42,940 bases of DNA from Gammaproteobacteria bacterium (GTDB lineage: Bacteria > Pseudomonadota > Gammaproteobacteria > SZUA-152), in contig JAKIUN010000030.1 of assembly GCA_021647505.1 (NCBI GenBank), forward strand, positions 1 through 42,940. The letters run 5' to 3'. The notes below the pieces were generated by a model. That model ran no database searches, was not told the origin of the DNA, and saw nothing but the letters and a program-made list of their open reading frames with translations. Of this stretch, positions 1-42,940 are shown one piece after another; the first letter of the stretch is position 1, and the number at the start of each line of letters is the position of its first letter. The position numbers were made by a program, and so were the translations under genes.

Positions 1-139
1 GATGGTGATGCCGGGTGACAACGTCAACATGACGGTGACCCTGATTGCGCCGATTGCCATGGAAGAAGGCCTGCGTTTCGCGATTCGCGAAGGCGGTCGT
101 ACCGTGGGTGCGGGCGTGGTCGCCAAGGTCATCGAGTAA
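1..139 (+). CDS. tuf: Elongation factor Tu, C-terminal fragment
   Basis: The window opens inside this gene; the reading frame starts at base 2 and the last 45 residues are visible, ending at TAA 137-139. The peptide has the EF-Tu domain III ending: [14 protein letters not shown], then [20 protein letters not shown] and VAKVIE. EF-Tu is the GTPase that carries aminoacyl-tRNA to the ribosomal A site. Its position just before rpsJ is the usual end of the str operon (rpsL-rpsG-fusA-tuf), so S10 genes may be partly read through from it. Identity is near certain; the start is outside the window. Confidence 0.97.
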
Positions 140-153
140 GTTTTAGATCGTCA

Positions 154-199
154 ACAAGGGCTGAGCCGGTGAGGCTTCGCTTCGCCGCTCGGCCCTTGT
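154..199 (+). promoter_or_regulatory. Hairpin downstream of tuf (S10 leader, first stem)
   Basis: Bases 154-166 pair with 187-199 (13 pairs, one G-T), and the inner part can extend with 168-172 against 182-186. There is no T-run after it, so it is not a classical intrinsic terminator. It may be a processing site, a tuf mRNA 3' end, or part of an attenuation leader. Seen directly as an inverted repeat; the role is inferred. Confidence 0.55.
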
Positions 200-207
200 C
201 GGTTGAT

Positions 208-264
208 ACCTAGATCCTGCAAGTGCTCGAACTGAGTGAGTGCGACCACTTACAGGATCTAGGT
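208..264 (+). promoter_or_regulatory. rpsJ: Long hairpin before rpsJ (S10 leader, second stem)
   Basis: Bases 208-225 and 247-264 are inverted repeats matching at 17 of 18 positions, around a 21-base loop. The stem ends 33 bases before the rpsJ start. In E. coli the S10 leader is the L4 target for autogenous control, and this structure sits in the equivalent place, but no sequence likeness to the E. coli leader was recognised. It could equally be a small repeat element. Confidence 0.55.
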
Positions 265-297
265 AATTGCAGCATTTATTGATAAAGGTCAGCAAAA

Positions 298-612
298 ATG
301 GCAGCAGGACAGAGAATTCGCATCCGCTTGAAGGCATTTGATCATCGCCTGATCGATCAGTCTGCACAGGAGATTGTCGAAACCGCGAAACGCACAGGTG
401 CGCAGGTTCACGGGCCGATTCCGCTGCCGACCAAGAAAGAGCGCTGGACGGTGCTGACGTCGCCGCATGTCAATAAGGATGCACGTGATCAGTATGAGAT
501 TCGTACCCACAAGCGCCTGATGGATATTGTCGACCCTACCGACAAGACCGTGGACGCGTTGATGAAGCTGGATCTGGCTGCGGGTGTCGATGTCCAGATC
601 AAGCTGGGCTAA
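298..612 (+). CDS. rpsJ: 30S ribosomal protein S10
   Basis: At 104 residues this is one longer than E. coli S10 and nearly colinear with it: [15 protein letters not shown] near the start, [15 protein letters not shown] in the middle, then [19 protein letters not shown]10 is a 30S head protein and, as NusE, a partner of NusB in antitermination. The ATG at 298 is preceded by AAGGT at a workable distance. It is the first gene of the S10 operon, separated from tuf by two strong hairpins. Identity is certain. Confidence 0.99.
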
Positions 613-674
613 ATTGACGAATTTTAGATGAGTTAAGTGCCGGTCAGAGATCGGCAGATATTGAGGAATTAAAG

Positions 675-1322
675 ATGACGATCGGAGTAGTCGGCCGCAA
701 GGCAGGTATGACTCGCATCTTCACCGAGGAGGGTGTTTCCATCCCGGTGACGGTCATCGAGGTTGAGCCCAATCGCGTGACCCAGGTCAAGACGCAGGAT
801 GTCGATGGTTATCGTGCCTTGCAGGTGACCACTGGAAACCGCCGCCCTTCCCGTGTCAACAAGCCGGCAACTGGACATTACGCTAAGGCAGGTGTGGAAG
901 CGGGTCGGGGTCTTTGGGAATTCCGCCTTGATGATGGCGAGGGTGAAGATATTTCCGCTGGCGACAGCGTGAGTGTGGAGATTTTCTCCGCAGGCCAGAA
1001 GGTCGATGTGTCGGGTACCAGTATTGGTAAGGGTTTTGCGGGTGTTATCAAACGCCACAATTTCCACATGCAGGATGCCACGCACGGTAACTCTCTGTCT
1101 CACCGTGCGCCGGGATCCATTGGGCTTGGCCAGACGCCGGGGCATGTCTTCAAGGGCAAGAAAATGGCCGGTCACATGGGCGCTGTGCGCCGTACCGTGC
1201 AGAATCTTGAAGTTGTGCGTGTTGATGCCGAGCGCAATCTACTGCTGGTCAAGGGTGCTGTGCCCGGGGCCAAGGGTGGCGATGTGATCCTCTGCGCAGC
1301 AGTCAAAGCACGTAGCAGCTAA
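675..1322 (+). CDS. rplC: 50S ribosomal protein L3
   Basis: The 215-residue product starts [19 protein letters not shown] and carries the conserved loop [13 protein letters not shown] followed by [17 protein letters not shown], which reaches towards the peptidyl transferase centre in known structures. L3 binds 23S rRNA early in 50S assembly. The start at 675 has TGAGGAATTAAAG before it, a good ribosome binding site. rplD follows 11 bases after the stop. The length is normal for the family. Confidence 0.99.
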
Positions 1323-1333
1323 GGGGCGACAAC

Positions 1334-1954
1334 ATGGATCTCAAGTTAACAACGGCGGCGGGTGAGACTTCAAGCGAAACGGTTGAAGTCTCTGAAGGCA
1401 ACTTTGCCCGTGATTATAATGAAGCCCTGGTTCATCAGGTCGTTACCGCCTATCTGGCGGGGGGGCGTAGCGGAACACGCGCCAGCAAAAGTCGTTCCGA
1501 CGTGCGTGGCGGTGGTGCCAAGCCTTGGCGCCAGAAGGGTACCGGCCGTGCGCGTGCAGGCACCTCCAGTAGCCCGATCTGGCGTAGCGGTGGTCATACC
1601 TTTGCCGTGCGTCCGCAGGATCACTCGCAGAAGGTGAACAAGAAAATGTACCGCGGCGCCATGCGCTCAATTCTTTCTGAGCTGGTGCGCCAGGAGCGTC
1701 TGACGATTGTCGATAGCTTTGATTTTGATGCACCCAAAACCAAGGTGCTGATCGAGAAGCTGGATGCGATGGGTTTTGATCGTGGCTTGATCGTGACCGA
1801 GGGTGAAAGTGAGAATCTTTACCTGTCAGCGCGCAATCTTTACAAGGTCGATGTATGTGCGGCCAAGGAAATTGATCCGGTCAGCCTGGTCAACAGCAAC
1901 AGTGTGCTGATGACGGTAGCGGCCGTCAAACAGATTGAGGAGATGCTCGGATGA
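1334..1954 (+). CDS. rplD: 50S ribosomal protein L4
   Basis: L4 (206 residues) has the basic tunnel-lining loop with [19 protein letters not shown] and [20 protein letters not shown] at about residues 45-82. It binds 23S rRNA domain I, and in E. coli it also represses the S10 operon by acting on the leader. Whether it does so here is unknown, since the leader is different. Its stop codon overlaps the rplW start (ATGA), which implies translational coupling. Confidence 0.99.
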
Positions 1955-2247
1955 ATCAGGAACGCATCATGAAGGTCATCCTGGCCCCGCATATTACTGA
2001 AAAGGCGTCTAACGTCGGCGAATCCAGCAACCAGTATGTGTTCAAGGTTGCCCCGGATGCCACTAAGCCTGAAATCAAACAGGCGGTTGAAGCCCTGTTT
2101 GAAGTGGAAGTTGATGCCGTTCGCGTTCTCAACACCAAGGGTAAGGTCAAGGGTTCTGGGGCTCGCCTGGGTCGTCGAAAAGACTGGAAAAAGGCCTATG
2201 TGCGTGTCAAGGCCGGCCAGGAAATCGACTTCATTGGCGGCGAATAA
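1951..2247 (+). CDS. rplW: 50S ribosomal protein L23
   Basis: The 98-residue product resembles E. coli L23, with [11 protein letters not shown] near the start and [20 protein letters not shown] near the end. L23 sits at the exit of the peptide tunnel and is the docking point for trigger factor and SRP. The start at 1951 overlaps rplD by four bases and gives an N-terminus (MNQERIMKV) alignable with the E. coli one; a second ATG at 1969 is possible but less likely. Confidence 0.98.
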
Positions 2248-2265
2248 GGTTTCGGAGTAGATACC

Positions 2266-3093
2266 ATGGCAATTGTAAAAGCAAAACCGACCTCACCCGG
2301 CCGCAGATTTGTGGTCGAGGTGGTCAATCCGGATCTGCATAAGGGCGCGCCCTTTGCTGGCTTGCTGGAAAAGAAGTCTCGTACCGGCGGGCGCAACAAT
2401 CAGGGTCGTATCACCACTCGTCACAAAGGTGGTGGTCACAAGCAGCACTATCGGATTATTGATTTCAAGCGCAACAAGGATGGCATTCCCGGTCTTGTCG
2501 AGCGTCTGGAGTATGACCCGAACCGCAGCGCGAATATCGCCCTGATACTGTACGCCGATGGTGAACGCCGGTATATTATTGCGCCCAAGGGTGTGACGGC
2601 CGGCAGTGAAATTATGTCGGGTGCGGAATCGCCTATCAAGCCCGGTAACTGCTTGACCCTGCGTCGTATGCCCGTGGGTACCACCATTCATTGCATCGAG
2701 ATGAAACAGGGCAAGGGCGCGCAGATTGCACGCAGTGCGGGTACTTCGGCGCAGTTGGTTGCCCGTGAAGGCGACTATGCCACACTCCGTTTGCGCTCCG
2801 GCGAGATGCGCAAGGTGCATGTCGAGTGTCGTGCGGTTGTGGGTGAAGTGGGTAACAGTGAGCACAGTCTGCGTTCACTGGGCAAGGCCGGTGCTTCCCG
2901 CTGGCGCGGCGTTCGTCCCACCGTTCGCGGTGTGGCCATGAACCCGGTCGATCACCCGCATGGTGGTGGTGAGGGTCGCACCTCGGGTGGTCGCCATCCG
3001 GTTTCACCCTGGGGTGTGCCGACCAAGGGTTACAAGACCCGCAGTAATAAACGGACCGATGGCATGATTGTTCGCCGTCGCAAATCTAAGTAA
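2266..3093 (+). CDS. rplB: 50S ribosomal protein L2
   Basis: This 275-residue protein has the full L2 layout: an OB-like N-terminal part with [18 protein letters not shown], an SH3-like part, and the conserved C-terminal [14 protein letters not shown] segment near the peptidyl transferase centre. L2 is needed for subunit joining and peptidyl transfer. It lies 18 bases after rplW. Length and sequence are typical. Confidence 0.99.
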
Positions 3094-3111
3094 TAGAAGA
3101 GAGTCAGGACT

Positions 3112-3384
3112 GTGCCACGTTCAGTTAGCAAAGGGCCTTTTGTCGATCTGCATCTCCTGAAGAAAGTTCAGGTTGCTGCGGAAACTAATAACCGGAAGCC
3201 GATCAAGACCTGGTCGCGTCGTTCGATGGTACTTCCGGAAATGCTGGGCTTGACCATTGCCGTACATAATGGTCGCCAGCATGTTCCGGTCTTCATCACC
3301 GAAGATATGGTGGGGTGCAAGTTGGGTGAATTCGCTCCGACTCGCACCTATAGAGGCCATACTGCCGACAAGAAAGGCCGCTAA
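3112..3384 (+). CDS. rpsS: 30S ribosomal protein S19
   Basis: S19 has 90 residues and contains [16 protein letters not shown] at its start and [14 protein letters not shown] at its end. It is a head protein of the 30S subunit that contacts S13 and 16S rRNA near the A site. The start is GTG at 3112, preceded by AGAGAG; no ATG lies near that would give the correct N-terminus. It has the standard place between L2 and L22. Confidence 0.98.
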
Positions 3385-3395
3385 GGGGTGCTGAG

Positions 3396-3728
3396 ATGGA
3401 AGTAAGTGCAAAATTGATAAATGCATCGTTGTCCGCCCAAAAGGGCCGGCTCGTTGCCGATCAGATTCGTGGGTTGCCGGTGGAAAAGGCGATTCAGACG
3501 CTGGCCTTCAGTCCCAAGAAAGCGGCGCGTGTGCTGAAAAAGGTGCTTGAATCCGCTGTCGCCAATGCCGAGCATAATGAGGGCGCAGACATCGATGAAT
3601 TGAAAGTTAGCGCAGTCTTTGTTGACGAAGGACCGACTTACAAGCGCATGCGTGCACGTGCCAAGGGGCGTGGAACGCGCATCCTTAAGCGCCGGGCGCA
3701 TATCACCGTCACCGTCAGCGACAGTTAA
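3396..3728 (+). CDS. rplV: 50S ribosomal protein L22
   Basis: The 110-residue product shows the L22 core ([20 protein letters not shown], then [19 protein letters not shown]) and the C-terminal beta-hairpin with [20 protein letters not shown] that lines the peptide exit tunnel. L22 contacts all 23S rRNA domains, and changes in its hairpin are a known cause of macrolide resistance. It is followed after 11 bases by rpsC. Confidence 0.99.
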
Positions 3729-3739
3729 GAGGCAGAGTA

Positions 3740-4414
3740 ATGGGTCAGAAAGTACATCCGATAGGCATCCGTCTGGGTATTGTCAAAGACTGGACTTCCA
3801 AGTGGTACGCAGAAAGCAGGGATTTCGCAAATATCCTCAATATGGATCTCGAAGTTCGTGCCTTCATCAAGAAGAAGCTTTCGCATGCGTCCGTCAGTCG
3901 CATTCAGATCGAACGGCCTGCGAGTAACGCCCGAATTACCATTCATACGGCCCGCCCGGGTATTGTCATTGGCAAAAAGGGTGAGGACGTTGAGCGCCTG
4001 CGCCGCTCCGTCAGTCAGATGATGGGTGTGCCGGTGAGCATTAATATTGAAGAGATTCGCAAGCCTGAGCTGGATGCCACCCTAGTGGCCGAGAACGTTG
4101 CCCAGCAGCTTGAGCGTCGCATCATGTTTCGTCGCGCCATGAAGCGCGCGGTGCAGAATGCCATGCGCTTGGGCGCGCTGGGTATCAAAGTGCGTGTATC
4201 CGGTCGTCTGAACGGTGCGGAGATTGCGCGCACCGAGTGGTACCACGAGGGCCGTGTTCCCCTGCATACGCTAAGAGCCGATATTGACTATGGGCTCGTT
4301 GAGGCCAGCACAACCTATGGCGTAATCGGTGTCAAGGTGTGGCTATTCAAGGGGGAAGTCTTCGAAAAAGGGCAGGCCCCCGCTGCTGTCGCTGATCAAG
4401 CCACTGCGAAGTAG
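3740..4414 (+). CDS. rpsC: 30S ribosomal protein S3
   Basis: S3 (224 residues) begins [13 protein letters not shown] and carries a type II KH domain with the GIVIGKKG loop at about residues 74-81. It forms part of the mRNA entry channel and helicase of the 30S subunit. The C-terminal half has [16 protein letters not shown] and [19 protein letters not shown], as in all bacterial S3. The C-terminal tail is slightly shorter than in E. coli. Confidence 0.99.
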
Positions 4415-4433
4415 CGTTTAGGGAGACAAAGTT

Positions 4434-4847
4434 ATGTTACAGCCAAAGCGAACGAAATTTCGCAAACAAATGAAAGGCAAGAACCGCGGACTGGCGTTTC
4501 GCGGCAGTGATGTCAGCTTCGGCGAGTGTGGCCTAAAGGCGACCACCCGTGGGCGCATTACCGCGCGTCAGATCGAAGCCGCACGTCGTGCCATGACCCG
4601 TTACATCAAACGTGGCGGAAAGATCTGGATTCGTGTATTTCCGGACAAGCCGATTACCAAGAAGCCCTTGGAGGTTCGCATGGGTAAGGGCAAGGGTGCT
4701 GTTGAATACTGGGTGGCGCAGATTCAGCCGGGCAGGATGTTGTTTGAGATGGAAGGTGTTACCGAGGACGTAGCGCGCGAGGCGTTTCGCCTGGCAGCAG
4801 CTAAGCTACCTCTGTCAACAACCTTTGTGACGCGGACGGTGATGTGA
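4434..4847 (+). CDS. rplP: 50S ribosomal protein L16
   Basis: The 137-residue protein begins [19 protein letters not shown] and contains [18 protein letters not shown] at about residues 77-94, whose arginine is the hydroxylation site in E. coli L16. L16 helps organise the A-site tRNA binding region of the 50S subunit. The stop TGA (4845-4847) overlaps the rpmC ATG by one base, suggesting coupled translation. Confidence 0.99.
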
Positions 4848-5044
4848 TGGACGCAAAAGAATTACGTGGAAAAAGCGCTGCAGAGCTGAGTGACGAGCTA
4901 CAGAGCCTGTTGCGTGAGCAGTTTAATCTACGCATGCAGAAAGGAACCGGCCAGTTGGGTAGCCCTGCACGTCTGAAAGGCGTGCGCCGCGACGTGGCAC
5001 GCGTCAAGACGATCATGAATGAGATTGCAGGTGGTGCAGAATGA
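4847..5044 (+). CDS. rpmC: 50S ribosomal protein L29
   Basis: L29 here is 65 residues when started at the ATG at 4847 ([10 protein letters not shown]); a GTG three bases earlier would add one methionine. ATG was chosen because family members begin M-x-A-K-E-L-R. The helical hairpin contains [16 protein letters not shown] and [15 protein letters not shown]29 lies beside L23 at the tunnel exit. It overlaps rpsQ by four bases (ATGA). Confidence 0.97.
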
Positions 5045-5298
5045 GTGAAGCAAAGACAGTCCGCACGCTTGCCGGGCGGGTCATCAGTGACAAGATGGAT
5101 CGTACCATCACGGTGATGGTTGAACGTCGTGTCAAGCACCCTTTGTATGGTAAATATATCCGCCGTTCGACCAAGTTGCATGTCCATGATGAGAACAATG
5201 ACTGCAACATTGGCGATGAGGTGACGATTTCCGAGTGTCGTCCCCTGTCAAAGACCAAGTCCTGGCGACTGGCTGAAATTGTAAAGCGCGCAAGCTAA
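5041..5298 (+). CDS. rpsQ: 30S ribosomal protein S17
   Basis: S17 (85 residues) is an OB-fold protein that binds 16S rRNA early in 30S assembly. The sequence has [37 protein letters not shown] and the C-terminal [14 protein letters not shown]. It is the last gene of the S10 operon: 168 bases with a hairpin and a candidate promoter separate it from rplN. Confidence 0.99.
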
Positions 5299-5354
5299 AC
5301 AGCAGCGCACTCCACCAGCGGGTTTCGGCGGCTGATGGGGAAAAAGGATTGATC

Positions 5355-5388
5355 GCAGAGCCCAAAGCGAAAAAGATTTGGGCTCTGC
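5355..5388 (+). terminator. Hairpin between S10 and spc operons
   Basis: Bases 5355-5366 and 5377-5388 form a perfect 12-bp stem with a 10-base loop. It lies 56 bases after rpsQ. There is no T-run directly downstream, so as a terminator it would be leaky. Its right arm contains the proposed -35 of the spc promoter, so it may serve both ends. Confidence 0.5.
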
Positions 5389-5406
5389 ACGTTTAGGTGG
5401 TATTAT
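5378..5406 (+). promoter_or_regulatory. rplN: Candidate spc operon promoter
   Basis: TTGGGC (5378-5383), a 17-base spacer and TATTAT (5401-5406) make a sigma-70-like promoter with a strong -10 (5 of 6) and a weak -35 (3 of 6). E. coli also starts spc transcription between rpsQ and rplN. The -35 lies in the right arm of the hairpin at 5355-5388. Confidence 0.5.
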
Positions 5407-5466
5407 TTCGCGCCCTCGAACCACGGAGGTTGGAGGAGCTGGGTACAGATTGGCGGAGAAGTATCG

Positions 5467-5835
5467 ATGATTCAGATGCAAACGGTGGTGGATGTGGCCG
5501 ATAACAGCGGCGCGCGGCGGCTGATGTGTATCAAAGTCCTGGGTGGCTCCAAGCGCCGGTATGCGGGGATTGGCGACATCATTAAGGTGAGTGTCAAAGA
5601 GGCTATTCCTCGCGGCAAGGTTAAGAAGGGCGAGGTTTATAACGCGGTTGTTGTGCGTACCGCCAAGGGCGTACGTCGTCCTGATGGTTCGATTATTCGC
5701 TTTGATGGTAATGCGGCCGTGTTGTTGAATGCACAACTACAGCCGATCGGCACGCGTATTTTTGGTCCGGTGACACGTGAGCTGCGTGGCGAGCGTTTTA
5801 TGAAGATTATTTCGCTGGCACCTGAAGTGCTGTAA
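5467..5835 (+). CDS. rplN: 50S ribosomal protein L14
   Basis: L14 is 122 residues, the family norm, with [17 protein letters not shown] at the start and [16 protein letters not shown] in the middle. It forms bridges to the 30S subunit and is the binding site of the silencing factor RsfS. It is the first gene of the spc operon. GCGGAGAAG lies before the start. Confidence 0.99.
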
Positions 5836-5852
5836 CTGCTGGGGCAACGAGC

Positions 5853-6170
5853 ATGAACAAGATTAAGACAGGCGACGATGTCATCATCATTGCTGGAAAA
5901 GACAAGGGCAAGCGCGGTTCAGTGCTGAAGATTATTGACAACGAGCGTGTCGTGGTCGAAGGGGCCAATCTAGCCAAGAAACATGTCAAACCCAATCCGA
6001 ATGCGGGTGAATCCGGAGGCATTATCGATAAAGAAATGCCGCTGCATATATCAAACGTAGCTGTGTTCAATTCGGCTGAGGGAAAGGCTGATCGCATCGG
6101 CATTAAGGTTCTCGAGAATCGTCATCGGGTGCGTTACTTCAAGTCCAGCAACGAAGTTGTGGACGTTTAA
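5853..6170 (+). CDS. rplX: 50S ribosomal protein L24
   Basis: This 105-residue protein begins with a KOW domain ([19 protein letters not shown]), followed by [20 protein letters not shown]24 starts 50S assembly by binding the 5' end of 23S rRNA and lies near the tunnel exit. The gene has the usual place between L14 and L5, with 17 and 14 bases on either side. Confidence 0.99.
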
Positions 6171-6184
6171 GGCGAGTTAGACAA

Positions 6185-6724
6185 ATGTCCAGACTTAAAG
6201 AGTTTTATAAGGATACCGTGACCAAACAGCTTCAGGAGAAGTTTGGCTACACGAGTGTTATGGAAGTTCCTAAGATCACCAAGATCACGCTGAATATGGG
6301 TGTGGGTGAGGCTATCGGTGACAAGAAGGTTATTCAGAATGCCGTAGCCGACATGGTCAAAATTTCAGGTCAGTCGCCTATCGTGACCAAGGCGCGTCTT
6401 TCTGTCGCGGGGTTCAAGGTGCGTGAAGGCTGGCCGGTGGGCTGCAAGGTGACGCTGCGCCGCAATCGTATGTACGACTTCCTGGATCGTTTGATCAGCA
6501 TTGCTATTCCACGCATCCGTGATTTTCGGGGTTTGAATGGCAAGGCCTTTGATGGCCGTGGCAACTACAGTATGGGTATCCAGGAACAGATCATGTTCCC
6601 GGAAATCGATTATGATCAGATCGATGCGATTCGTGGTATGGATATTTGCTTCACGACCACGGCAAAGACCGATGATGAGGCGCGCGCATTGCTGACCGCC
6701 TTTAATCTTCCGCTTAAAAAGTAA
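6185..6724 (+). CDS. rplE: 50S ribosomal protein L5
   Basis: L5 (179 residues) has [36 protein letters not shown] and [19 protein letters not shown], all family signatures. It binds 5S rRNA together with L18 and L25 and touches P-site tRNA through its loop. In E. coli the S8 repressor site overlaps the start of this gene; a matching fold was not looked for in detail here. Confidence 0.99.
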
Positions 6725-6736
6725 GAGAATCTAGCG

Positions 6737-7042
6737 ATGGCAAAAGTCTCCGTTATTAATCGCGAACTAAAACGCGCACGTTTAGTGAAAAAGTATGCCA
6801 CCAAGCGCGCCGAGCTGAAGGCACAGCTGAAAGATCCTTCCCTGAGCTATGAAGAGAAGGAAGAGGTACGTAGAAAATTTCAATCTTTGCCGCGTGATTC
6901 CAGTCCATGCCGTCAGCGCAATCGTTGTCGTCAGACGGGTCGCCCGCATGGTTACTATCGGAAGTTTGGATTGAGCCGTACGAAGTTGCGTGAAGCGGCG
7001 ATGCGCGGTGATATCCCCGGCCTTGTCAAGGCAAGTTGGTAA
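6737..7042 (+). CDS. rpsN: 30S ribosomal protein S14 (zinc-free type)
   Basis: S14 has 101 residues, the long form lacking the paired CxxC zinc ribbon. The C-terminal half ([20 protein letters not shown], then [17 protein letters not shown]) is close to E. coli S14. It is a 30S head protein near the A site. A terminator-like hairpin directly follows the gene at 7043-7068, an unusual break before rpsH. Confidence 0.99.
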
Positions 7043-7068
7043 ACGCTGCCGCAGGCAGTGTATTTTTT
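7043..7068 (+). terminator. Terminator-like hairpin between rpsN and rpsH
   Basis: Bases 7043-7050 pair with 7054-7061 (8 pairs, one G-T) around the tight loop GCA, and six T residues follow at 7063-7068. This is the form of a rho-independent terminator, yet it lies inside the spc operon. It ends six bases before the rpsH ribosome binding site, so it could reduce rpsH expression or act as an attenuator. Confidence 0.5.
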
Positions 7069-7085
7069 AGTTAGGAGTTTCTGGC

Positions 7086-7481
7086 ATGAGCATGACTGAT
7101 CCCATTGCGGATATGTTGACCCGTGTTCGTAACGCTCTCTTAGCAGGTAAAGTGAGCGTGACGATGCCATCTTCCAAGCAGAAGGTTGCTATCGCAAATC
7201 TGCTTAAGGATGAAGGGTACATTAATACCGTATCTGTTAAGGATATCGATGGTAAGCCGGTGATGGAAGTTACCCTTAAGTATTATGAAGGACGCCCCGT
7301 CATCGATTTGATCAAGCGCGTGAGCCGGCCCGGCCTGCGTGTCTATAAGGGTAAAGATGAACTGCCTTCAGTGATGGGTGGTTTGGGTGTTGCCGTGGTT
7401 TCCACCTCCAAAGGTCTGATGACAGATCGCGCCGCCCGCAAGGCCGGCCATGGTGGTGAAATTCTCTGCTTTGTCGCTTAA
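7086..7481 (+). CDS. rpsH: 30S ribosomal protein S8
   Basis: S8 (131 residues) begins [17 protein letters not shown] and ends with [17 protein letters not shown]. It binds the central domain of 16S rRNA and in E. coli represses the spc operon at the L5 start. ATG 7086 was chosen over ATG 7092 because GGAG at 7074-7077 is better spaced. The 43-base gap after rpsN is the longest among neighbouring spc genes and holds a hairpin. Confidence 0.99.
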
Positions 7482-7492
7482 GGGGGCTGACG

Positions 7493-8026
7493 ATGTCACG
7501 TGTTGCTAAAAACCCCGTTCAGCTGCCTTCCGGTGTTGAGGTCAAGATTGATGGGCAGGCGATCAAGGTCAAGGGCGCTAAGGGTGAAATAACCCATGAA
7601 ATTCATACCTCTGTTGATGTAAAGCAGGCGGACAATGTGCTGACCTTTGCACCACGCAATGGTGGCAAGGAGTCTAGCGCGCTGGCGGGCACCACCCGTG
7701 CCCTGTTGAACAACATGGTGCTCGGTGTGACCCAGGGCTTTGAGAAAAAGCTCACCCTGGTGGGTGTTGGTTATCGTGCCCAGGTTCAGGGCAAGGTTCT
7801 CAATCTTTCGCTGGGCTTTTCGCACCCGGTTGAATATCAGATCCCTGAAGGTGTCACTATTGATACCCCGAGCCAGACCGAGGTTGTGGTGAAGGGCATC
7901 GACAAGCAGTTGGTCGGTCAGGTTGCTGCGAATATCCGGGCTTACCGTCCGCCGGAGCCCTATAAAGGCAAGGGTGTACGGTATTCTGACGAGCAGGTCG
8001 TGCGTAAAGAAGCGAAGAAGAAGTAA
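7493..8026 (+). CDS. rplF: 50S ribosomal protein L6
   Basis: L6 (177 residues) contains two related domains. The first starts [20 protein letters not shown] and the second ends with [18 protein letters not shown], the most conserved segment of L6. The protein binds the sarcin-ricin region of 23S rRNA at the base of the stalk. It lies 11 bases after rpsH and 12 before rplR. Confidence 0.99.
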
Positions 8027-8038
8027 GGGCGAAGAATC

Positions 8039-8392
8039 ATGGACAAGAAACAAAGTCGATTGCGCCGCGCTCGTCGTACGCGCGCCAAAATCAGCGAACT
8101 GGGCGTTTACCGCCTATGTATTCATCGCACTCCTCGACACACTTATGCCCAGGTTATTTCGCCTGACGGCGGAACGGTCGTGGCAAGTGCCTCCACGCTG
8201 GAATCTGATGTGAAGTCAGGCCTGAAGGGCACGGGCAATATCGAGGCTGCCGAAAAAATTGGTCAGCTTATCGCAGAACGCGCCAAGGCATCCGGGGTTG
8301 ACCGGGTTGCCTTTGATCGTTCCGGTTTTCAGTATCATGGGCGCGTCAAGGCGCTCGCAGATGCGGCCCGTGAAAGCGGCTTGCAGATATAA
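8039..8392 (+). CDS. rplR: 50S ribosomal protein L18
   Basis: The 117-residue protein starts [18 protein letters not shown], has [16 protein letters not shown] and ends [21 protein letters not shown]18 brings 5S rRNA into the 50S subunit together with L5. Length and arginine-rich N-terminus are typical of the family. Confidence 0.99.
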
Positions 8393-8408
8393 GGGTTAAG
8401 GTGTCCGC

Positions 8409-8915
8409 ATGGCAAAATTTGATGCAGCAGCAAACAGCGACGGCTTAATCGAAAAGCTCGTCGGTATTAATCGCGTCGCCAAGGTCGTTAAGGGTGGTCG
8501 CATCTTCGGCTTTACCGCGTTAACGGTGGTGGGTGACGGCGAAGGCCGGGTTGGCTTCGGTCGTGGCAAGGCGCGTGAAGTGCCGGTCGCGGTGCAGAAA
8601 GCGATGGAAGATGCACGTAAAAATATGCGCAAGGTCGACCTCAAGGGTGGAACGTTACAATATTCCATCACGGGTGTGCACGGTGCGGCCAAGGTTGTGA
8701 TGTTGCCGGCCTCTGAAGGTACGGGCATTATTGCCGGCGGCGCGATGCGTGCCGTCTTTGAGGCGGTGGGTGTTCGTGATGTGCTGGCAAAGTGTATCGG
8801 TTCAAACAACCCGATCAACGTAGTGCGCGCGACGTTTAAGGGCTTGACCAATATGACAACGCCTGAGGCTATTGCCGCTAAGCGTGGCAAGCGCATCGAA
8901 GAGATTACGGAGTAA
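8409..8915 (+). CDS. rpsE: 30S ribosomal protein S5
   Basis: S5 is 168 residues with the dsRNA-binding-like N-terminal domain ([38 protein letters not shown]) and the C-terminal domain ([19 protein letters not shown]). It helps decoding accuracy and mRNA unwinding at the entry channel. rpmD follows after three bases. Confidence 0.99.
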
Positions 8916-8918
8916 ATT

Positions 8919-9101
8919 ATGGCCGGGAAAGTCAAAATCACTCTGGTGCGAAGCACCATCGGTCGTCTGCCGGCTCACAAGGCTTGTGTTTCCGGCCTGG
9001 GTATTCGTCGTATGCACCAGACCGTTGTAGTTGAAGACACGCCGTGTAACCGGGGCATGATCAATGCGGTTTCCTACATGCTAAAGGTCGAGGAAGCATA
9101 A
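8919..9101 (+). CDS. rpmD: 50S ribosomal protein L30
   Basis: A 60-residue L30 with [20 protein letters not shown] and [20 protein letters not shown]. It is a small accessory protein of the 50S subunit, not present in all bacteria. It sits tightly between rpsE and rplO (three bases and one base apart), so translation is probably coupled. Confidence 0.98.
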
Positions 9102-9102
9102 A

Positions 9103-9537
9103 ATGCGTTTGAATACTCTTAAGCCTGCAGAGGGCTCAAGGAAGAATCCAAAGCGAGTTGGGCGTGGTATTGGCTGCGGCTATGGCAAGACCTGTGGCCG
9201 TGGCCACAAGGGCCAAAAATCCCGCTCCGGTGGTTTTCACAAGGTAGGATTTGAGGGTGGCCAGATGCCTTTGCAGCGCCGGCTTCCCAAAGTTGGCTTC
9301 AGTTCTCGCAAGGCGCGTATGACCGCTGAGGTGCGTCTTAGTGAACTGGCAAAGGTTGATGGTGGGATCGTTGATCTGATTGCCCTGAAGGCGGCGAATA
9401 TTATCGGTCAGCACATCAAGCGCGCAAAAGTGATTGTTTCTGGCGAGGTGGCCAAACCCGTAACGTTGCGCGGTGTATTGGCAACCAAAGGTGCACGTGC
9501 AGCGATTGAAGCTGCCGGCGGCAAAGTCGAGGAATAA
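9103..9537 (+). CDS. rplO: 50S ribosomal protein L15
   Basis: L15 (144 residues) has the glycine- and arginine-rich N-terminus [20 protein letters not shown] and [20 protein letters not shown]. It binds 23S rRNA late in assembly. Its stop codon is followed at once by the GTG start of secY, a coupling common in spc operons. Confidence 0.99.
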
Positions 9538-10884
9538 GTGGGCGCCTCTAGCTCGTCTATGCTCGGCGCCATGGGCTCGGGTAAGCTGACCGAACTCAAG
9601 CAGCGCCTGTGGTTCGTTTTTCTGGCAATGCTGGTTTTTCGCATCGGCTCCTTCATTCCTGTGCCAGGTATTGATCCTGCTGCTTTGGCGATACTGTTTG
9701 ATCAGCAAAAAGGCACCATACTGGACATGTTTAACATGTTCTCGGGTGGCGCACTGGGCCGCCTGACGCTTTTTGCATTAGGCGTCATGCCTTATATCTC
9801 GGCCTCGATCATCATGCAGTTGTTGACGGCGGTTGTGCCGAAGCTGGAACAACTGAAGAAGGAGGGCGAGTCCGGGCGCCGCAAGATCACCCAGTACACA
9901 CGCTACGGAACCTTGGGGCTGGCGACCTTCCAGTCCATCGGTGTTGCCATTGCCTTGCAAAGCCAGCAGATGGGTGCATTGCCTGTGGTGCCGAATCCAG
10001 GGCCGGCTTTCGTGTTTACGGCGGTCGTCAGTTTGGTGACGGGCACGATGTTCCTGATGTGGCTGGGTGAGCAGATCACCGAACGTGGGATTGGTAACGG
10101 CATTTCACTGATTATATTCGCCGGTATTGTTGCCGGCCTTCCTTCGGCTATCGGCGGTACCTTGGAGCTGGCGCGAATCGGTGAGTTGAGTGGCTTCCTC
10201 GTTATTGCGCTGTTGGTACTTGTTATTTTGGTCACCGGCTTTGTTGTCTTCATGGAGAGAGGGCAGAGACGGATTACGGTTAACTACGCAAAGCGCCAGC
10301 AGGGGCGAAAGGTATTCGCTGCACAGAAGAGCCATTTGCCGCTGAAGGTGAATATGGCCGGCGTTATACCGCCGATCTTTGCCTCCAGTATCATCTTGTT
10401 TCCGGCAACCTTGGGTGGCTGGTTCGGCACTGCGGAAGGTATGGGCTGGTTGAAGGATCTCTCTTCAACGCTTTCCCCGGGCCAACCGATTTACGTGTTG
10501 ATGTATGCGCTGGCGATTATTTTCTTTTGCTTCTTTTATACGGCGTTGATGTTTAATCCCAAGGATACGGCAGACAACCTGAAGCGTTCGGGTGCCTTTA
10601 TTCCCGGTATTCGTCCCGGTCAGCAGACGGCAAAATATATCGACCAGGTCATGTCGAGACTGACGCTCGTCGGGGCAATCTACATTACCGCCGTTTGTTT
10701 GTTGCCTGAGTTTATGATTGTCTACTGGAACGTTCCTTTCTATTTTGGCGGCACGTCACTGCTGATTATTGTTATTGTCGTCATGGATTTTATTTCACAG
10801 ATACAGGCTCACTTGATGTCGCATCAGTATGATGGCCTGATGAAAAAGGCCAATTTGAAAGGTTACGGTCGAACGGGTTTGTAA
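9538..10884 (+). CDS. secY: Protein translocase subunit SecY
   Basis: SecY (448 residues) is the ten-helix channel of the general secretion system. Visible marks include [10 protein letters not shown] in the periplasmic loop after the first helix, the plug region near [35 protein letters not shown] in the middle, and the conserved cytoplasmic [20 protein letters not shown]-like segment (here [11 protein letters not shown]). The start is GTG 9538, right after the rplO stop, with GAGG five bases upstream; ATG codons at 9559 and 9571 are alternatives. It would work with SecE and SecG encoded elsewhere. Confidence 0.98.
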
Positions 10885-10918
10885 GTGGGCTAAGCGCCCT
10901 GTGTTTGGAGAGAGAACA

Positions 10919-11032
10919 ATGAAGGTTCGTGCATCGGTTAAGAAAATGTGCCGTAAGTGCAAAGTGGTTCGCCGTAAGGGTGTGGTTCGAGTGATTTGCT
11001 CGGATCCCCGCCACAAGCAGCGCCAGGGATGA
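10919..11032 (+). CDS. rpmJ: 50S ribosomal protein L36 (zinc type)
   Basis: A 37-residue protein, [17 protein letters not shown] then [20 protein letters not shown]. Cysteines 11, 14 and 27 and histidine 32 are the C3H zinc site of L36. It helps organise 23S rRNA near the L7/L12 stalk base. It ends the spc operon; GGAGAGAG lies before the start. The S14 here is zinc-free while L36 keeps its zinc ligands. Confidence 0.97.
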
Positions 11033-11041
11033 GTCTGGCAC

Positions 11042-11070
11042 TTGATTGGCAGTTGTTGAAAGCTTAGAAT
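11042..11070 (+). promoter_or_regulatory. rpsM: Candidate alpha operon promoter
   Basis: TTGATT (11042-11047), a 17-base spacer and TAGAAT (11065-11070) form a good sigma-70-type promoter 40 bases before rpsM, the first gene of the alpha operon. The site is where an independent alpha promoter would be expected between rpmJ and rpsM. Confidence 0.55.
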
Positions 11071-11109
11071 AGCCGGTTTACTGCGGCGATTGATTAGGAG
11101 AGTATTAGA

Positions 11110-11466
11110 ATGGCGCGTATTGCGGGGATCAATGTCCCAGATCAAAAACATGCGGTCATAGCGCTGACTTCCATTTATGGCGTTGGGCCTACGCGTGCGG
11201 AAAAAATCTGCGCTGCAGCCAGTGTCAATACCGCTGCAAAGATCAAGGATCTTACCGAACAGGAACTGGAGGCATTGCGCACGGAAGTTGGCAAGTTCAT
11301 TGTTGAAGGCGATCTGCGCCGTGAAGTTTCCATGAACATCAAACGACTCATGGATATGGGTTGTGCTCGCGGCATTCGTCACCGTCGTGGTTTGCCTGTG
11401 CGTGGTCAGCGTACCCGCACCAACGCACGTACTCGCAAGGGTCCGCGGCGCATGATTCGCAAGTAA
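11110..11466 (+). CDS. rpsM: 30S ribosomal protein S13
   Basis: S13 (118 residues) begins [19 protein letters not shown] and ends with [20 protein letters not shown]. It contacts tRNA in the P site and forms bridges to the 50S subunit. It is the first gene of the alpha operon; in E. coli the S4 repressor acts on the leader of this gene. TTAGGAGAGTATTAG precedes the start. Confidence 0.99.
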
Positions 11467-11501
11467 TTCAACTCACACGTCTTTTTTTATAGGTAAGCGG
11501 A

Positions 11502-11885
11502 ATGGCAAGTCCCCGTACAAAGAAGCGCATAAAGAGGAATGTGGTCGACGGTGTCGCCCATATTCATGCGTCCTTCAATAATACCATCGTGACCATCACT
11601 GACCGCCAGGGCAATGCACTTGCCTGGGCGACGGCAGGTGGTTCTGGTTTTCGTGGTTCTCGCAAGAGCACACCCTTTGCCGCGCAGGTTGCCGCAGAGC
11701 GCGTGGCCGTGGTTGTCAAGGATATGGGGATGAAGAACCTCGAGGTTAACGTCAAGGGCCCAGGCCCGGGTCGGGAATCCGCCATTCGCGCCCTGAATGG
11801 CCAAGGTTTTAACATTACCAGCATTACCGATGTAACCCCTATTCCGCACAACGGTTGCCGCCCTCCCAAGCGGCGCCGTGTGTAA
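11502..11885 (+). CDS. rpsK: 30S ribosomal protein S11
   Basis: S11 (127 residues) has [20 protein letters not shown] and the C-terminal [18 protein letters not shown], both invariant family marks. It lies on the 30S platform near the E-site codon and anti-Shine-Dalgarno region. rpsD starts 14 bases after its stop. Confidence 0.99.
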
Positions 11886-11899
11886 GTCCGGAGATTGAG

Positions 11900-12526
11900 A
11901 TGGCAAGATATATTGGACCAAAGTGTCGCCAGTGCCGCCGTGAGGGGGCCAAGCTCTTTCTGAAGGGCGAAAAGTGCTATACCGCAAAGTGTGCCATGGA
12001 GAACCGTGCATTTCCTCCGGGGCAGCACGGCCAGCGCCGCACGCGTGTTTCTGACTATGCAAACCAGTTGCGCGAGAAACAGAAAATGCGCCGCACCTAT
12101 GGCGTGCTTGAGAAACAGTTTCGTCTCTACTATCAAGAGTCCGATCGTCGCAAGGGCGCAACCGGTGAAAATCTCCTGCAGACTCTGGAATCCCGTCTTG
12201 ATAACGTCGTTTATCGCATGGGTTATGCCGCTTCTCGTAGTGAGGCGCGTCAACTGGTTCGCCACAAAGCGATCATGGTCAATGAGCGGGTCGTGACGAT
12301 TCCGTCCTATCGGGTCAGCCCATCTGATGTGGTTGCCGTGGGTGAAGCTTGTCGTCAGCAAACCCGCATTCAGAATTCCATGGATCTGGCCACTCAGCGT
12401 GGTTTCGTCGAATGGATTGACGTCGACAGCAAGAAGCTGAGCGGTGTGTTCAAGGCATATCCGGAGCGCTCTGAACTGCCGTCTGACATAAATGAGCATC
12501 TGATCGTTGAGTTGTACTCCAAGTAA
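11900..12526 (+). CDS. rpsD: 30S ribosomal protein S4
   Basis: S4 is 208 residues when started at ATG 11900 ([16 protein letters not shown]); the open frame runs 45 bases further upstream into rpsK, but the family N-terminus fixes the start. The S4 RNA-binding domain includes [20 protein letters not shown] and [17 protein letters not shown]. It nucleates 30S assembly and in E. coli represses the alpha operon. The N-terminal CRQC and CYTAKC may be remains of a zinc knuckle. Confidence 0.98.
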
Positions 12527-12576
12527 TCAACACACTGTAGCGCGGCAACGTATCACAAGCTTAAAGAGGAAATTCC

Positions 12577-13572
12577 ATGCAAGGCTCACTGTCAGATTTT
12601 TTGAAGCCGAGTATTGTTAACGTTCAGGTATTCAACGGTCACCATGCAAGGGTGACATTGGAGCCTTTGGAACGTGGTTTTGGGCATACCCTGGGTAATG
12701 CCCTGCGTCGTATCCTGCTGTCTTCAATCACCGGTTGTGCCGTGATTGAAGTAGAGATCGAGGGTGTGCTTCACGAGTACAGCGCCATTGAGGGTGTACA
12801 GGAAGATGTCATCGATATCCTCCTTAACCTGAAGGGTGTCGCGTTCCAGATGCACGCGCGGGACGAGGTCGAGCTGGTTCTGGAGAAAAAGGGTGAAGGT
12901 CCCGTCACTGCCGGCGACATCACTCTGGGTCATGACGTCGAAGTCATTAATCCGGATCACGTGATTGCGCATCTGACCAAAAGTGGCGAAATCAAGATGA
13001 GACTCAAGGTGCAGAGCGGCCGTGGCTATCAGCCCGCCAATCAGCGCACTGAAGAAGATGAGTCTGCCGTTATCGGCCGCTTGCAGATTGATGCCTCATT
13101 CTGTCCAGTGTCTCGTGTTTCATATACGGTAGAGAATGCCCGTCTCGAACAGCGTACGGATCTCGATAAACTCATTCTTGATCTGGTGACGGACGGTTCG
13201 CTTGACCCCGAAGAGGCCGTCCGTACGGCAGCAACGATTCTGCAGGATCAGCTTTCCAGTTTTGTCGATTTGCAGAGCCGTCAGGAATCCAGTGCGATTG
13301 CTGAAGAGCCCGATGTTGACCCGATCCTGTTGCGTCCGGTCGACGATCTGGAGCTGACGGTTCGCTCTGCCAACTGCCTGAAGGCCGAACAGATTTACTA
13401 TATTGGTGACCTGATTCAGTGCACAGAAGTTGAACTTCTGAAGACACCTAATCTGGGCAAGAAGTCACTGACTGAAATTAAGAGCGTGCTTGCGACCAAA
13501 GGTTTGTCGCTGGGTATGCGTTTGGAAAACTGGCCTCCCGCCAGTCTCAAGGATCAGCGGGAAGGCGGTTGA
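12577..13572 (+). CDS. rpoA: RNA polymerase alpha subunit
   Basis: RpoA (331 residues) has the dimerisation domain ([20 protein letters not shown] at the start), a linker near residues 235-250, and the C-terminal domain with [20 protein letters not shown] and [20 protein letters not shown], which touches UP elements and activators. It is normally followed closely by rplQ. Here a 314-base gap with a 267-base palindromic element separates them. Confidence 0.99.
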
Positions 13573-13589
13573 TCTTTCGAGATTCAACG

Positions 13590-13856
13590 AGTACTTCGCC
13601 AAGGCAATATTGACGGGTTCAGAGCTTTCCAAATGTGTTCAGGCAAGGCGCCGTCCGCAGGTAAGGGTTGCTCCCTTGCCAAGGAAGGCAGCGCTGCATG
13701 GGCGCATTTGGGAAGCTCCCTCCGGGCGGGCCGGGAAGGGCTCATCTGCGGCGTTGCGCCTCTTGCGAAGGGAGCAACCCTTCCCTGCGAGGCGCGCCTT
13801 GCGGCTAAACCCTTCCCGGCCCGCTGAACCCGTCAATATTGCCTTGGCGGAGTACT
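13590..13856. repeat. Long palindromic element between rpoA and rplQ
   Basis: The ends (13590-13622 and 13824-13856) are 33-base inverted repeats with 32 Watson-Crick pairs and one G-T. Inside lie further inverted repeats: 13643-13677 against 13768-13802 (mostly matching), 13727-13740 against 13810-13823 (perfect, 14 bp), and 13622-13637 against 13703-13718 (14 of 16). The inner stems compete with each other, so several folds are possible. No open frame inside looks like a protein. It resembles a non-autonomous, MITE-like or REP-type element that inserted in the operon and must be transcribed with it. No family was recognised. Confidence 0.8.
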
Positions 13857-13886
13857 ACCACAAAAGATTTTATTAAGGAAGTTGTC

Positions 13887-14294
13887 ATGCGCCATCGTCA
13901 ATCAGGTCGACAGTTAAACCGAAACAGCAGTCACCGCAAAGCCATGTTCAAGAATATGGCCTGCTCACTGTTTCGCCATGAAATTATCAGAACTACACTG
14001 CCCAAGGCCAAGGAGCTGCGTGGTGTTGCAGAACCGCTGATTACGCGTGCCAAGAATGACTCACTGACCAATCGCCGTGTTGTCTTCAACCGCATCCGTG
14101 ACAAGGAAATGGTCGGCAAATTGTTCTCCGAGATTGCGCCTCGTTATAAGGAGCGTCCCGGTGGCTATATTCGTATCCTCAAATGTGGTTACCGCGTCGG
14201 CGACAATGCCCCGATGGCATTCGTTGAGCTGATTGATCGTCCTCAGGAAGAGGAAGTCGAGGACGAAGAAGAAGTGGTAGCAGAAAAAGCATAG
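13887..14294 (+). CDS. rplQ: 50S ribosomal protein L17
   Basis: L17 (135 residues) starts at ATG 13887 with [20 protein letters not shown]; the frame is open 48 bases further upstream into the palindromic element, but the family N-terminus and AAGGAAG before 13887 decide. It ends with an acidic tail ([15 protein letters not shown]) longer than that of E. coli. L17 lies at the tunnel exit. It is the last gene of the alpha operon and is followed by a clear terminator. Confidence 0.98.
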
Positions 14295-14318
14295 TTCATT
14301 TTTTTATTACATCTTAAG

Positions 14319-14344
14319 AACCGGGCCTTGCCCGGTTTTTTTTT
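14319..14344 (+). terminator. Rho-independent terminator of the alpha operon
   Basis: A stem of ACCGGGC against GCCCGGT with the loop CTT is followed by nine to ten T residues. It lies 25 bases after rplQ and closes the ribosomal protein operons. Confidence 0.9.
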
Positions 14345-14498
14345 GAACGGAAGATTTGCTCTTGTTGAATATGGATATAGAAAGATTTGATTTTAGTTGT
14401 TGATGTTATTGCCGATACTCGTGTTTGATTTCATGGATCTTTACCCGGCTATCAAGCCAGAATAAGCATAAGAATCGAGGGTCAGCAGGAGAAGGCGT

Positions 14499-15761
14499 AT
14501 GACGTTTGATAGCTTTGTTGAGGCCCAGTCGGTGTTGTTGTGGGCCACGTTTGCCATTGCCGTGGTGTTGGGCGCGGTTGTGAATAAGACCAATTTTTGT
14601 ACCATGGGTGCCGTTTCCGACTGGGTCAATATCGGTGACCTGGGGCGTTTTCGTGCCTGGATGCTGGCCGCGACCGTGGCCCTGGTCGGCGTTATTGTGC
14701 TGGAAGGCATGGGAATGGTGCAGCCGGACGCAGCCTTTCCGCCCTATCGTTCGCCGCTGTTGATCTGGGCCGAGAACCTGCTCGGTGGTGTGATGTTCGG
14801 TATCGGCATGACCCTGGCGAGTGGTTGTGGTAACAAGGTATTGATCCGGATTGGCGGGGGGAATCTCAAGTCTATCGTGGTGCTGCTGATCATTGCCGTG
14901 ATCGCCTATTTCATGATTAATCCGTTTCCGGATTCCGATCAAACCTTGATGTCGCTGTTGTTTTTCGACTGGATTCGACCGCTGGCCGTGGACATGGGCA
15001 GTGCCCAGGATCTCGGTACCCTGGCCAGCCCGGACAATGCGGTAATGGCGCGGCTCGTTATCGGCGGTCTTATCGCCGCCGTGCTGCTGGTGTTCATTTT
15101 CAAGTCGGCGGATTTCCGCAAGAGCTTTGATAACCTGTTCGCCGGTCTGCTGGTGGGACTGGCCGTGCTCGGTGCCTGGTATGTCTCCAGCAATGTCACA
15201 CTGGATGTCGATGGAGATATCTACTCGTTGCGCGAATTTGCCCAGCAGTGGGATTTTTTGGCAGAATCTGATGAGGGGAAACCGGCGGATACCCGTCCTC
15301 TCAGCCCGCAATCATTTACCTTTATCAATCCCATGGGGCAGACACTGGGCTATGTCAGTGGCGGTTTTAACAGTGCCTATCTGACCTTCGGTATCATGGC
15401 CCTGATTGGCGTCATCGGCGGCTCGTTTCTCTGGTCTTTGTTTTCACGCAGCTTTCGTTTCGAGTGGTTTGCCTCCGGCAGGGATTTCTTCAACCACGTT
15501 ATCGGAGCTATCCTGATGGGCTTTGGCGGCGTGCTGGCGATGGGCTGCACCATTGGGCAGGGCATCACAGGCTTTTCCACCCTGGCCATTGGCTCCTTCA
15601 TTGCGCTGATCTCGATTATTTTCGGCTGTGCGCTGACCATGAAGATCCAGTACTACAAGCTGGTTTATGAAGAGGAGGCTACTTTCTTCAAGGCGCTGGC
15701 GACCTCGCTGGTGGACATGAAGCTTCTGCCTTCGCGTTGGCGCAGTCTCGACGCCGTGTGA
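14499..15761 (+). CDS. YeeE/YedE family thiosulfate/sulfur transporter
   Basis: This 420-residue inner-membrane protein has about ten hydrophobic segments and the three conserved cysteine motifs of the YeeE/YedE (TsuA) family: NKTNFCTMGAVSDW (Cys34), MTLASGCGNKVLIRIGGGN (Cys110) and VLAMGCTIGQGITGFS (Cys350). In TsuA these cysteines relay thiosulfate across the membrane. A polar insert at residues 230-285 probably lies in a loop between helices. No TusA-like partner gene is next to it. It is read alone after the alpha terminator, with CAGGAGAAGG before the start. Thiosulfate is the likely substrate by family; the related sulfur-import members of the family are an alternative. Confidence 0.85.
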   Translation: MTFDSFVEAQSVLLWATFAIAVVLGAVVNKTNFCTMGAVSDWVNIGDLGRFRAWMLAATVALVGVIVLEGMGMVQPDAAFPPYRSPLLIWAENLLGGVMFGIGMTLASGCGNKVLIRIGGGNLKSIVVLLIIAVIAYFMINPFPDSDQTLMSLLFFDWIRPLAVDMGSAQDLGTLASPDNAVMARLVIGGLIAAVLLVFIFKSADFRKSFDNLFAGLLVGLAVLGAWYVSSNVTLDVDGDIYSLREFAQQWDFLAESDEGKPADTRPLSPQSFTFINPMGQTLGYVSGGFNSAYLTFGIMALIGVIGGSFLWSLFSRSFRFEWFASGRDFFNHVIGAILMGFGGVLAMGCTIGQGITGFSTLAIGSFIALISIIFGCALTMKIQYYKLVYEEEATFFKALATSLVDMKLLPSRWRSLDAV

Positions 15762-15920
15762 CTTTAGGGCACTTCTACTATTGCTTGCAGGCTTACCGGC
15801 ATCTTACAAGGCATTTTGAATGTTAGGTGATAAAACCGGCTTTTTGACTCGTATCCGGACTTTCAGTCCGTAAAACTAACCCGCCAGCTTTAGCGGGTGA
15901 TTGTTAAGTGCCGATAAAAA

Positions 15921-15955
15921 GCCGTCGGTAACGATGTTTGCCGACGGTCTTTTAT
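15921..15955 (+). terminator. Rho-independent terminator after the transporter gene
   Basis: GCCGTCGG (15921-15928) pairs with CCGACGGT (15941-15948) and TCTTTTATT follows. Between the transporter stop and here are two smaller hairpins, 15856-15870 and 15879-15898, so the 160-base stretch is a structured 3' end with no gene. Confidence 0.65.
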
Positions 15956-15969
15956 TGTACTTCAGCCCC

Positions 15970-15997
15970 TTGTCATTCGGTCTGATTCGGGTATTAT
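15970..15997 (+). promoter_or_regulatory. Candidate tRNA-Lys promoter
   Basis: TTGTCA (15970-15975), a 16-base spacer and TATTAT (15992-15997) lie 16 bases before the tRNA gene. Both boxes match sigma-70 consensus at five of six positions. Confidence 0.6.
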
Positions 15998-16013
15998 TGC
16001 AGTCCCTTTTTCC

Positions 16014-16089
16014 GGGCCGTTAGCTCAGTTGGTAGAGCACCGGACTTTTAATCCGATGGTCCCGCGTTCGAGTCGCGGACGGCCCACCA
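16014..16089 (+). tRNA. tRNA-Lys (anticodon TTT)
   Basis: The 76 bases begin GGGCCGT and end ACGGCCC-A-CCA region with an encoded CCA; the acceptor stem is seven pairs. The anticodon loop CTTTTAA gives anticodon TTT (lysine). The TTCGAGT T-loop is intact. The pair at the top of the anticodon stem is C-A. The 3' half from the anticodon loop onward is repeated at 18399-18442, so this gene is the integration site of a mobile element and was restored by the element end. Confidence 0.97.
16046..16089 (+). repeat. Attachment site copy inside tRNA-Lys (left)
   Basis: These 44 bases recur at 18399-18442 with two differences (16054 and 16061, both C here and T there). The last 28 bases, 16062-16089, are identical. 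This is the usual form of a tyrosine integrase attachment site at a tRNA 3' end; an integrase remnant follows directly. Confidence 0.85.
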
Positions 16090-16230
16090 AATACCTCAGC
16101 CAAGTGGCTGATTTAGCAGTAGAAACGACGGGCTTGGCGGTCAGATGTTTCAGTTATTTCGCGAGCAAGCTACAGATCTGGCAACAGTCGGAGACGTGGT
16201 CTGATTCCGCTTAATTGATTGGAGGCGACA

Positions 16231-17013
16231 ATGGCCACATTCACCAAGCGCACCACCTCCAGCGGCATACGCTGGAAGGCAATCATTCGCACGCGCGAAG
16301 TGCTTTACCTCTCAAAGACATTCAAAGCGAAATAAGACCGCGCCCAAGCCTGGGCGTGGTGAATGGAAGCCGACATCGACTTGGCCAAGGCAGAGGCCAA
16401 CCCCCTGCAGCGTCAGATAACCTTGACCGACCTGTGCGACGCCTACCTGCTGAAGCACTGGCGTGGCAAAGACCTGGGTCGCCCTGCCATGGTGGGCTGG
16501 TGGATGGATGACCTTGGCGATACCCGTTTGCATGATTTTGACCGCCAGAAAGTGCAGGCGGCGCTGATGCGGTATAAGGCGGGTAAGGCCCGGCGTGGTG
16601 ATGGTCTCGACCCAGTGAGCCGGAAGCCCCGCAGCACCGCCGGCACCAAGTCGCGCAGCAGTGCCGCAGTCAATCGGTATAGGGCCGTCGCAGTGCTGAA
16701 GTACGGCCGGGGCCACCAAGGGCTGAGTCTCGACCCCCTGCGGGGCATCCCCAAGGAGCCCGAGAACAAGGGGGCGCACCCGGCACCTCGATCAGGCCGA
16801 GCTGGGTCGCCTGCTAACCGCTTGCGAGTATTGTTCAGGTTGCTGGTACTAATGGCCGTGGGGTCTGGCGCGCGCCTTGGCGAGCTGCGGGGACTGCGCT
16901 GGGTCGATGTAGACTTCGCCGCCCGCCGGGCGATGGTTCGGGACACCAAGAACGGCGAGGATCGGCTGCTGACTTTACCCACACCAGTGGTGGCTGTGCG
17001 AGTAAAGGGGCCA
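16231..17013 (+). pseudogene. Tyrosine-type integrase, broken
   Basis: A good start (GGAGG five bases before ATG 16231) begins MATFTKRTTSSGIRWKAI, like many phage-type integrases. In-frame stops follow at 16333 (TAA) and 16360 (TGA). The same frame then runs through the core-binding part (PLQRQITLTDLCDAYLLKHW) and into the catalytic domain (LMAVGSGARLGELRGLRW, with the first catalytic arginine). Between about 16770 and 16835 the expected residues (RTRHLDQAELGRLLTACE) lie in another frame, so a +1 and a -1 change have occurred. The gene stops before the HxxR and tyrosine motifs. It cannot make an active recombinase. Confidence 0.8.
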
Positions 17014-17269
17014 GCTTTAAATGCAATTCATCCAAGTTAGGGCTTTCTTGATGTCGATAGTGTAGAGTTCGCCCCTCCTTTCAAGAGCAATACAAATAAC
17101 AAGTATCTAGACTGCCCCTAGGGAATGTAATGCATTGTATTTCATCGTTTTTTGAAAGAATCCCCATGAAAGCACTAGCGAATCCCCCTGTTTTCACCTA
17201 GAATTACGTTTATATCTGTATATACAGCTTGATGTGCGTGTGTGTACTCTCCGCGCTGCTTAGGATTAC
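17014..17269. other. Gene-free stretch between integrase remnant and toxin gene
   Basis: This 256-base AT-richer stretch joins the broken integrase to the toxin gene. No protein or RNA gene was recognised. It contains the perfect 12-base palindrome CTGTATATACAG at 17216-17227 and AT-rich boxes (TAGAAT, TATATC) that could be the promoter of the toxin-antitoxin pair. Confidence 0.5.
17216..17227. promoter_or_regulatory. Palindrome upstream of the toxin gene
   Basis: CTGTATATACAG is a perfect 12-base palindrome 42 bases before the toxin start. Ribbon-helix-helix antitoxins commonly bind such palindromes in their own promoter, so it is a candidate operator. It is not a LexA box, since the spacing between CTG and CAG is six rather than ten. 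Confidence 0.4.
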
Positions 17270-17572
17270 ATGCTCATCATGAACTTAAAGATATCAAATA
17301 AAGTTTTACAAAAACTTACGCAAAGGCACGGCGTCTGCGAGGAAGAAATCATCCAGTGTTTTACCAGTCGTGAAAAGTCTTTTCTTGAAGACTCAAGAGA
17401 GGATCATAAAACCACTCCGCCAACGCAATGGTTTATAGCCGAAACAGACCACGGAAGAAAACTTAAAGTGGTCTTTATGCTGGACGCTAATGGAGCCATA
17501 CATATTAAAACCGCTTACGATGCAAATGATATCGAGAAGCGTATCTACAACAGACGTGCAGTAATACTGTAG
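17270..17572 (+). CDS. BrnT-like toxin candidate
   Basis: This 100-residue protein contains QRHGVCEEEIIQCF, REDHKTTPPTQWFIAETDHG and RKLKVVFMLDANGAIHIKTAY. The arrangement (helix with HGV, short beta strands ending in a R-I-Y segment) is that of the BrnT/RelE-like toxin fold, and near relatives are often labelled ADP-ribosyl-(dinitrogen reductase) hydrolase, a name not supported by any motif seen here. The gene stands before a ribbon-helix-helix partner, the order of brnT-brnA. A start at ATG 17279 (MNLKIS) would fit relatives better; AGGA at 17262 favours 17270. The target, probably RNA, is inferred from the fold family. Confidence 0.65.
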   Translation: MLIMNLKISNKVLQKLTQRHGVCEEEIIQCFTSREKSFLEDSREDHKTTPPTQWFIAETDHGRKLKVVFMLDANGAIHIKTAYDANDIEKRIYNRRAVIL

Positions 17573-17618
17573 TAACACCAAGTTAGGTAGCACGCCCGAA
17601 AGGAATTAGGAGATCACC

Positions 17619-17963
17619 ATGGTAGCAAAAAAGTCCAAAATTGAAGGTACACCTGAGGCTTGGGAATCAGGAGCGCTTGGTAGGGATGAGGACTTCATTA
17701 AAGTATCTAGCGATATCGATAATGCAGCAATCGATGAGGCGCTGGAACTTCAGATGATTTCCATTCGTCTGCAGAAATCACTTATCGAAGATATGAAGAT
17801 GATTGCTCAAATTCGTGGACTAAGTTACCAGCCATTAATAAGGCAAATCCTTAAGAAATTTGTCGACTGCGAGAAAAAACAACTTCTCAGAGAGCGCTTT
17901 GCAGCCAGTGAAAAGGAGCGCTCGAACCTAGAGCAAGATCAACAGATGGCCGCATCAGCATAA
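17619..17963 (+). CDS. BrnA/CopG-like antitoxin candidate
   Basis: The 114-residue product has an acidic N-terminal half (residues 1-45) and a ribbon-helix-helix segment at about 46-85: MISIRLQKSLIEDMKMIAQI then RGLSYQPLIRQILKKFV. The beta strand (ISIRL) and two helices are typical of CopG/BrnA antitoxins that bind DNA as dimers and neutralise the toxin encoded just upstream. A charged C-terminal tail follows. TTAGGAG precedes ATG 17619, 46 bases after the toxin stop, and a terminator closes the pair. Confidence 0.7.
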   Translation: MVAKKSKIEGTPEAWESGALGRDEDFIKVSSDIDNAAIDEALELQMISIRLQKSLIEDMKMIAQIRGLSYQPLIRQILKKFVDCEKKQLLRERFAASEKERSNLEQDQQMAASA

Positions 17964-17972
17964 AGCAGGCAT

Positions 17973-18010
17973 AAACCCAGCCAACAAGCTCTACCTCGGC
18001 TGGGTTTTTT
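17973..18010 (+). terminator. Terminator of the toxin-antitoxin pair
   Basis: AACCCAGCC (17974-17982) pairs with GGCTGGGTT (17998-18006), followed by a run of T residues. It lies 10 bases after the antitoxin stop. Confidence 0.85.
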
Positions 18011-18398
18011 GCATATCTATAATTCCATCGGCTAACTCGGCGGGCGCATTACTGATAGTAATTCACCTTGATATCTCCACGGGAAGTGTGTAAGCCTTGT
18101 ATAAAATAAGGTGCGTACACTTCGGGGTGATGTGACATCAGCTTTTTGAACTATCAAGCAAAACCTGCCACGGATAGCCTTGGGGAGGCTGAGCGAAACC
18201 AAGAATCGGTGGTGCGAATAGCCCTCGGGGTGGAGATAGGGAACAGGTTAGCCGTTTGGCTGGTGGGTGCTGATTCGCAAGGTACAAATCTAGGTACAGT
18301 GCGTTACTACCTATCACACCCTATAGCCTTGATTAATCCGGTGGAAATGCCCATAATCCGCCGCTCGTGAAATCATTGGGCAACACTGAACCAAGGCT
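18011..18398. other. Unassigned right end of the tRNA-Lys element
   Basis: 388 bases with no recognisable gene. A 74-codon open frame (18146-18370) has no family likeness, no clear ribosome binding site and is judged chance. The stretch may be eroded cargo of the element or its recombination-directing end. Confidence 0.5.
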
Positions 18399-18442
18399 TT
18401 TTAATCTGATGGTTCCGCGTTCGAGTCGCGGACGGCCCACCA
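18399..18442 (+). repeat. Attachment site copy (right), tRNA-Lys 3' half
   Basis: This is the 44-base partner of 16046-16089, with 42 identical positions. It lacks the 5' half of a tRNA, so it is not a functional gene. It marks the right junction of the element, 39 bases before the prfC start. Confidence 0.85.
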
Positions 18443-18481
18443 CTTTTCCTTCCAATATCGCTCCCAAAGCAGCCAATCCGC

Positions 18482-20062
18482 ATGTCAGTCATCAAGCAGG
18501 AAGCCGAACGCCGGCGCAGTTTTGCGATTATCTCGCATCCCGACGCGGGAAAGACCACGCTGACGGAAAAGCTGCTGTTATTCGGGCGCGCGATTCAGAT
18601 GGCCGGCACAGTCAAGGGGCGCAAGGCCGCACGCCATGCCACCTCTGACTGGATGGCGCTAGAGCAGCAGCGTGGCATCTCGGTGACCTCGTCGGTGATG
18701 CAGTTTCCGTACAACGACTGCATTATCAACCTGCTCGACACGCCAGGCCACGAGGACTTCTCTGAAGACACCTACCGTACCCTCACTGCGGCTGATTCGG
18801 CGTTGATGGTGATTGACTGCGCCAAGGGCGTCGAGCAGCGTACGGTCAAGCTGATGGAGGTTTGTCGTTTGCGCGATACGCCCATCATCAGTTTTATCAA
18901 CAAACTTGATCGTGAGGGCCGTGACCCGCTGGATTTACTCGATGAAGTCGAGGCTATCCTCAAGATCCGTTGCGCACCGATGACCTGGCCCATCGGCATG
19001 GGCAAGGCCTTCAAGGGTGTGTTCGACCTCTACAGTGACACCATTCATCTGTACAGCCCCAGTCATGGCGGCAAAATTCAGGAAGGTGAGGTTATCGAGG
19101 GACTGGACAATTCGCGCCTGGACGAACTGTTTGGCAGCATGGTCGAAGAGCTGCGTGAAGAGGTGGAACTGGTGCGTGGCGCCAGTCACGCGTTCGACCT
19201 GGATGCCTACCTGGCTGGTGAGCTGACGCCGGTCTACTTCGGCTCCGCCATCAACAATTTTGGTGTGCGTGAGTTGCTGGATGCGCTGATCAACTTCGCA
19301 CCGTCACCACCGCCGCGTAAGACCCAGACGCGCGATGTGGCGCCCGACGAAGAAAAGTTCACCGGCTTCGTGTTCAAGATCCAGGCCAATATGGATCCGT
19401 CACACCGTGATCGCATCGCCTTTCTGCGCATCTGTTCCGGGCAGTACAGCCAGGGCATGAAGGCACGCCATGTGCGCATGGGCCGCGATATAAAAATCCC
19501 CAATGCCATCACCTTTATGGCGGCGGATCGTGAGCATGTCGAGAATGCCTGGTCTGGCGACATCATCGGCCTGCATAACCATGGCACGATCCAGATTGGC
19601 GATACCTTCACCCAGGGTGAAGTGCTGAAATTCACCGGTATCCCACATTTTGCGCCGGAACTGTTCCGGCGTGCGCGTCTGCGTGACCCATTGCGCATGA
19701 AGGCCCTGCAGAAGGGCTTGCAGGAGCTGTGCGAAGAGGGCGCCTCTCAGCTGTTTCGGCCCTTGAACTGCAATGACCTGATCGTTGGTGCTGTGGGCAT
19801 TCTGCAGTTTGATGTGGTGGCTCACCGACTGTTGCACGAATACAAGGTAGAATGCCTGTTTGAAACGGTCAATGTCGCGACGGCACGCTGGGTGGAATGT
19901 ACGGATGACAAGAAACTCGACGAGTTCAAAAAGAAGGCCCATGATAACCTGGCCCTGGATGGTGATAACAACCTGACCTATATCGCACCGACACGTATCA
20001 ATCTTGACCTGACCATAGAGCGTTGGCCCGAGATAGCATTCCATTCGACGCGCGAGCATTAA
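18482..20062 (+). CDS. prfC: Peptide chain release factor 3
   Basis: RF3 (526 residues) is a GTPase that removes RF1 and RF2 from the ribosome after peptide release. The G domain shows [16 protein letters not shown] (residues 17-32), the switch I segment [17 protein letters not shown] and [10 protein letters not shown]. The RF3-specific part includes [16 protein letters not shown] and the C-terminal domain. Length matches E. coli RF3. The start ATG 18482 has no clear Shine-Dalgarno sequence; its old upstream region was replaced when the tRNA-Lys element inserted, so its promoter may now be weaker or come from the element. Confidence 0.98.
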
Positions 20063-20339
20063 TCGGAAGATTTCTTCGCCTCCAGGTGGCCAAAGTGGAT
20101 ACGGAACCATTGTACGGTCAGGGGTCTGATAAAGAATGTGTGAAAATCTCCAATGTCTGCCGCAAGTCCAGGGATACGGCCTTTCTGCGCTTGCGCAGGC
20201 TGGTGATTGGGGGCCAATCCTGTTAGCGTCTGGTTCTCGTTGGTCTTGGCGTGAATCATGCATTACGCCGCTGAATCGGGTGCCGAGACGTGGCCCCGTG
20301 GGATAAAATACCGCCGTAATATGACAAAATATCTACTCG
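20063..20339. other. Spacer between prfC and gspC
   Basis: 277 bases. A small hairpin CTGCGC-TT-GCGCAG lies near 20185-20198 with no T-run. AT-rich boxes just before gspC (ATAAAAT near 20304, TAATAT near 20317) could hold the gsp promoter. No gene is supported on either strand. Confidence 0.4.
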
Positions 20340-21281
20340 ATGAATTCCCGGGCTCTCCCCGTGCCTAGCTGGCAGGTGGACTGGTTGCCTCGGCTGGCGG
20401 TGCTGGCGCAGGATCGGCGTTTGTCGGCGTTGGTTGCGCTGCTGTTTATTGTGCTGCTGGCAAAGGCGCTGGCCAGCCTGACCTGGACACTGTTGCCTGC
20501 ACCCGATGAGAACACGACTGGATTTGTCCAGCCCGGCCCTGCCCAGACACAGACCCGCTCGGTATCGGCCAAGGTGTCTGCCGCCAGTATTGAGCGTCTA
20601 CACCTGTTTGGTGAGGCCGGGAAGGCGTCGCCTACGGTGGCCGCCACAGTGGTGGATGCCCCGGATACCCGCTTGAACCTGAAACTGCACGGTGTGCTGG
20701 CCTCGGACAACCTTGTCATTGCACGTGCCATCATCGCCGACGGCAAGGGCTTAGAAGATGCCTATGCCGTAGACGATAAGCTTCCGGGTAATGCCGTGCT
20801 GAAGGAAATTCATACCGACCGCATTATTTTGGAACACCGTGGGCGGCTGGAAACCCTGCGCTTGCCAAAGGATGCAAATACGCTGGTGAATAATCGGGTT
20901 GCTACGAGTCCGACCATGGGCGGCCGTCCGGCCGCCGCCATCTCGTCGAGTACTGCAGACACCGGTGCCCTGCTGCGCCAGTACCGCGATGCCTTGGTGA
21001 CTGATCCGCAGAGTGTGATGGAGCTGGTGCGTGCTGAGCCGGTGCGTGACCGTTCCACTGGCAAGCTTAAGGGTTACCGTGTTCGCCCGGGCCGCGACCG
21101 CCAACTGTTGTCGCGCTTTGGCCTGCGTGCCGGCGACGTGGTGACATCTATCAACGGTATTCCCATGGACAATCCGTTGAAAGCGCTGGAGCTGATGCGT
21201 GATGTAACCACCTTGTCGCAGATCAGCCTGGAAGTGGAGCGCAATGGCACCTCACAGACTTTTTCGTTTCAAATTGATTAG
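20340..21281 (+). CDS. gspC: Type II secretion system protein GspC
   Basis: The 313-residue protein has a short cytoplasmic start, one membrane segment at about residues 29-52, a proline-rich linker, the homology region at about 85-180 (LHGVLASDNLVIARAIIADG) and a C-terminal PDZ domain (GLRAGDVVTSINGIPMDNP at about 261-279). GspC joins the inner-membrane platform to the outer-membrane secretin GspD through its homology region. It leads the gspCDEF operon, and gspD starts 55 bases after its stop. No strong ribosome binding site is visible. Confidence 0.93.
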   Translation: MNSRALPVPSWQVDWLPRLAVLAQDRRLSALVALLFIVLLAKALASLTWTLLPAPDENTTGFVQPGPAQTQTRSVSAKVSAASIERLHLFGEAGKASPTVAATVVDAPDTRLNLKLHGVLASDNLVIARAIIADGKGLEDAYAVDDKLPGNAVLKEIHTDRIILEHRGRLETLRLPKDANTLVNNRVATSPTMGGRPAAAISSSTADTGALLRQYRDALVTDPQSVMELVRAEPVRDRSTGKLKGYRVRPGRDRQLLSRFGLRAGDVVTSINGIPMDNPLKALELMRDVTTLSQISLEVERNGTSQTFSFQID

Positions 21282-21336
21282 AAATTCCCATGACGGATTA
21301 CAATGGCCGCCTGTGGCCGAGGGACAAACTGTTATC

Positions 21337-23445
21337 ATGATCTTGCAACAACATTGCTGTGTCCGCCGCCAGTGGGCATCGGGTCTGACGCCGGCGCTGG
21401 GCGCACTGCTGCTGTGGCTCATCCTGATTTTGCCGGTGATGGCCGCGCCACCGCAGAATATGCTCAATTTCAAGGGTGCCGACATCAATGCGGTGATCAG
21501 TGCGGTGGCCGAAGTTACCGGTAAGAACTTCATTGTCGATCCACGCGTCAAGGGCAAGGTGACGCTGATCTCCAACCGCCCCATGGGCGAGAACGAGATC
21601 TACCTGGTCTTTCTGTCGATTCTCGAAGTGCATGGTTATTCGGCTGTGCCCAGCGGCGAGACCATCAAGATTGTCCCCGATGCCGATGCCAAACATAGCG
21701 GTATGCCCACCGCCAGCAAGCGGCAGCCGGGACGTGGCGATGAGTCCGTCACCCGCGTGGTGCAGATCGAGCACGTGACTGCCGCCCAGCTGGTGCCCAT
21801 CCTGCGTCCACTGGTGCCGCCACAGGGGCATCTGGCGGCCTATCCGCCCAGTAACGTGCTGATCATCTCTGATCGTGCCGCCAACATTGCGCGGCTGGTG
21901 AGCATTATTCAGCGCATCGACCAGCCCAGTAGTGGCGAGATCGAATACATCCAGCTGGAACACGCCGTGGCGGCGGATCTGGTGCGTGTGCTCAATTCCC
22001 TGCAGCAGCAGGGTGCGAAGAAGGCCCTCAAATCCTCCAAACCCATGTTGGTGGCAGACGAACGCACCAACAGTATTCTTATCGGTGGTGACCGCACCAC
22101 TCGTTTGCAGTTGCGAGCCATCATCTCTCACCTCGATACACCCTCGGGAACCAGTGGTGACACCCATGTCGTATATTTGCGTTACGCCAAGGCCAAGGAT
22201 CTGGCGACAGTGCTTACTGGCGTCGGCAAGGCAAAAAAGGATAACGGAAAGAGCAAGGGGCCGGCTGCCGTGCGCAATCAGCCCTTCGACATCCAGGCTG
22301 ATGAAAGCACTAATGCACTGGTGATTACCGCCACGCCGACGGTGTATCGCTCGCTGGCCTCGGTGATCCGCCAACTGGATATACGCCGCGCGCAGGTGCT
22401 GGTGGAGGTGGTGATTGCTGAGATCTCCTCGGATCGCTCCGCCGAACTGGGCGTGCAGTGGCTTTTCGAGGGTACAGGCGGCAATATGCCTGTCGGTGCG
22501 GTTAATTTCGGTGGCGGCGGCAGCAGTATTTCCGGTCTCGCACGCGCCGCGCTCGCTGCCTCTGGTAATCCGCTGGCCGCCGTTGGTGCTCTCGGCACTG
22601 GCATGACGGTTGGTGCGGGCCGCTTCAACAGTAATACCTTCAATTTTGCTGCCCTGGTTCGCGCCCTGGAAGGCGACGGCGCCACCAATATTCTCTCCAC
22701 GCCGAACCTGGTAACCCTGGACAACGAAGAGGCGGAGATCTTTGTCGGCCAGGAGCTGTCTATTCCCTCCGGTACTTTCACCAATACCAGTGGTAGTAAT
22801 ACTGGGAGTTCGGTGAATCCCTTTACCACCTTTGAGCGCAAGAAGGTGGGCATCCGCCTCAAGGTCAAGCCGCAGATTAACGAGGGCAATACCATCCGTC
22901 TCGACATCGAGCAGAACATCGATGGTCTTGTCGCAGGCTCTGCCGGGCAGGGTGACGTGGTGACCAGCGAGCGCACTGTCACCACCAGCGTACTGGTGGA
23001 TGATGGTATGGCGCTGGTGCTGGGCGGTTTGATCGAAGACCGCGTGGTGGAAACTGGGCAGAAGGTGCCGCTCCTCGGTGACATCCCCCTGCTCGGCGCG
23101 CTGTTCCGTTACAAGTCGGTGCAGAAACAAAAGGTTAATCTGATGATGTTCATGCGTCCGACTATCCTGCGTAGCAAGAGTGACAGTCTCAATCTGACCC
23201 GTAATAAATACAACTACATCCGCGACCGCCAGCTGGATCTGCTCGATGAAGGCGTCGGCCTGCTGTCCGGTGAAGAGCATCCGACCCTACCCCCCGAAGC
23301 TGACTATCTTTATATCCCTGAGCCCTTTGACGAAGAGCCCTCAGCTGATAAAGAGCCCTCAGCCGACAAGAAGCCCTCAGCCGATAAAAAGCCCGAGGAT
23401 GAGAGCGGTATAATGGAGAATAGCCAGCCAGAGGCCGGGCAATAG
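21337..23445 (+). CDS. gspD: Type II secretion system secretin GspD
   Basis: Started at ATG 21337 (MILQQHCCVRRQ) the protein is 702 residues with a signal peptide (LGALLLWLILILPVMAA) cleaved before PPQNML. The N0 domain follows (LNFKGADINAVISAVAEVTG), then the N1-N3 domains and the secretin core with VPLLGDIPLLGALFRYKSV near the end. The frame is open 93 bases further upstream into gspC, but only the later start gives an N-terminal signal sequence. GspD forms the outer-membrane channel. The tail (after about residue 660) is acidic and has a three-copy EPSADK repeat, which is unusual; a C-terminal S-domain for a pilotin is not evident. Confidence 0.95.
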   Translation: MILQQHCCVRRQWASGLTPALGALLLWLILILPVMAAPPQNMLNFKGADINAVISAVAEVTGKNFIVDPRVKGKVTLISNRPMGENEIYLVFLSILEVHGYSAVPSGETIKIVPDADAKHSGMPTASKRQPGRGDESVTRVVQIEHVTAAQLVPILRPLVPPQGHLAAYPPSNVLIISDRAANIARLVSIIQRIDQPSSGEIEYIQLEHAVAADLVRVLNSLQQQGAKKALKSSKPMLVADERTNSILIGGDRTTRLQLRAIISHLDTPSGTSGDTHVVYLRYAKAKDLATVLTGVGKAKKDNGKSKGPAAVRNQPFDIQADESTNALVITATPTVYRSLASVIRQLDIRRAQVLVEVVIAEISSDRSAELGVQWLFEGTGGNMPVGAVNFGGGGSSISGLARAALAASGNPLAAVGALGTGMTVGAGRFNSNTFNFAALVRALEGDGATNILSTPNLVTLDNEEAEIFVGQELSIPSGTFTNTSGSNTGSSVNPFTTFERKKVGIRLKVKPQINEGNTIRLDIEQNIDGLVAGSAGQGDVVTSERTVTTSVLVDDGMALVLGGLIEDRVVETGQKVPLLGDIPLLGALFRYKSVQKQKVNLMMFMRPTILRSKSDSLNLTRNKYNYIRDRQLDLLDEGVGLLSGEEHPTLPPEADYLYIPEPFDEEPSADKEPSADKKPSADKKPEDESGIMENSQPEAGQ
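23335..23388 (+). repeat. Three tandem 18-bp repeats in gspD tail
   Basis: Units at 23335-23352, 23353-23370 and 23371-23388 each encode E/K-PSADK and differ at few bases. They lengthen the acidic C-terminal tail of the secretin and could vary in number by slippage. Confidence 0.8.
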
Positions 23446-23448
23446 GCG

Positions 23449-24984
23449 ATGAGGGAGAGCGTGGATACACTGTCTGGCGAAGAAAGGCCAGTCGGGGAGA
23501 TGGACGAGGTGCATGGCGCCCATGGCCTGCCTTTCGCCTTTGCCAAGCGCAACGGTGTTATGGTGGCCGAGGAGCACGCGGATCACACTGTGGTGTTGGC
23601 GCGTCCCGGCGTCAGCAGCGTGACCCTGGCTGAGATGCGCCGCTTTCTTGGCTCGCCTGTGCGTCTCAAACTGATTGACATCGATGAGTTTGACGCCCGT
23701 CTGCAGCAATCCTACGAACAACACTCCGGTCAGGCCATGCAGATGATGGACGACCTCGACGAAGAGGCCGACCTGTTTCAGGTGGCGCAGGATCTTCCCG
23801 AGCCGGAAGACCTGTTGGAAAGCGAGGATGACGCCCCTATCATCCGCCTTATCAATGCCCTGCTGACCCAGGCCATCAAGGAAGAGGCCTCGGATATTCA
23901 CATAGAACCCTACGAGACCCGGCTGGTGGTGCGCTTCCGCGTCGACGGTGTGCTGCGCGAAGTACTCACGCCTCGTCGAGTGCTGGCACCGCTGTTAGTG
24001 TCACGAATCAAGGTGATGTCGAAACTGGATATTGCTGAAAAACGCCTGCCGCAGGATGGCCGTATTTCCCTGCGCGTGGCGGGTCGCGCGGTGGATGTGC
24101 GAGTTTCCACCATCCCCACCGGACAGGGTGAGCGCGTGGTGATGCGTCTGCTCGACAAACAGGCGGGACGGCTCGACCTTTCGCACCTGGGGATGGACGA
24201 AAGAACACGCAAGGTGATGGACCATGTCATCCGTCGGCCGCACGGTATACTTTTGGTTACGGGGCCGACCGGTTCCGGTAAGACCACGACCTTGTACGCG
24301 GGATTGACGCAGCTTAACGACCATAAGCGCAACATCATGACCGTCGAGGATCCGGTGGAATACGACCTCGAAGGTATCAGTCAAACCAATGTCAACATGA
24401 AGGTCGATATGACCTTTGCGCGCGGCCTGCGCGCCATTTTACGCCAGGATCCAGACGTGGTGATGATCGGTGAGATTCGTGATTTGGAAACGGCGGAGAT
24501 CGCCGTGCAGTCTTCACTGACCGGTCATCTGGTGCTGTCGACCCTGCATACCAACAGCGCTGTCGGTGCGGTGACCCGCCTGCGTGACATGGGTGTGGAA
24601 CCCTTTTTGCTGTCGTCCACACTGCTCGGTGTGTTGGCGCAACGCTTAGTGCGCTTGCTGTGTTCAGAATGCAAGACTGCCTACACCGCCGGCTCGGTCG
24701 ACTGTGAACGTTTTGGTTTTGACGCCGATAATCCGCCTACCTTTCACAAGGCCGAGGGCTGTAAACACTGCAATTATCTGGGTTATCGCGGCCGCAGTGG
24801 CATCTATGAACTGGTGGAAATCGACGACACCCTGCGCAGCATGATCCATGATGGCGTCAGTGAGCTCGATATAGAAAGTTATGCGCGCAAATCCAGCCCC
24901 GGTATTCGGCAGGACGGCCTGCGTCGTATCCTTGCTGGCGAGACCTCGGTGGAGGAGGTGTTGCGCGTGACCCAAGAAGACTGA
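23449..24984 (+). CDS. gspE: Type II secretion system ATPase GspE
   Basis: GspE (511 residues) powers the secretion pseudopilus from the cytoplasm. It has the N-terminal domain that binds GspL (about residues 25-125), Walker [10 protein letters not shown] (272-280), the Asp box, Walker [13 protein letters not shown] (334-345), the His box [12 protein letters not shown], and a CxxC-CxxC zinc site (Cys405, 408, 438, 441). It starts three bases after the gspD stop, so the pair is translated together. Length is usual. PilB-type ATPases are close relatives, but the gene context decides for GspE. Confidence 0.95.
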
Positions 24985-24992
24985 GTGAAAGA

Positions 24993-25115
24993 CAGTGTTG
25001 AGTGCTGAGTGTTTAGTGTTTAGTGGGGAGGCTTCGCGATGGTGGGGGGGCAGCGTTGCGCCGTGCTTGCTTTCGGATTTCCGGCGCTCAACACTCAACA
25101 CTCAACACTCAACAC
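24993..25115 (+). repeat. Inverted heptamer repeats between gspE and gspF
   Basis: Four perfect copies of CTCAACA lie at 25087-25114. A degenerate reverse-complement set of the same 7-base unit lies at 24993-25025 (units TTGAGTG, CTGAGTG, TTTAGTG, TTTAGTG). The two sets could pair into a stem of about 30 bases just before gspF. The 143-base gap is unusual between these two normally adjacent genes. Confidence 0.75.
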
Positions 25116-25127
25116 TGGCGAAGCCCA

Positions 25128-26339
25128 ATGCCTGCGTTTGAATATACCGCACTCGATGCCCGCGGCCGCGAACGCAAAGGCGTGCTGGAGGGTGACGCCG
25201 GGCGGCAGGTCCGCCAGCAGTTGCGTGAGGAGGGCCTCACGCCGTTATCCGTGGAGGCCGTGCGCACCCGTGAGGCCCGTACCCGCAAATCCTTGTTCCA
25301 ACGGGGTATCAGCTCTACCGACCTGGCGTTGATTACCCGTCAGTGGGCAACGCTGGTACGTTCCGGTTTACCGGTGGATGAGACGCTGATGACGGTTTCC
25401 CGGCAGACCGAAAAGGCGCGCCTGAAAAGTATGATGGCGGCGGTGCGTTCGCGGGTACTGGAAGGCCACACCCTGGCGGTGGCGCTGGGTGATTTTCCGC
25501 ATGTCTTTTCCGATTTGTTTCGTTCTACGGTAGCGGCGGGCGAACAATCGGGCCATCTCGACATGGTGCTGGAACGACTGGCGGATTACACCGAGGCGCG
25601 CCAGCAATTGTCACAAAAGATGATGTTGGCGCTGGTCTATCCCACCCTGCTGACCCTGGTGGCGATTGCCGTGGTGGTTTTGTTGTTGACCTTCGTTGTG
25701 CCGCAGGTGGTGCAGGTATTTGATAATATCGACCAGGAGTTACCGGCCCTGACCCGCGGGCTGATTGCCAGCAGCGAGTTTTTGCAGACTTACGGCCCCG
25801 CTATCCTGCTGCTACTGGTGGTGCTGGGCGTGGGCTTTACCTATTTGTTGCGCATCCATGCCTTCAAACGCGGATTTCACAGCCTGTTATTGAAGATACC
25901 ACTGATCTCACGCCTGGTGCGTGGCATGGATACCGCCCGTTTTGCGCGCACCTTCAGCATCCTGGTGGTCAGCGGTGTGCCGGTGCTGGAGGGTATGCGT
26001 ATCTCCGCCACCGTAATGAGTAATCTGCCCATGCGCGAGGCGGTGGAAGACGCCGCACGGCGGGTGCGCGAGGGTACGGGCATTCACATGGCATTGGAAT
26101 CCTGCGGTTATTTTCCGCCCATGACAGTTCATCTTATCGCCAGCGGCGAGTCCAGTGGCAACTTGGAAGCGATGCTGGAGCGTGCCGCCAGTGCTCAGGA
26201 GCGGGAAATGGAAACCCTGGTCTCCGGTCTCATGGGTTTGTTTGAGCCCATCCTTATTCTCGCTATGGGCGGCATCGTGCTGGTCATCGTACTGGCGATT
26301 CTGTTGCCTATCTTTGATCTCAACCAGTTGGTGCAGTAG
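25128..26339 (+). CDS. gspF: Type II secretion system inner-membrane protein GspF
   Basis: Started at ATG 25128 (MPAFEYTALDARGRERKG) the protein is 403 residues, the family norm. It has two related cytoplasmic domains (ITRQWATLVRSGLPVDETLM and FARTFSILVVSGVPVLEGMR) and three membrane segments at about 170-195, 220-240 and 375-398. GspF is the platform protein that GspE acts on. An upstream start at 25023 would add 35 residues encoded by the repeat region and is rejected. It ends the operon; gspG and later genes are not here. Confidence 0.95.
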   Translation: MPAFEYTALDARGRERKGVLEGDAGRQVRQQLREEGLTPLSVEAVRTREARTRKSLFQRGISSTDLALITRQWATLVRSGLPVDETLMTVSRQTEKARLKSMMAAVRSRVLEGHTLAVALGDFPHVFSDLFRSTVAAGEQSGHLDMVLERLADYTEARQQLSQKMMLALVYPTLLTLVAIAVVVLLLTFVVPQVVQVFDNIDQELPALTRGLIASSEFLQTYGPAILLLLVVLGVGFTYLLRIHAFKRGFHSLLLKIPLISRLVRGMDTARFARTFSILVVSGVPVLEGMRISATVMSNLPMREAVEDAARRVREGTGIHMALESCGYFPPMTVHLIASGESSGNLEAMLERAASAQEREMETLVSGLMGLFEPILILAMGGIVLVIVLAILLPIFDLNQLVQ

Positions 26340-26666
26340 CAGGCAGGCCGAGTCTGCGGGGCTCACGACGGCTGAACATAATCTATATTATTGCCGGGGT
26401 AATAAAAAAAGCCCCGCACAAGATGCGGGGCTAAGAGGAGTGGTGGAGGGGATCCACCTTAGGGGGGGGGTATCATCGCCAAATCGATCCACTGGGGAGA
26501 CTCGGCGAGATATCACCGATTCCGGAGAGAGAGGAGGGGTATTGATCCGTCGACACAAGGTGCCGGCCGAATCAGACTCAACTCCAGAATCTGTAAAGGA
26601 TCTTAACGCTGAAAACCTTAACACCGCCTGAAGAAGATGTGTAAAAAATGCATGTTTATGTTCTGT
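26340..26666. other. Gene-free stretch between gspF and the sensor kinase
   Basis: 327 bases that hold the convergent ends of gspF and the kinase gene. They contain a minus-strand terminator (26402-26432), a GGTGGA/TCCACC hairpin (26442-26458) and a run of nine G (26462-26470). The minus-strand frame 26388-26624 lacks any family likeness. If transcription runs to the terminator, the kinase mRNA has a 230-base structured 3' end. Confidence 0.5.
26402..26432 (-). terminator. Terminator of the qseBC-like operon
   Basis: On the minus strand AGCCCCGC pairs with GCGGGGCT around a 7-base loop and is followed by a run of seven T. On the plus strand there is no T-run, so it serves the minus-strand two-component genes. 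Confidence 0.8.
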
Positions 26667-28091
26667 TCAGATTGGACGGTTTGGATACGAGGAAAAGCGG
26701 ATGCTGACTTCCAGGCCACCGCGAGTCGACTTGCCCAGCTCCATTGAGGCATCGTGGCGCTCGATAATGCGTTGCACGATGGACATGCCCAGTCCACTGC
26801 CCGGCGCCAGCGCGGCCTTGCCGCGGTAAAAGCGCTCCATGACCTTTGCGTATTCTTCGGTGGGGATGCCGGGACCGCTGTCACAGACTATTAAGTGGAT
26901 GGCACTTTCATCGCAGTCAACTTTTACCCAGACGCTACCCTGTTCGGGCGTATAGCGTATGGCGTTGTCAATCAGGTTGCGCAACATAATATAGATGGCG
27001 TTTTGATTGCCCATGATCTGGCCGTCGCATTCTGCCTCCAGTGCCAGTTCGATACGCTTTTTTTGTGCCGTATCGGCCAGCTCGGCGAGGGTTTCCTGGC
27101 AAATGTCGGTGAGTTTGAGCGGCGCGGTGTCTTGCAAGGCATTTTCCGGGTCGAGACGTGCCAGAGTGAGTAGTTGCTCAACCAGGTGGGTGGCGCGATC
27201 TACCCCCTGAATGATGCGTTGCAGGGCATGCCGTCGGGCTTCGTCGTCATTGGCGCCCAGGGCGACCTGTGCCTGAACCTTGAGTGCTGCCAGCGGGGTG
27301 CGCAGCTCGTGGGCGGCATCGGCGGTGAAACGGCGTTCATTATCAAAGGTGTATTGCAACTGCCTGAACAATAGGTTTAGGGATTCGACCAGCGGTCGGC
27401 TTTCCTCAGGGATGTCTCTCAGTGGCAGGGGTTTCAGCTGGCCGGGTTCGAGGTTGCGGACGTTTTTCGCCAGTCGCAGTAATGGGCGCATAGCGTGGGT
27501 GATGCCGTACCAGATGAGCAATGCCAATGCCGGCAGGCTGAGCAGTACCGGGGTGAGCAGGCGGTTGCTGATGGCGCCGATCAGTTCATTACGGATTTCA
27601 AGACTTTGCCCGACCAGTATGCGTATGCCACTGGGGTCGCCGGTGAGTGAAAACACGCGCCAAACATCGTTCTCAATGAACTGATTGCTAAAACCGGCCG
27701 CCTGGCGGGACAGGGGCTGATGGGTGGGGGCATTGGCGGAGTGCAGGGCGAGATGATGGTCACTGGTCCAGACCTGGAAGGCGAGCTTGTCTTCGTATTC
27801 ATGGCCGATGCCGGTGGCGCCCTCATAGGAAATTTCTATCGATTCGGTAAAGCCGTTACCGCCGACCATGCTTTGATATATCTGTTGCTCGGCCAGTTCA
27901 TGCTCGCTCATGGCCAGCAGGACGCGTGCTGATTGAGCCAGCTGCGCATCGAACAGTTCTTCAATCTCATGGCGGGAATCGAAATAGACCACCAGTGCGG
28001 TAATCAGCCAACTGAAGGCCACCACCGAGAGCAGGGTGACCAGCAGGCGCCGCCGAATGGATATAGAGGAGAGGGAGGAAGTGAAAATCAT
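26667..28091 (-). CDS. QseC-like sensor histidine kinase
   Basis: A 474-residue membrane kinase with membrane segments at about residues 15-37 and 178-198 and a periplasmic domain of about 140 residues between them. The H-box is RRFTADAAHELRTPLAALK with His261; the N-box RNLIDNAIRYTP (371-382), the G1 box CDSGPGIP and the G2 box GSGLGMSIVQ follow. The H-box sequence and domain plan are those of the QseC/PmrB group. It overlaps its response regulator gene by four bases (ATGA). The signal is unknown; QseC in enterics senses hormones and autoinducer 3, but the sensor domain here need not share that. Confidence 0.9.
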   Translation of the reverse strand: MIFTSSLSSISIRRRLLVTLLSVVAFSWLITALVVYFDSRHEIEELFDAQLAQSARVLLAMSEHELAEQQIYQSMVGGNGFTESIEISYEGATGIGHEYEDKLAFQVWTSDHHLALHSANAPTHQPLSRQAAGFSNQFIENDVWRVFSLTGDPSGIRILVGQSLEIRNELIGAISNRLLTPVLLSLPALALLIWYGITHAMRPLLRLAKNVRNLEPGQLKPLPLRDIPEESRPLVESLNLLFRQLQYTFDNERRFTADAAHELRTPLAALKVQAQVALGANDDEARRHALQRIIQGVDRATHLVEQLLTLARLDPENALQDTAPLKLTDICQETLAELADTAQKKRIELALEAECDGQIMGNQNAIYIMLRNLIDNAIRYTPEQGSVWVKVDCDESAIHLIVCDSGPGIPTEEYAKVMERFYRGKAALAPGSGLGMSIVQRIIERHDASMELGKSTRGGLEVSIRFSSYPNRPI

Positions 28092-28765
28092 GTGGGTTTG
28101 TCGATGATATAGCCAACGCCCCGCAGGGTGCGGATCAAGCCGCTGCCGAGTTTTTTACGCAGGTGATGTATGTAGACCTCCACGGCATTGCTTTCGACCT
28201 CTTCACCCCAGGAATACAAGCTCTCCTCCAGTTGTCGACGCGACAGCACCCGGCCGCAGCTTTCCAGCAGCAACTGAAGGATGGCGAATTCACGTCGTGA
28301 AAGTTTTATCGGTTGTTCATCGAGGGTGACGGTGTGGGCTGCCGGATCCAAGGCCAGATTGTTGTGCATGATGACGGGGTTTGCACGACCGTGATGACGG
28401 CGCGTCAGGGCGCGGATGCGGGCGCTCAGTTCGTCCAGGTCGAAGGGCTTGATCATGTAGTCGTCGGCGCCGGAATCCAGCCCAGTAATGCGGTCGGAGA
28501 CGGTATCCCGTGCGGTGAGGATCAGCACCGGTAGCTCGCTGTCCTGGGCGGGGAGGAGCCGATTGCGCAGACGCTTGAGGATCTCGAGTCCGGAGCGGTC
28601 GGGCAGGCCCAGGTCGAGAATCATCAATTCATATTCCTCGGTGCGCAGGGCCGACTCGGCAGACTGAGCGTTTTCCATCCAGTCCACGGCATAGCCAGCC
28701 TGGTTCAGGCCGGCCTGAATGCCGTCGCCGAGCAGTTTGTCATCTTCCACCAGTAACAGACGCAT
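28088..28765 (-). CDS. QseB-like OmpR-family response regulator
   Basis: The 225-residue protein has a receiver domain with acidic Asp8/Asp9, phospho-acceptor Asp51 (LMILDLGLPDRSG), Thr84 and Lys106 (YMIKPFD), and a winged-helix DNA-binding domain (LSRREFAILQLLLE, NAVEVYIHHLRKKLG, IRTLRGVGYII). This is the OmpR/PhoB plan, QseB/PmrA branch. It is the first gene of the operon with the kinase. It lies divergent from pncC, and the 116-base spacer has repeat motifs that may be its own binding sites. Confidence 0.92.
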   Translation of the reverse strand: MRLLLVEDDKLLGDGIQAGLNQAGYAVDWMENAQSAESALRTEEYELMILDLGLPDRSGLEILKRLRNRLLPAQDSELPVLILTARDTVSDRITGLDSGADDYMIKPFDLDELSARIRALTRRHHGRANPVIMHNNLALDPAAHTVTLDEQPIKLSRREFAILQLLLESCGRVLSRRQLEESLYSWGEEVESNAVEVYIHHLRKKLGSGLIRTLRGVGYIIDKPT

Positions 28766-28780
28766 AGGGTGTGTGATTGC

Positions 28781-28839
28781 CTTTAATGAGCGGGTTAAGT
28801 GGGCTAAACACTACACTACACCAGTGTATTCGCACACTG
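28781..28839. promoter_or_regulatory. Candidate regulator binding sites between qseB-like gene and pncC
   Basis: TTAA occurs at 28783-28786 and 28795-28798 (12-base period; QseB/PmrA sites use an 11-base period). A perfect inverted repeat CAGTGT-N6-ACACTG lies at 28822-28839, next to ACACTACACTACAC. Either may be an operator for the two-component system or pncC. Not tested. Confidence 0.3.
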
Positions 28840-28881
28840 TTACCCCTACCAGCGGCCGTCTGGCTGCGATAGTCTTCCTAC

Positions 28882-29379
28882 ATGGATACCTTGACCCTTT
28901 CTTCCCGCGTGGGCGGGGTACTGCTGGCTCGCGGCTGGCAGCTGGCCACTGCCGAATCCTGTACCGGCGGCGCGATTGCGGCGGCGATTACCGACATCGC
29001 CGGTAGTTCGCAGTGGTTTGATCGCGGTTTCGTCACCTACTCCAACCAGTCCAAGCAGGACATGCTGGGCGTGTGCGCCGAAACCCTGCATACCGCCGGT
29101 GCCGTTAGCGAGGCCACCGTGGCCGAGATGGTTAGCGGCGCACTGGTGCGGAGTCAGGCGCGGCTGGCGTTGGCCGTAAGCGGCATCGCCGGCCCCGGTG
29201 GCGGCAGTGCCGACAAACCCGTCGGCACCGTATGTTTAGCCTGGGCGATTGAAGGCGAGCAACCGCTGGTGTGCACCGAGCACTTTGCCGGCGACCGGGC
29301 CGCCGTGCGCGCACAGACCGTCGAGCATGCCCTGCAGGGTGTGCTGGATATGCTTGCCCGGTCTGATGTCAACGCCTGA
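28882..29379 (+). CDS. pncC: Nicotinamide-nucleotide amidase
   Basis: PncC (165 residues, the CinA C-terminal domain alone) turns nicotinamide mononucleotide into nicotinate mononucleotide and ammonia in the cytoplasm, recycling the NMN made by DNA ligase. The catalytic motif AESCTGG (Ser26), FVTYSN (Tyr53) and SGIAGPGGGSADKPVGTV are present. In many relatives pncC lies next to recA; here recA is 3 kb away. It overlaps the next gene by 14 bases. Confidence 0.95.
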   Translation: MDTLTLSSRVGGVLLARGWQLATAESCTGGAIAAAITDIAGSSQWFDRGFVTYSNQSKQDMLGVCAETLHTAGAVSEATVAEMVSGALVRSQARLALAVSGIAGPGGGSADKPVGTVCLAWAIEGEQPLVCTEHFAGDRAAVRAQTVEHALQGVLDMLARSDVNA

Positions 29380-29935
29380 GCGTGAACATGTTTCATCGGC
29401 CGAGCGCCTGTTCTTCGCCCTGTGGCCGGATGATGCGCTGCGCCAGCAGCTAGTGCAGTGTCGCGATACGCTGGCCGCTGATAGCGATGGAGGCAGGCTG
29501 GTTCCGGCTGAAAACCTCCACCTGACTCTGGCCTTTCTCGGCCGTACGGGCATCCGTCAACGGGCCTGTGTCGAAGCGATGGCCGATGTTATTAAGTGTT
29601 CTGCGTTTGAGCTACAGCTGAATCGATTCGGCTACTGGCCCCGGCCGCAGGTGCTGTGGATAGCCCCGCTGGAAATGCCCGAGGCACTGATAACTCTGGC
29701 GACGGCCCTGCATACCGGTGCCGAGGGCTGCGGCTCGAAGCTGGATGCGCGGCCCTACCGTGCCCACATCACCCTCATGCGCAAGCTGACACAAGCAGCG
29801 CAGGATGTGGATTGCCCGCCGTTGATATGGCCGGTGGATCGCTTTGTGTTGGTGCGCTCCCGCGCGCTGCCGCAGGGGGTGAAATATGAGGTGCTTAGAG
29901 AGTGGGGGTTGGGTGAGGAATCATTCGAAGGCTGA
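29366..29935 (+). CDS. thpR: RNA 2',3'-cyclic phosphodiesterase
   Basis: The product is 189 residues from ATG 29366 and has the two HxT motifs of the 2H phosphoesterase family: HLTLAFLG (His52, Thr54) and HITLMRK (His134, Thr136). ThpR hydrolyses RNA 2',3'-cyclic phosphates and was first known as 2'-5' RNA ligase. The frame is open 117 bases further upstream inside pncC, but FFALWPDD near the family N-terminus supports the chosen start. It is co-transcribed with pncC. Confidence 0.92.
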   Translation: MSTPEREHVSSAERLFFALWPDDALRQQLVQCRDTLAADSDGGRLVPAENLHLTLAFLGRTGIRQRACVEAMADVIKCSAFELQLNRFGYWPRPQVLWIAPLEMPEALITLATALHTGAEGCGSKLDARPYRAHITLMRKLTQAAQDVDCPPLIWPVDRFVLVRSRALPQGVKYEVLREWGLGEESFEG

Positions 29936-30041
29936 TTTATCGTGTTGTTTGCAGATCATCTGCAATCCGTAGAGTGCCAGTAGGATGGTGTTCTCCTTGA
30001 ATGCCTTGACCTGCCGTACCCTGTCACGTACTTCACAAGAT

Positions 30042-30075
30042 AAATAAAGCCTGCTCTTTCGAGCAGGCTTTATTT
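30042..30075. terminator. Bidirectional terminator between thpR and PEP-CTERM gene
   Basis: A perfect 15-bp stem (30042-30056 with 30061-30075) around the loop TTTC begins with AAATAAA and ends with TTTATTT, so it can end transcription from both sides. It lies between the convergent thpR and PEP-CTERM genes. Confidence 0.85.
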
Positions 30076-30109
30076 GGCTACTACATGACAGACTGGAAAG
30101 ACTCAGCGA

Positions 30110-30799
30110 CTACGCTCTCCATTTTTTTCGGCTAATACCCGCCAGTCCGACAAGACCCAGGCCCATCAAGAAAAGACTGGTAGGCTCAGGGACGGGGGTG
30201 GGGGTGGAGGCAGCATCATAAGTATATTCAACCGTCAATGTGCCATCGGTATACGTTTGGACATTCGCCGCAATGTTGCCACCGCCGCCAGCAAATGTTG
30301 TCAGAATCACGGTCGTGAAGTCATAACCAAAATCACCTGTACCGATAAAGCTTGCATCAAGTCCGGTGTAAAGATCTATGACACCAGAAGAAGCGCCGCC
30401 AGGACCGAAGGTATCCGATGCGCCGCTGGCAAGGTCAGTATAGTCTTGCGCATTGATTACGGTAAAGGCACCCATGGCAGTAACATCGTTCAGCGGCGTG
30501 GGCAGGCTGGCTCCCGTGCCCAGATACGACTGAACCAGTGTCTGAGCAGTGAAACTTGCTGGGCCAGCCCCGCTGTTTGTGACGGTGCCTTCACTATCGA
30601 TCGCTGCGCTGAACGTAACCGAAACGCCGGTCAAGGTTCCCAGAGACGAATCAAACAAGTCAACCCTTAACTGCTCACCACTCAACTCAGTGAGTACATT
30701 CGTATAACTGTCAGTGAAGCTGATAACCGCTGCCTGGGCGCTGGTTCCTGCCAACAACAAAACGCCGGACAATGCTGCACTAATTTTATTGAATTTCAT
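30110..30799 (-). CDS. PEP-CTERM sorting domain protein (choice-of-anchor E type)
   Basis: The 229-residue protein has a signal peptide (LSGVLLLAGTSAQA cut before AVISF), a beta-rich middle with no cysteine, and a C-terminal sorting signal: PVPEPTSLFLMGLGLVGLAG followed by ISRKKWRA. The PEP motif, hydrophobic helix and basic end are recognised by exosortase, encoded elsewhere. The middle (SFTDSYTNVLTELSGEQLRV, FDSSLGTLTGVSVTFSA) resembles choice-of-anchor E domains. Such proteins are exported and anchored or released in polysaccharide-producing species. GGAGAACGTAA precedes the start; a candidate sigma-54 promoter lies 117 bases upstream. Confidence 0.9.
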   Translation of the reverse strand: MKFNKISAALSGVLLLAGTSAQAAVISFTDSYTNVLTELSGEQLRVDLFDSSLGTLTGVSVTFSAAIDSEGTVTNSGAGPASFTAQTLVQSYLGTGASLPTPLNDVTAMGAFTVINAQDYTDLASGASDTFGPGGASSGVIDLYTGLDASFIGTGDFGYDFTTVILTTFAGGGGNIAANVQTYTDGTLTVEYTYDAASTPTPVPEPTSLFLMGLGLVGLAGISRKKWRA

Positions 30800-30915
30800 T
30801 TACGTTCTCCATTTCCATTGATTATTTTCCAGAAGTTCAATTTTAGATCTCCTTAAACTCAGAGCACCGAAGCCCAATGGATCCAGGGTACTTACATATC
30901 AAGGTTGCAGAGTAT

Positions 30916-30933
30916 AAGCATTTTGCGGGCCAA
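30916..30933 (-). promoter_or_regulatory. Candidate sigma-54 promoter of the PEP-CTERM gene
   Basis: On the minus strand TTGGCCCGCAAAATGCTT matches the -24/-12 pattern: GG and GC are the standard ten bases apart, with 14 of 17 consensus positions kept. PEP-CTERM genes of Zoogloea depend on RpoN and PrsK/PrsR, which makes this plausible. The leader to the start codon would be about 105 bases. Confidence 0.5.
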
Positions 30934-30999
30934 TTATATAAATCCTTTCAATTTCAATAGGATGAAAATAATGTCGCTTATGATAAAGCCCGTAAATCC

Positions 31000-31022
31000 G
31001 AAAATCGTAAAAAAAACCGACA
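31000..31022 (+). repeat. Direct repeat, copy 1
   Basis: 23 bases, identical at 22 positions to 31312-31334 (GAAAATCGTAAA...ACCGACA). It is the downstream copy with respect to the PEP-CTERM gene. Confidence 0.75.
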
Positions 31023-31170
31023 TGTCATTAGTGTCAACAATAAGCTGTGGGTGGAGTGAAAAAAAGGAGGGCGATGTGGAGAAGAGCCAAAAGAGTATTT
31101 TAAATTATTTAAAAATCAATAAGATACGATTAATTTATGCTTGTAGGGTATGGGTTTTCAATGACTGGCC

Positions 31171-31194
31171 TGTGTCATGACGGCCGATGACACA
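31171..31194. promoter_or_regulatory. Inverted repeat TGTGTCAT-N8-ATGACACA
   Basis: A perfect 8-bp inverted repeat with an 8-base centre. Related half sites (TGTCAT, TGTCA) occur at 31023-31036. The symmetry and the position upstream of a candidate sigma-54 promoter suggest a binding site for an activator. Confidence 0.45.
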
Positions 31195-31311
31195 AGTCAG
31201 TAAGGTCAAGTCTAGATTTGATGATGCTTTGCCAATATTTTTATAAGTTATTGATTTGTAGTTTATTTTAGTGCGCCTGTAGTGGCGCTGTTGGCCGGAG
31301 TTTGTAAAGTT

Positions 31312-31334
31312 GAAAATCGTAAAATAAACCGACA
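31312..31334 (+). repeat. Direct repeat, copy 2
   Basis: 23 bases, identical at 22 positions to 31000-31022, on the same strand 312 bases away. Confidence 0.75.
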
Positions 31335-31449
31335 CTTTAGTTTATTTCACGATAACTGGTGGGGGTTGGGTGCCTTCGTTTTGTCCGGAGTGGCGTTTTT
31401 CGACGAATGTCGGCAGGTGGTCGAGGTGAGCGTAATGTAACCCATTGGG

Positions 31450-32340
31450 CTACGGTTTATTAAGGAATGCCCAATCCGCAAAGGCTTCGATCTCGTCCCG
31501 ATTGCGCAGAATGAGCTGGTGGGTGTTGGGGTTCATGCCGTGATCCGCCGTGGTGTCCACTGACAGGCGGTGCAGCAGGTAGCCGATCAGGGCGCGCCGC
31601 ACGGGTATTTCAATCCGGCCGTCCCGGCTTTGGTAGTCCAGCAGCAGGCTGGCCTGTTGCCGGGCGCTGAGGCCGGGGTGGGGGGTCAATTGCAGCGTGA
31701 CGATTTCGATCCAGTCTTCGTCGTATTGGGCGCTGGATTCGGCGGGCTCGTTCAACATCTTTGCATCGCTAAGGCGCGACAAAACAAAATCACGGAAGTC
31801 GTAGGTTTCTTCGTTGTAGGCGCGCAGGTGCCAGCGAGTACCGGTGTTGACCAGTGCGTGGGGTTCGAGGAGGCGTTGCTGGGTCGTGTCCCTGTCGGAC
31901 AGTGAGTGGTAGCTCACTTGCAGTTTGTTATGTTGCTTGATGGCGCGGAGAGTTTGGGCCAGTACGCGGCGCTTAGGCAGGCGCTGTAGCAGGGGCAGGC
32001 TGTCGACGGCAATACCGAAGATGGGCGCGTTGCCATAGGGGCCGCTGGCGGTGGCCAGGTTGGTGGCGAGCATGGGCAATACACTCGCTGGCGACAGGTT
32101 GGCAAACAAGGGCTGGAAGTCTTCGCTGGGGACGAAGCCGAACACGTTGTGGCGATAGTGTAGGTTGTCCCCGCTCAGTTGGCCGTAGAGTTTCAGGTCT
32201 TTGGTGGCGGCGGCGTCGGAGATATCGAAGGCGCGCGCTACGTCGCTACGTGTGACCACGCCGGTATAATAGGCCATGACTTCGATGTACTGGAGTCGTT
32301 GTCGGGCTCCCCACTTGATGTCGCCGATCAGCTTGTTCAT
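31450..32340 (-). CDS. WYL-domain transcriptional regulator
   Basis: The 296-residue protein from ATG 32340 (MNKLIGDIKWGARQRLQYIE) has an N-terminal winged-helix domain (VMAYYTGVVTRSDVARAF, DISDAAATKDLKLYGQL) and a WYL domain at about residues 140-200 (YHSLSDRDTTQQRLLEPHAL, RWHLRAYNEETYDFRDFVLS), followed by a C-terminal extension. This plan is that of the BrxR/CapW-type repressors, which often control phage-defence genes and bind nucleic acid ligands. The frame runs 93 bases further upstream (to 32433) but without a family N-terminus. No defence gene is adjacent; the PEP-CTERM gene lies downstream and recA is divergent. Targets are unknown. Confidence 0.8.
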   Translation of the reverse strand: MNKLIGDIKWGARQRLQYIEVMAYYTGVVTRSDVARAFDISDAAATKDLKLYGQLSGDNLHYRHNVFGFVPSEDFQPLFANLSPASVLPMLATNLATASGPYGNAPIFGIAVDSLPLLQRLPKRRVLAQTLRAIKQHNKLQVSYHSLSDRDTTQQRLLEPHALVNTGTRWHLRAYNEETYDFRDFVLSRLSDAKMLNEPAESSAQYDEDWIEIVTLQLTPHPGLSARQQASLLLDYQSRDGRIEIPVRRALIGYLLHRLSVDTTADHGMNPNTHQLILRNRDEIEAFADWAFLNKP

Positions 32341-32462
32341 TGGGTGTGCACTATTCTCTGCTCGGATGCGGGTATTGGATTTTTGGGTCAGTATAGGCGA
32401 TTGGCTGGCCTGCCTCAATATAAAATATAACATAGTAAAAAATATCTATACGATAAAAAGTA

Positions 32463-32491
32463 TTGACTCGATGGAATGTAGCGGCTAGAGT
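32463..32491 (+). promoter_or_regulatory. recA: Candidate recA promoter
   Basis: TTGACT (32463-32468), a 17-base spacer and TAGAGT (32486-32491) give a strong sigma-70-like promoter 87 bases before recA. No CTG-N10-CAG LexA box is present in the 238 bases between the WYL gene and recA. Confidence 0.55.
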
Positions 32492-32578
32492 TTGCTTCAG
32501 TAACGTAGCCGGGAAGCCTGTTTCCTGTAGCGGCGGCAACGATGGCAGTGAAATGAATGCATAACCGAGGAGATCGAC

Positions 32579-33616
32579 ATGGCGGCAGACGATAAACAAA
32601 AGGCCCTGAATGCGGCGTTGAGCCAGATAGAAAAGCAGTTTGGCAAGGGTTCGGTGATGCGTATGGGCGATGCCAGCGCGTCGCGCGATATCGATGCGGT
32701 CTCCACCGGTTCGCTGGGGCTGGATATTGCCCTCGGCATCGGTGGCCTTCCGCGCGGTCGTGTGGTGGAGGTCTATGGTCCGGAGTCTTCGGGTAAGACC
32801 AGCCTGACACTGCATGTGATCGCGGAGATGCAGAAGCTGGGGGGTACGGCGGCCTTTGTCGATGCCGAACACGCACTGGATCCCAGCTATGCCGAGAAGC
32901 TGGGCGTGAACGTGGATGATCTGCTGGTCTCGCAACCGGATACCGGCGAGCAGGCACTGGAAATCACCGATATGCTGGTGCGCTCCGGTGCGGTGGACAT
33001 TGTCGTTATCGATTCCGTGGCGGCGCTGACGCCAAAGGCCGAGATCGAGGGTGATATGGGTGACCATCACGTTGGCCTGCAGGCGCGGCTGATGTCACAG
33101 GCGCTGCGCAAGCTCACCGCCAATATCAAACGTACCAACACGACGGTGATATTCATCAATCAGATCCGCATGAAGATCGGCGTCATGTTCGGCAACCCCG
33201 AGACCACCACCGGTGGTAACGCACTGAAGTTCTACGCATCCGTGCGCCTGGATATCCGTCGCATCGGTGCAATTAAGAAGGGCGATGAGATTCTCGGCAA
33301 CGAGACGCGTGTCAAGGTAGTGAAAAACAAGGTGGCGCCGCCCTTCAAGAAGACAGAGTTCGATATTTTGTTTGGCGAGGGGATTTCTCACGAGGGTGAG
33401 ATCATCACTCTGGGGGTGCAGGAGAGTATTATCGACAAGAGCGGCGCCTGGTACAGCTATAATGGTGACCGTATTGGTCAGGGCAAGGATAATGTGCGCA
33501 ACTTCCTCAAGGAGAATCCACAGATTGCGGAAGAAATTGAGGTCAAGGTGCGCGCCAAATTGTTGCCCGCTAAGGGTGCAGCAAAGGCCGAACCGTCGGC
33601 TGAAATTGAGGCATAG
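32579..33616 (+). CDS. recA: Recombinase RecA
   Basis: RecA (345 residues) forms filaments on single-stranded DNA, drives strand exchange and sets off LexA self-cleavage. Visible are Walker [10 protein letters not shown] (67-75), [10 protein letters not shown], the Walker B region [14 protein letters not shown], and loop L2 [19 protein letters not shown]. The C-terminal tail is less acidic than that of E. coli. CGAGGAGATCGAC precedes ATG 32579. recX starts 20 bases after its stop, as usual. Confidence 0.99.
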
Positions 33617-33636
33617 TTGCAGGGAGGATTGCCGGG

Positions 33637-34194
33637 ATGGTCTCGTCTGTGGGCGACATGGCGGTGGATGAGCTTGGCGAAGGCGGGACAGTCGCCGGTG
33701 ATGCGCTGCTGTCCCGCGCCGACTCGTGCAAAGTCCTGCGAAGGAAGGCCATGGACTTGCTGGCGCGCCGCGAGCATTCCGTCGCCGAGTTGCGGCGCAA
33801 GCTGCAATCCCATACCAATGGCCGTGCGAAGGCGCAGAATCTGGACACGGCTGTCATCGATGATGTACTGGCACAGCTGCAAAATGAAGGTTTGGTGAGT
33901 GATGAGCGTTTCACTGAGGCCTTTGTGCGTTATCGCAATAATAATGGTTACGGTCCACGGCGTATTCAGGCAGAATTGCGCGAGCGCGGTGTGAGTGAGA
34001 AAATAGTGCTCATCTACCTCGACTTCGGCGATTCTCAGTGGTCTGAGCGGGCATTAAGCGTACGCAACAAACGTTTTGGGGAAGATCGTCCGAAAGACGC
34101 TAAAGAGCGGGCCCGTCAGGCCCGTTTTCTTCAGTACCGGGGATTTACCGCCGACCAGGCCGGGCAGGTGCTGGACGGTGACATTATTGACTGA
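33637..34194 (+). CDS. recX: Regulatory protein RecX
   Basis: RecX (185 residues from ATG 33637) limits RecA filament growth. The three helical repeats show RRKAMDLLARREHSVAELRR, NEGLVSDERFTEAFVRYRNN and GYGPRRIQAELRERGVSEK. The N-terminal 30 residues are poorly conserved, and ATG 33658 would also serve. It is translated after recA from the same mRNA and followed by a hairpin with a T-run. Confidence 0.93.
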   Translation: MVSSVGDMAVDELGEGGTVAGDALLSRADSCKVLRRKAMDLLARREHSVAELRRKLQSHTNGRAKAQNLDTAVIDDVLAQLQNEGLVSDERFTEAFVRYRNNNGYGPRRIQAELRERGVSEKIVLIYLDFGDSQWSERALSVRNKRFGEDRPKDAKERARQARFLQYRGFTADQAGQVLDGDIID

Positions 34195-34224
34195 GAAATT
34201 GACTGACAATTAGAGGCTTGTTGA

Positions 34225-34251
34225 GCCGGTTGTCAGCCGGCCTGTTTTTTT
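34225..34251 (+). terminator. Terminator after recX
   Basis: GCCGG (34225-34229) and CCGGC (34237-34241) pair and are followed, after three bases, by seven T. A short stem, but placed 31 bases after recX and 23 before alaS. Confidence 0.55.
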
Positions 34252-34273
34252 ACATTTTTGAATAAAGAACACG

Positions 34274-36979
34274 ATGACAAGCGCAGAAATTCGACAACTC
34301 TTCCTCGACTACTTCCAGCAACGCGGTCACCAGATCGTCCCCAGCAGCCCGCTGGTGCCGGCCAATGATTCCACCCTGCTGTTCAGCAATGCCGGTATGG
34401 TGCAATTCAAAGAGGTGTTTACCGGGCTGGAGCAACGTCCCTACGTGCGCGCCACCAGTTCTCAGCGCTGCGTGCGCGCCGGCGGCAAGCACAACGATCT
34501 GGAAAACGTCGGTTATACCGCACGTCATCACACCTTCTTCGAGATGCTGGGCAACTTCAGCTTCGGCGACTATTTCAAGCGCGAGGCCATTCAGTACGCC
34601 TGGGAATTCCTCACCGAAGTGGCCAAGCTGCCGCCGGAGCGTCTGTGGATCACGGTCTATGCCGATGATGACGAGGCGGCGGATATCTGGCTGAAAGAGA
34701 TCGGTGTCTCTGCCGAGCGTTTTTCCCGTATTGGCGATAAGCCCGGCGGCAAGCGTTACGAGAGCGACAATTTCTGGTCCATGGGTGACACCGGCCCCTG
34801 CGGCCCCTGTTCGGAAATCTTCTACGACCACGGCGCCGATGTCGCCGGCGGCCCACCCGGCACCCCCGAGGAAGACGGCGACCGCTATATCGAGATCTGG
34901 AACCTGGTATTCATGCAATACGACCGCGACGCCACGGGCAACATGAACCCGCTGCCGCATCCCTCCGTGGATACCGGCATGGGGCTGGAGCGCCTCGCCG
35001 CCGTGTTGCAGGGCGTGCGCAACAATTACGATATCGACCTGTTCAGGCATCTGATTGCCGCCATTGCAGGGCTGGCCGGGCAGAAAGATTTTACTGACAC
35101 CGCCCAGCACGGCACCGATCCCGGCAGCCCTGCCTCCCACGACGTTCGTACGTCCCTGAACGTTATCGCCGACCACATCCGAGCCTGCGCCTTTCTGGTC
35201 ACCGACGGCGTGGCACCGTCCAACGAAGGCCGTGGCTACGTGCTGCGCCGCATCATCCGCCGCGCCATCCGTCATGGCCACAAGCTGGGTCTGCGTGAGC
35301 CTTTCTTTTATAAGCTGGTGGGGCCGCTGTGCGAGGTGATGGGTGACGCTTATCCGGAACTGGTAAAGATCCGGCCACAGGTGGAGCGGGTGCTGAGGCA
35401 GGAAGAGGAGCGTTTCGCCGAGACCCTGGATCACGGCATGGCCATTTTGGAGGAGGCCATTGCCGGTCTTGACGGTTTGGTAATCCCCGGTGAGACCGTG
35501 TTCAAGCTCTACGACACCTACGGCTTTCCCTCCGACCTCACCGCCGACATCGCCCGCGAACGCGGCCTGAGTCTGGACATGGAAGGCTTCGAGCGTGAGA
35601 TGGCGGCGCAGCGTGAGCGGGCGCGGGCAGCCAGTAACTTTAATGTCTCGGCGAATTTCGTCTCATTAAAGCGAACCACTTATAACGCAACAGTAACGTG
35701 CGAACCCCACACCGAATTCACTGGCTACGAACATCTCGAAGACGAGGGTAAAGTTCTTGCCCTGTTTTGCGATGGTGAACCCGTCGACCAGCTGGGCGAG
35801 GGTGATAAAGGCCTGCTGATGCTGGATCGCACACCATTCTATGCCGAGTCCGGCGGCCAGGCCGGCGACCACGGCGTACTTCGCGTGGGCGATGCCGAGT
35901 TGGTGGTGCTGGACACGCAGAAGCAGGGCGATGCCTTTCTGCACCAGATACGCGTGCAAAAGGGCAAAGTGGCGGTTGGAGATAAGCTTGAGGCGTGTGT
36001 AGATAAGCAGCGCCGCCGGCAGATCACCGATAATCACTCCGCCACTCACCTGCTGCATGCCGCCCTGCGCAAGATCCTCGGTGAGCACGTGCAACAGAAG
36101 GGCTCGCTGGTGGAGGCCGACCGCCTGCGCTTCGATTTCTCGCACTTCGATGCCGTGACGCCGGAGCAACTGGCGCAGGTCGAGGCGCTGGTCAACGCGC
36201 AGATTCGCGCCAATCTACCGGTGGAAACCCGCCTTATGTCCGCAGACGAGGCCAAGGCTTCCGGCGCTATGGCGTTGTTTGGCGAGAAATACGGCGACGT
36301 CGTGCGCGTGCTTTCCATGGGCGATTTCTCCGTGGAGCTGTGCGGCGGTACCCACGTCGCGCGCACCGGTGATATTGGTCTGTTCAAGATGGTCTCCGAG
36401 GGCGGTGTGGCGGCTGGTGTGCGCCGCATCGAGGCGGTGGCCGGCGAGGTGGCGCTGCACCACATCGCTGAAACAGAAAAGAATCTGCAATGCATCGCCG
36501 CGTTGCTGAAGGCCGATACCGGCATTGTAGTGTCTAAACTGCAGGCGCTGCTGGCGCGCGCGCGCGGGCTGGAAAAAGAAGTCGAACAGCTGAAGGCGAA
36601 GCTGGCCAGCAGCCAGGGTGGTGATCTGGCGGCGCAGGCGGTGGATGTCGATGGCATCAAGGTGCTGGCGGCAAAGCTGGACGGTGTTGATGCCAAATCG
36701 TTGCGCGACACCGTGGATCAACTGAAGAACAAGCTGGGCCGCGCCGCAGTGGTGTTGGCGGCCGTGGACGGAGACAAGGTCAGTCTGGTGGCGGGCGTCA
36801 CCAAGGACGAGACGAAACGCCTGCGTGCCGGTGACCTGGTCAACAGCGTCGCCCAGCAGGTGGGTGGCAAGGGTGGTGGCCGTCCCGACCTGGCGATGGC
36901 CGGTGGCAAGGATCCGGCCGGGCTGGATGTCGCCTTGCAGGCAGTGCCGGAGTGGGTGCGCAGCCGCCTTGGTAGTTGA
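34274..36979 (+). CDS. alaS: Alanine-tRNA ligase
   Basis: AlaRS (901 residues) charges tRNA-Ala. The class II core shows [20 protein letters not shown] at the start and [20 protein letters not shown] in the catalytic part, followed by the tRNA-recognition domain. The editing domain keeps its zinc ligands, seen in [12 protein letters not shown] and [15 protein letters not shown]. The C-Ala domain with a coiled coil (about 750-790) ends the protein. It is about 25 residues longer than the E. coli enzyme. No clear Shine-Dalgarno precedes ATG 34274. Confidence 0.98.
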
Positions 36980-37006
36980 CGCAGATATACGCTGCATTCT
37001 TTATAG

Positions 37007-37028
37007 TTTGTAGGGATATACCTACAAA
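37007..37028. promoter_or_regulatory. Inverted repeat between alaS and lysC
   Basis: TTTGTAGG (37007-37014) and CCTACAAA (37021-37028) are a perfect 8-bp inverted repeat with a 6-base centre, 62 bases before lysC. It could be an operator or small hairpin in the lysC leader. TTGACG at 36976 and TTATAG at 37001 may be a weakly spaced lysC promoter. Confidence 0.4.
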
Positions 37029-37089
37029 TTACCTTTATGTCAGCACAGAACTAGTGTTTAATACCCGGGTTTTTGAATCAGTCTAAATT

Positions 37090-38322
37090 ATGGCTCTGAT
37101 CGTACAGAAATATGGCGGTACCTCGGTCGGTTCCGTGGAACGCATCCAGTGTGTGGCGGAAAAGATCGCGGGATTTCGGGATCAGGGTCACGACGTGGTG
37201 GTGGTGGTTTCCGCCATGAGCGGTGAGACCAATCGGCTGGCGGGATTGGCGAGAGCTATTGCGCCGCAGCCCGATGCGCGTGAATACGACGTGCTGCTGT
37301 CGACGGGCGAGCAGGTGACGATTGCGTTACTGGCGATGGCATTGAAACAGCGTGGTTGTCCGGCACGTTCGTTCACGGGCGGCCAGGTACGAATTCTTAC
37401 TGATAGTGCGCACAACAAAGCGCGGATCAAGGATATTGATCGACGGGACATGGATGATGCCCTTTCCGGTGGACAGGTGGTGGTGGTGGCCGGTTTTCAG
37501 GGTGTTGATGAAAATGGCAGCATCACGACCTTGGGGCGCGGTGGATCGGATACGACCGCCGTGGCCCTGGCTGCGGCCCTGGAGGCCGATGAGTGCCAGA
37601 TCTACACCGACGTGGACGGCGTCTACACCACGGATCCTCGTGTGGTGCCAGAGGCCCGGCGTCTTGATCGCATCACTTTCGAGGAGATGCTGGAGATGGC
37701 GAGTCTGGGCTCCAAGGTGTTGCAGATTCGCGCCGTTGAGTTCGCCGGCAAATACAACGTACCGCTGCGGGTGCTGTCCAGCTTTGCCGAGGGTGGCGGC
37801 ACGCTCATTAGCTACGAGGACGAGGGTATGGAACAGGCGTTGATATCCGGTATTGCCTTCAACCGGGATGAGGCCAAGCTGACAGTGTTGGGCGTACCGG
37901 ATCATCCGGGTGTCGCCTCACAGATTCTTGGCCCCATCGGCGAAGCCAATATCGAGGTGGACATGATCATCCAGAATGTCGCTGCGGATGGCACCACAGA
38001 CTTTACCTTCACCGTCCATCGCAACGATTTCGAGAAGGCCACGGTCGTGCTGGAAAAGGTTGCTGTCGAGCTGGGTGCGCGTGAGGTGGCTGGTGACAAC
38101 AAGATTGTGAAGATATCCCTGGTGGGGGTTGGCATGCGCTCGCATGCCGGCATCGCTGGGAAGATGTTTGAACTCTTGGCCAAGGAGGGGATCAATATTC
38201 GCATGATCTCCACATCCGAAATCAAGGTATCGGTCGTCGTTGACGAAAAGTACCTCGAACTGGGTGTACGGGCCTTGCACAGTGGTTTTGCGCTTGAGCA
38301 TGCCATTGAAGTAATGGATTGA
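37090..38322 (+). CDS. lysC: Aspartate kinase
   Basis: Aspartokinase (410 residues) phosphorylates L-aspartate, the first step to lysine, threonine, methionine and diaminopimelate. It has the KYGGTSVG motif (8-15), [18 protein letters not shown] and [11 protein letters not shown] of the kinase domain, and two ACT domains from about 265 ([20 protein letters not shown] and [20 protein letters not shown]) for feedback control by lysine and/or threonine. It is the short form without a homoserine dehydrogenase part. Confidence 0.97.
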
Positions 38323-38368
38323 TGCTGTGGTGTGTCACACCGTGGTTGCGTTATAGCTGTGCTTTAGT

Positions 38369-38400
38369 TGCGAAGAGCAGCGAATGCGAAGAGCAGCGAA
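38369..38400 (+). repeat. Tandem 16-bp repeat upstream of csrA
   Basis: TGCGAAGAGCAGCGAA occurs twice in direct succession (38369-38384 and 38385-38400), 109 bases before csrA. It is a perfect tandem pair in the lysC-csrA spacer, possibly part of the csrA control region. Confidence 0.8.
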
Positions 38401-38417
38401 GAAAAATTGGCAATTAA

Positions 38418-38446
38418 TTGAAGTTCCGGCCATTTGGGCCGATAGC
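38418..38446 (+). promoter_or_regulatory. csrA: Possible csrA promoter
   Basis: TTGAAG (38418-38423), 17 bases and GATAGC (38441-38446). The -10 is weak. A hairpin-prone GGCC-rich stretch lies within the spacer. csrA genes often have several promoters. Confidence 0.3.
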
Positions 38447-38508
38447 TCCGACGACGCGCACCCAGTCAGGTTGCGATCGGGAGATTTAAAAACAAGGAGA
38501 CATATTCA

Positions 38509-38700
38509 ATGTTAATTCTGACACGGCGTGTTGGCGAGTCTTTGATCATTGGTGATGACATCACCGTTACCGTCCTCGGTGTGAAGGGCAATCAGGTACG
38601 AATTGGTGTGAATGCACCAAAGGAAATTTCCGTGCATCGTGAAGAGATCTATGAGCGGATCCAGCGCGAAAAAGACCAGCAGGAAGGCACGCCACTCTGA
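38509..38700 (+). CDS. csrA: Carbon storage regulator CsrA
   Basis: CsrA (63 residues) is a dimeric RNA-binding regulator that blocks or stabilises mRNAs at GGA motifs. [40 protein letters not shown] and EEIYERIQ are nearly identical to E. coli CsrA, including Arg44 in the VHREEI segment. AAGGAGA before the start is itself a GGA-containing site, so self-repression is plausible. The order alaS-lysC-csrA-tRNA-Ser-tRNA-Arg is common in gammaproteobacteria. Confidence 0.99.
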
Positions 38701-38874
38701 GATTGGTTTTTCACTGAGCAGGTGTTGACGCAAGGCCGGCACCTGCCATTGATTCATTCAAAAAATGTTGTGACCGGGTAAATTTTACCTTCATTGCCGG
38801 GAATTCGTATTTTCTGCCTATTTCTTGCCGGAAATGGGTTTCCTAATCCGCGTATTTTTGGGAGAATAGCCGCC

Positions 38875-38893
38875 CTGCCGGGTTGACCGGCAG
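38875..38893 (+). promoter_or_regulatory. Hairpin just before tRNA-Ser
   Basis: CTGCCGG (38875-38881) pairs perfectly with CCGGCAG (38887-38893), 16 bases before the tRNA. It may be a processing signal of a csrA-tRNA transcript or a remnant terminator lacking its T-run. Confidence 0.4.
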
Positions 38894-38909
38894 TGGGTGT
38901 CAATTATCT

Positions 38910-38999
38910 GGAGAGCTGGCCGAGTGGCTGAAGGCGCGCCCCTGCTAAGGGCGTATGGGTTAACGCCCATCGAGGGTTCGAATCCCTCGCTCTCCGCCA
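38910..38999 (+). tRNA. tRNA-Ser (anticodon GCT)
   Basis: 90 bases with the long variable arm of a class II tRNA. The acceptor stem GGAGAGC/GCTCTCC is perfect, with discriminator G and encoded CCA. The anticodon loop CTGCTAA gives GCT, reading AGC and AGU serine codons. The T-loop GGTTCGAATCC is intact. Confidence 0.97.
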
Positions 39000-39043
39000 T
39001 TATCTTTGCGCGGATCTGGCCTGCCAAATCTGCCCCCTCGGCC

Positions 39044-39073
39044 TTGAAAAAGGAGGGCGAAAGCGGGTATAGT
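39044..39073 (+). promoter_or_regulatory. tRNA-Arg promoter
   Basis: TTGAAA (39044-39049), an 18-base spacer and TATAGT (39068-39073) are followed by the GC-rich stretch CCGCCCC. Such a discriminator is typical of stable-RNA promoters under stringent control. It lies 43 bases before the tRNA. Confidence 0.65.
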
Positions 39074-39116
39074 CCGCCCCTTCCGTGACCCAGCTCACTG
39101 GAAACAGTTTTACTGC

Positions 39117-39193
39117 GCGCTCGTAGCTCAGCTGGATAGAGTACCTGGCTACGAACCAGGCGGTCGGAGGTTCGAATCCTCCCGAGCGCGCCA
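39117..39193 (+). tRNA. tRNA-Arg (anticodon ACG)
   Basis: 77 bases with acceptor stem GCGCTCG/CGAGCGC, discriminator G and encoded CCA. The anticodon stem CCTGG/CCAGG holds the loop CTACGAA, anticodon ACG, which TadA would edit to ICG. This is the main CGN arginine reader of gammaproteobacteria and a frequent integration site for islands; the hsd locus starts 520 bases downstream. Confidence 0.97.
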
Positions 39194-39713
39194 TTATTTG
39201 ATACAAAACAAGCAGTTATCGCTGGCGCGGTAGCTGCTTTTTTGTTGCCTGTCCCATTGTCGTGGGTTGTCCCAATCAACCTGAAAAACACCCTGTCTGA
39301 GCCTTGCTAGCGGCTGCACTTTTACGGGTTTTCCACGGTAAACACGCTGCGTTATTTAGGCCAGTCATCGGTTTCAGTTGGATATAAAGTCTTATCGGGA
39401 CGACAATCCACGAATATATTTTTGGCTGCAGGTTTAGCACTGCTTCAACCTCCCAGTCTTCAATGTATCTGCTGCGTGCGATATCCTTTTTTTAGTTTTT
39501 TGAGCAGACGGCAGACACTACCCCGAATCCCGGTGGAAGCCAGTATAAGATCGAGCAAAAACAATAGGTTGTACAAGCCAATGCCCGAAAGAAGATTGTT
39601 ATTAGGTCGCGAAAAAGAAAATCCCCCCCAGAAATATAGCTAGCCACCCTTATATGGTACTGATTCAGTTATTATCGGCTTGATTCAAATAACACAGAGA
39701 CTATGGGCAATAA
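39194..39713. other. Gene-free stretch between tRNA-Arg and hsdM
   Basis: 520 bases. A terminator-like hairpin (AAGCAG with CTGCTT and T6, about 39210-39246) follows the tRNA. No gene is recognised in the rest; the 73-codon frame at 39422-39643 has no family likeness. It probably holds the hsd promoter near 39650-39700 and may be old island junction sequence. Confidence 0.5.
39207..39246 (+). terminator. Terminator after tRNA-Arg
   Basis: AAGCAG (39210-39215) pairs with CTGCTT (39234-39239), the loop can fold further, and T residues follow, then GTT. It lies 14 bases after the tRNA. Confidence 0.6.
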
Positions 39714-41687
39714 ATGACCAACTTCGGTGAACACGTCGGCTTTATCTGGTCTATCGCAGAGATCCTGCGTGGCAACTACAAGCAATCGGAATACGGCAAG
39801 GTGGTGCTGCCCTTCACCGTGCTGCGGCGTCTGGACTGCGTGCTGGAACCCACCAAGGACAAGGTGCTGGCACAGCTTGGGAACCTGCCGGGTAGCGTGG
39901 ATCACGAGATGCGCGAAACCATGCTGAACATGGCCGCTGGGCATAGCTTCCACAACACCAGCCCCTTCACCTTCGAAAAGCTGCTGGACGACCCCGACAA
40001 CATCGCCGCCAACCTGAATAACCTGATCAACGGTTTCAGTGACGATGCCCGCGAAATCTTCATCGAACGCTTCAAGCTGCCCGAGCAGGTCGCCAGGCTG
40101 GACAAGGACAACCTGCTGTATATGGTCGTCAGTCGTTTTGCACAGGCCGACCTGCATCCCGACAAGGTCAGCAATATCCAGATGGGCGGCATCTTTGAAG
40201 AACTGATCCGCCGCTTTTCAGAGCAAAGCAATGAAACCGCCGGGGAACACTTCACCCCCCGCGAAGTCATCCGCCTGATGGTCAATCTGCTGTTTCACGA
40301 AGACACCGAGGCACTGACCAAAAAAGGCACCATCCGCAAACTGTATGACCCCGCCTGTGGCACCGGCGGCATGTTAAGCGTGGCCGAAGAATACCTGCGC
40401 GAACTGAATCCCGATGCCCACCTAGAAGTCTATGGGCAGGAGTTGAACGACGAAAGCTACGCCACCTGCAAATCAGACATGATGATCAAGGGCCAGAATG
40501 CCAAAAATATCCACCCCGGCAACAGCTTCAGCGAAGACGGCCTGCCCGATGAAGAATTTGACTACCTGCTGTCCAATCCGCCCTTTGGCGTGGAATGGAA
40601 GAAGGTGGAAAGCGAAGTGAAGGCCGAGGCCAGTGAACTGGGCTACAAAGGCCGCTTCGGTGCCGGTTTGCCGCGTATCAGTGATGGGTCGCTGTTGTTT
40701 GTGCAGCACATGATCGCCAAACTCAATACCAACGGTGACAGTTCCCGGCTGGCCGTGGTGCTGAACGGTTCGCCGCTGTTCACCGGCAGCGCGGGCAGTG
40801 GTGAAAGCGAAATCCGCCGCTGGATCATCGAAAACGACTGGCTGGAGGCCATTGTCGCCCTGCCCACCGACATGTTCTACAACACCGGCATCGCCACCTA
40901 TATCTGGATCATCACCAACCAGAAGTCCGCCGAGCGCAAGGGCAAGGTGCAACTGATCAATGCCGTGGACTTTCACACCCCCATGCGCAAAAGTCTGGGC
41001 AGCAAACGCAAGCAGATATCCGCTGAACAGGTGGCCGAGATCACCCGGCTGTTTGGCGAAAACAAATCTGGCGAACGCTGCAAAATCTTTGACAACCGCG
41101 ACTTTGGCTACCAACGCATCACCGTCGAACGCCCGCTGAAACTGAACTTCCAGGCCAGCCCTGAACGACTGGAAAAGCTGCACGCCGCCAAAGCCTTCGC
41201 CAGACTGAATGATGACCAGCAGCAGGCCATCACCGCTGCCATCGAAACGCTGGATCAAGACCACCTGTACAAAAACCGCGAAACCTTCATCAAAGCACTG
41301 AAAGCCGCCTTCAAGGCCGCCGGGGTGGAGGTCAAAACGCCGATGCTGAAAACCGTCTGGCAGGCACTAAGCGAACGTGACGACAGCGCCGATGCCTGCC
41401 TGATCCAGTCCGGTGCCAACAAGGGCAAACCCGAACCGGATACCGACCTGCGCGATTACGAAAACGTGCCCCTGAAAGAAGAGATCAACGACTACTTTCA
41501 GCGTGAAGTGCTGCCCCGTGTGCCCGAGGCATGGATAGACCACGACAAGACCAAGACCGGCTATGAAATCCCCTTTAACCGCCACTTCTACCAATATGTA
41601 CCGCCCCGTTCGCTGGCAGAGATCGACGCCGATCTGGATAAGGTCAGTGCGGAGATTATGCAGATGTTACGGGATGTGCATGTATGA
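39714..41687 (+). CDS. hsdM: Type I restriction-modification DNA methyltransferase subunit HsdM
   Basis: HsdM (657 residues) is the N6-adenine methyltransferase of a type I system; with two M and one S subunit it forms the methylase. The N-terminal helical domain (FIWSIAEILRGNYKQSEYGK, FTVLRRLDCVLEPTK) is followed by AGEHFTPREVIRLMV, AdoMet motif I DPACGTGGM (212-220) and motif IV NPPF (288-291). It is longer than E. coli HsdM, with a C-terminal extension after about 480 that probably contacts HsdS. hsdS overlaps it by four bases. The start has no obvious strong ribosome binding site. Confidence 0.95.
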   Translation: MTNFGEHVGFIWSIAEILRGNYKQSEYGKVVLPFTVLRRLDCVLEPTKDKVLAQLGNLPGSVDHEMRETMLNMAAGHSFHNTSPFTFEKLLDDPDNIAANLNNLINGFSDDAREIFIERFKLPEQVARLDKDNLLYMVVSRFAQADLHPDKVSNIQMGGIFEELIRRFSEQSNETAGEHFTPREVIRLMVNLLFHEDTEALTKKGTIRKLYDPACGTGGMLSVAEEYLRELNPDAHLEVYGQELNDESYATCKSDMMIKGQNAKNIHPGNSFSEDGLPDEEFDYLLSNPPFGVEWKKVESEVKAEASELGYKGRFGAGLPRISDGSLLFVQHMIAKLNTNGDSSRLAVVLNGSPLFTGSAGSGESEIRRWIIENDWLEAIVALPTDMFYNTGIATYIWIITNQKSAERKGKVQLINAVDFHTPMRKSLGSKRKQISAEQVAEITRLFGENKSGERCKIFDNRDFGYQRITVERPLKLNFQASPERLEKLHAAKAFARLNDDQQQAITAAIETLDQDHLYKNRETFIKALKAAFKAAGVEVKTPMLKTVWQALSERDDSADACLIQSGANKGKPEPDTDLRDYENVPLKEEINDYFQREVLPRVPEAWIDHDKTKTGYEIPFNRHFYQYVPPRSLAEIDADLDKVSAEIMQMLRDVHV

Positions 41688-42829
41688 CTTATCCGGCGTA
41701 TCCAGAATATAGGGATAGTGGGGTTGAGTGGCTAGGGAGGGTGCCACAAGAATGGCATATATGTAGATTAAAGTTTTTGGCTAACTTGTTAAATGGCTAT
41801 GCATTCAACAGTAATGACTACGTTGATGATGGTGTGGCAATAGTTCGAATAGGTGATGTTAAGGATAATGTCGACTGGGAAAATGTTAAACGTGTCCCTG
41901 AAAAACAGTTGTTGATATTGAATCGTTTTTTGATAATGCGTGGTGATGTTCTTCTTGCTATGACAGGGGCAACAATTGGAAAAACATCTGTTTGGAAATA
42001 TGATGAGAAAGCACTACTTAATCAACGTGTTGGCATTATACGTTCGCATATTCTGGATCAAGAATATTTAAGTTATTGCGCAAAATCGGAAAGTTTTACA
42101 AAACACATTGAATTGGAATGCTATGGCGGTGCGCAGGAAAATATAGGCAAGGAAGATATTGGCGATATATGGTTGGCCATGCCTGCGGTTGAAGAACAAA
42201 CCCAAATCGCCACCTTCCTTGACCGCGAAACCCAAAAAATAGACCGCCTGATTGAAAAGCAACAACAGCTGATCAAGCTGCTACAGGAAAAAAGTCAGGC
42301 CGTGATTTCCCATGCCGTCACCAAAGGGCTAAACCCCGATGCAAAAATGAAAGACAGCGGGGTTGAATGGTTGGGGGAGATTCCGGGGCATTGGGAAAAT
42401 AAGAAGTTTTCACATATTTCTATGGTCGTTCGTGGCGGGTCGCCAAGACCGGCAGGTGATCCTACATTATTTAATGGTGACTATTCACCTTGGGTAACAG
42501 TAGCCGAAATTACAAGTGGCAACGAAATGTATTTGAATGAAACAAATACGTTTTTAACAAAAAAAGGTAGCGAGCAATGCCGTGTTTTTAAATCTGGGAC
42601 ACTTTTATTGTCAAATAGCGGTGCTACATTAGGGGTTCCAAAAATACTTAATATTGATGCGAATGCAAATGATGGGGTCGTGGGGTTTGAGAACCTAAGT
42701 AATGATGTAGATATTGAATACGCATACTTTTATTTGACCACCATGACAGATGATCTAAGGGAGCGGACAAAACAAGGTGCGGGACAACCAAACCTAAACA
42801 CAGATATTGTGAAAAATGGCTCTTCGTAA
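41684..42829 (+). pseudogene. hsdS: Type I specificity subunit HsdS, cut by an insertion sequence
   Basis: HsdS gives sequence recognition through two target-recognition domains. The first repeat opens with YRDSGVEWLGRVPQEWH and has its domain to about residue 170; a conserved spacer follows (EEQTQIATFLDRETQKIDRL, IEKQQQLIKLLQEKSQAVIS). The second repeat opens MKDSGVEWLGEIPGHWE. It stops after QGAGQPNLNTDIVKN where the insertion sequence begins at 42818; the final GSS and stop (381 residues) come from the element. The end of the second domain and the C-terminal spacer are lost. Both domains are AT-richer than the spacer, as common for exchanged domains. The product may be inactive, or act as a one-domain half subunit. 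Confidence 0.88.
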
Positions 42830-42940
42830 AACTGTGTGAAATTCCGGTAAAATACCCTGCTTTAGCCATTGATTGGAGCGGTTTTTTCCATGGACATAGA
42901 AGAGCATTACAGCCAGCTACTGGGTGTCAATTCCCCGTGG
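42818..42940 (+). mobile_element. Left end of an insertion sequence, probably ISL3 family
   Basis: Homology to HsdS ends abruptly at 42817, and GGCTCTTCGTAAAACTGTG begins at 42818, the form of an ISL3-family terminal repeat (GGNTCTTCG...). A transposase start follows 72 bases later. ISL3 elements duplicate 8 bases of target; TGAAAAAT (42810-42817) would be the left copy. The right end is outside the window. Confidence 0.7.
42890..42940 (+). CDS. Transposase N-terminus, probably ISL3 family (runs off the window)
   Basis: Only 17 residues are visible: MDIEEHYSQLLGVNSPW. The D-I-x-x-H-Y-x-x-L-L-G-x-x-S-P-W pattern is seen at the start of ISL3-family DDE transposases. GATTGGAGCGG provides a ribosome binding site. 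Its position right behind the terminal repeat that interrupts hsdS supports the call. The rest of the gene cannot be seen. Confidence 0.65.
   Translation, partial: MDIEEHYSQLLGVNSPW

Follow-up and report, generated by a model that had tools for sequence, protein, structure and literature searches.

A probable MITE with a conserved double-hairpin inside, inserted between rpoA and rplQ of a gammaproteobacterium

In the window (the whole stretch of contig DNA analysed, 42,940 nt), a 265-nt palindromic element lies between rpoA and rplQ in the alpha operon. It is a mobile element and no feature of that operon: copies are dispersed in the genome, and most congeners have an empty spacer at this place. 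Taking all of the evidence together, we hold with good confidence that a MITE inserted here, that its family combines a fixed chassis with varied ends, that its fold probably aids its spread, and that the host operon tolerates it as a passenger.

The element and its predicted fold

The limits of the mobile unit were set by comparing empty and filled sites among congeners, together with the consensus ends of young copies (CTA/G...C/TAG). The features at this locus are as follows.

12577-13572, plus strand: rpoA, the upstream host gene
13589-13590: left target dinucleotide GA, an eroded duplication, identical in congener G004; TA in young copies
13591-13855, no strand: mobile unit of 265 nt, GTACTTCGCC...GGCGGAGTAC (GTAC...GTAC), with type A ends
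13591-13622, plus strand: left terminal arm of 32 nt, the first half of the outer stem, pairing with 13824-13855
13619-13719, plus strand: hairpin 1, a chassis hairpin (covariance model R1, 86.8 bits; covariation)
13644-13650, plus strand: box CAAGGCG of hairpin 1, nearly invariant across 30 hairpins
13689-13694, plus strand: box CAACGC of hairpin 1, CAGCGC in this copy and intact in G004
13726-13826, minus strand: hairpin 2, an inverted copy of hairpin 1 (covariance model R1, 94.7 bits; covariation)
13751-13756, minus strand: box CAACGC of hairpin 2, conserved
13795-13801, minus strand: box CAAGGCG of hairpin 2, conserved
13824-13855, minus strand: right terminal arm, pairing with 13591-13622 (covariation over 20 elements)
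13856-13857: right target dinucleotide TA, from the empty-site comparison
13887-14294, plus strand: rplQ, the downstream host gene

As the first-pass annotation had described, the outer arms (13590-13622 and 13824-13856) are 33 nt long with 32 Watson-Crick pairs and one G-T pair (97% complementary), and the element stands between the rpoA stop at 13572 and the rplQ start at 13887. Its claim that some inner repeats exclude one another also held, as the inverted repeat 13643-13698/13747-13802 (56 nt, 77%) competes with the two hairpins of the predicted fold; a further inverted repeat joins 13726-13749 and 13801-13824 (24 nt, 83%). The very stable RNA structure anticipated there was recovered, with a minimum free energy of -190.8 kcal/mol against -112.9 +/- 5.5 for shuffled sequences (z -14.2; 0 of 200 shuffles as good), and the element folded as single-stranded DNA gave a z of -12.4. 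The predicted fold is a three-way junction formed by the outer arm and the two hairpins. The 265 nt are non-coding, with merely short chance ORFs, and a consensus scan returned no promoter- or terminator-like site.

Dispersal, empty sites and history of the locus

A mobile repeat had been expected to leave dispersed copies, and the search of its own genome (G000) with the element did return them, mostly at 68-82% identity; hairpin matches numbered 40, at 29 places. Many further copies were found in relatives. When the rpoA-rplQ spacer was compared in six congeners, as had been suggested, it was empty in five (G001, G002, G003, G005, and G006), where it measures about 50 bp (e.g., TTCAACCAGCCACAAAAAG); among these seven genomes, the element occupies the same point of the spacer in G000 and G004 only. 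With joined flanks as queries, empty sites in congeners were found for about 15 further copies (L002, L003, L004, L006, L007, L008, L020, L038, L042, L299, L301, L314, L315, L317, L318, L319, and others).

The insertion point is TA-like, and the net gain at most empty sites equals the element plus 2 bp. Young copies carry TA on both sides, and in older copies one or both dinucleotides are altered (GA and TA in the rpoA copy). At rpoA-rplQ, L021, and L037 the net gain is the element plus 1 bp, for which we have no explanation beyond local indels, and a few empty sites deviate by other small indels. L021 and L037 lie at two different points within an ABC-transporter-like gene, so that each species provides the empty site of the other. 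Tandem copies were also observed in which one copy is inserted into the CTAG that ends another (L282 and L022), partly with different end types, and the same target site carries two different subtypes in G003 and G004. In G011, about 65 ends of the same type as those of the rpoA-rplQ copy are nearly all identical, and this near-identity can be taken as a sign of a recent burst in that genome. Many near-identical copies also stand at contig ends of G011 and G002, where recent bursts have broken the draft assemblies as well. A one-hairpin copy next to an rpsO-like gene (L317 in the own genome) is common to G000, G002, and G003 and is absent in G006.

By rpoA comparison, G004 is nearest to G003 and G000 is nearest to G002; yet the insertion is found in G000 and G004 alone, with the same insertion scar. 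Over the 500 bases surrounding the insertion the two genomes are 93-97% identical, a value that falls to mostly 78-93% at greater distance. The simplest account of these sequences would be one insertion that was then spread by recombination between lineages, with independent loss as a possible alternative. Between G000 and G004 the element itself has changed at 4 of 267 positions (98.5% identity), compared with differences at 29.6% of the 4-fold sites of rpoA and 11.7% of those of rplQ. Strong local selection at rpoA-rplQ is not claimed as the sole cause of this identity, since the surrounding sequence, too, looks as if it had been exchanged between the two genomes. Other shared copies behave similarly: L008 shows 97.4% identity where its flanks show 88-92%, and L317 matches its orthologs at 95.7% and 91.5%, the non-coding flank reaching 77-81%. 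Slow change of inserted copies suits a constraint on the fold, with exchange between lineages as a confounder; it could also hint at a possible host function, which would count against a purely mobile reading.

A covarying chassis combined with many ends

Copies extracted from many genomes yielded a common plan, in which full copies consist of an outer terminal arm and two inverted copies of a hairpin of about 100 nt. The 5' half of the hairpin comprises a covarying stem of about 19 bp, CAAGGCG, a covarying 6-bp helix, GCAG, a helix of the form nnAA.GG, and the loop; the 3' half follows with the partner helix, the box CAAG, a helix, the box CAACGC, and the stem. Across 30 hairpins, 90% of cells pair and 29 of 32 pairs have changed on both sides, giving a covariation score of 0.72 against 0.24 for shuffles and at most 0.22 for slid partners. 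The outer arm behaves alike over 20 full elements with different ends (93% paired, 28 of 32 double changes, score 0.75; shuffles 0.20, slid partners at most 0.16). The invariant letters are mainly the imperfectly paired internal-loop boxes (CAAGGCG/CAACGC and GCAG/CAAG), a conservation that is inflated, as these hairpin and element sets were picked by box pattern, whereas the stem covariation lies outside the pattern and is not. Because a process that merely perfects palindromes would wipe the boxes out, we infer that they are under selection; and since stem sequences are free to change provided that pairing is kept, selection would act on the folded form together with the boxes. Full elements measure 258-268 nt (types as delimited) or 284-290 nt for some other end types, and one-hairpin forms measure 163-167 nt.

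The hairpin model, applied as a whole covariance model and not as the box pattern, matched 88 of 274 sampled Gammaproteobacteria, in 74 of 221 genera. When one genome per species was scanned for the pattern, with groups read from record titles (some merely Proteobacteria or Pseudomonadota), the named groups among the matches listed were Gammaproteobacteria in the wide sense (with Burkholderiales and relatives), including Pseudomonas, Stutzerimonas, Azotobacter, Halomonas, Thiobacillus, Sulfuritalea, Methylobacillus, and Sedimenticola. Pseudomonas members of the family are L162, L175, L178, and L214. Viral contigs gave one match, and sequence matching a Stutzerimonas copy is present on plasmids from P. 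aeruginosa, Azotobacter, and Halomonas. The rpoA-rplQ element and its ends were not found on plasmids or phages, and neither were four other end types searched on plasmids.

Several variant forms were observed. A 22-nt module, CCAACAGTAGGCGCTTTAGGCG, interrupts the boxes at CA^A in several copies that belong to different congeners, and part of the hairpin is often missing there (L299, L312, and L315 in the own genome; L325, L111, L029, L330, and L037 near 2775), and it occurs once in another context. From its placement it looks like a site-preferring micro-insertion, which hints that the boxes may be cuttable. Elements of about 54 bp consist of two outer arms joined and flanked by CTAG (L280 and L281, with pattern matches in G296, G298, and G299); these seem to have lost the chassis by a deletion at the hairpin foot. 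Copies from Azotobacter, Stutzerimonas, and Halomonas (L161, L173, and L163) contain a second hairpin with a different, GCGTCGCTCGTCGTTCATTTGGAATGACCAAA-like core, which is a second hairpin type within the family.

On this single chassis, at least eight terminal-repeat types occur in the own genome, with the ends GTACTCCGCC, GTGTGGTGTAACG, GTGCAGTGTCTC/GTGTAGTGTCTC, GTGTAGTGTCCTGAAC, GTGTACTGCGTCGC, TATTAACCCGGCAAC, TACTAAGACAAACG, CTAGAATCCGCAG, and GGGAGCCTCTGATTAATTC. End sequences of the family include GTACTCCGCC/GTACTCTTTCAAGG, GTGTAGTGTCC, and TTAACCCGGCAAC, and other genomes contain more end types. The different ends may reflect several transposase families or one fast-changing family. 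The MITEs of Halomonas sp. M20 have the end sequence CTAGGGTCTGTTGACGTTTCA; in the same genome, an insertion sequence (IS) of about 860 bp, CTAGGGGCTGTTGACGTTTCA...TGAAACGTCAACAGACCCTAG, encodes a 249-aa IS5-family transposase; about 21 bp of terminus are common to this IS and the MITEs there. In Azotobacter, many copies of TAGGTTCTGTTGACG stand at contig ends, the pattern that a multicopy IS with related ends would give.

A transposase with the end type of the rpoA-rplQ element was not found in the genomes searched, which included G000, G011, G233, G014, G006, and G080. An IS5_3-type transposase had no match in G000, and the end of the rpoA-rplQ element differs from the GGGTCTGTTGACG type; the IS5_3 candidate was rejected as a partner, as the IS of G233 has the GGGTCTGTTGACG end and its MITEs have GTACTC. 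An IS630-type partner was likewise rejected, the own genome holding just two DDE_3 fragments below the cut-off, with no matching ends. No transposase was recognised between the ends of L272. L258 was considered as a hairpin-flanked autonomous element and dismissed, as its two one-hairpin copies enclose an ORF that encodes pentapeptide-like repeats. These copies (271-440 and 1598-1778 of L258) have related ends and flank an ORF at 666-1517 on the minus strand, an arrangement that is possibly a mobile cassette.

Proposed explanation and rival readings

We propose that a MITE-type non-autonomous transposon entered the rpoA-rplQ spacer of this lineage at a TA-like site. The cutting and joining at its terminal inverted repeats was probably the work of a DDE transposase, acting in trans and leaving a duplication of about 2 bp. 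Such action in trans would parallel the Halomonas lineage, in which family members share their ends with an IS5-family IS. The element would be part of a single superfamily that joins many terminal repeats to a fixed chassis made of two inverted hairpins with mismatched boxes. The folded form, as a cruciform or single-stranded, would likeliest aid multiplication, with the arms joining the two ends, and the boxes may be the binding site of a common factor, either of the host or of transposition. The alpha operon most likely tolerates the element as a passenger, with transcription running through it.

MITEs are usually seen as relics of one insertion sequence in which the ends alone matter. The chassis needs an added explanation because ordinary MITEs need no conserved inside; here the inside is the conserved part, and the compensatory stem changes across the class indicate that a folded shape is selected in parasitic DNA. 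If the ends swap while the chassis stays, then MITE evolution is modular and the chassis must serve its own spread. A more tentative proposal, which we would put somewhat below an even chance, is that one structure-selected chassis spread through the Gammaproteobacteria, swapping its ends and parasitising several unrelated transposases, with the boxes as the site at which one shared factor binds or cuts folded DNA or RNA. The presence of the family in Pseudomonas, Stutzerimonas, Azotobacter, and Halomonas opens these ideas to test in laboratory strains, and for annotation the model accounts for many 'orphan' palindromes in Gammaproteobacteria, some of them within essential operons.

The first-pass annotation had also raised a new regulatory RNA that splits RpoA from L17 expression. 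As the reason for the element's being this is not supported, and as a primary function specific to the alpha operon it is rejected, because the spacers are empty in most congeners and the copies are dispersed over unrelated loci; a secondary effect on the mRNA is possible. The broader version, in which an RNA uncouples L17 from RpoA (e.g., by RNase III cleavage or attenuation), whether originally or by co-option after insertion, could draw on the very stable fold in the mRNA and on the 4 changes in 267 positions beside far more divergent 4-fold sites in rpoA and rplQ. Absence from five of six congeners, copies across unrelated loci, the lack of any promoter- or terminator-like site in the scan, and the apparent exchange of the region between G000 and G004 nevertheless make it very unlikely, and the slow change is not special to the alpha operon because L008 and L317 are slow too. 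Template switching during replication is an established process, and it could perfect the outer arms in place, so that the covariation would record a mutational process and not selection on the fold; the arms do remain complementary while their sequence drifts. However, the process would pair the mismatched boxes too, yet these are the most conserved letters, and it can add to selection and not replace it. We therefore regard template switching as an improbable substitute for selection on the fold.

With its two imperfect hairpins in inverted orientation and their conserved mismatched boxes, the element resembles a large BIME, which would be moved single-stranded by a Y1 (RAYT-type) transposase recognising imperfect hairpins. 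Against this stand the covarying terminal arms at fixed ends, the 2-bp duplications at most empty sites, and the ends held in common with an IS5-family IS in one lineage, so that we give such a mode of movement only a slight chance. The element might instead be an attC-like recombination site, which a tyrosine recombinase would recognise in the form of folded single-stranded DNA. This would account for a structure kept more than its sequence, for conserved unpaired boxes, and for the 22-nt module that interrupts the boxes at CA^A in several copies of congeners, as if they were cuttable. The copies, however, are scattered singly and not in a cassette array, they have terminal arms and a TA-like duplication, and their boxes appear to differ from the known attC R-box; this possibility appears slimmest of all.

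We return to the MITE reading. Where the first-pass annotation had offered a non-autonomous mobile or REP/MITE-type element, the MITE part stands on the dispersed copies and empty sites, and the element has terminal inverted repeats, a non-coding length below about 600 bp (265 nt), and many dispersed copies. Two further marks of a MITE are incomplete for this copy: its target duplication is eroded, and no autonomous partner with its ends was found in the genomes searched. The REP label does not fit because of the terminal inverted repeats, the TA-like 2-bp duplication, and the 265-nt length; REP/BIME units are hairpins of 20-60 nt that lack terminal repeats and target duplication. REP, BIMEs, and REPINs (PMC3116915) share with the family inverted pairs of imperfect hairpins, dispersal, and lack of self-mobility, but the element is much longer and has terminal arms and a TA-like duplication. 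Rfam returned no family at gathering score, with unrelated miRNA-type hairpin models far below threshold. The open-access papers searched held no account of a class-wide three-armed family, an earlier description elsewhere being possible, and the end sequences searched as strings in papers gave nothing.

Bacterial MITEs include the Correia, QMITE, and Chunjie elements (reviewed in PMC10969869), and the present family is like them in being short, non-coding, bounded by terminal inverted repeats, dispersed, and mostly intergenic, with a duplication that wanes with age, a transcript predicted to fold stably, and probably movement in trans. It is unlike them in its inside, a conserved double hairpin with covarying stems that occurs class-wide with many terminal repeats. 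IS5-family ISs (NCBIfam NF033580; Halomonas sp. M20, L276) likewise have CTAG-flanked ends, and about 21 bp of the terminus of the Halomonas IS are identical to Halomonas family members; in contrast, the rpoA-rplQ copy ends in GTACTTCGCC, and its own genome yielded no such IS. The P. fluorescens intergenic repeats R200 (320 bp) and R26 (352 bp), for which no inverted-repeat structure is given (PMC2718517), resemble the family, by description only, in their size range and their dispersed intergenic copies in Pseudomonas.
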